A stretch of DNA of 64,000 nucleotides. Origin: Theocolax elegans. Lineage: Eukaryota; Arthropoda; Insecta; Hymenoptera; Cerocephalidae. A model generated the notes under the pieces. It saw nothing but the letters and a program-made list of their open reading frames with translations. It had not been told where the DNA came from and did no database searches. Shown here in pieces: positions 1-64,000 of the stretch (positions within the stretch are counted from its first letter, which is position 1; every line of letters begins with the position of its first letter). The stretch lies in contig CM047429.1 in assembly GCA_026168455.1 (NCBI GenBank), positions 5,793,125-5,857,124 on the forward strand, given 5' to 3'. Both the position numbers and the translations under genes were made by a program.

Positions 1-1
1 G

Positions 2-1132
2 TATGGACTGAAGATAAGTCCCAAACGATGGAATGAAAAGTTTACAGAGGTGGCAATAAAGTTAGGATTAAAATCGCACGAAAGGGAACCATGTCTGTTT
101 ACTTGGAGAAATGAAAATAAATTATTAATCTTAATAATATATGTCGATGACATGTTGATAGCTAGTAATGACTCGATGAAGCTAGAAGAAATTAAAACAA
201 AACTTCAGTTAGAATTTGAAATGACAGATTTAGGAGAACCGAAAACATTTTTAGGTATTGAGATAGTCCGAGATAGAAAGAACAAAGTAACGATATTAAA
301 GCTAGAAAACTATATAGAGAAAATGTTACAAAGATTCGGTTACAGTGAAATGCACCCTCAAAGAACTCCTATGGTTACAAATCAAGTCGCGAATCAAGCT
401 AGAAGAGATAGAGAAGAAAGTGATGAAAAGGCTAGTCTAGAGTCAACTATCAATAAGGGAAATTCGTCATATAGGGAAATAGTTGGAACTTTATTATACC
501 TAGCTAACACAGTTAGACCAGACATTTCATACGCGGTAAATGTGTTGAGTCGACATCAAATAAATCCGACTGATGATGAATGGAAAATGGTAAAACGATT
601 ATGTAGATATTTAAAATATACTAAGAGTTTAGGTTTAAAGTTCGAAGGGAAGCTAAACGATTTACAAGCTTATTCGGATGCTAGTTTCGCTGATTGTAGA
701 GGTAGCCTAACTACCTGTGGATATGTGATAAAGTTATTCGGTGATACTATATCCTGGAGAACACACAAACAAGCGTACGTCTCCCTATCAACATGTCAAG
801 CAGAGTATGTGGCCATGAGTGAAGCGTGCCAAGAGATAGTATCTCTACAATGCTCGATCTATTTAATGTTAGAAAACTCGTTTGCGCCCGTGACTCTATG
901 GTGTGATAATATGGCTGCCATACAAAGCACAAAAGTTAGTTGTAGCAATAAACTCAGACATATGACAGAGGTTAGAGAGCACTACGTTAGAGAATGCGTT
1001 GACAGGAACCTAATTGAAATTAAATGGATAGCTTCAAAGGAGCAAATAGCGGATATATTCACAAAGCCATTGGCTCATGATTTGCATGTTAAATTAGCTA
1101 GAGAAATTCTGAATTGTTATTTAGAAAATTAA
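2..1132 (+). CDS. Ty1/copia polyprotein, C-terminal part (reverse transcriptase and RNase H)
   Basis: The frame is open from the first bases of the window (YGLKISPKRWN, a copia RT signature), so the ATG-like start near 50 is not the true start and gag, protease and integrase lie upstream outside the window. The catalytic box YVDDMLIAS is at about 140-166. RPDISYAVNVLSR follows near 517, then the RNase H region with YSDASFADC near 670, STCQAEYVAMSEA near 787 and the copia end signature DIFTKPL near 1056. There is no stop or frameshift before the TAA at 1130. A polypurine tract and an LTR follow in the expected order. Family knowledge: this part copies element RNA into cDNA inside the virus-like particle. 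The intact frame suggests a fairly recent insertion. Confidence 0.93.
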   Translation, partial: YGLKISPKRWNEKFTEVAIKLGLKSHEREPCLFTWRNENKLLILIIYVDDMLIASNDSMKLEEIKTKLQLEFEMTDLGEPKTFLGIEIVRDRKNKVTILKLENYIEKMLQRFGYSEMHPQRTPMVTNQVANQARRDREESDEKASLESTINKGNSSYREIVGTLLYLANTVRPDISYAVNVLSRHQINPTDDEWKMVKRLCRYLKYTKSLGLKFEGKLNDLQAYSDASFADCRGSLTTCGYVIKLFGDTISWRTHKQAYVSLSTCQAEYVAMSEACQEIVSLQCSIYLMLENSFAPVTLWCDNMAAIQSTKVSCSNKLRHMTEVREHYVRECVDRNLIEIKWIASKEQIADIFTKPLAHDLHVKLAREILNCYLEN

Positions 1133-1258
1133 TAGATTGATGTTTCGTTACAGAAAATAAAAGCTAGATGGAGCAGATAAGTTGGAGCTGGATATAGCTG
1201 GATAAGAAGCTAGAAGTTTAACTTAGAAATTGCAGCTAGAAGAGATCAAGACAACCAC

Positions 1259-1267
1259 GGGAGGGAG
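1259..1267 (+). promoter_or_regulatory. Polypurine tract of the copia element
   Basis: GGGAGGGAG lies directly against the TG of the 3' LTR. In LTR retrotransposons a purine run at this place primes plus-strand DNA synthesis. Position and composition fit; function is inferred. Confidence 0.7.
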
Positions 1268-1566
1268 TGTTGGAAATAAGACGTGATAGTCTCTCTCTCT
1301 CTCTCTCTCTCTCTATCGTTACCAACTGAGTAACGAGGAGTGGGGAGGACCCCGGAGGAAGCGACGCAAGCGGCGGCGCGGCGAGATCGGTTTCTCCCGC
1401 TACTGCACTCGAGCCACGGATCCCGACCCAGTCGGATGTACCAAGGCCTCCCCCCCGTGTACATATTATTAATATATATAGAATAAAAGAGTTTATTATT
1501 TCATAATATATAACCGGTGAGTTTATCATTAAAGCCAAGCCCTTCCTCTCCTGTTTTATTCCAACA
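1268..1566 (+). mobile_element. 3' LTR of the copia element
   Basis: The 299-bp block begins TGTTGGAAATAAG and ends TTTTATTCCAACA, which are inverted copies of each other with the TG...CA ends of an LTR. It holds a (CT)n run at about 1288-1313, a GC-rich stretch at 1330-1440 and an AATAAA signal near 1482. It lies 135 bp after the pol stop codon. The 5' LTR is outside the window, so a target duplication cannot be checked; the next five bases are ATATC. Confidence 0.88.
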
Positions 1567-1619
1567 ATATCTAACTTATATTCCATAATAGTTTTCTGCA
1601 ATTGAAAGTATTAAATTCG

Positions 1620-3127
1620 AAAACACCTTCCAAGAAGGTGTCAAAACCCGCAAGTATTGTGTTATTCTAATCAAACTTTGAAAATTGTTATCTGATATAT
1701 AAATTCTGCAATTCAATCTGACATTGTTATCTGATAAATAAATAATTTTAATTCTAACTCCCTTATTTTATCTATTTCTTTGAATTTTAATTAAACATTT
1801 TTTTAAATATTATGAAAATTTCATATAAAAAATTTCTGCAATTGAAAGAACTGAAATCAAACTGTAATAGACAAGTATTTTGAACCATGCAAAAATTTCT
1901 ACCAATCTGAATACAGATTTTGCGAAAAGTACCTTACACTATTACTTTTCATTTCTGGCCCTCTCATGTCTTACAGTAATAAATAAATAATATTCTAATG
2001 ATATTAATTTGTGCAATATTAATTTCTGCAATACTACTAAAATGGACATTTCTTTTTTATTCTTTATATAATAATATAATACGTGCACCACCGTTGGTTA
2101 ATAGGTGTTACCGTATATAGGTGTTAATTCTGACTATATTAACTGATGTTACATTTTATGAATCATTACATACATCTTAGCTATTATCTTATTTTAAAAT
2201 TTATAGGCCTAATATCTTATGCAAAGCGACTTTTGGCCTAATATTTAATAGTGTGAAGACCCACGCGTGGAAACAAGACTATAAAATATATATAAACTAA
2301 TAATTTATTATTAATAAGCACATGAATTAATTGGTAAATTCATGTAGATTGTATATACTTATTTAAGTGAAATAATAATTATGTTACAAAACTACTAACA
2401 AAAACTCGTATTTAAAAAAATAACGTAAGGCATTATACTGAGTTTACTGTTTTGGGAACTTTATAAGATATATAAAAATAATGATGTCTATTGTTTCATT
2501 AGTGATGTAGGATAATAAAATTGCCAGAAAGTATTGCTATATTTATTTATTATTACTCATTGCAGTTTCTTCACGGAACTAAAATTTCATAAATGTACAG
2601 GAGTACATTAGTAAGTCAGAATTAACACATATATGAAGCGTTTAACCAACGGTGGTGCAAGTACTATTTTATTATTTAAAAGAATAAAAAAGAAACGCCA
2701 CTTTATTAGTATTGCAGAAATTAATATTGCACAAATTAATATCATTAGAATATTATTTATTTATTACTGTAAGACATGAGAGGGCCAGAAATGAAAAGTA
2801 ATAGTGTAAGATACTTTTCATAAAAAAAATCTGTATTCAGATTGGTAGAGATTTTTGCATGGTTCAAAATACTTGTCGATTACAGTTTGATTTCAGCTCT
2901 TTTAATTGCAGAATTTTTTTTTTTATGAAATTTTCGTAATATTTAAAAAAATGTTTAATTAAAATTCAAAGAAATAGATAAAATAAGGGAGTTAGAATTA
3001 AAATTATTTATTTATCAGATAACAATGTCAGATTGAATTGCAGAATTTATATATCAGATAACAATTTTCAAAGTTTGATTAGAATAACACAATACTTGCG
3101 GGTTTTGACACCTTCTTGGAAGGTGTT
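1620..3127. repeat. Palindromic (foldback) element, about 1.5 kb
   Basis: The left arm (about 1620-2165) reappears inverted at about 2585-3127, around a loop of about 420 bp. Matching landmarks are a hairpin CACCTTCCAAGAAGGTG near both outer ends (1624 and 3110), the run GCACCACCGTTGGTTAA near 2085 inverted near 2642, and a TTCTGCAAT-type motif repeated along the arms. Small indels separate the arms, so it is not a simple assembly mirror. There is no coding sequence. I see no clear target duplication, so I cannot assign a superfamily. Confidence 0.8.
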
Positions 3128-3260
3128 TTTGATTGTTATATTCAATGTTAATCCTTTTAACCCACACATATTCATAATTCTTGCAACTGTTTAGGACTGG
3201 ACACCATAGAACGGATGCACCGGAGACACCGGTCACCAGAGAACGGATGTATTTTATTAA

Positions 3261-3304
3261 ATAGTCTGAAGAGATTGTCAGACCACGCCAACGAAACGTT
3301 GACT
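3261..3304 (+). ncRNA. Hammerhead-like motif at the 5' end of PLE-A
   Basis: The sequence CTGAAGA (3266-3272), an imperfect stem II, then GAAACGTT (3293-3300) matches the arrangement at 21378-21412 at the other end of the same PLE. Penelope-like elements are known to carry hammerhead ribozymes in their terminal repeats. Here AGTC directly before TGAAGAG pairs with GACT after GTT only if C3 of the core is used in the stem, so this copy looks degenerate and probably inactive. Confidence 0.55.
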
Positions 3305-3394
3305 ACTAAAAAATGTTCTGTTATTCGTGACAAACATAATGCACTTTTATTTAAAAAATTTAAACAATGAAATGAACAGAAAACAAGAAACACT

Positions 3395-3585
3395 TTGACT
3401 TTTTCACACAAAAGCGACTGGCTTATTAACCTGACAAATGTTGTTATTCCGAATGACGTCACAGATATAGTGTCTTTAGGTCCTAATTATAGTTCAAAAA
3501 CCCTTACTCCGAAATCAGTAGTTATAGATACAATTAAAAACTTAGAAAACTGTTTGCAAACTTTGGACAATAATAATAAAGTTAA
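3395..3585 (+). pseudogene. Penelope-like element A, N-terminal ORF fragment
   Basis: The translation contains WLINLTNVVIPNDVTDIVSLGP, the N-terminal signature also seen in PLE-B (WIKNLTDVDIPNEVINLVSLG) and PLE-C in this window. The frame is cut at 3586 by the 15.4-kb TTAA element and resumes at 18958 in the same frame once one TTAA is removed. The reading frame beyond 3585 is transposon sequence, not PLE. The true N terminus upstream is missing or decayed. Confidence 0.85.
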
Positions 3586-4574
3586 GGGGAGTCCGTACAC
3601 AAAGTTTCAGAAAAACGTCACCTCGAGTGGTGGCGCTGGAGTCAGGTGGGATAATGTTATAGAAACTACCAACAATTGTAAATTATAAAAATACGAAGCT
3701 CTCAATGCATAAATATGGAGCTGAGCGTCATAGCCATTCATACGGGGAACATTTTTTAGTCGGATATGGATCCGAAAAATTATTATCGTAAGTCGATTGT
3801 CGTGAGTATTGAAGTCGTAAATTATTATCGTAAGTTGATTGTCGTGAGTATTAAAGTTGTAAAGTGAGAAGTACGACTTGACAGGTACGAAACCTGTGTT
3901 CTGTTATCGACGCCATTGCGGAATGCTTGGTTGCGCAATTACATCAGCTGCCTAGAGATGGCGCTCGTTTATTTGATTTGCGTCAAAAATATTATTATGT
4001 ATTCGTTCAAATGAAATAATATACTTTTTTTACTTCTCTATAAAAGACTTCTCTATACTTATGTGGCGTATATAAATATTTATGTATACACTGCGTCTCG
4101 TATAAAAATAAAATATACTTTTCACTCTAATCAGCTATAATGTGCATTTGATCCCTGCAGACTCACTTTATTCCCCGTAAACCCACTTTATTCGACATAC
4201 ACTAACTCTATTAGTTATTTTGACTTCTTCCTACAAATACTAAATCAAATATACCAAAAAATCTTGCAAAAATGTATAGGAATTTGAAAAGTGTATAACT
4301 TATTATAAATTAATTATTGTTAAATAAAGAGGTCTTTTAAATTATCAGGGTGAAAATTTGTATATGCAGTTCAGGAGTAAAAGGTAATTCTCTTGGATGA
4401 ATTATTGCTCTCGCTACAACTCGGGCAACAACTTTCATAAATGCTTATTTTACATCCTTAGTGGACATATAACTATTATTTTGTATAGAAGTAAAGCTAC
4501 CCGTTTATAGCAATATATATAATTAATTAAATAAACAAATAAATATATCTAAAACTAAATTAAAAATCTTTTAA

Positions 4575-4713
4575 CCTTTAGAGGGCCGGAAAACCACTGT
4601 AGTGGGTCGACCCATGATGGGCACTTTGTCAACGACCAATCCATGATATAAAATACCTTTTTTACCATTTTTCTATGGAGGATATGCCATCCCAAATCCC
4701 GACCCTCTAAAGG
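4575..4713. mobile_element. 139-bp TTAA MITE inside the left arm
   Basis: The ends CCTTTAGAGGGCCGG and CCGACCCTCTAAAGG are near-perfect inverted repeats, flanked by TTAA at 4571-4574 and 4714-4717. Length, ends and target site fit a piggyBac-type miniature element. The same element lies at the mirror position of the right arm, so it inserted before the arms separated or was copied between them. It has no coding capacity. Confidence 0.75.
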
Positions 4714-5039
4714 TTAATAGTAAATAATTAGACATTTTATTAATTATTAAATATGTATTAAAATATTTTGTACGCGTGTGTACAAAATAAATACACAATT
4801 ACTGGAAAGCAAAGCAGCAAACTCACGTAAAACTATAAAAACAAATAAAAAACGTATTTAAAAATATATGCTTAAAATACAAATACATTTTTCTTTAAAA
4901 ACTTTTTATGCATACATAATTTTATACAACGTTTAACGTAGTATACTTTCATACTAACACTATACATAAAACAAAAAGAATATTAGTACAACTATAAAAA
5001 ACTACAAAATTATTCTACTGTAAGTTGTACGAAAAGACA

Positions 5040-6110
5040 GAAGGCATGCATATTTTTGAAAGAGCTCAGGCACATTTTAATTGCAGAATATTGCATCCAT
5101 ATAAATAAATTATATTAGAAAATATAATTATTTCTTTCATTTTTGTATTTAACATCGGACTCTTTAGCTTTATTATAGTGCTAATAATCGACGGTGACAT
5201 GCGACGTATTTTTTGTAAAGAAAGCACTTGTCCAAAATATACATTTTGGTAATTGTAATAGTGCGAATGCCAATCTTTAAAGATTAAGGGGATGTAATAC
5301 TCAACTAGTTACCTACCGAGCCATATGAGACAATTATATTTAATTCACTAATACATATTCTGTATAAACGAAAATAGCATTGGAAGGGAATTTTCACATA
5401 GAGGATTTAGGTTATAAAATTTCCTTCCAATCATTCTCGTTAATTATTGCCCATACATACTTATAGCTCTTGGCAAAATTATAGAAGGTATCAATACGGA
5501 GGGCAATGACGTCTTGATTTTTCATTTATTCAAGTATTTCATGATTAATTGTCAGAACAAGCGTGTCATTACTCGTTGGGTAAAAATTGACTATTACATT
5601 CCGTTAAATATATGACTGTTTAGATACAGCTCGAAAGCAGAAGTTCATGCAAAAAATATTACAGAAGATGGCATGCATATTTTGAAAGAGCTCAGGCACC
5701 ATTTTAATTGCAGAATATTGCATCCATATAAATAAATTATATTAGAAATTATAATTATTCTTTCCATTTTGTATTTAACATCGGACTCTTTAGCTTTATT
5801 ATAGTGCTACTAATCGACGGTGACATGCGACGTATTTTTTGTAAAGAAAGCACTTGTCCAAAATATACATTTTGGTAATTGTAATAGTGCGAATGCCAAT
5901 CTTTAAAGATTAAGGGGATGTAATACTCAACTAGTTACCTACCGAGCCATATGAGACAATTATATTGTAATTCACTAATACATATTCTGTATAAACGAAA
6001 ATAGCATTGGAAGGGAATTTTCACATAGAGGATTTAGGTTATAAAATTTCCTTCCAATCATTCTCGTATACAGCTCGAAAGCAGAAGTTCATGCAAAAAA
6101 TATTACAGAA
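5040..6110. repeat. Segmental duplication within the left arm
   Basis: The block beginning GGCATGCATATTTT near 5042 and ending near 5455 is repeated from about 5669 to 6066, and the block around CAGCTCGAAAGCAGAAG occurs at 5628 and 6071. The right arm has each block once (17040-17580). The copies are nearly identical, so this is a late event after the arms formed. Confidence 0.8.
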
Positions 6111-8748
6111 GATGAAATTAAAAAGAATTTTTATATAAAGTGCAATTTCATTTTTGTACAACAATTTTCAATATTGCTAAATAAAGCAAACATTGGAATA
6201 TATATTGTATAGGTAGATATAAACCATACAAATTACATTGTATTTCAAATTGCATTTCAATAAAAATCTAAAATAAATAGAGATCAAACCATGCAATAGA
6301 ATACACACAAACACTTCACTAAATAACAAGAAAATAATTTGTATAACTTGTTATCCATGTTAAACAATACTGCGTAATAAATATTAAAAAACCTGAGTAT
6401 TTTACTATATAATTTTATAATACTCAGATCTGATAGATGTTGACAAGAAATTCTTCAGTATTTAAAAATTTAAAAATTACACTTTAATAGATCCTGGAAA
6501 CTGCCATGCTAAAAATATAAATGAACAATCAACCTACAAAATGCAAAAATATAAGATAAAGTCACCGATATATTGTTTTTTAGAAAGTTTTTTTAAATTA
6601 ACTAACTGTAATAATAATAATAATAAACTAATATAATATGATACATTTGTTTTTGATTTGCGAATAGCAAATATACATATAGTTAAATTGTGTTTTATCA
6701 GTGACATTTTAATTTGTTTAATTATATTTTTAAAATGTGAATATCACAAACTAGACCTTTTTTTATTGTTTTTGTAGTGAGTAAAGATCATTAATTAAAT
6801 ATTTATTGTACTGAAATCTACTTGGTCTCTTACGATAGAGAATTTCATTTGATTCCATCAGAATAAAACAGAATTTTATCAAAGTAGAATTACAAACAAT
6901 TTTGCTTCGAAAAGTATTGTCTAGTTGGGTATGAAATAGTTCTTTTTGTAGACAAAAATTAATGTTGAATCAGTGAACTTAAATAAGATGGCTCCAAATT
7001 GATGCAGGTACAATCTTGTAAATTGTTACAATTTTTTAAGCCCAATTTATTCAACTTCAACTTTCATAAAAAATTGGCTTTGTACGGATTCAATCTAATG
7101 AAATTTTCTATCTTAAGAGACCAACTAGATTACAATACAATAAAATCTGAATTCAATGATCTTCACTTACTGCAAAAAAAGTATACAAAAGGTCTATCTT
7201 GTCATAATGACATTATAGATGTATAATTACAACGTTAAAAACATGACTAACAAAATATAATTTATGTATATATGTATATTTGCAATTTCCAAACCCCAAA
7301 CAAATATTGTTAGTATAAAAATATTTATATATTTATTTTAACAAATATATGCTTGTAAAGCACAAAATACCACCTATGGCCTTTCGGATACGACATGTAA
7401 ATTTTGGCGAGCTCCCGTTTAGATGACCATAAAGAACACCGACTCTTCATTACGTTATATTGGACTGGACAGTAAACTCATCACCTAGCAGCAAATGCGT
7501 CAGACAGCCTTCCTAGACATCGAACACGTTAGGACGTTGGCATTTGGATACGCTCCTTAGCACACACAGCTCACAGATAGATCTGTAGATAAATCCAGTA
7601 ATATAAGTATTTACATATACTATAAAGGGAGTAGGAAAGGACTGTATAATACAACTGTATAATATAATTAACGGCAGCTGAAAGTGGGATATGTGATTGG
7701 GAAGATTTGAAGTTATAATTTCGTTAACATAACCAGTTAATTCAATTAATAACATACGCAAGCCCCAACTAAAAATTTATTACCTGAAATCAAAACAGCG
7801 CATCATCTTCAGCAATGGAACCATTGACTTCAAGAAAAGAGAGACTAAAACTTGTATGGCTTCATTGCCATAATCCATTGAAATGTAGAATCGTAGAATA
7901 TACCTGATTTGATATACGTTGTAACAGTTGTTTGGTACACTTCTTGGAATGTTCTGAAAGTATATCTAAAATTAGTATCTTTTCGGACAGCACATTAATG
8001 GCAAATGGATTGTCGTCACTTCCTCAAGTAAAAGCACTAACTAAATATCTTAATTAGTTATAAACATTATAATTTACTATTACCTAATCTCCTGAGCTTC
8101 TTCTTTTTGTTGTACTTTAGCTACCAGAACCAACTATCCAAGTATAGTTATGAATGATATCTTGTAGATCTGGGTGCGTGTGATTATTTATTCTCAAATA
8201 AATGTTACCCAAAGCTTTCACTAAATAACTTATTAAATAGGTTTTTCCCCTGTATCTTTAATGGACACTTATTAATAAAAAAAATGTTTTCATGATTAAA
8301 ATATGTTATAATTTTTATAATTATTAAAATATTTAAATAAATGTTACCAACTTTAGGAATTTGTGAGCTTAAAACACCTTTGGCCATATTCTTCAAATAA
8401 GGATTGTTTACAGTGATGCCCTGTAAACTGTTTTGAGCTTGGTTTATGCTATGTGCTATCAAACAGAGACCATGTTCTTGTCAGCTTCTTGTCGTACATT
8501 CAAATAAAAGTTGCAGATCGTAGAAATATTCAGTTGAACTTTCTTAAACCAATAGCAAGCTCTCTTTTTCTACATCTGTCATTGGATTTGTACGACAAGC
8601 AACCATAACAAAGTCAGGATGACATCCACGATTCCTTTTCACCTTCTCCAAATAAAGATAAAGAGCACATACAATTTATAAACGCTCACTTTTTCCAAAT
8701 ATAGGTTATGTTTGTCCCGGCGCCCGGCGAACGCTGCATACTGTATGT

Positions 8749-9867
8749 AATATATATATTTATATATCTTATATACTAAATAAGCCCGCGATCCTCTCAT
8801 CTCAAATCTTTTATGTAGACTTTTTATGTAGGTTAGAGGTTTAAAAAAATTAAACAAAACAGTAAACAATGGCCTCGATGATCTAGTCTATCCTATTGTA
8901 AAATTGAGTAAGCGCTCGAATCGAAGATCTCGAATCTCGATCTCGAACATGAAAAAACTCGAAATTCATTGGAAAACAAAACATCGGCGCGCGTAGCGCG
9001 CCCAAATCCACTAGTAATATAATATGAACGTTCAAGAATATTGCTATATATCGGTAAACTCGAATTGAAAACGAAGGCGCGCGTAGCGCACTTCATCCAT
9101 TACTAATACATATATTAGTACATACTGTATATGTAGGACCAACTTTACTATATAGGAAATCGATCAGTCGATCACTCGCGAGTCGCGGCCGGTACGATGA
9201 CACGACGACAAGGTGACCGCCGATCCACAATATACATGTATATATATATGGATATGCGGCCCGGTCCAAATAAAAATATTTACTATATAAGTTTACATTA
9301 TATATATTCAATTTTTTCGTTGCTATTTGCAAATAGTATATTACTACCAAAATTAGAGCGATCTACACCTTTCAAATTAAAAATTATATCCACAATATTC
9401 AATTGAAAATCTCAGAAAATTTCCATAAGGATATTTTAAAATAAAAGAAAGGGCTTAACTGTTTCCTTGTTCAAGAAAAATTAATTTTCTAATAATAATA
9501 TTTAAATAAACAATTTTTGGTCGGTAATTTGGTGTGGAAAAAAGCACAAATTTCAACCCAAACGTATATGTATAGATTTTTATCGATCTTCCCGAGTCAA
9601 ATGTAGTTTGACTCGGGAAGATCGATGAAAATCAATACATATACATTGAAAACCACCGAGTAATAAAATCAAATTAACAAAAATGATTTCAACCCAAACG
9701 TTAAAAGATTAAAAGCTGCTTTTCAAAATTTTTTTATAAACTTTTAAATAAAATTATTTTAAATTTGATATGAATAGATAAATAATATTAAATATTTAAA
9801 TTTCATAAAGCAAAGACCTTCAATAATTTTAACTAACAATATAATTAATTCAAGGACTACGGCAATT
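8749..9867. other. Left part of the spacer, non-coding
   Basis: AT-rich sequence without a supported gene. Two degenerate copies of a block containing GGCGCGCGTAGCGC lie near 8990 and 9077, a CpG-rich island in AT-rich DNA. A long hairpin at about 9565-9643 has arms reading GATCTTCCCGAGTCAAA and its inverse around a 5-nt loop; the same motif occurs near 40520, 51985 and 54600. Confidence 0.6.
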
Positions 9868-12800
9868 GGACGCAGCGCGTTCAGTACCCTACGGGCGGAG
9901 AATCGCACGAAAACGCGAACGTGATCCCCACCCGTAGACTTCGAAACAGGAAACTTGATTTTTGTATTGAACAGAAGAGTTTTGTTAAAATTTATAATAA
10001 TTCTCCAAGATTTTCTCCAAGTCTGTTCGTAATTACTAATAGTTGTATTCACTAGTATTTTATAACCTATATTTTATGATATATCGCGTTTTTATATTAA
10101 AAGAAACAAAAAACTGTAAATAAAAATTTAAATAGAGTAGAAAATAATCGTTCGCTGGAACTATGGAGAAGGTGATTTCGCAAGGCCATTTTACCTTTCC
10201 CAACAGATGAAACTAATTAATCGACGCAGAGAGCGTTCTGTACCCTACGGGCGATGATTCGCACGAAATCGCGAGCGTGATCCCCTCCCGTAGACTTTGT
10301 AACAGGAAACTTGATTTTTTATTGAACAGAAGAGTTTTGTTAAAATTTATAATAATTCTCCAAGATTTCCTTCAAGTCTTTTCGTAATTACTAATAGTTG
10401 TATTCACTATTATTGTATAACCTATATTTTATGATATAAATCGCGTTTTTATATTAAAATAAACAAAATAGCTGTAAATAAAAATATAAATAGAGTAGAA
10501 AATAATCGTCCGCTGGAACTATGGAGAAGGTGATTTCGCAAGGCGATTTTACCTTTCCCAACAGATGAAACTAATTAATCGACGCAGCGAGCGTTCTGTA
10601 CCCTACGGGCGATGATTCGCACGAAATCGCGAGCGTGATCCCCTCCCGTAGACTTTGTAACAGGAAACTTGATTTTTTATTGAACAGAAGAGTTTTGTTA
10701 AAATTTATAATAATTCTCCAAGATTTCCTTCAAGTCTTTTCGTAATTACTAATAGTTGTATACACTAGTATTGTATAACCTATATTTTCTGATATAAATC
10801 GCGTTTTTATATTAAAATAAACAAAATAGCTGTAAATAAAAATATAAATAGAGTAGAAAATAATCGTCCGCTGGAACTATGGAGAAGGTGATTTCGCAAG
10901 GCGATTTTACCTTTCCCAACAGATGAAACTAATTAATCGACGCAGCGAGCGTTCTGTACCCTACGGGCGATGATTCGCACGAAATCGCGAGCGTGATCCC
11001 CTCCCGTAGACTTTGTAACAGGAAACTTGATTTTTTATTGAACAGAAGAGTTTTGTTAAAATTTATAATAATTCTCCAAGATTTCCTTCAAGTCTTTTCG
11101 TAATTACTAATAGTTGTATACACTAGTATTGTATAACCTATATTTTCTGATATAAATCGCGTTTTTATATTAAAATAAACAAAATAGCTGTAAATAAAAA
11201 TATAAATAGAGTAGAAAATAATCGTCCGCTGGAACTATGGAGAAGGTGATTTCGCAAGGCGATTTTACCTTTCCCAACAGATGAAACTAATTAATCGACG
11301 CAGCGAGCGTTCTGTACCCTACGGGCGATGATTCGCACGAAATCGCGAGCGTGATCCCCTCCCGTAGACTTTGTAACAGGGAACTTGATTTTTGTATTGA
11401 ACAGAAGAGTTTTGTTAAAATTTATAATAATTCTCCAAGATTTTCTTCAAGTCTTTTCGTAATTACTAATAGTTGTATTCACTAGTATTTTATAACCTAT
11501 ATTTTATGATATAAATCGCGTTTTTATATTAAAATAAACAAAATAGCTGTAAATAAAAATATAAATAGAGTAGAAAATAATCGTCCGCTGGAACTATGGA
11601 GAAGGTGATTTCGCAAGGCGATTTTACCTTTCCCAACAGATGAAACTAATTAATCGACGCAGCGAGCGTTCTGTACCCTACGGGCGATGATTCGCACGAA
11701 ATCGCGAGCGTGATCCCCTCCCGTAGACTTTGTAACAGGAAACTTGATTTTTTATTGAACAGAAGAGTTTTGTTAAAATTTATAATAATTCTCCAAGATT
11801 TCCTTCAAGTCTTTTCGTAATTACTAATAGTTGTATACACTAGTATTGTATAACCTATATTTTCTGATATAAATCGCGTTTTTATATTAAAATAAACAAA
11901 ATAGCTGTAAATAAAAATATAAATAGAGTAGAAAATAATCGTCCGCTGGAACTATGGAGAAGGTGATTTCGCAAGGCGATTTTACCTTTCCCAACAGATG
12001 AAACTAATTAATCGACGCAGCGAGCGTTCTGTACCCTACGGGCGATGATTCGCACGAAATCGCGAGCGTGATCCCCTCCCGTAGACTTTGTAACAGGAAA
12101 CTTGATTTTTATTGAACAGAAGAGTTTTGTTAAAATTTATAATAATTCTCCAAGATTTCCTTCAAGTCTTTTCGTAATTACTAATAGTTGTATACACTAG
12201 TATTGTATAACCTATATTTTCTGATATAAATCGCGTTTTTATATTAAATAAACAAAATAGCTGTAAATAAAAATATAAATAGAGTAGAAAATAATCGTCC
12301 GCTGGAACTATGGAGAAGGTGATTTCGCAAGGCGATTTTACCTTTCCCAACAGATGAAACTAATTAATCGACGCAGCGAGCGTTCTGTACCCTACGGGCG
12401 ATGATTCGCACGAAATCGCGAGCGTGATCCCCTCCCGTAGACTTTGTAACAGGGAACTTGATTTTTGTATTGAACAGAAGAGTTTTGTTAAAATTTATAA
12501 TAATTCTCCAAGATTTTCTTCAAGTCTTTTCGTAATTACTAATAGTTGTATTCACTAGTATTTTATAACCTATATTTTATGATATAAATCGCGTTTTTAT
12601 ATTAAAATAAACAAAATAGCTGTAAATAAAAATATAAATAGAGTAGAAAATAATCGTCCGCTGGAACTATGGAGAAGGTGATTTCGCAAGGCGATTTTAC
12701 CTTTCCCAACAGATGAAACTAATTAATCGACGCAGCGAGCGTTCTGTACCCTACGGGCGATGATTCGCACGAAATCGCGAGCGTGATCCCCTCCCGTAGA

Positions 12801-13845
12801 CTTTGTAACAGGAAACTTGATTTTTTATTGAACAGAAGAGTTTTGTTAAAATTTATAATAATTCTCCAAGATTTCCTTCAAGTCTTTTCGTAATTACTAA
12901 TAGTTGTATACACTAGTATTGTATAACCTATATTTTCTGATATAAATCGCGTTTTTATATTAAAATAAACAAAATAGCTGTAAATAAAAATATAAATAGA
13001 GTAGAAAATAATCGTCCGCTGGAACTATGGAGAAGGTGATTTCGCAAGGCGATTTTACCTTTCCCAACAGATGAAACTAATTAATCGACGCAGCGAGCGT
13101 TCTGTACCCTACGGGCGATGATTCGCACGAAATCGCGAGCGTGATCCCCTCCCGTAGACTTTGTAACAGGAAACTTGATTTTTTATTGAACAGAAGAGTT
13201 TTGTTAAAATTTATAATAATTCTCCAAGATTTCCTTCAAGTCTTTTCGTAATTACTAATAGTTGTATACACTAGTATTGTATAACCTATATTTTCTGATA
13301 TAAATCGCGTTTTTATATTAAAATAAACAAAATAGCTGTAAATAAAAATATAAATAGAGTAGAAAATAATCGTCCGCTGGAACTATGGAGAAGGTGATTT
13401 CGCAAGGCGATTTTACCTTTCCCAACAGATGAAACTAATTAATCGACGCAGCGAGCGTTCTGTACCCTACGGGCGATGATTCGCACGAAATCGCGAGCGT
13501 GATCCCCTCCCGTAGACTTTGTAACAGGGAACTTGATTTTTGTATTGAACAGAAGAGTTTTGTTAAAATTTATAATAATTCTCCAAGATTTTCTTCAAGT
13601 CTTTTCGTAATTACTAATAGTTGTATTCACTAGTATTTTATAACCTATATTTTATGATATAAATCGCGTTTTTATATTAAAATAAACAAAATAGCTGTAA
13701 ATAAAAATATAAATAGAGTAGAAAATAATCGTCCGCTGGAACTATGGAGAAGGTGATTTCGCAAGGCGATTTTACCTTTCCCAACAGATGAAACTAATTA
13801 ATCGACGCAGCGAGCGTTCAGTACCCTACGGGCGGGGAATCGCAT
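9868..13845 (+). repeat. Satellite array, 358-bp unit with AAB higher-order pattern
   Basis: The landmark GACGCAG recurs with starts near 9868, 10222, 10580, 10938, 11296, 11655, 12013, 12369, 12728, 13086, 13444 and 13803, spaced 354-359 bp. From 10580 the units follow A-A-B three times: B units have CAGGGAACTTG, TTTTGTATTG and GTATTCAC where A units have CAGGAAACTTG, a T-run and GTATACAC. This gives a trimer of about 1,074 bp (10580, 11655, 12728, 13803). Each unit carries an inverted pair CTACGGG/CCCGTAG about 37 nt apart. The first and last partial units share variants (TTCAGTACC, GGGCGG) absent inside. The array is non-coding. Confidence 0.95.
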
Positions 13846-13987
13846 TACTTTCCTTAATGCTAACCCTCACTTTACAACAAGTGGTGTCCGAATTTATTCA
13901 CGCATAATTAAGAAAATCGATGCCAAAGATATTGATTGCTGAATTCCTTTTCTCGATTTTTGCTTCTTCTCTTTTTTCGTCTCCCTT

Positions 13988-14025
<38 letters not shown>

Positions 14026-14334
14026 GAAAAGAGATAGCAATATTTGTGAGATAGAAAGACAGCGGTGCGTGCCAGCCGGTCAAAGAACGCGTACAGAGCT
14101 CCCAACGATTGGCAGGTCATTTAGTTTAGATGTGGCAGCGAAAGGGCGCTATATTATACTGCTATTGCTAACTCAGTACTGTTTGTTGACATGCATTTTG
14201 TTTGGTTATAGTTTTATATCAAAGTATAAAGTATTCAACATGATTTATTGGGTCAAATCTTTTATTAATTTAAATTTGCTGAATTATTCTAATTAAAAAT
14301 TAATTATATATTAACTACCTCCCTAAAGTCGGGA
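13846..14334. other. Right part of the spacer, non-coding
   Basis: Nothing coding is supported. A run CAACAAGTGGTGTCCGAA near 13877 looks like an LTR end plus primer-binding site, but no LTR partner is visible. An (AT)n microsatellite lies at about 13990-14020. The short frames across it are low-complexity shadows. Confidence 0.5.
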
Positions 14335-17300
14335 ACATAGAGTATGCAACATTCGCCGGTCGCCGGGACAAACATAACCTATATTTGGAAAAAATGAGCG
14401 TTTATAAATTGTCTGTGCTCATTATCTTTATTTGTAAAAGGTAAAAAGGAATGGTAGATGTCATCCTGACTTTGTTAAGATTGCTTGGCGTACAAATCCA
14501 ACAACAGATGTCGGAAAAAAGAGCTTGCTGTTGGTTTAAGAAAGATCAACTGAATATTTCAACGATCTGCAACTTCTCGTCAGTTACTACCTCGAGGAAC
14601 GATATGTACGGGTCAAGCAAGAGGTGATAGTTAATTTTTATTTGAATGTACGGCAAGATGCTGACAAGAACATGGTCTCTGTTTGATAGCACATAGCATA
14701 AACCAAGCTCAAAACAGTTTACAGGGCATCACTGTAAGCAATCCTTATTTGAAGAATATGGCCAAAGGTGTTTTAAGCTCACAAATTCCTAAAGTTGGTA
14801 ACATTTATTTAAATATTTTAATAATTATAAAAATTATAACATATTTTAATCATGAAAACATTTTTTTTATTAATAAGTGTCCATTAAAGATACAGGGGAA
14901 AAACCTATTTAATAAGTTATTTAGTGAAAGCTTTGGGTAACATTTATTTGAGAATAAATAATCACACGCACCCAGATCTACAAGATATCATTCATAACTA
15001 TACTTGGATAGTTGGTTCTGGTAGCTAAAGTACAACAAAAAGAAGAAGCTCAGGAGATTAGGTAATAGTAAATTATAATGTTTATAACTAATTAAGATAT
15101 TTAGTTAGTGCTTTTACTTGAGGAAGTGACGACAATCCATTTGCCATTAATGTGCTGTCCGAAAAGATACTAATTTTAGATATACTTTCAGAACATTCCA
15201 AGAAGTGTACCAAACAACTGTTACAACGTATATCAAATCAGGTATATTCTACGATTCTACATTTCAATGGATTATGGCAATGAAGCCATACAAGTTTTAG
15301 TCTCTCTTTTCTTGAAGTCAATGGTTCCATTGCTGAAGATGATGCGCTGTTTTGATTTCAGGTAATAAATTTTTAGTTGGGGCTTGCGTATGTTATTAAT
15401 TGAATTAACTGGTTATGTTAACGAAATTATAACTTCAAATCTTCCCAATCACATATCCCACTTTCAGCTGCCGTTAATTATATTATACAGTTGTATTATA
15501 CAGTCCTTTCCTACTCCCTTTATAGTATATGTAAATACTTATATTACTGGATTTATCTACAGATCTATCTGTGAGCTGTGTGTGCTAAGGAGCGTATCCA
15601 AATGCCAACGTCCTAACGTGTTCGATGTCTAGGAAGGCTGTCTGACGCATTTGCTGCTAGGTGATGAGTTTACTGTCCAGTTCAATATAACGTAATGAAG
15701 AGTCGGTGTTCTTTATGGTCATCTAAACGGGAGCTCGCCAAAATTTACATGTCGTATCCGAAAGGCCATAGGTGGTATTTTGTGCTTTACAAGCATATAT
15801 TTGTTAAAATAAATATATAAATATTTTTATACTAACAATATTTGTTTGGGGTTTGGAAATTGCAAATATACATATATACATAAATTATATTTTGTTAGTC
15901 ATGTTTTTAACGTTGTAATTATACATCTATAATGTCATTATCTCAAGATAGACCTTTTGTATACTATTTTTGCAGTAAGTGAAGATCATTGAATTCAGAA
16001 TTTATTGTATTGTAATCTAGTTGGTCTCTTAAGATCGAAAATTTCATTAGATTGAATCCGTACAAAGCCAATTTTTATGAAAGTTGAAGTAGAATAAATT
16101 GGGCTTAAAAAATTGTAACAATTTACAAGATTGTACCTGCATCAATTTGGAGCCATCTTATTTAAGTTCACTGATTCAATATTAATTTTTGTCTACAAAA
16201 AAAAACTATTTAACTTTCAAACCCAACTAGACAATACTTTTCGAAACAAAATTGTTTGTAATTCTACTTTGATAAAATTCTGTTTTATTCTGATGGAATC
16301 AAATGAAATTCTCTATCGTAAGAGACCAAGTAGATTTCAGTAAAATAAATATTTAATTAATGATCTTTACTCACTACAAAAACAATAAAAAAAGGTCTAG
16401 TTTGTGATATTCACATTTTAAAAATATAATTAAACAAATTAAAATGTGACTGATAAAATACAATTTAACTATATGTATATTTGCTATTCGCAAATCACAA
16501 ACAAATATATCATATTATATTAGTTTATTATTATTATTATTACAGTTAGTTAATTTAAAAAAACTTTCTAAAAAACAATATATCGGTGACTTTATCTTAT
16601 ATTTTTGCATTTTGTAGGTTGATTGTTCATTTATATTTTTAGCATGGCAGTTTCCAGGATCTATTAAAGTGTAATTTTTAAATTTTTAAATACTGAAGAA
16701 TTTCTTGTCAACATCTATCAGATCTGAGTATTATAAAATTATATAGTAAAATACTCAGGTTTTTTAATATTTATTACGCAGTATTGTTTAACATGGATAA
16801 CAAGTTATACAAATTATTTTCTTGTTATTTAGTGAAGTGTTTGTGTGTATTCTATTGCATGGTTTGATCTCTATTTGTTTTAGATTTTTATTGAAATGCA
16901 ATTTAAAATACAATGTAATTTGTATGGTTTATATCTACCTATACAATATATATTCCAATGTTTGCTTTTTTTAGCAATATTGAAAATTGTTGTACAAAAA
17001 TGAAATTGCACTTTATATAAAAATTCTTTTTAATTTCATCTTCTGTAATATTTTTTGCATGAACTTCTGCTTTCGAGCTGTATCTAAACAGTAATATACG
17101 TAACGGAATGTAATAGTCAATTTTTACCGAACGAGTAATGGCACGCATGTTTTGTCAATTAATCATGAAATACTTGAATAAATGGAAATTCAAGACATCA
17201 TTGCCCTCCGTATTGATACGTTCTATAATTTTGCCAAGAGCTAAGTATGTATGGGCAATAATTAACGAGAATGATTGGAAGGAAATTTTATAACCTAAAT

Positions 17301-18953
17301 ACACTATGTGAAAATTCCCTTCCGATGCTATTTTCGTTTATACAGAATATGTATTAGTTAATTAAATATATTTACAAAAAATACGTCGCATATAACCGTC
17401 GATTATTAGCACTATAATAGAAGCTAAAAAGTGCGATGTTAAATAAAAAAATGAAAGAAATAATTATATTTTCTAATATAGTTTATTTATATGGATGCAA
17501 AATTCTGCAATTAAAATGGCACACTTCTGGCACAGAGCTCTTTCAAAAATATGCATGCCTTCTATCTTTTCGTACAACTTACAGTAGAATAATTTTGTAG
17601 TTTTTTATAGTTGTACTAATATTCATTTTGTTTTATGTATATTGTTAGTATGAAAGTATACTACGTTAAACGTTGTATAAAATTATGTATGCATAAAAAG
17701 TTTTTTAAAAAAAATGTATTTGTATTCTAAGAATATATTTTTAAATACGTTTTTTTTCATTTGTTTTTATAGTTTCACGTGAGTTTGCTGCTTTGCTTTC
17801 CAGTAATTGTGTATTTCTTATGTATACACGCGTACAAAGTAGTTTAATACATAATTAATAATTAATAAAATGTCTAATTATATACGATTAACCTTTAGAG
17901 GGTCGGGATTTGGGATGGCATATCCTCCATACAAAAATGGTAAAAAAGGTATCTTATATCATGGATTGGTCATTGACAAAGTGCCCATCATGGGTCGACC
18001 CACTACAGTGGTTTTCCGGCCCTCTAAAGGTTAAAAGATTTTTAATTTAATTTTAGATATATTTATTTGTTTATTTAATTAATTATATATATTGCTGTAA
18101 ACGGGTAGCTTTACTTCTATACAAAATAATAGTTATATGTTCACTAAGAATGTAAAATAAGCATTTATGAAAGTTGTTGCCCGAGTTGTAGCGAGAGCAG
18201 TAATTCATCCAAGAGAATTACCTTTTACTCCCGAACTGCATATACAAATTTTCACCCTGATAATTTAAAAGACCTCTTTATTCAACAATAATTAATTTAT
18301 AGTAAGTTATACACTTTTCAAGTTCCTGTACATTTTTGCAAGATTTTTTGGTATATTTAATTTAGTATTTGTAGGAAGAAGTCAAAATAAGTAATAGAGT
18401 TAGTGTATGTTGAATAAAGTGGGTTTACGGGGAATAAAGTGAGTCTACAGGGATCAAATGCACATTATAGCTGATTAGAGTGAAAAGTATATTTTATTTT
18501 TATACGAGACGCAGTGTATACATATATATTTATATACGCCACATAAGTATAGAGAAGTCTTTTATAGAGAAGTAAAAAAGTATATTATTTTATTTGAACG
18601 AATACACAATAATATTTTTGACGCAAATCAAATAAACGAGCGCCATCTCTATGCAGCTGATGTAATTGCGCAACCAAGCATTCCGCAATGACGTCGATAA
18701 CAGAACACTGGTTTCGTACCTGTCAAGTCGTACTTCTCACTTTATGACTTCAATAATAATTTTTCGGATCCATATCCGACTGAAGAATGTTCCCCGTATG
18801 AATGGCTATGGCGCTCAGCTCAATATTTATGCTTTGAGAGCTTCGTATTTTTATAATTTACAATTATTGGTAGTTTCTATAACATCATCCCACCTGACTC
18901 CAGCGCCACCACTCGAGGTGACGTTTTTCTGAAACTTTGTGTACGGACTCCCC
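14335..18953 (-). repeat. Right inverted-repeat arm of the giant TTAA element
   Basis: This is the inverse of 3586-8748, starting near ACATAGAGTATGCAAC (mirror of ACTGTATGT at 8741-8748) and ending with GTGTACGGACTCCCC at 18953. It has single copies of the blocks duplicated on the left. No domain is recognisable in any of its short open frames. Confidence 0.9.
17892..18030. mobile_element. 139-bp TTAA MITE inside the right arm
   Basis: This is the mirror copy of 4575-4713, flanked by TTAA at 17888-17891 and 18031-18034, with the same length and ends. Its presence at the equivalent place marks the two arms as descendants of one sequence. Confidence 0.75.
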
Positions 18954-18957
18954 TTAA

Positions 18958-21226
18958 GTCAGAAATTAGAGAAAAAGTGACTAATAATATTGATAAAACT
19001 ATTACGAAGAAAATTCATATAAATATTAATGAAACAAAATTTAACAACAAACTTATTGCGACAAAAAATTCTTAAAGAATAAATCTGATTTATTTTTGAC
19101 TACGTTAGATAAAGTTAATAAAACTGTTTGCATGTATAAGTCAGAGTATATATCATGAATGACAGAAATCTTTAACGATAAGTATGTGTATAAAGTTATT
19201 ATAACGAATTCATTAAAAAATTTACAATCTGATACTTCGAACATTTAAAAAAATTTAAATAATAATGGTTTTCTAAACTATAAGTTTCACAATAATGCTC
19301 TCACTTGTTCTAATACTAGTCTAGCTACAGGTTATGGGTTACCAAAAATCCACTAGATTAATAACGCTTTACGACCTACCATTTCGTTAATTAACAGCTC
19401 TATACACTTTCTAGCTAAAATTGTATATACAGAAATAAAATCACTATTAAACCACCAAAATCAAATATAAATAGTTTTGAATTGAAAGAAAAATTAAAAC
19501 AATTCTTACTAGACGAGAATTGTGTTTTAATGTCTTTTGATGTGATTTCACTTTTTACAAACATTCCTTGTAATTTAGTTTTAGAGAGTTTAGAAAGAAG
19601 ATTTTCCGCTATTAATAATAAATGTAATAATAAATGTATTTCTTTTAGTGAGATTTTAGAACTTTTAGATTTTAGAAAATTTCTGTATAATAACACTTTT
19701 TTATATTTTATTCTTTATTCTTGATTTTGTGCACTCTTTTTTCTGGCACTTCCTACCGTTTATCCCCCTGGGGCTTTAACGGTGTCCACCTACCACCTAT
19801 GTGTGGGTGCTTTATCCCTCCCTTAAAAACCCCACCATCTCGCATTCGCCCGGGGTTATGCCCGTGGATGAGGGAAACCTGTGAAGCAGGGAAAACCTCA
19901 CCCGAGATGGCCGGTGTATTCGAAACATTCTTTTTGGGTGTCAAAGTCACATTGCGTAGGCCTTGACACCGAAACCGAATGTTTCACACCTCCCGCTCAC
20001 GTTGTGAAACGTGGAAAAACACCTAACCGATCCCGAAAGCCGCACAAGAATGGTGTCACCCATCCAAGTATGAACCGCACTTAGTGCTGTTTAACTTTCG
20101 TGATCGGCCGAGGTGCGTCTCCGCCACTCCGCCACCACGTCGGTATAACACTTTTTTATATTTAATGACACATATTATCAACAGACTCATGGTACACCTA
20201 TGGGTTCTCCTATCTCTCCACTTTTTGCTGACATTGTAATGGATGATTTGGAAAATTATTGTCTGGAAAAATTATTGACTTTACACAATTGCAAACCTCT
20301 TTTCTACTTTGCAGATGTAGATGACCCGATTATGTGCATTAAAAAGGAATATATAGATGTAGTTATTAATTTGTTCAACTCTTATAATAATAATTTACAG
20401 TTCACTTTTTGAGCTAGAACAAGACAAAAAAAGTAATTTCCTTGACGTAACTTTATTTAGAACTAATAGTCATATTATAACAGATTGGTATCAAAAACCT
20501 ACATCATCCAGGGAGACTTATAAATTATTTCTCAAATCATCCAATTCAGCAAAAAAGAACAGTATCTATAATTTAGTAGACCGAGCATTTTTGTTATCTA
20601 ATGAATATTTTCACTCAAAAAACTTTAAAATTGTACAAAATCTGTTATTAAACAATGATTATCCTATTGATATCATACGACATAATATGTAATTTCGAAT
20701 TAATGAAATCAAAAACAACAGAACCAATAACCCGCCAACTTAAAAAATGAACCGTCTTAGTTATATAACGCTTCCTTATACCATTAATTTCAATAAATGA
20801 TCACAGATTTTATACTCTTACAATATTCAAACACTACCATTAGTACAGAAAAATGTCAATTCTATCGTTGAATTAGGCAAAGACTGTACTAAAAAACTAG
20901 AACCTACAAATGTTGTCTATAAATTTACATGCGAAAATTGTCCTGCTTCTTATGTTGGTGAAACGCAGCGTTCTTTAAAAACTGGGATAAATGAACATAG
21001 AAATAATAAAAGTCCAAATTAAGTGGTTAATCAACATGTATCTCTTTTTAAACATGCATTTGACTGGGATGGCGTGAAAATTGTTGATAGCGAGTGTAAC
21101 TACAACAAACATTTGATTTCTGTAATGAGACATATCAAAATTGATAGTAATAATATCAACAAGAAAAAGGATATTAAATTTTTAAATGCCACTTATTTGC
21201 CAGTTCTTAGAAATTTAAATACCTAA
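18958..21226 (+). pseudogene. Penelope-like element A, reverse transcriptase and GIY-YIG endonuclease, decayed
   Basis: The frame interrupted at 3585 resumes here. RT landmarks are SFDVISLFTNIPCN near 19530 and MGSPISPLFADIVMDDLE near 20200. The catalytic box reads YFADVDD (about 20303-20323) instead of YFRYVDD. Between them the ORF is split by a 5S-derived SINE. The C terminus has VYKFTCENCPASYVGETQ near 20915, the start of the GIY-YIG endonuclease typical of Penelope elements, then a stop before VVNQHVSLF. Several stops and frameshifts make it inactive. The hammerhead motif at 21367-21420 closes the element. Confidence 0.88.
19709..20144 (-). mobile_element. 5S rRNA-derived SINE (SINE3 type), 436 bp
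   Basis: The insertion is flanked by 19-bp direct repeats (19690-19708 and 20145-20163, beginning ATAACAC) and splits the RT of PLE-A. Read on the minus strand, the 5' part resembles 5S rRNA: GCCGATCACGAAAGTTAAA near 20103-20085, then CATACTTGGATGGGTGAC ending at 20055, the A and C boxes of the 5S internal promoter for RNA polymerase III. The remainder is an unrelated body with an A-rich tail. 5S-derived SINEs are a known but uncommon class; moved by LINE machinery, as the long target duplication suggests. Confidence 0.85.
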
Positions 21227-21366
21227 TTAATAACCGTTTGACGTTTCCTGTGTTTACACAATTTAACAGATCATGTGACGCATCGATAATCCGCTTAAGG
21301 GAGCAAAATCTTTTATTTTAGTGTATTTTCATATGTGCGTTCTCCACTGTAATTTTTTTTTGTCTC

Positions 21367-21420
21367 TAATAAGTAGCCTGAAGAGGTTAGCAGACCACGC
21401 CAATGAAACGTTGCTTATTA
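21367..21420 (+). ncRNA. Hammerhead ribozyme motif at the 3' end of PLE-A
   Basis: CTGAAGA (21378-21384), an imperfect stem II, GAAACGT (21405-21411) and H17 = T at 21412, with stem I formed by AATAA..GC before the core and GCTTATT after the cleavage site. The short ACGT stem III is the minimal form described for Penelope-like elements. Stem II has a mismatch and one extra G follows A9, so activity is uncertain. Confidence 0.65.
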
Positions 21421-22467
21421 TAAAAAAAACTGTCTTTTTAACTTTGCCTCCGTTAGATCGCATGTAAGTTTTCAAGATTAATACCAGGGAGAGTGATTAC
21501 CATATATACAATATTTTGCTATTATTGTTAAAATTTCAGCTTATTCGATGAAGTAGTTCCTGAGATATCCTTGGTATTATATCAGCCATATTTCAATCTC
21601 CCAATTCTCTTAAATTTATCGCATATTAACGTGTTCAATAACAAATAATTCGACCAATCTGCGAGTTTGTTTACGTTTTCGATGTTGTCTTCTCCCCTCC
21701 ATGCGCTCCCTTCACGCATCGCTTACGGTCACACTGCACCGCTCATCGCCGGCTGCTGCGCTCTGATTGACTCGAAATAATAATGTTTAACTAAGAGTAA
21801 TTTAATAAATAAGCTGCAAATCAAAATTTGTGTACTAGAAAAGTTGTTTAGAATTTTTAGTTTTATGTGTATGCGAAATTAACAGAATGAATTTCAGAGC
21901 ACCCTGTATAACAAAGTAATTTTTAAATGTTTTAAAACAAATTTTGCAAATAATTAAATAATAATTAAAGTATTTTTAGTGCCGTTATTATTCATGTAAA
22001 AAAGGTACAATCAACAAATAATATTTTGTAATTACTAAAGAATTATGAACAATTTAGTAGTGGTTTCAGTATTTTCTTCTGCGATATTTTATATTTTATA
22101 TCTTTTTCTACGGTATTTTTTGAGAGAGGTGACACTGAAGCGAGCTTAAGATTAAGAAATGGAGGGACACCTATACCCAAGGAGTGAGGAAAGTAAGGGT
22201 GGGAGAACTATCCGTGTGTGCATAAGAATCATGGAAAGTCACATTTAGCACTCGGTACCGCACACCTCCGACTAAGTGCAATACACCTGACCTTATAGGT
22301 TGCGAGATGAGATGAATTGTACAAAATTAAATAACTCGCAGTACATTTTATTTTGGGTGACCTTCAGTGTTTTATTACGCGGTGTAATGTACTGTAATCA
22401 AATAATTTTGGGTACAGGATGCAATTTTAATGTGTTTTACTAATTCTAATGTGTTTTAGTTACATAT
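21421..22467. other. Unannotated AT-rich stretch
   Basis: I see no gene, clear repeat or structured element. CACCCTGTAT near 21901 is a motif common at ends of insect repeats, without a partner here. Confidence 0.5.
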
Positions 22468-24085
22468 ATATGGGTGGTTCTCTATGACATCGAAGATGAA
22501 AAAAATAAATATTGCTATAACTGTGGGAATATGTTTTAGAGGTATCCAGTAGTTCTCCTGAATTTTTTCAGATTTTTTCTGGGCCATTATTTTAAGTTAT
22601 AGAGAGTCAAAGTTGACATTTTAGCACTTTTTTGCATTATAAGCCCATTTTCATGAATTTTTAGCTCCCAGGGGATGCATTTTTCACTAAAAACATAAGT
22701 ATGACTTTTTTTGTAAAATTTTCCGAACTTTTCATTAAAAATACTTTTAAAGACATAAATGTATGCTGTCACACTCTTGTAAGCCATTTAAACCTTAAAT
22801 AGTGAAAATCAGCAATTCTGCTCCGGACTCTGGTAACCTAATACTGTCTAAAAGATGTCTTTTTATAGTCAGAAACTGCCTAAAAATTTCCAGAGTGGGT
22901 CTAAATCATTAAGATCACTTATGGTCAAAATATCCGGGAAAAGTGCCCGAAATATTAATAGAAATGAATCTAGTAGCATGATCATTGCAAAAAAATTTAT
23001 GCACTTACCTTGGAATGGTAGGAAAGTATCTCCACTTGTTTCAGTATCCATCTAATCCCCTGTAAGCTGCTAAAAATACAAATATTCTTATAAAATTATA
23101 AAAAATTATTTTTTAAACATTTATAATGCTGAATTTTTAGTTTTACATCCCTTACAACAATTATAATACTAATCTGAAGGATTACTATAAATATATAAAC
23201 ATCATTATTACAATAACTGAATATACGTATTTAATACAAAAGATATATAAATAAATCGGATATATAATTATAATGAATAATATGATAACGTGACAGTGAC
23301 AAGTTTGTGAAATCTAAACAATGTATTGCTGAATAATAATAATAATAATAATGTTGATACTTTTATAGTAATCCTTCAGATTAGTATTATAATTCTTGTA
23401 AGGGATGTAAAACTAAAAATCCAGCATTATAAATGTTTAAAAAATAATTTTTTATAATTTTATAATAATATTTGTATTTTTAGCAGCTTACAGGGGATTA
23501 GATGGATACTGAAACAAGTGGAGATACTTTCCTACCATTCCAAGGTAAGTGCATAAATTTTTTTGCAATGATCATGCTACTAGATTCATTTCTATTAATA
23601 TTTCGGACACTTTTCCCGGATATTTTGACCATAAGTGATCTTAATGATTTAGACCCACTCTGGAAATTTTTAGGCAGTTTCTGACTATAAAAAGACATCT
23701 TTTAGACAGTATTAGGTTACCAGAGTCCGGAGCAGAATTGCTGATTTTCACTATTTAATGTTTAAATGGCTTACACGAGTGTGACAGCATACATTTATGT
23801 CTTTAAAAGTATTTTTAATGAAAAGTTCGGAAAATTTTACAAAAAAAGTCATACTTATGTTTTTAGTGAAAAATGCATCCCCTGGGAGCTAAAAATTCAT
23901 GAAAATGGGCATATAATGCAAAAAAGTGCTAAAATGTCAACTTTGACTCTCTGTAACTTAAAATAATGGCCCAGAAAAAATCTGAAAAAATTCAGGAGAA
24001 CTACTGGATACCTCTAAAACATATTCCCACAGTTATAGCAATATTTATTTTTTTCATCTTCGATGTCACAGAGAACCACCCATAT
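22468..24085. mobile_element. Foldback element with 0.72-kb inverted arms
   Basis: The left arm (22468-23192) and right arm (23362-24085) are inverse copies with ends ATATGGGTGGTTCTCT and AGAGAACCACCCATAT around a 169-bp loop. Arms differ at few positions (for example TATGACATCG against TGTGACATCG). It is non-coding; the mirrored short frames are shadows. It lies in an (AT)n stretch, so the target duplication cannot be read, though TA is possible. A nonautonomous DNA transposon is likely. Confidence 0.82.
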
Positions 24086-24103
24086 ATATATATATTTATT
24101 TAG

Positions 24104-24756
24104 TGAAACGGTAAGGTATTGTTTACCTTACCGTTTGACGAATTCGAGCAACACGAGCGTACAGTATCGTAATTTTCGCATCGGCTCGGGCCGGCGATTT
24201 TCGGCTCGGCCCGGTTCGTCGTGGCTACACGGGCAGGATTAAATTTGCGCGCGAATCTTTCGCGCGCGACCTGATTACATAGGTGAGGGGGAAATTCTCG
24301 CGCACTCGAGAGAGATATAGCCGCCTTGTTACGCGATAGGTGTGATCCCCCGCGTCTCGTGTTTAAAGCTCGCTGTGATAATTTTACCGTGGTGTCCGTG
24401 GTTGCATTTTAAGTGCAGGCCGATCCTGCATTTGCGGCGTTACTGTTGTACCGTCGGAAATCGACCTACCGTGACGCAACCTCGATGCACAGGTGAACGG
24501 ACTACCCGTCCGATACCACAACGGGAGTAAGCGAGCGAGCGAGAGAGAAAAATCGACCGGCCAGCTGATCGTTATACGATTCCAGCATCGAACTCGAGGA
24601 AGTAAATGGTACCACTTCACGCGCTCGCGTTTTATTTCATAAACAATAAATAGTTTATTTATTGCGCTATACGAGTCCCGTTTACTGTGTATATTATTTT
24701 AGTTCGCGATATTTTTCTCGTCTCTCTCTACAAGTCGGCCGTTTAACGACTTGCTA
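24104..24756 (+). mobile_element. LTR-like repeat C, left part
   Basis: GC-richer DNA beginning TGAAACGGTAAGG with a perfect hairpin (24106-24136). A block with ATGGTACCACTTCACGCGC near 24605 resembles GTGGTACCACTTCTCGCGC in repeat A (39547) and its inverted copy near 52967. It is cut at 24757 by the TTAA site of the Kolobok-like element and continues at 37816. It is probably an LTR of the same broad family as A and B, but I could not find a matching target duplication. Confidence 0.45.
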
Positions 24757-25851
24757 TTAAGGGGGTATCCGCATTTAAAACGTTCAAAAAATCGATTTTT
24801 TTATTGCTTAAATCTATTCCTTATATGTATAAAAACATATATCCGAAGTTATAGAGTCGGATTCGTAGTATTTCCGAAGATACAGCACAAAACGCAACGT
24901 AGCATCGAGCAAGTGCCAGTGCTGGGTCAGACTGAAACGCGCGCGCTCCTCCCCTCGTCTCTAAACTCGAAACTATATACCTGAAAAGGTTCAGCAGCTG
25001 TTCGAAATAATATTTTGCTTTCATAGAAGCGTCTTTTGAACCTTAGTATTGTGCAGGGTTGTAAGTACTCGAATCATTTCGAAGAATAGAATCCTTAAAA
25101 ATCCATAATCAATTTTAATTTTGGATTTTCATTTACTGCGAATCCTAATCTCCCTTGATTTTATGATTCTCAACTTTATCGAATCATAAGATCCAAGTGA
25201 TTTAAGAATTTTCTGTCACATACAATCACAAATCCTTTTGATTTTTTGATTATATTTATTGCAAATCATAAATACTAATGATTTTTGGATTTTTAGTTTT
25301 TATGAATCGCAAATACCGGTGACTTTAGGAGTTTTTCTTTCTAAGATTCACAAATACTAATGAATTTACGAGTTTGTTTTTCACGAGTCAAAAATCCGTT
25401 TGATTTTGTAATTTCTTTTTGATGACAATCATAAATACCGACGATTTTATAATTTTACGTATTTCGAATAAAAGAATCATGATGATTTTTTTCCTTTTTC
25501 ATATACGAATCATTAATTTCATTTATTTTATGTTTTCTCGTAAAAGCAAATAAAATTTCTTTGATAGTTGTAATACGATTTATTAATGATTCTCGAGGTA
25601 CCTGGACTATTGGATTGTTGTTAATTTTAAATCCGATTTTGTTATTAAAAGCTTTTTCCTTACACTGAGCACAAAATACTACTTGCTTTCCCTATTTACG
25701 GGGCGCAATATCACACTTTTCAATTCTTATGTAAAATGTACCTAGTGCTTAGTGAAATAAATTCAGAACAAAACAAATGTGGATGCGTGTGTGACAATTA
25801 ATACGGGTATTTAGAAGCTTGTTTGTGCGTTCGGTAAATTTATTTATAAGT

Positions 25852-25992
25852 GCTTTTGTGTGCGTATGTATGCGCGAGTGCGTAAATATGTATATGTGTG
25901 TGTGAATGTGTGTGACTTTGTGAATATGTGTGCGAGTATGTGAATATATGTGTGATTGAATGTGTGTGAATGTGCGTGCGAGTGGGTATATG

Positions 25993-26006
<14 letters not shown>
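25852..26006 (+). repeat. (TG)-rich microsatellite at the 3' end of the LINE
   Basis: An imperfect TGTG/TATG/TGCG repeat directly adjoins the poly-T (poly-A on the minus strand) of the LINE at 26007-26032. A similar tract adjoins the LINE's other end, so the element sits inside a microsatellite. Confidence 0.9.
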
Positions 26007-26023
<17 letters not shown>

Positions 26024-26032
26024 TTTTTTTTT

Positions 26033-29000
26033 CCGAAGAGGTGGAGAAATGCTTAATGCACCATGACTGGAGCCATGCAAGACTCCCCGTGTGTGGGACT
26101 CTCCTACCGAAGGATGTCGATAGGCATACCCACTAAAACTCCACCTCTTTTCTTACCTTTATTCCCCCGCGGAAACCGCCGCAAGGCATTACTTCGCGGG
26201 GGGAGGCACGGCTAGATTAGCCCACTACTGTTGCTATCGCAACTCTTCTATCCTCGTCTCTTCTGATGAGACCCAGCCTGTCCACTACGGACGTACAGAG
26301 GGTCACTACCGCGTTCCATCCCTCCTGGGAGCCAAGCAGGCACGCCCCGATGCCCTCAGGGGTGAGGGGACCGCTCCAAGTGATTTGAAACTGGTCCCGT
26401 TCCTCCCTGAAACGAGGACACCGTAGGAGGACGTGTTCCACGTCTTCGTCCACCCCTGAACAATCCGGGCACTCTGCGCTACCGTAGACCCCTATACGAA
26501 ATAGGTAGCTACGGAAGCATCCGTGCCCGGTCAACACCTGGGTAAGCTGGAAACTGACGAAGCCGTGTTTCCTGCTCGCCCACTCCCGGATCCGCGGGAT
26601 GATGCGGTAGGTCCAGCGGCCGTCTCTGGCTGAGTCCCATCTCCGCTGCCACTCCTCTACGGTCCGCAATGACCATAGGTTATGGCAGCGATTCTCTTCT
26701 ACGCGTCGCCCACCCTCACGGTGTCTTTCAGCTCTCTCGGCTGCCAGGAGGTCGAAGGGGGCGGTCCCCGCGATCACCGAGAGCGCAATGTCAGATACGG
26801 TTCGGTACGCTCGGGCCACCCTTAGCGCAGCTATCCTGCAGGCTCTCTGACACGGAGCACCAAAGCTCTTGTGCCTGTTCAGGGCATCAGCCCAGATAGG
26901 AGCTCCGTATAAAATTACGGAGCTCACCACCGAGGCAAGGAGAGACCTTTGCGGTTGCTGGGGTCCCCCGATGTTGGGCATGATGCCCGCCAGCGCACGG
27001 GCCACCTTTGCCGCCTTTGGGCCTGCGTTCGCGAGATGGTGTTTGAACGACAGCCGCGCGTCTAGTGTGACCCCTAAATACTTCAACGTTTTCACCGACC
27101 GTATCCGTTCTTTACCTACCGTGAAGGTGGCGGTCCTCTCCTTTTTTGTGCGAGAGATGAGCACCGCCTCCGTTTTTTCCGCCGCCAGACTAAGTCCGTG
27201 GTCTCTCAACCAAGTGGCGACCACTTCTATAGAGACGTCTCCGAGATATTCGATCTCTTCGACACTCTTTGCGACCACCACTAGCGCCACGTCGTCCGCG
27301 AAAGCCACCATCGAGACACCCTCCGGAAGTTGCTGCCTAAGCAGGCCGTCATAGACAACGTTCCAGAGTAGGGTCCCAATGACTGAACCCTGCGGCACGC
27401 CTCCCGTGATGTTGTTGGAGTGCACACCGTCGTCGGTGTCGTAGAGCAGAGTACGGTCAGTCAGGTAACTCGAGGTGACCTCCCTGAGATAGAGTGGCAC
27501 TTGGAAGTGCTGCAGGGACAGCATGATGTCGTCCCATCTGGCAGAGTTGAAGGCATTCCGGATGTCCAAGGTGATGATGGCACACATCCGCCTTGCACTC
27601 CGACCAGCATTGATGGCGTTTGTGGCTATGCCAACAACTCTGCCTACAGCATCCATGGTCGATCGACCCTTTCGGAAGCCGAACTGGTTGTCGGAGAGGT
27701 CTCCGGCCCGACCGATGGCCTCTGCAAGCCTGGCGCAGATCACCCGCTCCAGGAGCTTCCCGACTATATCCAGTAGACAGAGCGGGCGGTAAGATGATGG
27801 CTCCTCCGGGGGTTTGTTTCCCTTTGGTAGGAGTACCAGCCTCTGCGTCTTCCACTAGGCCGGGAAGCAACCTTCTCTTATGCATGCGTTGAATGCGTCC
27901 AGGAACAAGCCCGGAGCACTCATCGCCGCTGTCTTGACGGCCAGGCCAGGTATTCCGTCAGGCCCTGGGGCTTTACGTACGGAAATACCCTTAGCGGCCA
28001 TCCTCAGTTCGGCTTCACTAATGTCTGGCGACTCGGCTGCACCAATGGTGGCCATCAGGCCCGTCTCTGCTGCCCTTTTCCGATGTTCTGGAAACAGGTG
28101 GCGGTCGACTCCGTCCAGAAAAACTGGGTCGGTGGGTGCAACAGCTCCCCCGGGGTTGATCTTATTCATAACCGTTTTATACGGTCTGCCCCAGGGGTCA
28201 TGGTCCACCTCCTCACAGAGCTCCCGCCAACACCTTCTCTTGGCAGCCTTGATGGCCACCTTGAGATCCCTCCGCTTTTGTTCGTATTCTGCGGAACGAT
28301 CTTGGAACCGCGGTGTTCCCCTCGCTCTTTGGTGCAGCCTTCTGGCACGCAGGCACTCACGTCTCTTTTCTGCGATGTCCTCACTCCACCAGATTATCGG
28401 TGGGCGGCCGCGAGGGTTAAACTTCACGGCCATAGACGCATCGCAAGCCGCTGTTAGGGCATTCGTGAGGCCTCGTGCTTTTTCTTCGGCGGTTCCCTCC
28501 ACTTTTGCCCCCTCAAGGGAGCAGAAGAACGTCTCACGATCAAACGTGGCTGGTGCCCATCTCTCTCTTACTCCTCTTCCTGCTCTCTTTGTCCTCCCGC
28601 TGGTCAGCTGGAGCTGGTACACGAGTGCTTGGTGGTCACTACCCGTGTAACGATCGCTAACTTTCCAGCCGAGTCCCCCTCTCCCCATCAATCTAGGATC
28701 GACGAAGGTGAGGTCGACTATGGACGACTTGCCGGCTTTTGTGAAAGTCGGGGTTGTCCCTGTGTTAGCGATCTCCAGCCCCAGTAGAGCGAACGCCTCG
28801 AGAAGTGCGCGACCACGCGCGTTGGTCTTGGCGCTACCCCAGTCCGTCGCTCAAGCATTAAAGTCCCCACCGATTGCGACCGGTAGCCGTGAGGACCGAG
28901 CACTGGTGACGACTGCATCCAGAGATCTCGCAAAGTCCTCGGTGGAATCGCTGGGCGGGAAGTAGCAGCTGTACATGCGTACCCCCGCCACCTCCACCCA

Positions 29001-29153
29001 GGTGAAGCTGGGAAGGGGGGCGACCATCTTTCTGGAGATGTGTATATTTTCACAGACCCAGATGGCCGCCTTGCCCGTGGCATCCCTTACCCAGTTCGCC
29101 TTCTCGAGATCCCGGAACTCCTCGCTGATAATCGCTACGTCCGCTCTCTCCTC
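26033..29153 (-). pseudogene. R1-clade LINE (Waldo-like), 5' truncated: endonuclease and reverse transcriptase
   Basis: Minus-strand reading gives an AP endonuclease part (ADVAIISEEFRDL near 29140, GGDFNA near 28860, GSDHQAL near 28630), the RT with FGFRKGRSTMDAV, GGVPQGSVIGTLLWN and FADDVALVV (about 27280-27305), and a C-terminal zinc motif CPDCSG..EHVLLRC near 26420-26475. In-frame stops occur at 28851-28853 (after FNA) and 27855-27857 (after CFPA); the frame is otherwise continuous to 26217. A poly-A tail follows. ORF1 and the endonuclease start are absent. R1-clade elements of Waldo type insert into (ACAY)n repeats, and this one is bordered by TG/AC repeats on both sides. Confidence 0.9.
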
Positions 29154-31250
29154 ATGTGTGTGTGTGTATGTGTGTGTGTGTGTGTGTGTGTGCGCGTGCG
29201 TGTGAATGTGTAATTGTGTGTGTGCGTGTGAGAATGTGTGTAAATTTACACGGTTAAGAGTATGTTTGAGAGTGTATGAATGTGCACACAATTTAACAAA
29301 TAAAAAAGTGCTTGGTACAGAAGATTACTCTTTTATACTTATACCTGGGTGAAAATATTTTATAAAATTTTTATAAAAATTTTATAAAATTTATTTAAAT
29401 AATTATTATAAAATTTTATATGTAATTTATCCATATAGAATTATATATCTTTTTATAATTTTTGTATAATATTCTATAAAATAAACGTATGATAATAGGT
29501 AATTATTTTCACTCATGAAAATCAAATAAAGTTGACTTTAGTGAACCTTTTTAGGGAGCCAAAAACAGCATTTTAGTCCCTCCGGGGATAAATTAAATTG
29601 CAGAGGGCAATAATGAATATTTATTGATCATTAAATTAATAAACAAGTTGTTACTTTCAATAATTTTTTTTTAATATTTTTTACTAAAGATATAAAAAGT
29701 CATTTACTTCTAAGGACAAAATTTTATTTTCAAATTTTTATTGGTTTCAGGGGTCATGGTCCACCTCCTCACAGAGCTCCCGCCAACACCTTCTCTTGGC
29801 AGCCTTGATGGCCACCTTGAGATCCCTCCGCTTTTGTTCGTATTCTGCGGAACGATCTTGGAACCGCGGTGTTCCCCTCGCTCTTTGGTGCAGCCTTCTG
29901 GCACGCAGGCACTCACGTCTCTTTTCTGCGATGTCCTCACTCCACCAGATTATCGGTGGGCGGCCGCGAGGGTTAAACTTCACGGCCATAGACGCATCGC
30001 AAGCCGCTGTTAGGGCATTCGTGAGGCCTCGTGCTTTTTCTTCGGCGGTTCCCTCCACTTTTGCCCCCTCAAGGGAGCAGAAGAACGTCTCACGATCAAA
30101 CGTGGCTGGTGCCCATCTCTCTCTTACTCCTCTTCCTGCTCTCTTTGTCCTCCCGCTGGTCAGCTGGAGCTGGTACACGAGTGCTTGGTGGTCACTACCC
30201 GTGTAACGATCGCTAACTTTCCAGCCGAGTCCCCCTCTCCCCATCAATCTAGGATCGACGAAGGTGAGGTCGACTATGGACGACTTGCCGGCTTTTGTGA
30301 AAGTCGGGGTTGTCCCTGTGTTAGCGATCTCCAGCCCCAGTAGAGCGAACGCCTCGAGAAGTGCGCGACCACGCGCGTTGGTCTTGGCGCTACCCCAGTC
30401 CGTCGCTCAAGCATTAAAGTCCCCACCGATTGCGACCGGTAGCCGTGAGGACCGAGCACTGGTGACGACTGCATCCAGAGATCTCGCAAAGTCCTCGGTG
30501 GAATCGCTGGGCGGGAAGTAGCAGCTGTACATGCGTACCCCCGCCACCTCCACCCAGGTGAAGCTGGGAAGGGGGGCGACCATCTTTCTGGAGATGTGTA
30601 TATTTTCACAGACCCAGATGGCCGCCTTGCCCGTGGCATCCCTTACCCAGTTCGCCTTCTCGAGATCCCGGAACTCCTCGCTGATAATCGCTACGTCCGC
30701 TCTCTCCTCATGTGTGTGTGTGTATGTGTGTGTGTGTGTGTGTGTGTGCGCGTGCGTGTGAATGTGTAATTGTGTGTGTGCGTGTGAGAATGTGTGTAAA
30801 TTTACACGGTTAAGAGTATGTTTGAGAGTGTATGAATGTGCACACAATTTAACAAATAAAAAAGTGCTTGGTACAGAAGATTACTCTTTTATACTTATAC
30901 CCTGGGTGAAAATATTTTATAAAATTTTTATAAAAATTTTATAAAATTTATTTAAATAATTATTATAAAATTTTATATGTAATTTATCCTATAGAATTAT
31001 ATATCTTTTTTATAAATTTTTGTATAATATTCTATAAAATAAACGTATTATAATATGTAATTTATTTTTCACTCTGAAAATCAATAAAGTTGACTTTATT
31101 GACCTCTTTTTAGGGAGCAAAAACGCATTTTAGTCCCTCCGGGGATAAAGTAAAATTGGAGGGCAATAATGAATATTATTGATCATTAAATTATAAAATT
31201 TGTTACTTTCAATAATTTTTTTTTAATATTTTTTACTAAAGATATAAAAA
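28192..31250. repeat. Direct tandem duplication, period 1,556 bp
   Basis: The stretch from CAGGGGTCATGG at 28192 is repeated from CAGGGGTCATGG at 29748. Each copy contains the LINE endonuclease part, the (TG)n tract and about 500 bp of AT-rich flank. The LINE parts look identical, including the same stop codon; the AT-rich parts carry small indels and lose similarity near 31250. The second endonuclease copy (29748-30709) is therefore a duplicate, not a second insertion. Confidence 0.9.
29154..29290 (+). repeat. (TG)n microsatellite at the 5' side of the LINE
   Basis: TGTGTG with TGTA and TGCG variants follows directly on the truncated LINE; the duplicate copy lies at about 30710-30846. The histidine/threonine-rich frames read across it are shadows. 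Confidence 0.85.
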
Positions 31251-33530
31251 TGTCATATATACTTCTAAAAGGTACTACATAATTTTAAACATTAATGTTC
31301 AAATATTGTGTTATTGGTTTTTAGTTAAAACACAGTGGAATGTGTTTTTGTATATTACAGTCCGAATAAGAACTCAAAAATTCTAGTAATCTAAACCCGA
31401 TTAGGTCAAACTGATTTCATATTCGGATACAGCAACCCTCAAAACTTGAGAAAGTATCTCTGTAAGAACACATTTTAATATATTTAAATCAGTGGTCATG
31501 GAATCAGAATATATAGTCAAAAATTTACTTTTTACAAATTTTGTAAATTTGTCCTTGAAATAACTTTGATCCCATGTGGAAAAATTTTACAAAGTTTATA
31601 TAAAATTTTTATAGAATCACTTTATAAAATTTTTATATAAATTTGGCTCTATAAAAACTTTACAAAATTTGTATAAAAACATTATATATTATGATAAATT
31701 GCTTTTTTTTATGTATTTATGTGACAAATAAAAAACTATTTTCTGGGAAGATATAATTTAATGAAAATCATTTATTTGTAGAATAAAGTAACATGAGAAA
31801 ATTTAATAATTAACCATATATAAAATTTTTGTATATATTTTATTTTAATAAAACACTATGAAAATAAAGTAAATATATTTATCATTAAGTGCATATAATT
31901 GTATTTTCCCAAGTGAAAATAATTTATAAATTTTTTATAAAAATTTTATAAAATACATTTTATATATTTTTTATAAAAATTTTATAAAGTGTATTTTTAT
32001 ACAATTTTTATACGACCAATTTTTTATAAAAACTATATAAAATGTATTTTATAAAATTTTTATAAAAAATTTATAAATTATTTTCACTTGGGAAAATACA
32101 ATTATATGCACTTAATGATAAATATATTTACTTTATTTTCAAAGTGTTTTATTAAAATAAAATATATACAAAATTTTTATATATGGATAATTATTAAATT
32201 TTTCTTTTCCATGTGCTGTTTTCTCATGTTACTTTATTATACAAATAAATGATTTTCATTAAATTATATCTTCCCAGAAAATAGTTTTTTATTTGTCACA
32301 TAAATACATAAAAAAAGCAATTTATCATAATATATAATGTTTTTATAAAAATTTTGTAAAGTGATTTTATAAAAATTTTATAAAGTGTATTTTTTATACA
32401 ATTTTTATACGACCAATTTTTTATAAAAATTTTATAAAGTGTATTTTTTATACAATTTTTATACGACCAATTTTTTATAAAAATTTTATAAAGTGTATTT
32501 TTTATACAATTTTTATACGACCAATTTTTTATAAAAACTATATAAAATGTATTTTATAAAATTTTTATAAAAAATTTATAAATTATTTTCACTTGGGAAA
32601 ATACAATTATATGCACTTAATGATAAATATATTTACTTTATTTTCAAAGTGTTTTATTAAAATAAAATATATACAAAATTTTTATATATGGATAATTATT
32701 AAATTTTTCTTTTCCATGTGCTGTTTTCTCATGTTACTTTATTATACAAATAAATGATTTTCATTAAATTATATCTTCCCAGAAAATAGTTTTTTATTTG
32801 TCACATAAATACATAAAAAAAGCAATTTATCATAATATATAATGTTTTTATAAAAATTTTGTAAAATTTTTATAAAACCAAATTTATATAAAAATTTTAT
32901 AAAGTGATTTTATAAAAATTTTATATAAACTTTATAAAATTTTTCCACATGGGATCTAAACGCGGATTTGATTCGGATTTAGCGGCTGTCAAAACTATAA
33001 AAATAGTCATTTACGCTTAAAAGTTTCTTCTCAATTTGACCTTCAAATGCTCTTGATTCTGACGTGATAGCGCCAAATGAAATTATCTTAATCTGAACCA
33101 ATATCGGAATTTGAAGTACAAAATGTACTTTCTACAAAATTTACAAACTTGACCTTTAATGACCTTCATCTTAACCCGATAAAGTCAAACCCCATAAAGG
33201 ATCAGTGGCTGTCAAAATTGTAGAAATATTAGTGACCTCTCCTTAAAACTTTTTTCAAAGTTTGACCTTTATATGACCTCAAACTTGATAACTCCAAATC
33301 AAGCTTAGACTCGGAATCAGCGGGCCGTAATAAGAACATATAGGTCTTGCTCTTAATATACAGACAATTTTTCTATTTTGAGTGACTGTAATCTTTCGAG
33401 TGTTTAACGTCCAGGTCACTATGGCACAATCTACTAGATACCACAAGTAAAAAAACGCACAATACAATAAGTAAAAAAAAATGCAATAAGTCAAAAAAAT
33501 TATATGGATTTTCGATTTATGAATAGGGCC
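31251..33530. repeat. AT-rich foldback and tandem repeats inside the hAT element
   Basis: Sequence built from TTTATAAAATTTTTATAAA-like motifs. A block at about 31680-31990 (landmark CCCAAGTGAAAATAATTTA) is inverted at 32035-32345 and this inverted copy is repeated at 32535-32862. Between them a 54-bp unit containing ATACGACCAATTTT is repeated three times (32409, 32463 and 32517). From about 32950 to 33320 diverged phrases of GACCTT..AAACTTG type recur. No gene is visible. Confidence 0.7.
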
Positions 33531-33587
33531 AATTCACAAGTCAGATGGATTTTTAATTTTTAATTGGAGAAAATCCTTACATCAAAA

Positions 33588-33800
33588 GGATTTTGGATTT
33601 ATAATAAAAGAAAATCCTTACATCAAAAGTATTTTGGATTTATAATTTAGGAAATCCTTTAATCAAAAGGATTTTGGATTTATAACTAAAGAAAATCCTT
33701 TAATCAAAAGGATTTTGGATTTATAATTAAAGAAAATCCTTTAATCAGAAGGATTTTGGATTTATAACTAAAGAAAATCCTTTAACCAAAAGGATTTGTG
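33588..33800. repeat. 41-bp subterminal repeats of the hAT element
   Basis: GGATTTTGGATTTATAA recurs at 33588, 33629 (variant), 33669, 33710 and 33751 with a partial copy at 33792, spaced 40-41 bp and joined by AAAGAAAATCCTTTAATC. Each unit can pair with itself (GGATTTT/AAAATCC). Subterminal repeat clusters are often transposase binding sites in hAT elements; this role is inferred. Confidence 0.75.
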
Positions 33801-33883
33801 ATTTGAAGACAACAAATTCTGCAATTCCAAGGTTGATTTTGGATTCATGATTTGACGAATCATAAATCTCACAACCCTGGTAT

Positions 33884-35247
33884 TGTGACATCCCAAACGC
33901 GATACACAGAAATTCTAATGTCTATCTCAGTTAAATAGCGTAAAGAATATAACTACATAAGCTAACACTAACAAACTATCCCGTATAAGGGAATGAGATA
34001 GCTCTGCGGTAAAGTCTCTGACTGCCACGCGCTATGACGGGGTTCGATTCCCGGCGAGGGCAGATTTTTTTTATTTCACATTTAACGTTTAAAGAATTAG
34101 TTGAAACATTAAAAAGTGGAAAATTGTAAAATTTATAATTTTATAAATTTTTTTTATACATTTGCCAGTTTTGCTCTGAATATCATTGCGCTACGACCAA
34201 AACTGACAAATATGCTAATAATTACTATATAAAACAATTGTTATAAATTATTAAAATCTATTTAAATATTTCATGTGTAATAATAATAAGATACTAAATT
34301 TAAAATTATTGTTTACTGCAATTTACAGTGAAAATTGACATTAGGCCAATTTTCAATGAAATTAAAAGTTTTACAATAAACCAAGACTTGCGTATAGATT
34401 AAGCGTATTGTAAAACTTATACCGTTTCTATTATAATTAAACAATATAATAACTAATATATTTATAACGCAAAACAAAGTACATTGAAAGCAACGACATC
34501 TCTGGCTACCAATAAAGATACGTCGACGCATGTATGTGAGACGGCCCATGGTGAGGGAAGCAAAAGTCTAAGAAAGATCAAGCCGATCCCACCTCAACGG
34601 GAAAGTTTCCCCCACAACTGCTAACCGCCAAGCCTGGATAAAAACAACAGCTCTCGCTGCCTCAACGACGGGTTTAAGCGGCCTCACCGCATTAATAGAG
34701 TCCGCGTGACTCTCTATAAATCTATCAATTGTATGACTCCTCGAGTGAGTCGATGTAAGGGAGCTATATTTCCCAAATAAAGAAATAGCAAAATGTTATT
34801 ACTCTGTATTACAATCATTTCATAAAACCGCATAAAGTATAAATAATCAATGCTTGTGGGAATAGTTAGCCTATTAAGTCTAAAGGAATCGCAGTACCAT
34901 TCATAAGGTGACGCGGGACAAGAGAATTTGTTTTCTCTTCGAACTACGTCATTGAATAGATACTGGGATCTTTAGACTTAAATTGTTAAACTGTTATAGC
35001 TCGCATGGTAACGCGTGACAAGAGAATTTGGTCCCTCTTCGACCTACGTTACTGGGTTAAAACGGGACTACAATTATGGGCAACGCTTATCCATTACAAG
35101 TATTAACGATGAAATGCTCATTCGTCATTCGGTTGTTGGATGGAAACGTTTCCTTACCCAGCACGGAGTGGTGAATTAATAAAAATGAAATTTAAAGACA
35201 TAATTTCAATTTTATAATTTATTATGCGACAAAACAGGACCGTCACA
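33884..35247 (+). mobile_element. Solo LTR, 1,364 bp
   Basis: It begins TGTGACATCC and ends GACCGTCACA, with the 6-bp inverted ends TGTGAC/GTCACA and a 4-bp duplication GTAT. The left GTAT is repeated with the hAT target duplication at 25046-25049 and 33880-33883; the right one is 35248-35251. It contains a TATAAAT box near 34714, AATAAA near 34777 and a roughly 110-bp internal repeat (GACAAGAGAATTTG near 34918 and 35018). No internal region is left, so it is a recombined solo LTR, probably gypsy-type. Confidence 0.78.
33989..34063 (+). pseudogene. tRNA-Gly(GCC)-like sequence in the solo LTR
   Basis: The sequence has an A-box-like TAGCTCTGCGG, an anticodon-loop-like CTGCCAC as in tRNA-Gly(GCC), and a B box GGTTCGATTCC at 34041-34051, followed by a T8 run that could stop RNA polymerase III. 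The 3' acceptor half CGAGGGC has no matching 5' half, so it cannot form a normal tRNA. It is a degenerate tRNA or SINE head captured by the LTR. Confidence 0.55.
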
Positions 35248-35356
35248 GTATGTGTCATCGGTATATAATCTGTGTGTAACCTGCTTCCTATAGTGCTGTT
35301 TGTGGCGTAACGTTTAGTTCTGCTCTGACTATTGACGAGTGCGCTTCAATATAATC

Positions 35357-37083
35357 ATGTCTAGCTATCCGAAAAGTGACAAATCGAGTAGTAATCGTGA
35401 TGCAAAACCACGGAAACGAAAATTCCATGGTAATCAATTCACAACAGAATCAGACGATACAGAGTGCAACACAAGTAGTACTGAGAGAAAATTAGCCACA
35501 GCTAGCACCGAGAACATCATTGTGCATCAAACTCACTGCTATCGAATAATCGAGTTTGTCACAGTATTTTTTGCAATTTCTGATATTGTAATTTGCAGAT
35601 CTTGCAAACAAAATATACAATTTTCAGAGAGCGGACATCGAGGCTTAGGTTTCAAAATTTTATTATTGTGTATGTGTGGTCATAGAGAAATAAATTCAGG
35701 ACCGTTTATAAACACTGGTTTCGAAATAAATAGACGAATTGTTTTTGTTATGAGGCTTTTCGGTGTTGGACGAGAAGGTATCAATGTGTTTTGTGGACTT
35801 ATGGATATATGTAAGGTTTAGCAAAATCAACGTATGATCAAATTGTACAGCATTTATATACAGCGTCAAAATCAATGTTCAAAAGCGTTTGTGAAAAAGC
35901 TGTCAAAGAATAGAAAGAAAAAATATAGAGAATGATAGATCTGCAGACTGTTTGAAAGTTTCTGGTGATGGATCCTGGAAAAAACGAGGTTTTACTTCAT
36001 TGTTTGGTGTTACAATGCTCGTTGCATATTACTCTGGCAAAGTAGTCGACCTTATTGTAAAAAGTGCATATTGTCATTCATGTGCTTTACAAAAGAATAT
36101 ATTAGACGAAGAAGAATTTGCAGAATGGTATAATGATCATAAAGAATCATGCTCTTCAAATCACGATGGTTCAACAGGGAAGATGGAGGTAGATTCAATT
36201 GTGAAGATGTTTTTGAGATCTGTTGAAAATTTTGGAGTAAAGTATACGAATTACATCGGCGACGGTGATTCGAAAACTTTCAATGGTATTGTAAAAATGA
36301 ATCCATATGGTGATGATTACCCTGTGACAAAAAATGAGTGCGTGGGACACGTACAAATGCGCATGGGTACTCGACTCCGAAATAAAAGGAAGGAAGAGAA
36401 GCTTGGAGGAAAAAAGCGTCTAAAAGAGAGTTTCATCAAAAAGTTGACAATATATTATGGTTTAGCAATTCAAAGGAATATTCACTCTGTCCAAGATATG
36501 AAAAAGGCTGTGATGGCAACGCTGGATCATTATTGTTCAACTGATGAATCTCCTCGTCACGAGAATTGTCCGACAGGCACTGACAGCTGGTGTGAATGGC
36601 GCAAAGCCGAAGCTATGAATCGTCTTGCATCCTTCAAACATTCTACTCGATTGATTGACGAAAAAGTGGAGGAACATATTCATCCAATCTACGAAGAACT
36701 TTCGAATGACGATCTCATGACGCGATGCTTAGGTGGACACACGCAAAATTCGAACGAATCGTTCAACTCCACTGTCTGGCGCATAACTCCGAAACATCTC
36801 AATTCTGGTTAAAAATCGTAGAAATTGCTGCGTATATGGCTGCAGGAATGTTCAATGAAGGATATTCAGCAGTTCTGCATACCATGCAATTACTCAATTT
36901 GAAAATTGGCCAGCAATGTAAAGTGTTTGCGGATAATGTCGACAACGGATTGAACGAGAAAGACGACGTTCGTCTCTTTCCAGTAAGGAAGCTCGTACGG
37001 CCCGTAGACTTGAATAACTTCAACAAAATGAGTTCCATGAGGAAGCTGAAGGTCTATTGTATGGCGCAGGAATAGCTGATTAG
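35357..37083 (+). pseudogene. Kolobok/Mutator-like transposase, inactivated
   Basis: The ATG at 35357 starts MSSYPKSDKS, then KPRKRKFHGN, as in insect proteins of the Mutator-like transposase family. The frame stops at 35819-35821, and further stops occur near 35910-35934. It resumes with VSGDGSWKKRG (first catalytic Asp region, near 35958), YIGDGDSKTF (second, near 36255), ECVGHVQMRMGTR (near 36337) and CLGGHTQNSNESFN (near 36726). A shift near 36810 continues as LKIVEIAAYMA, and the family ending YGAGIAD closes at the TAG at 37081-37083 after another shift. DDE assignments follow the family pattern. Confidence 0.85.
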
Positions 37084-37815
37084 CGAATTATCGCCGTAAG
37101 TAGTCGAAAATTAACATTTTTCCAGTTCATAAACTTTAAAGCGCTTTTTCTTGAGTTTTCGTTTTTCCACTTTTTCTAAACTGGCGGGCGTGTTTGCAAA
37201 AAAAATAAATAAGCTGTCGTAACGATCCGAAGTTTTTTAGCTTCAGTTTTATCTACTCTTCAATATGAACCGAAAAGGTTTTTGGAAATAAATTTCTAAA
37301 AGACCTTTTCAGACATTGAAGAGATTTTTTTTCTCGTAAAAAGCACTTTTTGCTTCAAATTCGGAAAAACCTTCAAATTTCACAATTTCTTCGGATTTTT
37401 CTTGGTTCAAATAGAAAATACATGTATGAAAATGAAATTTTTTTTAGCTTTCTGTTTCAGATCAAGATTAAGAGCTCTATCCAGAGTGACCAGTTGGCGA
37501 TTTTTTTTTCCTTTTCTCTCTTACGTATATTGATGTTTATTAAGCAAGAGCAACAAGGAGAAAAAATCGCCATCTGGCAACCCTGGCTCTATCACTCCCG
37601 CCAACAGAAGACTCGGATTACGGATTGCCCAACAAATGTGCCTAATAATCGGCTGCATTTTGATATTTTTCTTTAAAAAAATTTTTTTATAATGTTCAAT
37701 TATATAATAAAATAGTCGTGAAAGTTCTCTGGAGTTTGTTATTTTATTTTTCTATCTTAAAAAAATTCCCTAAAAAACGGTTTTTTAGGCCTTTTAAAGC
37801 TGGATACCCCCTTAA

Positions 37816-38221
37816 AAGCGTAGACCTTGGTGACAAACAAATATAGTGTTTATTATTTATTTTTATATTAATTTTAATAAATTCATGTTTACTAATACAA
37901 ATTCAATCCGATGTTCGAGTAATTGAATTTAACCCACGTACGATTCCTTCCATAATCCTAAGAGCTCGAATATTTCTGATTGACAAGTGCTCGACGCAAT
38001 ATCCCTGTTTCGCGGTCAATTTCAGATTTGATTTTTACCTGGTTGTTATCTGAAACAGTAACTCGGTTTCAGACTAACATTTAACAGACTTGGTTGAGCG
38101 GACAGGTAACCGTCGCCGCGACGCGGGAAAAATACGTTTATTTAAATACGGTAGGTTTAACCGTATCGCTGAGCAGCCGCGATAATAAAATAGACATCCG
38201 CGCGGCAGTCAAACTGTTACA
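37816..38221 (+). mobile_element. LTR-like repeat C, right part
   Basis: This continues 24756 after removal of the Kolobok-like element. GCGGACAGGTAACCGTCGCC near 38098 matches GCGGACAGGTAACCGCAGCC in repeat A (39977). It ends ...ACTGTTACA at 38221, comparable to ...ACCGTTACA closing repeat A at 40164. Confidence 0.5.
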
Positions 38222-38230
38222 GTAGATACA

Positions 38231-38281
<51 letters not shown>

Positions 38282-38650
38282 ATATGTATTGTGTCTTATG
38301 TGGACATTTAAATTTAAAGGAATAAATATTATACGTGCATTATTTACCTACTTAGTAACTCTTAAACACAGAAAAAATCATTCATATTAAATAGTAATTT
38401 AAAAATTTATACATAGGTATTTATGTGGACAATATCTGCAAAACAACATACAAACATACGTAAACTATCCACATAAATCCTAGGGACACTTGCGGACTGC
38501 CTACATATATTTAAGAAACAAATGTGGACTGTCTACATATATATAAGAAACAAATGTGGACTGTCCACATATATAAGAAACAAATGTGGACTTGAATTAA
38601 AATAGAAATTATTTAGGTAATCACTCTGCTGAAATTGGGTTTTAAAATTT
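38222..38650. repeat. Microsatellite and 32-bp tandem repeat
   Basis: A (TG)n(TA)n tract lies at about 38230-38277. At 38491-38593 a 32-bp unit containing TGTGGACTGTCTACATATAT is repeated three times. The motif GTGGACTGTCCAC is itself a palindrome. No gene is seen. Confidence 0.75.
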
Positions 38651-38975
38651 ATTATAATTTATTTAGCTTTTAATGAAATATTATAAATTTTACAGACGCT
38701 TTGTATAAGCGAAATTCTTGATGTAAAATACTGAAAATATATTAAAACTCTGAATATATATTAAAATTTATTTAAAATTATTAAAATAATTTAATATAAG
38801 TATTTTTGTAAATATTTTTAATGGTACAAGAAGAATCATTGAAAAGCATTTACAAAAATACTTATATTTAATTATTGTAATAATTTTAAATAAATTTGTA
38901 ATGTATATCTAGAGAATTTTGCTTACAAAAAGCGTCTTTAAAATTTATTAAATTTCATTAAAAGATGAATAAATT
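38651..38975. repeat. Small foldback element
   Basis: The block CTTTTAATGAAAT..AGACGCTTTGTATAAGC (38668-38716) reappears inverted at about 38922-38966, and TAAGTATTTTTGTAAAT (38796) is inverted at about 38850. The centre is near 38830. Arms are diverged; no coding capacity. Probably an old MITE. Confidence 0.65.
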
Positions 38976-39420
38976 TTTTTATAAATGTGAAAAATCGATT
39001 TTCAGCAGGGCTGTTATAAATGGGAAAATTTCGGCCCTTTTATCAACCAAGAAGTGTCAGAAATCTTCCCATTCACAAGAAAACTCTGAACTATTATTTT
39101 AATTCAATTAGACCAATGTAATGGTGTGCGCTTTAGTCAAATTTCATATTTGAATCCGTCAAATCTCGAATATTCGCGAGATCTCGACTCCAGTTTGATT
39201 GTTATCGCAATGGATCTTTATATAAAGGATAATTGGAATGCTAATTGTAAGTACAGCAGAAATAGCAACCCTGAAGTCACGAATACGATAATGATGAAAT
39301 TACATGCTTCTATAATGCTAATTTCCTTGAAGCAAGCAATGCATTCTGTGAATTTGAAACTTGCGAAAAAAATCGAGCTAGGGCTTTTAGTGGAGAAAAA
39401 AATCAACAACATACAAAAAT
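38976..39420. other. Unannotated stretch
   Basis: A 148-codon open frame spans 39126-39572 but runs into repeat A, has no recognisable domain and repeat-like composition, so I do not call it a gene. Confidence 0.45.
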
Positions 39421-40164
39421 TGGTCAGTGGTCGAGGAGTTATCCCACCGACATCTCAATCAAGCGATAAAGAGAGAGCGAGAGAGAAGAAGTTATCGGTT
39501 CCTTCTTGTGGGCTTATTCGTGATTCGAAGAAAAGAAAAAGCAAGTGGTACCACTTCTCGCGCGAGCGATAAATATCGTGGATTAATTAGTTTATTTAAC
39601 GTGATCGTTTGACTATTTTTAAGAGAATTATTTCGCGTACCCCTTTCCCCTCTCGCGTTGAGTCAACGTTTACGACTCAACCTTCGCGCGTGTGTTGACC
39701 TCTGACAATAATTGTCGTTGTATTTAATTGTTATTTCATTTCATTTAATAAATCTCTTAATAATTAATTCATTTCAAATTGTGTTGATTTATAGATTCCG
39801 AACCGACGCATATATTTGTTTCTCCGTTATCCTACGAGTCGTATATAAATATACGGACTCTCGCGTACTTACATTTAATTTTCTTTCCGCGGTCCATTTT
39901 AGGAAAGATTATCATTATTTTACCTGTCGTTGTTGGTATCGAAATACGATTTCCAAACAACTTTAACGGCAAGTGTGCGGACAGGTAACCGCAGCCGCTG
40001 CGCGGGAAATATTTGTAAACATTATGTATATAGTTGCATATTTTGTTTAATCATCGAGTACGTGATATCTAGTCGGCGATACTAGACAGGTTTGTTCAGC
40101 ACGAACTACGTGTATATAAGACGGGCAACTCGATAATTTTTCTCCGGGCAAGCACACCGTTACA
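39421..40164 (+). mobile_element. LTR-like repeat A (left arm of the 39-53 kb palindrome)
   Basis: The block from GTGGTCGAGGAGTTATCCC to ACACCGTTACA is inverted at 52357-53093. It contains the 14-bp palindrome AAGTGGTACCACTT near 39545, AATAAA near 39747 and GCGGACAGGTAACCG near 39977, shared with repeat C. On the minus strand it starts TGTAACGGTGTGC with a TATATAAG-type box, as an LTR might. No partner LTR in direct orientation is seen. Confidence 0.6.
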
Positions 40165-40702
40165 TGTCATAAAATCTTTCTCAATGGGATGTACTAAATA
40201 CCTAATATGTAAATTCCTTATGGATACAAAGTGAAAATTTAGCTAAGCGTATTCTACATCGATTATAATAAATTATACATTTATAATAAATTAATATATA
40301 ATTTTATTCAAGTGTTTTTTACTATGAGCATGTGTTTGAACATGTGTAAAAGCACGTTATTTTTCACATGCCAAATTGGCTCGAAACCAAGTTATTTCGC
40401 ATGTGAAAATTAATTAATTTTTTATAAAATACATTTCACACTGATTGTGATTATGTACCAAGCATATCTTTCCCATAGTCAACAATATAAAAAATAGTTT
40501 ATATGTATAGAATTTTTATCGATCTTCCCAAGTCAAATGTAGTTGTAGGGTAAAAGAAAAAAATTTTAATGCATTTTTCTTTTTGTAACGTTTCGGTGGT
40601 CAATACCACCCTCTACATACTGAAAAAATTTTATTTATAAATAATTTTTTTGCACAACTCAGATAGTGAAAATGAATATAAAAAAAGTGAAAATAATACC
40701 TT
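40165..40702. repeat. Palindrome arm spacer and terminal piece of PLE-C
   Basis: Inverse of about 51822-52356. It includes an ACATGTG/CACATG-rich repeat near 40335-40400 (related sequence near 55733), the GATCTTCCC motif near 40520, and the PLE-C end with a hammerhead-like motif (minus strand, 40585-40620: stem II GGTGGT/ACCACC, then GAAACGTT). The right edge TGAAAATAATACCTT (40688-40702) is the target duplication of the PLE-B array. Confidence 0.7.
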
Positions 40703-40764
40703 TTTTTAAATAATTGTTACGATGATGAGGGTCACACAGTAAAAACACAAATTTTTACTTTTTA

Positions 40765-40806
40765 GTACAACGTTTCGTCTGCTTATTTGCAGACCTCTTC
40801 AGGTAC
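40765..40806 (-). ncRNA. Minimal type I hammerhead ribozyme of PLE-B (copy 1)
   Basis: Minus strand: GTAC, CTGAAGA, one G, GTCTGC-AAATAA-GCAGAC, GAAACGT, T, then GTAC. Stem I is GTAC/GTAC, stem II 6 bp, and stem III only the palindrome ACGT, which in Penelope ribozymes works as a dimer. Predicted cleavage is after GTT. All core bases are present; one extra G follows A9. Confidence 0.8.
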
Positions 40807-41046
40807 TGAAATATTTATTTAACACAACTGTATAAATTATAACATTACATCAATATCAATATAGACAATTATAGAAAACCGTTATATACCTATGACACTG
40901 AACAAACGAAAACAATTAATACTGCTCAAGGAGCTAAGTCGAATAACCAGAACATATGTAAAGCACCTGTATTTATATCAAAACAAATTTTGAATGTGTA
41001 AGTAAAACCTCAATTGTATTATCTACATACATAGGTCAACGTTAAA

Positions 41047-43385
41047 TCAAACCATTATATTTGTATATTGTCGGTGTAGAAATTGTGTATCTTCTTTTCT
41101 ATTTAAAGTACCGTTATAATAATTAATATATAACATTTCTGAAATTAAACGTTTTTTATAACAAGGTTCATGGTCTAATATTTTTACATTCATCCAATTA
41201 AAATCATGATCTTTATTATTTGCAATATGTGCAGTAACAACTGCTTTCGGGTTATTATTTTTTTGATGTTCTTTAATTCTTGTTTTAAGACCACGTTTTG
41301 TTTCACCTGTATATGTAGCCAGACAATTTTTACAATTAAACTTATATACTACACCAGTCATATCCCACTTCGATGTTTTGTCTTTACCTAAAGTTATAAC
41401 ATTATCTAATTTTTTGCACATTAACGGACAAACATTTATATTGTATTTTTTTAACATTTTTGAACATTTATTATAAAAATCTCTGTTATACGGTAGTGAT
41501 ATTGTACATATTGTAGGTCGCTTTTTCATAAATTTGTTGTTATTTTCATATTTTATTTTTCTTAATCTATTTTCAATAGCCGAGTTAATAAATTTCAACG
41601 GATAGTCATTCATTCTCAGTAATTCCTTAACTATATTGATATTATCCTTATGAAATTGTTGATGAGACAATTTTAACGCTCTGTCTATTAAATTATACAC
41701 AATATTGCGCTTCTGTTGAACAGTATGATTAGATTTAAAACTCAATAACCTAGTAGAATTTGATGTTTTTCTAAACCAATTCGTAAAAATATTATTATTC
41801 TTTTTGATAAGTAAAATATCTAGAAAATTTATACAATTATTTGTTTCTATCTCATGTGTAAATTTTAAACGTTCATTATAATTATTAAAAACATTGAGAA
41901 CTAAATTTACATGATCTTTGTGTATACATAAAATAGTATCGTCAACATATCTGAAGTAAAAAATCGGAGAACAATTAAATTTTTCTTTTAATTCTAATAA
42001 ACAATGAGTTTCCAAATCATCCATCACTAAATCCGCAAATAATGGTGATATTGGTGAACCCATTGGAGAACCAAAAATTTGTTTATATATTTTATTATTA
42101 AACGTAAAGAAAGTATTGTCAAACAAAAACCGTATGATATTGCGAATTTCATCAAATGGTATCTTACATTTATTATGTATAAAATTAAATCGCCTATCAA
42201 GACTGTCAAGGACTTCATTGCACGGAATGTTAGTAAATAAAGAGCTAACGTCTAACGACAACATAATATAGTCAGCTGGTATAATAATATTTTCTAATTT
42301 TCCTTTTAATTCAAAACTGTTGTTTATATGAGATTTTGGTTTAGGTATGATATTTTAATCTCATCATAAATTATTTTAGCTAAAAAATGTGTTGGACTAT
42401 TAATTGTGGAAATAATCGGTCTTAAAGGAAAATTTATTTTATGTATTTTGGAAGTCCATATGCTTTCGCTAACAACGTGTTGGTTTGAGTTAAAGAATTT
42501 TTGTGATAGACTCTTGTTAAGCATTCATTATTATTTAAATTTTTCAAAATTGCATAAACATCAGATTGAAGCTTTTTCAACGGGTTCTTATTTTGAGGAA
42601 TATATGTATTCTTATCACTTAATAAATTAGTCATTTTATCTAAATAGTCATTTTTATTTAAACAAACAGTTAAATTACCTTTATCAGAATTTGTGAAAAA
42701 TATGTCTGGATTGTCTATCAAGAATTTTTTTGTAGCTATTAACTCATTATTTAATTCTCGATTATTGTAAGTTATGTGTTTTGAATGTCTTGCTTCAAAT
42801 TTGATATTTTTAACAATAGTTTCTCTTATTTCATTTTTTATATCCGCATTTATGTCAGTGTTCTCTAAGCTGCTTTCTACGTTTTTTATTATATTTACTA
42901 CATCTTTATTAGAAAATTCCGAATTACAATTAAACTTTCTCCCTAAAGACACTAAATTTATCACTTCATTAGGAATATCAACATCCGTTAAATTTTTAAT
43001 CCATTGACCTTTATGCTTATTATATTCCTTAGTTTTATTAAATTTAATTAGATTTAATAATTTTTTCTCTAGTAATCTTGAAATTTCTTTATAAACTTTT
43101 TTACATTTCATTTCGGTAAATTTGAAAAATTCATCTAAAATATTTTCCGATATTAAACTATTATTAATCTTATTCTTTAATTTATTTAATGATGTGTATA
43201 AATAGTTTATGTGCACATGAATGTCATTAATTTCTAATTTAAGAATACGGAAAGATTGAGAGTTTGTATGCACTTTAAGAAACGATTTACAAGAATTACT
43301 ATAAAACGAAATATTGTTCAAATTTTTAAACACGTTCTTTATATGTTTAGGGATAACCTCGTGACTTCTGCAAGGCATCTGCAAG
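41047..43385 (-). pseudogene. PLE-B copy 1: reverse transcriptase with GIY-YIG endonuclease
   Basis: Minus strand. The N-terminal region (43385-42434) has WIKNLTDVDIPNEVINLVSLG and SDKGNLTVCLNKNDYLDKM; the RT follows with LSLDVSSLFTNIPCNEV, GSPMGSPISPLFADLVMDD and YFRYVDDTILCIH (catalytic, about 41935-41973). The C terminus has VYKFNCKNCLATYTGETKRG, the GIY-YIG motif. Two single-base losses in T/A runs near 42353 and 42446 break the frame compared with copy 3. Otherwise nearly complete. Family role: RT plus endonuclease for target-primed insertion. Confidence 0.92.
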
Positions 43386-43396
43386 GATTCGTGCAC

Positions 43397-44226
43397 AGTC
43401 CAACACATTTTTTAGCTAAAATAATTTATGATGAGATTAAAAATATCATACCTAAACCAAAATCTCATATAAACAACAGTTTTGAATTAAAAGGAAAATT
43501 AGAAAATATTATTATACCAGCTGACTATATTATGTTGTCGTTAGACGTTAGCTCTTTATTTACTAACATTCCGTGCAATGAAGTCCTTGACAGTCTTGAT
43601 AGGCGATTTAATTTTATACATAATAAATGTAAGATACCATTTGATGAAATTCGCAATATCATACGGTTTTTGTTTGACAATACTTTCTTTACGTTTAATA
43701 ATAAAATATATAAACAAATTTTTGGTTCTCCAATGGGTTCACCAATATCACCATTATTTGCGGATTTAGTGATGGATGATTTGGAAACTCATTGTTTATT
43801 AGAATTAAAAGGAAAATTTAATTGTTCTCCGATTTTTACTTCAGATATGTTGACGATACTATTTTATGTATACACAAAGATCATGTAAATTTAGTTCTCA
43901 ATGTTTTTAATAATTATAATGAACGTTTAAAATTTACACATGAGATAGAAACAAATAATTGTATAAATTTTCTAGATATTTTACTTATCAAAAAGAATAA
44001 TAATATTTTTACGAATTGGTTTAGAAAAACATCAAATTCTACTAGGTTATTGAGTTTTAAATCTAATCATACTGTTCAACAGAAGCGCAATATTGTGTAT
44101 AATTTAATAGACAGAGCGTTAAAATTGTCTCATCCACAATTTCATAAGGATAATATCAATATAGTTAAGGAATTACTGAGAATGAATGACTATCCGTTGA
44201 AATTTATTAACTCGGCTATTGAAAAT
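43397..44226 (+). pseudogene. PLE-B copy 2, 5' and 3' truncated
   Basis: Starts at SPTHFLAKIIYDEIKN in the RT, directly after the inverted N terminus of copy 1 (junction near 43390). One T is missing in the run before the catalytic box (near 43833), so SPIF shifts frame before FRYVDD. It ends at NSAIEN, where the second dimer begins after GAAAATGAATAT, a short overlap with the flank. It lacks the endonuclease. Confidence 0.9.
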
Positions 44227-44317
44227 GAATATAAAAAAAGTGAAAATAATACCTTTTTTTAAATAATTGTTACGATGATGAGGGTCACACAGTAAAAACA
44301 CAAATTTTTACTTTTTA

Positions 44318-44359
44318 GTACAACGTTTCGTCTGCTTATTTGCAGACCTCTTCAGGTAC
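44318..44359 (-). ncRNA. Minimal type I hammerhead ribozyme of PLE-B (copy 3)
   Basis: This is the exact duplicate of 40765-40806, 3,553 bp away: stem I GTAC/GTAC, 6-bp stem II, GAAACGTT. All core bases are present. Confidence 0.8.
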
Positions 44360-44599
44360 TGAAATATTTATTTAACACAACTGTATAAATTATAACATTA
44401 CATCAATATCAATATAGACAATTATAGAAAACCGTTATATACCTATGACACTGAACAAACGAAAACAATTAATACTGCTCAAGGAGCTAAGTCGAATAAC
44501 CAGAACATATGTAAAGCACCTGTATTTATATCAAAACAAATTTTGAATGTGTAAGTAAAACCTCAATTGTATTATCTACATACATAGGTCAACGTTAAA

Positions 44600-46940
44600 T
44601 CAAACCATTATATTTGTATATTGTCGGTGTAGAAATTGTGTATCTTCTTTTCTATTTAAAGTACCGTTATAATAATTAATATATAACATTTCTGAAATTA
44701 AACGTTTTTTATAACAAGGTTCATGGTCTAATATTTTTACATTCATCCAATTAAAATCATGATCTTTATTATTTGCAATATGTGCAGTAACAACTGCTTT
44801 CGGGTTATTATTTTTTTGATGTTCTTTAATTCTTGTTTTAAGACCACGTTTTGTTTCACCTGTATATGTAGCCAGACAATTTTTACAATTAAACTTATAT
44901 ACTACACCAGTCATATCCCACTTCGATGTTTTGTCTTTACCTAAAGTTATAACATTATCTAATTTTTTGCACATTAACGGACAAACATTTATATTGTATT
45001 TTTTTAACATTTTTGAACATTTATTATAAAAATCTCTGTTATACGGTAGTGATATTGTACATATTGTAGGTCGCTTTTTTCATAAATTTGTTGTTATTTT
45101 CATATTTTATTTTTCTTAATCTATTTTCAATAGCCGAGTTAATAAATTTCAACGGATAGTCATTCATTCTCAGTAATTCCTTAACTATATTGATATTATC
45201 CTTATGAAATTGTTGATGAGACAATTTTAACGCTCTGTCTATTAAATTATACACAATATTGCGCTTCTGTTGAACAGTATGATTAGATTTAAAACTCAAT
45301 AACCTAGTAGAATTTGATGTTTTTCTAAACCAATTCGTAAAAATATTATTATTCTTTTTGATAAGTAAAATATCTAGAAAATTTATACAATTATTTGTTT
45401 CTATCTCATGTGTAAATTTTAAACGTTCATTATAATTATTAAAAACATTGAGAACTAAATTTACATGATCTTTGTGTATACATAAAATAGTATCGTCAAC
45501 ATATCTGAAGTAAAAAATCGGAGAACAATTAAATTTTTCTTTTAATTCTAATAAACAATGAGTTTCCAAATCATCCATCACTAAATCCGCAAATAATGGT
45601 GATATTGGTGAACCCATTGGAGAACCAAAAATTTGTTTATATATTTTATTATTAAACGTAAAGAAAGTATTGTCAAACAAAAACCGTATGATATTGCGAA
45701 TTTCATCAAATGGTATCTTACATTTATTATGTATAAATTAAATCGCCTATCAAGACTGTCAAGGACTTCATTGCACGGAATGTTAGTAAATAAAGAGCTA
45801 ACGTCTAACGACAACATAATATAGTCAGCTGGTATAATAATATTTTCTAATTTTCCTTTTAATTCAAAACTGTTGTTTATATGAGATTTTGGTTTAGGTA
45901 TGATATTTTTAATCTCATCATAAATTATTTTAGCTAAAAAATGTGTTGGACTATTAATTGTGGAAATAATCGGTCTTAAAGGAAAATTTATTTTATGTAT
46001 TTTTGGAAGTCCATATGCTTTCGCTAACAACGTGTTGGTTTGAGTTAAAGAATTTTTGTGATAGACTCTTGTTAAGCATTCATTATTATTTAAATTTTTC
46101 AAAATTGCATAAACATCAGATTGAAGCTTTTTCAACGGGTTCTTATTTTGAGGAATATATGTATTCTTATCACTTAATAAATTAGTCATTTTATCTAAAT
46201 AGTCATTTTTATTTAAACAAACAGTTAAATTACCTTTATCAGAATTTGTGAAAAATATGTCTGGATTGTCTATCAAGAATTTTTTTGTAGCTATTAACTC
46301 ATTATTTAATTCTCGATTATTGTAAGTTATGTGTTTTGAATGTCTTGCTTCAAATTTGATATTTTTAACAATAGTTTCTCTTATTTCATTTTTTATATCC
46401 GCATTTATGTCAGTGTTCTCTAAGCTGCTTTCTACGTTTTTTATTATATTTACTACATCTTTATTAGAAAATTCCGAATTACAATTAAACTTTCTCCCTA
46501 AAGACACTAAATTTATCACTTCATTAGGAATATCAACATCCGTTAAATTTTTAATCCATTGACCTTTATGCTTATTATATTCCTTAGTTTTATTAAATTT
46601 AATTAGATTTAATAATTTTTTCTCTAGTAATCTTGAAATTTCTTTATAAACTTTTTTACATTTCATTTCGGTAAATTTGAAAAATTCATCTAAAATATTT
46701 TCCGATATTAAACTATTATTAATCTTATTCTTTAATTTATTTAATGATGTGTATAAATAGTTTATGTGCACATGAATGTCATTAATTTCTAATTTAAGAA
46801 TACGGAAAGATTGAGAGTTTGTATGCACTTTAAGAAACGATTTACAAGAATTACTATAAAACGAAATATTGTTCAAATTTTTAAACACGTTCTTTATATG
46901 TTTAGGGATAACCTCGTGACTTCTGCAAGGCATCTGCAAG
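44600..46940 (-). pseudogene. PLE-B copy 3: near-complete ORF with homopolymer frameshifts
   Basis: Same architecture as copy 1, about 2.3 kb. The frame is open from the N terminus through LSLDVSSLFTNIPCNEV (46963-45743). It is broken by one missing A/T near 45737 and one extra T in the run near 45074. The catalytic YFRYVDD lies near 45510 and the GIY-YIG motif near 44850. Copies 1 and 3 differ almost only at homopolymer runs, so the ancestral ORF was probably intact when the dimer was duplicated. Confidence 0.92.
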
Positions 46941-46951
46941 GATTCGTGCAC

Positions 46952-48304
46952 AGTCCAACACATTTTTTAGCTAAAATAATTTATGATGAGATTAAAAATA
47001 TCATACCTAAACCAAAATCTCATATAAACAACAGTTTTGAATTAAAAGGAAAATTAGAAAATATTATTATACCAGCTGACTATATTATGTTGTCGTTAGA
47101 CGTTAGCTCTTTATTTACTAACATTCCGTGCAATGAAGTCCTTGACAGTCTTGATAGGCGATTTAATTTTATACATAATAAATGTAAGATACCATTTGAT
47201 GAAATTCGCAATATCATACGGTTTTTGTTTGACAATACTTTCTTTACGTTTAATAATAAAATATATAAACAAATTTTTGGTTCTCCAATGGGTTCACCAA
47301 TATCACCATTATTTGCGGATTTAGTGATGGATGATTTGGAAACTCATTGTTTATTAGAATTAAAAGGAAAATTTAATTGTTCTCCGATTTTTTACTTCAG
47401 ATATGTTGACGATACTATTTTATGTATACACAAAGATCATGTAAATTTAGTTCTCAATGTTTTTAATAATTATAATGAACGTTTAAAATTTACACATGAG
47501 ATAGAAACAAATAATTGTATAAATTTTCTAGATATTTTACTTATCAAAAAGAATAATAATATTTTTACGAATTGGTTTAGAAAAACATCAAATTCTACTA
47601 GGTTATTGAGTTTTAAATCTAATCATACTGTTCAACAGAAGCGCAATATTGTGTATAATTTAATAGACAGAGCGTTAAAATTGTCTCATCCACAATTTCA
47701 TAAGGATAATATCAATATAGTTAAGGAATTACTGAGAATGAATGACTATCCGTTGAAATTTATTAACTCGGCTATTGAAAATAGATTAAGAAAAATAAAA
47801 TATGAAAATAACAACAAATTTATGAAAAAGCGACCTACAATATGTACAATATCACTACCGTATAACAGAGATTTTTATAATAAATGTTCAAAAATGTTAA
47901 AAAAATACAGTATAAATGTTTGTCCGTTAATGTGCAAAAAATTAGATAATGTTATAACTTTAGGTAAAGACAAAACATCGAAGTGGGATATGACTGGTGT
48001 AGTATATAAGTTTAATTGTAAAAATTGTCTGGCTACATATATAGGTGAAACAAAACGTGGTCTTAAAACAAGAATTAAAGAACATCAAAAAAATAATAAC
48101 CCGGAAGCAGTTGTTACTGCACATATTGCAAATAATAAAGATCATGATTTTAATTGGATGAATGTAAAAATATTAGACCATGAACCTTGTTATAAAAAAC
48201 GTTTAATTTCAGAAATGTTATATATTAATTATTATAACGGTACTTTAAATAGAAAAGAAGATACACAATTTCTACACCGACAATATACAAATATAATGGT
48301 TTGA
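46952..48304 (+). CDS. PLE-B copy 4: open RT-endonuclease frame, 5' truncated
   Basis: The frame is uninterrupted from SPTHFLAKIIYDEIKN to the TGA at 48302. Upstream codons from 46811 are antisense N-terminal sequence of copy 3, so the apparent start there is not real. It keeps TNIPCNEV, MGSPISPLFADLVMDD, YFRYVDDTILC (47389-47421), KKRPTICTISLPYNRDF and the GIY-YIG VYKFNCKNCLATYIGETKRG. It lacks the N-terminal third, so it should not work alone. Confidence 0.9.
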   Translation, partial: SPTHFLAKIIYDEIKNIIPKPKSHINNSFELKGKLENIIIPADYIMLSLDVSSLFTNIPCNEVLDSLDRRFNFIHNKCKIPFDEIRNIIRFLFDNTFFTFNNKIYKQIFGSPMGSPISPLFADLVMDDLETHCLLELKGKFNCSPIFYFRYVDDTILCIHKDHVNLVLNVFNNYNERLKFTHEIETNNCINFLDILLIKKNNNIFTNWFRKTSNSTRLLSFKSNHTVQQKRNIVYNLIDRALKLSHPQFHKDNINIVKELLRMNDYPLKFINSAIENRLRKIKYENNNKFMKKRPTICTISLPYNRDFYNKCSKMLKKYSINVCPLMCKKLDNVITLGKDKTSKWDMTGVVYKFNCKNCLATYIGETKRGLKTRIKEHQKNNNPEAVVTAHIANNKDHDFNWMNVKILDHEPCYKKRLISEMLYINYYNGTLNRKEDTQFLHRQYTNIMV

Positions 48305-48486
48305 TTTAACGTTGACCTATGTATGTAGATAATACAATTGAGGTTTTACTTACACATTCAAAATTTGTTTTGATATAAATACAGGTGCTTTACATATGTT
48401 CTGGTTATTCGACTTAGCTCCTTGAGCAGTATTAATTGTTTTCGTTCGTTCAGTGTCATAGGTATATAACGGTTTTCTATAATTGC

Positions 48487-48514
48487 AGTGCAAATAAGCA
48501 GACGAAACGTTGTA
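48487..48514 (+). ncRNA. Remnant of the PLE-B hammerhead ribozyme
   Basis: GCAAATAAGCAGACGAAACGTTGTAC matches the 3' half of the ribozymes at 40765 and 44318, but about 65 bp with stem I, CTGAAGA and half of stem II are deleted at 48487. It cannot fold into a hammerhead. Confidence 0.8.
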
Positions 48515-48884
48515 CTAAAAAGTAAAAATTTGTGTTTTTACTGTGTGACCCTCATCATCGTAACAATTATTTAAAATACACAATGGAGGGTGAAAAAATC
48601 TCAAAAATGAAAATAATACCTTCTAATATCAATATCATAATTAAGTGTATAATATGAAAACTGATTTCGTCGAAAGTCGATTTAAATTTGTTTTTCTTTT
48701 ACCTCATCGTAAACAAGGAAGCGTCAAATAGAAGTATACACGACGAAAACTTTGACAATATAAGAGTACATATACAATTCGCGCTTTCTTAAATAGTGAA
48801 GAATCGAGAGCGAGCCAATGTTTACATTTTTTCTATTGATGACGCACAGGTTCATGTACATTGCTTACAATACATCAAACTAAT

Positions 48885-50550
48885 TTAACGTGTTTTCATT
48901 TTGAATATAATGTGCGAATACTGCTTATTTAATTTAATTAAGTCTTCTTGTTTATTTATAGAATTTTTTTGCAAATTAATATGTACCATTTCAGATGCAA
49001 TTCTTTTACCATAAATTGTTTCTTTAACCAAAATTTTGAAATTTCGCCAATCAAAATCATGTTTATTATTTTGAATATGTTGAAAAACGACAGACTCTTT
49101 TCTGTCCTTATGTTCGTTAATTCGTGTGTTTATTTGTCTCTTTGTCTGTCCTACATATGAAGCGTTTCAGTCTAAACAATTTAATTTATATACTACATTA
49201 TTTTGAGCATTCTTATCAATTTTGTCCTTCCCTTTAATTATAATGTTATTTAATTTATTTTCAACAGTTGGAATCGTTTTTATTCCGTGTTTTTTTAAGT
49301 TAACTGACATGTTTTCATAGAGGCCTTTGGAATATGGTAAAGTGAGAAATTGTTTATAATTAACCACTTCTTTTGTGTTTTGCTTATTCTGCTGATTATT
49401 CAAAATTGCTAAACGTTTTTTTAATATATTTTTCAATAAATTGTTCTGGATAGTTATTTTTTATTAAATAATCCTTTATTTTGTTAATATTAACATAATG
49501 GAATTTTTTATTAGATAACTTGATTGCTCTATCCACCAGATTATAAATCATAGCAATTTTTTGAGAAATTGGATGTGCCGATTCAAAATTTAAGAAACGA
49601 GCCGAAAACGTAGGTTTAGTGTACCAGTCTATAATAATTTTATTATTATTTTTAATCAATAATGTATCCAGAAAACTAATACTGTCATTATTTTCTAATT
49701 CAAAAGTAAACTTCAATTTTTCATCATAAGAATTAAAAATTTGTAACATTTCGTCGATTTTATCAGTAGGGGAATACATGTTATTATATCGTCAACATAT
49801 CTATAGTAAAAAATTGGTTTAAAACTTAAACAATTGGTCTTAAAGATACATTTTCTTTGTGAATTTTCGGTAATCCGTAACATTTTGCTAATGATATATA
49901 TTTTGATAATGATGTATTTGTTTGCGTTAACCTTGAAGATTTATATTTTTTATCTAAAAAACCCCTGTCATTCCATTTTTTAAGAAATTTATAAGTGCAA
50001 TTTTGTAACGATTTTAGCGGGTTTTTTTGTATGGGTCTGTACGAAGTCCTATCGGATAATAATGTCTCCATTTTATTAATATATTCAGTTTTATTCATAA
50101 TGACAGTAGTATTCCCTTTATCAGCGTATGTTATTATTATATCTCTATGTTTATTTATAAATTCTTTTGTTTCTTTATATTTATGAAATAAGATTCTATT
50201 TTTTAGAGGTACGTGTTCAGTTTTTTCTTTTAAATGTGTGTCTAAACTTTCGACCAAATTTTGTCTTAATAAATCAGTGGATTCTTCATTAATTTCATTC
50301 GTATACACAAAATTTTCCAAAGATTTAATATAATTTACCAGTGTGTTGTTATTCTGAGAGAAAGGCAAACTAAATTTTGGACCTAAAGAAATTATATCTG
50401 ATACATTTTTAGGAACTTCAACATTTGTCAAGTTTTTTATCCAACTGTCCGTGTTCATATTATTTTTTAATATATTTTGTGTGTGATTCTTAATTTTATT
50501 GTCATGTTTTTTATTTAAACAATCGCCAAGACGAGTGTTATTGTTTTTTT
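48885..50550 (-). pseudogene. PLE-C left copy: N-terminal, partial RT and GIY-YIG endonuclease
   Basis: Minus strand: SWIKNLTNVEVPKNVSDIISLGP (near 50440), ITYADKGNTTVIMNKTEY, AKCYGLPKIHKENVSLRPIV, then an internal deletion near 49832 that removes most of the RT up to KPIFYYRYVDD (near 49800), then KRLAILNNQQNKQNTKEVV and the endonuclease NVVYKLNCLD..ASYVGQTKRQINTRINEH, ending at the TAA at 48885-48887. Stops and frameshifts are present at 49167 and 49430. This family is distinct from PLE-A and PLE-B. Confidence 0.88.
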
Positions 50551-50592
50551 GGTTATTGGATATTGTTATTGGATATAGTTATTGGATATAGT

Positions 50593-51556
50593 TATGGAAG
50601 ATCTAGAGATTGATTGTTTAAGCAAATTAAGTTTTAAACCAATTTTTTACTATAGATATGTTAAAATGATTACCTACTGATAAAATCGACGAAATGTTAC
50701 AAATTTTTAATTCTTATGATGAAAAATTGAAGTTTACTTTTGAATTAGAGAATAATTCAGTATTAGTTTTCTGGATACATTATTGATTAAAAATAATAAT
50801 AAAATTATTATAGACTGGTACACTAAACCTACGTTTTCGGCTCATTTTTTAAATTTTTAATCGGCACATCCAATTTCTCAAAAAATTGCTATGGTTTATA
50901 ATCTGGTGGATAGAGCAATCAAGTTATCTAATAAAAAATTCCATCATGTTAATATTAACAAAATAAAGAATTATTTAATAAAAAATAACTATCCAGAACA
51001 ATTTATTGAAAAATATATTAGAAAACGTTTAGCAATTTTGAATAATCAGCAGAATAAGCAAAACACAAAAGAAGTGGTTAATTACAAACAATTTCTCACT
51101 TTACCATATTCCAAAGGCCTCTATGAAAACATGTCAGTTAACTTAAAAAAACACGGAATAAAAACGATTCCAACTGTTGTAAATAAATTAAATAACATTA
51201 TAATTAAAGGCAAAGACAAAATTGATAAGAATGCTCAAAATAATGTAGTATATAAATTAAATTGTTTAAACTGCAACGCTGCATATGTAGGACAGACAAA
51301 GAGACAAATAAACACACGAATTAACGAACATAAGAACAGAAAAGAGTCTGTCGATTTTCAACATATTCAAAATAATAAACATGATTTTGATTGGCGAAAT
51401 TTCAAAATTTTGGTTAAAGAAACAATTTATGGTAAAAGAATTGCATCTGAAATGATACATATTAATTTGCAAATAAATTCTATAAATAAACAAGAAGACT
51501 CAATTAAATTGTATAAGCAGTATTCGCACATTATATTCAAAATGAAAACATGTTAA
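50593..51556 (+). pseudogene. PLE-C right copy, 5' truncated
   Basis: Starts at MEDLEIDCLSKL in the RT, after three imperfect copies of a 14-bp motif (TTATTGGATATAG, 50552-50592). The catalytic box is damaged (YYRYVKM). From 50891 the frame is open through KRLAILNNQQNKQNT, NNVVYKLNCLNCNAAYVGQTKRQ (GIY-YIG) to the TAA at 51554. It faces the left copy head-to-head, the same geometry as the PLE-B dimers. Confidence 0.88.
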
Positions 51557-52356
51557 ATTAGTTTGATGTATTGTAAGCAATGTACATGAACCTGTGCGTC
51601 ATCAATAGAAAAAATGTAAACATTGGCTCGCTCTCGATTCTTCACTATTTAAGAAAGCGCGAATTGTATATGTACTCTTATATTGTCAAAGTTTTCGTCG
51701 TGTATACTTCTATTTGACGCTTCCTTGTTTACGATGAGGTAAAAGAAAAACAAATTTAAATCGACTTTCGACGAAATCAGTTTTCATATTATACACTTAA
51801 TTATGATATTGATATTAGAAGGTATTATTTTCACTTTTTTTATATTCATTTTCACTATCTGAGTTGTGCAAAAAAATTATTTATAAATAAAATTTTTTCC
51901 GTATGTAGAGGGTGGTATTGACCACCGAAACGTTACAAAAAGAAAAATGCATTAAAATTTTTTTCTTTTACCCTACAACTACATTTGACTCGGGAAGATC
52001 GATAAAAATTCTATACATATAAACTATTTTTTATATTGTTGACTATGGGAAAGATATGCTTGGTACATAATCACAATCAGTGTGAAATGTGTTTTATAAA
52101 AAATTAATTAATTTTCACATGCGAAATAACTTGGTTTCGAGCCAATTTGTCATGTGAAAAATAACGTGCTTTTACACATGTTCAAACACATGCTCATAGT
52201 AAAAAACACTTGAATAAAATTATATATTAATTTATTATAAATGTATAATTTATTATAATTGATGTAGAATACGCTTAGCTAAATTTTCACTTTGTATCCA
52301 TAAGGAATTTACATATTAGGTATTTAGTACATCCCATTGAGAAAGATTTTATGACA
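51557..52356. repeat. PLE-C 3' end and palindrome arm, right side
   Basis: 51557-51821 is the inverse of about 48608-48884. 51822-52356 is the inverse of 40165-40702. A hammerhead-like motif lies at 51901-51936 (stem II GGTGGT-ATTG-ACCACC, then GAAACGTTAC), but the core reads ATGTAGA instead of CTGANGA in both copies, so it is not expected to cleave. Confidence 0.7.
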
Positions 52357-53093
52357 TGTAACGGTGTGCTTGCCCGGAGAAAAATTATCGAGTTGCCCGT
52401 CTTATATACACGTAGTTCGTGCTGAACAAACCAAATCGCCGATTAGATATCACGTACTCGATAATTAAACAAAATATGCAACTATATACATAATGTTTAC
52501 AAATATTTCCCGCGCAGCGGCTGCGGTTACCTGTCCGTACACTTGCCGTTAAAGTTGTTTGGAAATCGTATTTCGATACCAACAATGACAGGTAAAATAA
52601 TGATAATCTTTCCTAAAATGGACCGCGGAAAGAAAATTAAATGTGAGTACGCGAGAGTCCGTATATTTATATACGACTCGTAGGATAACGGAGGAACAAA
52701 TATATGCGTCGGTTCGGAATCTATAAATCAACACAATTTGAAATGGATTAATTATTAACAGATTTATTAAATGAAATGAAATAACAATTAAAACAACGAC
52801 AATTATTGTCTGAGGTCAATACACGCACGAAGGTTGTGTCGTAAACGTTGACTCAACGCGAGAGGGGAAAGGGGTACGCGAAATAACTCTCTTAAAAATA
52901 GTCGAACGATCACGTTAAATAAACTAATTAATCCACGATATTTATCGCTCGCGCGAGAAGTGGTACCACTTACTTTTTCTTTTCTTCGAATCACGAATAA
53001 GCCCACAAGTAGGAACAGATAACTTCTTCTCTCTCGCTCTCTCTTTATCGCTTGATTGAGATGTCGGTGGGATAACTCCTCGACCACCGATCA
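52357..53093 (-). mobile_element. LTR-like repeat B (right arm of the 39-53 kb palindrome)
   Basis: Inverse of repeat A (39421-40164) with several substitutions and a small deletion near 52432. On the plus strand it begins TGTAACGGTGTGCTTGC and carries CTTATATACACG near 52401. Similarity to A stops at about 53093. Confidence 0.65.
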
Positions 53094-54589
53094 GTCTGCG
53101 TAGTGCGTATATTCAAAATAACTACACTAAAAAACTACACGGAAAAAAACTCGTGGAGAAAAAACGATATCAACCGTGATATATCCCGTCACACGTGTCG
53201 TCGCGATCTCTCTCGTGTACTGGTAGTCCTACGCGCGCAAACGCTCTCTCCCGAATTGCCGATTTTCGTTGCGAGGGCATCAGCCGTTCGAGTCGTTGGC
53301 TATATCTATATCTATATATAGCACTCGTGTTTACCTACCGAATTCGTATAATGGTGATTGAATAACACTTATCATTACAGTTAATAATTAAGAAACGTCG
53401 TAAAATTATGGAAAAAATATAAAAAATTATAGGCACTGTTTTATTTTTTTTAACACCCTGTGACTATCAAGTCTAAACTAATGTAGACGTATAGTCGCAT
53501 GCGTATGTAAACGGTAGTAATTTTTCATTTGTTAAATTTAATTTATTTATAACCAATTCTATACAATAAGCATAGAATTTGGTGAAATATAATTTTTATT
53601 TTTTATTTTGAGATGTCCTCTTTTTATACTCAAATTTTCAGCTCAGTCGGAGCACATTTGAGAATTTTTATAAATAATTGTTAATTTAATAATTAAACCA
53701 ATATCGTTCAATTATTTATAATAATTATTACTTTGTTACAAATATGTTCTCTTAAGGCTGTTGAAATAAAATCATATAAACTGCTTCTATAGCTAAAATA
53801 CAAGAAGCATACAAAGGAACAGATGATGTAACGTCACTAATCGTAGAAGGGGAAGCTTCTCCAAGTCTAGATAAGCCACTGTCGCATGTTGAGCTCCAGC
53901 ATTCGCCGTCAAGCGGCACTTGAGAGACAACCTGCGCTCCTCGCTGTGCTGCGGCCCCTTATTGCTAGGGTGCCGTAACCTCAGCTTCCTTTCTATCAAT
54001 TTTACCTGTCCACTGTTATGTATGGAGGTAATATTCTCTCCACACATATCAGTATATAATATAAAGATGTACTCACTTAGATTAAGATTAATTAATAAAT
54101 TAATTAATTTTGTTTATATAAAATAATCCTTTCTATTTTATGCTCTCAAAGAATGCTCCATTATACACTAATACTCACACACCAATTAATTTAATACGAA
54201 GATAATTAAGATGACGTATGTGAGGCACGACGTAATTATGTATGTGACGGGATAAACGTGCCCGTCACAACCCATCCACGTATAACCGTGGTCAACGTTG
54301 CTTAACATCATATTACACTACTATCATATTACACTTATAATCGATAAAAAAAAATATAATATATGGTGATGCATTGAGAAGAATAAATGATTATTATATT
54401 ATATGTAATTGATTCAGGTTTATAATTTGTATTACAATTAATTCTGCGTACTGAAAAACCTAGAATTTCAAATTAAATTGAAAATATGTAAATGGACTAT
54501 AAATCTTAATATATAATTAAATTAAAAATATAATTGGTACAAAATTTAAAAATTATATATTTAACACTATTAAATTAGGTTGATTGAAA
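53094..54589. other. Unannotated stretch
   Basis: Mostly AT-rich. A GC-richer block at 53790-54050 has an 84-codon minus frame without recognisable domain. GTGACGGG..CCCGTCAC (54244-54268) is a perfect 8-bp inverted repeat and may be the end of an LTR. No gene is supported. Confidence 0.45.
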
Positions 54590-54690
54590 ATTTTTCGATC
54601 TTCCCGAGTCCTTGACTATACCACCAATTGAATAAACCACCGAGTGATAAAATCAAATCAATAACATGAATTTAACACTATTATATTTTA
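54590..54690 (+). repeat. Dispersed GATCTTCCCGAGTC repeat, diverged copy
   Basis: TTCGATCTTCCCGAGTC followed by ACCACCGAGTGATAAAATCAA matches pieces around 9580-9680. Related copies lie near 40520 and 51985 next to PLE-C ends. The family is unrecognised. Confidence 0.55.
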
Positions 54691-55257
54691 AGCATGAATT
54701 TTAAAAGCAGTTTGTAAAAACATTCATTCGGGGTAATAAAACATAAAGCATATATTTACAACTATTTTTCTTTATTATAAAACTCATTTTACTATAAACA
54801 AGTTTAACTTTAATACCAAAGAAATATTTGATATAAATTTAATTTTTAGTTTATAACTATATAGCAATTCATAGAATTAGCCCCTATTATAGAGTCATAT
54901 ATTTAATTCATTGTAAAATTAGATAATACTTTAAATTGGCTTTTTGAAATTATTCTGATTTTTTAACCATTGGAAATGTATATGAATGTATCATTGAGGA
55001 TATACCAAAAGAAGATTGATTATGACAGTTAAGCTACGTTGACCAAATTTCTATAATTTCTTTTTATTTTTCTTCATAATTACACAACGTTTCTACAATA
55101 TTTACATTATTATGATCTTTTCATTGCGGTGTATTTAAAACCATATATGAAAATTCCTTATCGATTCAATAAGAAAATTTTAAATGAGCGTATTGTACAT
55201 AGAATATAATAAATTGTCCAAAAAGTATAATAAATTAACAATTAGATTAAAATGGTG

Positions 55258-55697
55258 AGCCGCGGTGGCTCATGGGTAGAGCTCCCGACTCTCACACCGA
55301 GGGTCGTGGGTTCGATCCCAGACGTGTACCTCTGAAAATTTTTTCATGTGCACTTTTCGAACACCGCGACTCAGTGGCTCGGCGTGTTACTATAATGTGA
55401 CGCCAGTTCAGGTGCGCGTGCGTTTCGTGCACTTGTCAGTGCATGAGAGGCACGGGCATCTAAACTATAGGGAACGTTAGGGACGCGAAGATGTAAAGAG
55501 GATCGCGGTGGTTCCATCGGGAGGACAGGAAACTGTAATTATTAGACTAATTACAGTGACCGATGATATCTTCCGATGGACACAAGCACCATTGTTTCAA
55601 TGACATGTGCTTTGTTTACAGACACACTGTTCACCTCCGTCGCTGATTAGCCCTGGCAGCATAAATAGAGCGAAGTTAAATAACAAAAAAAAAAAAA
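55258..55697 (+). mobile_element. tRNA-derived SINE, 440 bp
   Basis: It is flanked by a perfect 14-bp duplication AGATTAAAATGGTG (55244-55257 and 55698-55711). The head has an A box TGGCTCATGGGTAGAG and a B box GGTTCGATCCC, the internal promoter of RNA polymerase III, followed by a body of about 360 bp and a poly-A tail. Coding capacity is absent. The exact duplication and clean tail suggest a recent insertion. A LINE must supply the machinery; which one is unknown. Confidence 0.92.
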
Positions 55698-55711
55698 AGA
55701 TTAAAATGGTG

Positions 55712-56352
55712 TTTATTATAAGCAGATGTTGGAACATGTGTAAGAACATGTGATTTTTCACATGCCAAATTGATTCCAAATAATCAAGTTATTTGGAATG
55801 TGACAAATCAGGTACTACATCAAATATGGTCCACTATGATTAGTCCTGCAATTTAACATGTTATTAAACACATTTAATAGTATGCGATTATTCAATATAA
55901 TTCTGCAAGCATTCTACATCGAGCTACTGAAGTATAATTTCTATACCTAGTACTGCTCCGGTTATCAAGTTTGTGTATATTAAAACACGTTCACTGGGGA
56001 TCAGGGTGAACGGCTCCCAAACATGAATAAAACAACACTTTTTAAAATAAACTGGAATATTTAATGATAATAAAATGAATACATATAAAACACAAAATCG
56101 TCACGGTCGCCAGCCGCGTTCACACGGCAGATTTATTTATAGCAAAATCACGATTACCGCACACACGCACGCACAACTCTACAGCGTACGCGGGAAGATG
56201 GAAGAACAGGAAAGCGAGGAAAGAGTTCTCACCATTAGAAGCTCGAATAATAATTAAAAATTACCGAGTACGTCGTAGTGGGCGGATAAGCGAGTCGGCG
56301 TACATGCGCCGTGCGCAACAGTTGGAGTTCGTTTGCTCGACTCGGCCAAGCT
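55712..56352. other. Unannotated stretch with an ACATGTG-type repeat
   Basis: 55733-55805 (GGAACATGTGTAAGAAC..CACATGCC) is a diverged copy of 40335-40400. From 55990 to 56352 the sequence is GC-richer and may be LTR sequence of the gypsy element, given the direct repeat that follows. No gene is supported. Confidence 0.45.
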
Positions 56353-56482
56353 TCTCCAGGACAGAATAAACAGGATTCGGCACAAGATCTCAACATACCA
56401 TACCAGGATTCAACTCAGGCCAAGGAATGGATAATTTATTATGCGGAACCTGACAGGATGACATAATATGACAGTGATTTTG
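56353..56482. repeat. 130-bp direct repeat, left copy
   Basis: TCCAGGACAGAATAAACAGG to TGACAGTGATTTTG is repeated at 63871-64000 with only a few differences, in the same orientation. The pair brackets the gypsy gag-protease remnant, so they may be parts of its two LTRs; the right copy runs off the window and TG/CA ends were not seen. Confidence 0.7.
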
Positions 56483-56923
56483 TGCGTGTGTGTGTGGTTG
56501 TAACTGGAGTTCGTATTCCTTCCTCACGGTCTGGGCTTGCTGGATCCCGAGTGAGGTATTATGTAATTCCTGTAAGCCACGGCTTTGGAATGCTTAATAT
56601 AAAATATAACCATACGTTATATTACTTTTAATATTATTATGAGCAAAATCAGATTATCTACCGATTTCATCTCACATAACCCGTTACACAATATAAAATT
56701 CAGTCAATAATTAACAGAAATTTAAACAATTCGTCATATTTAAAACAAATAATTAAAATAAAATTAATTCACACTCATACCTGGTGAGACACCTTTCCAC
56801 CGACGAATCAGCTCCGGCAACCATTCTACCTCTTAATGCTCAAAATCAATTTTAATTCTTTTGGTTAGATTTATTTATTCTTCATTTTAACTTTTCTCAA
56901 CGGCAAAATTTTTAATTATCTGC
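56483..56923. other. Unannotated stretch
   Basis: A short (TG)n run is present near 56484. If the 130-bp repeats are LTRs, the first part continues the left LTR. Nothing coding is supported. Confidence 0.4.
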
Positions 56924-57059
56924 TAGAATATTTATTTGTATAATAATATCGGTCTCTCCGAACCAAATGCTTTACTTTTAGAATAAAGCAGGCCTATCGT
57001 ACTCTTTGTCCACTATGGTTGGTGGAATTTCTCAGAGCACGGCCTTTTAATATAATTAA

Positions 57060-57128
57060 AGGCGTTTCGTCCTCGATCTCCAGCTTGGACTCCTCAGTAA
57101 GGAACTGGAGATCTTACCTTAGACGCCT
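57060..57128 (-). ncRNA. Type III hammerhead ribozyme, left arm
   Basis: Exact inverse of the ribozyme at 57472-57540, with all core bases: AGGCGTC, stem I TAAGG/CCTTA, CTGAGGA, stem II GTCC/GGAC, GAAACGCCT. The predicted cleavage is after the GTC, at 57122 on the minus strand. Loops 1 and 2 carry the same 9-nt complementarity. Confidence 0.88.
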
Positions 57129-57471
57129 GTCCCAAGATGATATGCGACGCCAGCAAGATGTTCTGCGGCTATATATATAGAAATTAGACGACGATCTCTC
57201 CAACGAGTGTAGAGAGATAGTCGTCTCCCTCTGGTGGTGGGAAAAGCCACCAGCCAGAGCGCGAATTTTTAGACCGTATCGCGAGTTATTTGTTACAAAA
57301 TTTTAACGCTCGGTAATATGTATATGTATAATAATATCGGTCTCTCCGAACCAAATGCTTTACCACCAGAGGGAGACGACTATCTCTCTACACTCGTTGG
57401 AGAGATCGTCGTCTAATTTCTATATATATAGCCGCAGAACATCTTGCTGGCGTCGCATATCATCTTGCGAC

Positions 57472-57540
57472 AGGCGTCTAAGGTAAGATCTCCAGTTCCT
57501 TACTGAGGAGTCCAAGCTGGAGATCGAGGACGAAACGCCT
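57472..57540 (+). ncRNA. Type III hammerhead ribozyme, right arm
   Basis: Stem III AGGCGT (57472-57477) with ACGCCT (57535-57540), 6 bp. H17 is C57478, so the triplet is GTC. Stem I TAAGG (57479-57483) with CCTTA (57498-57502). Core CTGAGGA at 57503-57509. Stem II GTCC (57510-57513) with GGAC (57528-57531), then GAA and A15.1 at 57532-57535. Both loops have 14 nt. Loop 1 GATCTCCAG (57487-57495) is the exact complement of loop 2 CTGGAGATC (57517-57525). Every conserved base is present, so cleavage is expected; type follows from stem III being open. Confidence 0.9.
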
Positions 57541-57899
57541 TTAATTATATTAAAAGGCCGTGCTCTGGGAAATTCCACCAACCATAGTGGACAAAGAGTA
57601 CGATAGGCCTGCTTTATTCTAAAAGTAAAGCATTTGGTTCGGAGAGACCGATATTATTATACATATACATATTACCGAACGTTAAAATTTTGTAATAGAA
57701 TATTTATTACCATTACCTTAATTATAACCTTATCATTCGTTGACTTCCTTTCATGCTAGAAATTAATAATGGGACAATAGACAACAATAAGTAATAAAAA
57801 AAAATTTTGGTTAGATTAATTTATTAATTTTCCTTATGGTGCACGTATAGAGTGTATTCCCACTCCTATTTACAGTCAGGGCAGGAGTTGATTTTCACC

Positions 57900-58690
57900 C
57901 CCTTCTCCCACATCCCCTACAAATAATTTGCCTTGGCTGCTGGCATTGGACCCATCTGTGACCCCTTTGTCCACAGTTCCAACAGTATTGGTGACGCCTT
58001 CCACTAATGGTAGAGGGACGCGAGGCCGAAGAATGGGTGACTAAAAGGTTCCATGATTACCAATCTAACGATTCATGGTCTCTCTGTTGACAGCGTACCA
58101 AGGAACGGGTCCATGGGTGGGATAATAGGGAGGGAATGTTGGAGCTAGAAGGTGTTTAGAAAGTAGGGGCGGTGATTGGGTTAAGGGTACGGGAGCTAGA
58201 AGGTAGGGAAATGTTGAAGGGAGGAAAACTAGAAGACGCTTTTTCACAACTTGGTTGATATATAAAGATAAAAAAAATATTTTCCATTTTCAAATACACT
58301 TTCAATTCCCTATACATTAAGTACGAAACTCCTCAACCCATCGTTCCTAACATCAACCACACCGGGAACTGGGTCCAACGGAGCCACTCCGGGAGCACCT
58401 CGTGAGGGTTCAACTCATCCTCTGGTAGATGGTCCATCCCGATCCTAACATTTTCGGGGTCTGCCCCTCTTTCGAGTTGAACCTCCCCCAGGGACAGAGA
58501 CGATGTTCTACTCACAACTTCCTCTTCTCTGTTCACTTCTTGCTCTCGCTCCCGTCTGCTCTAGTCCACCCTCTTTTCTTCTGGAGGTGGGGATTGGTGG
58601 GTCGAAATGTACACTCGTCTCCTTATCGGTCCCCGTTCCATTCCTCGTCGTCTGCACGCCCTCCACATTATTAACTGGAATTTCGTAACG
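57900..58690 (-). pseudogene. Gag fragment with zinc knuckle (gypsy-like), decayed
   Basis: Minus-strand reading near 57990-57915 gives YCWNCGQRGHRWVQC, a CX2CX4HX4C zinc knuckle, then CRGCGRRG. Upstream on the same strand (58536-58333) is an acidic frame with VRIGMDHLPEDELNPHEV. Frames are broken by stops. It differs from the knuckle at 60260, so it is a second retroelement remnant. Zinc knuckles bind genomic RNA for packaging in this family. Confidence 0.65.
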
Positions 58691-58910
58691 GGAATTACCT
58701 CTACTAGGTAAATACTTTTTCCAATCGTTTACATAATATAATTTGAAAATTCGTGAATTTATTGCTTGTTTATAATATAAGTTATATGATAAATGAATTT
58801 ATTGATCTCCACAAGCCAAAGAAATATTCCTCACAACTCAAATAAGGCGGACTGTATTAATACCAGCCACTATAGAAACCTCACAGGATGAGTGATTAAA
58901 AAAAGACTAA

Positions 58911-59486
58911 CAAGGGAAGTACATGACCTCCGGGAAACGGATCTCATCCTAACTTTGGTATGTCTTTTATAATATAAAAATATGAACTCGGAAACAAATA
59001 AAGATAAACAATCGAACCAAAAACCAGAAAAAAGTTGAGTTCAAGTAGATATGGTTTGAAAAAAAAGAAGCTCAAATTGCTTAATTTGAAGCAAAGTTAT
59101 GAAGAAAATAAGAAATTGAAGATTATTAGGCCAAAAGAAACAATAAATTTTTCATGTTAAATTTTGGTTAAAATTTCTTCAATTTCTTATTTTCGTTATA
59201 ACTTTGCTTCAAATTAAGCAATTTGAGCTTCTTTTTTTCAAACCATATCTACTTGAACTCAACTTTCTTCTGGTTTTAAGTTCGATTATTTATCTTTATT
59301 TGTTTCCGAGTTATAAGCGACCGAATTAAAAGTAATTTTTACTGCTATTATTATTGGATGTGGAATAACTTTCGTAAAAGTGGCCATTGGCAAGAGATAA
59401 CTTGGCTTTCTTCATATTTTTATATTATAAAAGACATACCAAAGTTAGGATGAGATCCGTTTCCCGGAGGTCATGTACTTCCCTTG
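58911..59486. mobile_element. MITE with TAA target duplication (Harbinger-like?)
   Basis: Ends CAAGGGAAGTACATGACC and GGTCATGTACTTCCCTTG are perfect inverted repeats, with TAA on both sides (58908-58910 and 59487-59489). A 3-bp TWA duplication is typical of PIF/Harbinger. Arms match for more than 200 bp, but the right arm has about 110 bp that the left lacks (59300-59415). No ORF. Confidence 0.75.
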
Positions 59487-59605
59487 TAAGACAAGCTAAG
59501 TAAAAAAAAATATATAAAATTTAATTGATTGTAATATAAAATTAATAAAAACTTGAAAAAACGAAAAAAAAATAAGAAAAGAAAAGAATTTATATATCTT
59601 TCATC

Positions 59606-59672
59606 TGTATCTAGAGACGAGATGCCTGGACTCTACTGATGAGCCCACCAGGCATACTCAGGGCGAAATACA
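59606..59672 (+). ncRNA. Type III hammerhead ribozyme in the palindrome loop
   Basis: Stem III TGTAT (59606-59610) with ATACA (59668-59672). H17 is C59611 (triplet ATC). Stem I TAGAG (59612-59616) with CTCTA (59631-59635). Core CTGATGA at 59636-59642. Stem II GCCC (59643-59646) with GGGC (59661-59664), then GAA and A15.1 at 59665-59668. Both loops have 14 nt. Loop 1 ATGCCTGG (59622-59629) is the exact complement of loop 2 CCAGGCAT (59648-59655). This is a full consensus core; cleavage is predicted after 59611. Confidence 0.93.
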
Positions 59673-59799
59673 ATAAATTTTCTTTTCTTTTCTTATTTTT
59701 TTCCGTTTTTTCAAGTTTTTATTAATTTTATATTATTATTATATTTTTTTTTACTTAGCTTGTCTTAGTTTTTTTTCAAACACTCATCCTGTGAGGTTT

Positions 59800-62575
59800 C
59801 TATAGTGGCTGGTTCATCGCAACAGAACTCCGACTATAAGAAAATATTCCGGGGGTATATTTTCCTGCAAATTGTTTGCCTAATCCTTTCCTTAAATACG
59901 AATGTACCGAACCACTATCCACTAATCCTATAACTTTCTTTCCAATCAACTCAATCGTGTAAAATAACCTGGGTTCTATTTTTTCTACTACGGAATGTTG
60001 AATAAACGATTCGGGGGCTAGAACATAAAAGCTAGACTTCTCACAACTCGCTAATCCATTAGCACTTCTTCTCTGGTTCGGGTCTTTCTGGTTGGATGGG
60101 GAGAAATCTACGACCCTTACTGATTCCTCCATTGACCGTTTCCCGCTTTCTCTGGAAGATTTGTTGAAACATCCTTCTTCCGGCATGTTGGACAATTCTT
60201 AAGAACGTTGTTTGCTCTACCACAATCCCAACAGCAATTACTAGGACACTCTCTACTCCAATGACCCTTAGCTCCACATTTGAAACAAGATCCATGTCTT
60301 TTCCATAAATTTAAAACAGTGGGGACGGCGGTAATGGTTTTACTGTTGGCTCTAGAGGACTGAGAGAAGGTTTGGCTCGAATGTTTCGGGTTGTTATTGG
60401 TTGTCGTTTGCCATTTATTGGGTTTACTATGGCCTGAGTTATTCATATTTCCGGACTTTCTGGGAGCTGGATTTGTATTATCGGAAACCGTTCTCTTATC
60501 TCTATTAATTACGGATGGATTACGTGACCCAGGCACTTGATTCATGGAATAGTTAGAATTTGGAATTGAATTAGGAGTAAATCTTTATTTATATATATAG
60601 CTAGAATCTGGAATAATGGGGGTTTTAGGTTTTTGGTGGTTAGATGAAGGACGATAGGGATTTAAAGGTTGTTGGATAGACGCCAGTTCCTGATGTTCGA
60701 TAAATAGTTGCAACGACTATTCCTGATAATCATCGATAGGAGCGGTCTTATCGTACTTCTTTTCTTTTGGAGGTATATAAGCAGCAATTGGAAAATACGA
60801 GTTCTCTAATGAAGGAGGTGGCCTATACAATTTTTTCCTAATTCTTATGCTCTTCTCGTTTACCTAACTGCTGGAGCTCATCGAACGATTTGAATTGATC
60901 CCGATCAATTCTTTGACGATAACTAGGATGTAAATTGTTATAAGCCCTTCCTATTGGAAAGCTAAACTCATTGGGGGTTTAACCTGATCTAACAGAATCC
61001 TAAGTTTACTCAAGTAAATACTTATTTCCTCCCCCAACCCTTGTGTTCTTGTATCAACAGACATCCATAGTCTTTCTTGAACATCTTCCATACAATATTG
61101 CAACCTAAAGGACTTTTTCGAAATCTCCGTAGACCAGTTTTTATGCTCTCTCCGGTACCAATATCAAGAATTATCATCCAAGGCAGAAGGTAAAGCCCGA
61201 ACAATAGCCTCCAAAGATAAATTATATGACTCTTTAAACTCAGTCAAGTTCTCCAAGAATGCTTCCGGATCTTGCTTTTTGTTTCCTCTAATCTCTACGT
61301 GCCATTTCTGTAATAATTCTCCGGTTCTTATTTCTCTTAACATAATGGAGTTATCCCAGCTGGATAAATTCCTTTCAATTCAAATGGTAGCAGGACTATT
61401 TTCAGGTATATTGCTTGAATATCTTATTCGGGTACCTGTAGCTGGATTATGTACATTGTTAACATTCCTTATTTCCCTAGCTTGATTAACCGTTCTTCTA
61501 TCATTTAATGTGGGTAATGGTTGCCTCCGTTTAGTCCCATTATTACCACTACTCCAATGAACTCGACCTGTTTCTTTTTCCAACATCCTAAATCACCCAC
61601 TTATTACGGGAGCTGGAAGTTCCTCTTGATGATTCGCTCGGGTCATGTCCGTCTGTCGAATACTATCTGTATCATAACTATTCCTGGGTGGTATACCTGC
61701 TCAATAATTTCGTACATGACTATTGTCTTGATTAGGAACATTACTCTCCCTTTCCTTTATTCTCTCATCTTGATTTACCCCGGGCAAAATGGGATTAGCA
61801 ATCGGGAAGTAAGAAGTGTTATCAGCTCGTATCGTTGGGTAGGCTGGATTTACTGAATTACTCGGTTCCGTCAACGTCATTGACTGTTGCTCATGAATAT
61901 CTCTTTGTTCATTACGGACCACTCCTTCGGGAACAGAAAACTGACAAGATTGAGCTCGAGGGGGAAGACTAGGAATTCCATTCCCTAACTTATTTGAGTC
62001 CTCTATGTGTTTAAACGATTCAGTCTGCGGAGCATTTTCCATTGGGACATTCTGGGTGAGTAATTCTTCCAAAGGTGGTTGTCTAATTCGCCATATCGAT
62101 GGTTCGTGTTGGCTATTCAGGGAAATAGGATCCTGAAATCGTCCTACTGTTTGTCCGGTTCTTAATCGTAAATTAGTAATATCCGAATCTCCTGCCAACC
62201 CGTTATCATGATTTCTCTTTTACTGCATGCTACAGAAAGTAGTGTATTGGAAGCTGAATTAATTGGAAAATAAAAAGATGGCTCTACTTGGTCATAATTA
62301 TAAAATTCCGATTCACTTTCCTCGATAGCTGGATTCGATTTCGTTGCCGTCGGACCGTAATATTGTCTTAATGAATACCGATGAACACGCTCTCTTATCG
62401 TCATGCCATCGCAATTACGACTCAAACCTTTTTTATCGGCATATTTGAAAATTTTCCAATCCGTTAATTTATTCAATTCTCTTAAAATAATTCTACTGCC
62501 AGCCACCACATCTAAACTAACTAAGTGTTCTCCAGGTAATAAACCTATAGACAACAACCAAAGACTACCCGCCAT
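59800..62575 (-). pseudogene. Ty3/gypsy-like gag-protease region, decayed
   Basis: Minus strand. The gag start is the ATG at 62573-62575 (MAGSLWLLSIGLLPGEHL). Gag continues through broken frames: 62198-61701, 61586-61380, and a capsid part near 61204-61020 where ALPSALDDNS is followed by TGA, then YWYRRE in frame. A zinc knuckle CFKCGAKGHWSREC (near 60290-60245) and a second CWDCGRANNVLKNCPTC precede the protease with GLVDSGSVHSYL (near 59930-59895). No RT follows; sequence breaks at about 59815 into the ribozyme palindrome. At least four frame changes make it inactive. Confidence 0.8.
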
Positions 62576-63870
62576 TTTATTACAATCTACTTCTGCTTAA
62601 ATAATAATTTAATACCGTACGGACACAAAAAATTCACAGATTATTCCTTAAATTTAACCTATACTATCTCAGGTAAATATTTCCTTACATGGCTCAATTC
62701 GAATAGAAGCCTGATAAAATAAAGAGAAACTAAAAAAAACTTATAGTTAGTCCTAGAAATAGAAACCATTCCAAATCCAAAGCACGATAAAAATACATAA
62801 TCTGTTGAAAACAGTTAGAGTCAATAAATAAAAGTAATAATAAACAAAATAAACCAACTATTATAAAAAATTAATGTCTCATAAACATCAGATTAAATTA
62901 CATTAAATTTTAAAGCGTTATAAAGCGCTGTCTAAGCTAAAAAAAATAAAGAAAATATGGAGCTACTATATCATTTCCAAGCGTACCAAATAAAAAAAAA
63001 CTATCAAACACTATAAAACACTGCATCAATTATCCCATTTAATAATGCAAAATAATTTATTCCGCCATTAGTTCACAAATGTTGCAACTCAACTTGTTGC
63101 GCCAAAGACCAGGTTAATTGCAAGCAAAATAAAATTTTATAGAAAATGCTGGATAAACAATAAGGAGCTAGAATTGGTGGAAATGCTAGAATTTTAATAT
63201 ATAAAGCTTGAAAGGTGGCAATGGTTATGCTTGAAGGGAATGAGGTGGAGCTTGAATGCAAATTAATGGTAGAAAAGTCATCACAAATGAAAAAATTCCA
63301 CAATTAAAAAAAAATTTTATCCATAAAAGTAAATAAACATTTACAAACCTTTTACGCTGCGCAGTTTAATAGGATTATTTACAATATTGTGATATTTGAT
63401 TAATCTCAAAAAAGGCGACTAACTTTCAACACACAATTATTTAAAATCAAATTTACTTAACATATTCAAGTAATTACACAATATGTGTTTGTCAAATTAA
63501 TTATCTTTAGTTGTATCGTTAATTTTATAAATAAATAATTACGTACTCTGCGTTAAATATCATTTAAAACTAGACCAACAAAATTATTATATTATCACTG
63601 AGCAGTATTAATTTTATACATACTAATTTTGACTTGCGTAAATAATTTTTACAAGCATAACCAAAAAAAAAACAAAAGTTTTATAAAACCAAAATAATCC
63701 AAATTGACTTACCAAGTCGAAATAATAAAAGCAAAATGAAAAATTCACAAATTCTTGCACGAAGCAAAATAGCCGCCCATAGCCAATTCCTCGGCGTCTT
63801 CCCGTTCGTGTGTGCAGTAATGGTGAACCACGCGATCCCGAATTACCCGATTAAATTTTTATTACCGGGG
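62576..63870. other. Leader region of the gypsy-like element, AT-rich
   Basis: Non-coding, with many A-runs. If 63871 begins the LTR, this is the leader of about 1.3 kb between LTR and gag. A TGGAGTCCCCGG run on the minus strand (63875-63864) could be a primer-binding site, but this is uncertain. Confidence 0.45.
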
Positions 63871-64000
63871 ACTCCAGGACAGAATAAGCAGGATTCGACA
63901 CAAGATCTCAACATACCATACCAGGATTCAACTCAGGCCAAGGAATGGATAATTTATTATGCGGAACCTGACAGGATGACATAATATGACAGTGATTTTG
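63871..64000. repeat. 130-bp direct repeat, right copy (window edge)
   Basis: Copy of 56353-56482 in the same orientation, possibly the inner part of the 5' LTR of the minus-strand gypsy element. The window ends inside it. Confidence 0.65.

What the first reader, a model, noticed from the sequence alone, without database searches (positions are those of the whole stretch)
56937..57695. Retrozyme-like element with two complete type III hammerhead ribozymes in an insect-type genome
A 388-nt unit begins twice in tandem and once inverted between 13-bp target duplications, and each full arm carries a hammerhead with all catalytic bases (57060-57128 minus, 57472-57540 plus). Type III hammerheads on retrozymes are known mainly from plants and viroid-like RNAs, while animal retrozymes are described mostly with type I (recalled knowledge). 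The element could spread as self-cleaved circular RNA, a class rarely annotated.
Basis: partly seen in the sequence, partly recalled or inferred. Interest (0 to 1): 0.92.

Follow-up and report, generated by a model that had tools for sequence, protein, structure and literature searches.

The report
Insect jumping RNA with paired ribozymes
A short gene-free stretch of an insect genome encodes an RNA that should cut itself into small units, and the scars around its copies suggest that Penelope-type retrotransposons paste it into new places, which bears on the open question of what spreads these self-cutting RNAs in animals.

Summary
Window 56937-57695 lies between 13-bp target duplications and carries two complete type III hammerheads (minus 57060-57128, plus 57472-57540). 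It belongs to a young family (F1, 388-nt unit): 1283 places in this 658-Mb genome match its core and stems I-II, control 0. An unrelated second family (F2, 514 nt) also has type III hammerheads. In their commonest forms loops I and II are complementary over 9-12 nt.

The inversion is usual: 28 of 38 loci have units on both strands, RNA 3' ends outward, with AT-rich duplications (median 15 bp). Of 22 insertions with both ends classifiable, 21 end at site A on one side and at site B, about 35 nt further, on the other. Penelope-like elements (PLEs) here, one of them in this window, show the same form and one-sided tail. A published PLE enzyme starts reverse transcription at two sites that define such a tail (PMC11167929).

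Best reading: a retrozyme inserted by PLE machinery, with a pseudoknotted type III ribozyme where animal retrozymes have type I. Self-cleavage, circular RNA and PLE dependence are inferred, not shown.

The parts
56924..56936 (.). left target-site duplication TAGAATATTTATT
56937..57695 (.). whole head-to-head retrozyme insertion (759 nt)
56937..57363 (-). minus arm: one full 388-nt unit (56937-57324) plus 39 nt of a second; outer end is site A
57060..57128 (-). type III hammerhead, copy 1; predicted cleavage between 57122 and 57121
57362..57695 (+). plus arm, 334 nt; outer end is site B
57472..57540 (+). type III hammerhead, copy 2; predicted cleavage between 57478 and 57479
   Evidence: RF00008 36.5 bits
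57487..57495 (+). loop I stretch GATCTCCAG, complementary to loop II
57517..57525 (+). loop II stretch CTGGAGATC, complementary to loop I
57637..57680 (+). possible RT-start hairpin (GTTCGG 57637-57642 / CCGAAC 57675-57680); site A (after 57663) lies in its loop, site B (57695) 15 nt past its 3' arm
   Evidence: suggestive only
57696..57708 (.). right target-site duplication
40703..48602 (.). Penelope-like element cluster in the same window, head-to-head, one end with a tail, 20-bp duplication (1 mismatch); candidate type of helper, not shown to be the helper
40772..40802 (-). minimal type I hammerhead of that PLE (second copy at 44325-44355)

Best explanation
It is a non-autonomous retrotransposon of the retrozyme kind. 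A tandem locus is transcribed; type III hammerheads, clamped by a long loop I-loop II pairing, cut the RNA into 388-nt units, which host ligase probably closes into circles (inferred). A Penelope-like enzyme binds the unit, cuts both strands of AT-rich DNA about 15 bp apart, and uses each cut end to prime reverse transcription: one from internal site A, the other from site B about 35 nt downstream (inferred from the ends). The two cDNAs run round the unit one or many times and are joined head-to-head. Shown: anatomy, copy number, duplications, A/B ends, the same footprint in PLEs here. Inferred: cleavage, circularity, which PLE family helps.
For: 1) Ribozyme: RF00008 match; 1283 places with core and stems I-II, control 0. 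2) 32 of 40 element clusters from 38 loci have a duplication (median 15 bp among the 25 exact ones; 84% AT over all 32). Ends: A/B 21, A/A 1, B/B 0, ten with one end unclassified; 21 of 22 gives P 5e-6 against even odds. The A and B ranges were set. 3) Among the first 100 of 1283 places listed, the 20 neighbouring opposite-strand pairs within 1.5 kb that I counted by eye all run minus-then-plus. 4) F2: ends at u~178 and u~216; of 5 elements tested 3 gave a duplication (13-14 bp), and those 3 are A/B. 5) PLEs: 4 of 4 pairs fetched are palindromes (main arms 99.5-99.8%, shorter pieces 98.3-98.9%), duplications 13-15 bp, one tailed end (L068 by eye); the window PLE likewise. 6) Outward flanks of the 21 read ATT (A 18, T 27, T 23 of 42; T at +2 P 2e-4), the cleavage motif published for a PLE enzyme (PMC11167929). 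7) The two arms of a locus are more alike than arms of different loci (median 0.7% vs 1.5%, 28 loci, permutation P 2e-4), as one template would give.
Against: No RNA data. No PLE sharing sequence with F1 was found among the 24 loci compared; only short AT-rich matches. The RT-start hairpin is not significant in any family alone (P 0.06-0.77). Only 12 of 28 plus arms are as close to their own partner as to any other locus. F1 is too young to show selection on the ribozyme: 7 core positions tested P 0.34, and 17% of equal windows vary as little. F2 loop pairing shows only one-sided G-U changes plus 5 broken cells, no compensatory pair, and no support over shuffles. RNAfold prefers a non-hammerhead fold if pseudoknots are excluded. 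The A/A element L009 breaks the A/B rule. The published PLE study saw no strand difference in start site.
Confidence: 0.8

Rival explanations
1. A LINE-type (non-PLE) machinery inserts the element, and inversions arise by ordinary twin priming.
For: Duplications of 11-24 bp fit target-primed insertion in general; a LINE-type RT gene lies in the window.
Against: Twin priming (recalled) leaves an internal break point, not a second fixed RNA 3' site, at the other outer end; here 21 of 22 insertions have A at one end and B at the other. The tail of about 35 nt and the head-to-head form match the PLEs here and PLE literature (PMC3846280, PMC11167929).
Confidence: 0.08
2. A satellite DNA multiplied by unequal exchange; the hammerhead is a passenger.
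For: Arrays with 14 (L025) and 19 (L012) unit matches in one locus.
Against: 32 of 40 clusters are insertions with target duplications, most with fixed outer ends.
Confidence: 0.04
3. PLE-inserted as above, but from linear multimer transcripts; the ribozyme is not needed for spread, as in vitro for one lizard PLE.
For: Ribozyme mutants of the lizard PLE still insert in vitro (PMC11167929). Units of one array often differ (for example L019, L025, L036).
Against: Core and stems kept in 1283 places, though the family is young; in L009, L013, L015, L023, L033 and L034 every variant is shared by all covering units on both strands, as a circle would give. Neither point is decisive.
Confidence: 0.25
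4. The inverted arm is a snap-back copy of the first cDNA.
For: Self-priming was proposed for rotifer PLE palindromes (PMC3846280 passages).
Against: A snap-back copy would end at the same site at both ends; only 1 of 22 is A/A.
Confidence: 0.07

Closest known systems
Metazoan non-LTR retrozymes (Cervera and de la Pena 2020, PMC7229834; passages read)
   Same: short non-coding tandem unit (388 nt, 43% GC), hammerhead, target duplications longer than 4 bp, PLEs in the same genome
   Different: type III hammerhead with a 9-nt loop-loop complement instead of type I; usually head-to-head with A/B ends (the word 'inverted' does not occur in that paper's main text)
Plant LTR retrozymes (PMC4918200, seen in search listing; described in PMC7761336 passages)
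   Same: type III hammerhead on a non-autonomous retroelement
   Different: duplications of 11-24 bp, not 4; tandem 388-nt units, not LTRs round a central region
Penelope-like elements (PMC11167929 parts 1-2 of 4 and passages; PMC3846280 passages)
   Same: head-to-head form, tail of 30-40 bp at one end, AT-rich target, ATT motif, hammerhead near the RT start
   Different: no RT/endonuclease gene; PLEs carry minimal type I hammerheads
Pseudoknotted type III hammerheads of termites, flies and HDV-like RNAs (PMC7936874 passages)
   Same: type III, loop I-loop II base pairing, insects
   Different: there about 4 nt (GCCR/YGGC) of an internal loop of a longer helix I pair with loop II; here two terminal loops pair over 9-12 nt, on a mobile repeat
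pDo500 satellite of Dolichopoda cave crickets (PMC2837043 passages)
   Same: insect tandem repeat with hammerhead
   Different: 49-nt motif; its double form pairs stems I and II between two copies and closes stem III within one; the passages do not state the type, which I take not to be III (inference)

Membership tests
Type III hammerhead ribozyme | CUGANGA...GAAA core, three stems, helix III open | tested here: met
   RF00008 match aligned end to end, one unpaired cell at the outermost pair; core plus stem II by pattern
Type III hammerhead ribozyme | reaches Rfam gathering score | tested here: not met
   36.5 against 48.5 bits; F2 at most 42.9. Not a defining trait of the ribozyme, but a curated limit
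Type III hammerhead ribozyme | self-cleavage | not testable with these tools
   needs RNA assay
Metazoan non-LTR retrozyme | non-coding repeat of about 170-400 nt, tandem, low GC | tested here: met
   388 nt, GC 0.43; longest stop-to-stop ORF wholly inside the element 77 aa. F2 at 514 nt is longer
Metazoan non-LTR retrozyme | type I hammerhead | tested here: not met
   type III; canonical type I in this genome: 16 matches at E up to 10, best 32.4 bits (E 8.7e-4), none over the cut-off of 34, 73 of 80241 candidates scored; the same search rings in 11 of 14 control genomes, none over cut-off
Metazoan non-LTR retrozyme | abundant circular RNA | not testable with these tools
   no reads
Plant LTR retrozyme | 4-bp duplication | tested here: not met
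   11-24 bp
Plant LTR retrozyme | tRNA primer site and polypurine tract | not tested
   not searched for
Penelope-like element | RT plus GIY-YIG ORF | tested here: not met
   no ORF over 77 aa inside the element
Penelope-like element (insertion signature) | head-to-head copies, one end with 30-40 bp tail | tested here: met
   21 of 22 A/B ends, about 35 nt apart
Penelope-like element (insertion signature) | shared RT-start hairpin | tested here: inconclusive
   3' arm ends 14-17 nt after A in all five families; joint P 0.004 for four, single P 0.06-0.77, chosen after looking

The most novel reading that the evidence does not exclude
Each insertion is one act of a two-subunit PLE enzyme: both strands of the target are cut and each primes its own cDNA on the same circular hammerhead RNA, one from site A and the other from site B, and the two are joined head-to-head. 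Retrozymes here would be parasites that keep only what that enzyme needs, the RT-start region plus any hammerhead, which might explain why type III stands in for type I in two unrelated families.
Probability: 0.45. Interest if true: 0.82.

Novelty: new variant of a known kind. Interest (0 to 1): 0.64.

Why it matters
What moves animal retrozymes is an open question; PLEs were suggested because both carry type I hammerheads and occur together (PMC7761336 section 8). Here the ribozyme type differs, so the link rests on independent evidence, the insertion scar. The pattern of A at one end and B at the other also gives PLE integration a testable two-site model: the in vitro study saw both start sites but no difference between strands. 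A genome with over a thousand copies of the ribozyme core is a good place for circle-junction and helper assays.

Tried and rejected
Conservation test on F1 units: not significant; through an index slip only 7 of the core positions entered the core test. Covariation in 11 F2 ribozymes: none. Search for F1 sequence in 24 loci brought in by the GIY-YIG search (L046-L069): only short AT-rich matches. Rfam on four PLE pairs and on window 40500-52000: no hammerhead reported, although a direct scan finds minimal type I motifs in the window PLE, and none in L046-L069; one is visible by eye in L066. LTR or plant-type retrozyme: rejected on duplication length. Satellite only: rejected on dispersed insertions. 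Host not named; Hymenoptera is inferred from protein matches. Literature for a type III animal retrozyme: searches (open-licence PMC papers only; listings capped) showed none that I saw; PMC4209133 was not held. PMC7761336 mentions elements with type III hammerheads in bacteria or insects ('in preparation').

Full report
Observation. The 388-nt unit, its inverted partner and the 13-bp duplication are real. Both hammerheads are exact and identical. In sense order each reads AGGCGU-C|UAAGG-loop I-CCUUA-CUGAGGA-GUCC-loop II-GGAC-GAA-ACGCCU: helix III is open, helices I and II are closed, so it is type III. Rfam agrees (RF00008, 36.5 bits, E 6.1e-6 for 1.2 kb) but below its cut-off of 48.5. Core plus stem II: 2 in the window, 0 in 100 shuffles.

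Loops. Loops I and II are each 14 nt and hold GAUCUCCAG and CUGGAGAUC, a perfect 9-nt complement placed 3 nt from the 5' and 2 nt from the 3' side of each loop. Shuffled loops reach 9 with P 0.00045. Of 104 hammerheads in the fetched loci that match a core-and-stem pattern, 95 keep all nine pairs (three by G-U), seven break one or two, two differ in loop length. The nested hammerhead (-12.9) plus the loop duplex (-13.8) is close to the best pseudoknot-free fold (-28.3 kcal/mol), so both folds are possible.

Family F1. Blast in the window's own genome gave 309 matches as a lower bound (39 of 1145 candidates scored). A pattern over C17, stem I, core and stem II finds 633 forward and 650 reverse, control 0; a shorter one without stem I's 5' strand 781 and 800, control 0. 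I fetched 37 loci read off the capped list and used them with the window; the list is ranked by score, so the sample leans to young copies. One locus has 17 units on one strand and 2 on the other (L012).

Anatomy of insertions. 28 of these 38 loci have units of 100 nt or more on both strands. Of 40 clusters of 250 nt or more, 32 had a duplication passing my score and 8 did not. Exact ones: 25, median 15 bp; AT 84% over all 32. The outer ends were mapped on the unit, with ranges set: 21 insertions have A (u380-400, counting on past 388) at one end and B (u408-435) at the other, 1 is A/A (L009), none B/B, 10 have one end elsewhere or unreadable (two at u350 and u370; others one-sided, 5'-truncated copies). 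In one search the first 100 of 1283 places contain 20 neighbouring opposite-strand pairs within 1.5 kb, all minus-then-plus, counted by eye. Head-to-head junctions: 31 rows (L016 twice), 15 with overlap, 4 blunt, 12 with filler.

Family F2. The RF00008 genome search (68 of 79098 candidates scored; at E up to 10 it also rings in 7 of 14 control genomes, none over cut-off) returned 16 matches with E 1.3e-5 to 0.04, best 42.9 bits; the 12 regions fetched hold a second family with no blast match to F1. Unit 514 nt, at least 218 matches (38 of 804 candidates scored). In one copy the loops pair over 12 nt (P under 5e-5). Ends at u~178 and u~216; duplications of 13-14 bp in L074, L071 and L079, all A/B; L080 and L081 gave none. 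In 11 distinct ribozymes the loop helix is 95.9% paired; changes that keep pairing are one-sided G-U, there is no double change, and no support over shuffles.

Penelope-like elements. The GIY-YIG search gave 98 matches (150 of 1713 candidates scored), many as minus/plus neighbours a few kb apart. Four pairs fetched are palindromes with duplications of 13-15 bp and one end longer by roughly 27-48 nt (L068 by eye on the printed ends). The window holds one at 40703-48602 with a 20-bp duplication (1 mismatch) and a tail of about 27 nt; its ORFs match RVT_1. Minimal type I hammerheads sit at 40772 and 44325, minus strand. Canonical type I hammerheads were not found over cut-off (73 of 80241 candidates scored).

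Why PLE machinery. A purified lizard PLE enzyme cuts both strands of AT-rich DNA at ATT and starts reverse transcription inside the RNA at two sites whose spacing equals the genomic tail; that study saw no difference between strands (PMC11167929). F1 flanks read outward as ATT. PLE pLTRs have carried an unrelated gene in trans (PMC3846280 passages). A stem whose loop holds A and whose 3' arm ends 14-17 nt after A is seen in F1, F2 and three PLEs; joint P 0.004 for four families but not significant singly, and chosen after inspection.

Template. Arms of one locus differ by a median 0.7% against 1.5% between loci (28 loci, P 2e-4), but only 12 of 28 are at least as close to their own partner as to any other locus. 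L012 shares 4 variants over all covering units on both strands, 2 of them private, and has 21 partial ones. This fits one template, circular or from one array; it does not prove a circle. The 388-nt circle is more folded than shuffles (-133.3 against -88.3, z -9.1, 40 shuffles) and the sense strand more than the antisense (-124.4).

Verdict. It works like an animal retrozyme and carries a PLE insertion scar, with a ribozyme of the other type. Cleavage, circles and helper identity need experiments.

Noticed in passing
window 40703-48602 and 48590-51855: Nested head-to-head Penelope-like elements, one inserted into another; ORFs of the first match RVT_1, the two pieces of the second tested gave no Pfam match.
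   Followed up: partly
window 40772-40802 and 44325-44355 (minus): Minimal type I hammerheads that Rfam does not report.
   Followed up: partly
window 3266-3297 (+): Degraded hammerhead-like motif CTGAAGA...CGAAAC, possibly a PLE relic.
   Followed up: no
L009 1543-3045 and window 56937-57695: Both have nearly the same head-to-head junction (u350 with u90 or u87, differing by 3 nt in an ACC repeat) but different duplications; L009 is the only A/A element. A copied junction or a hot spot; unexplained.
   Followed up: partly
C1:40267148-40268897 and others listed: An F1 subfamily with loop II CTGGGGATC; in the one copy whose loop I was shown (C1:22124177), loop I is unchanged, so the pair becomes G-U.
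   Followed up: partly
window 26217-29324 (-), 35895-36812 (+): LINE-type RT gene, partly repeated at 29747-30880, and a Mutator-like transposase.
   Followed up: no
L024 1484-1922 and 4223-4659: Two F1 copies with the same flanking duplication, apparently duplicated together.
   Followed up: no
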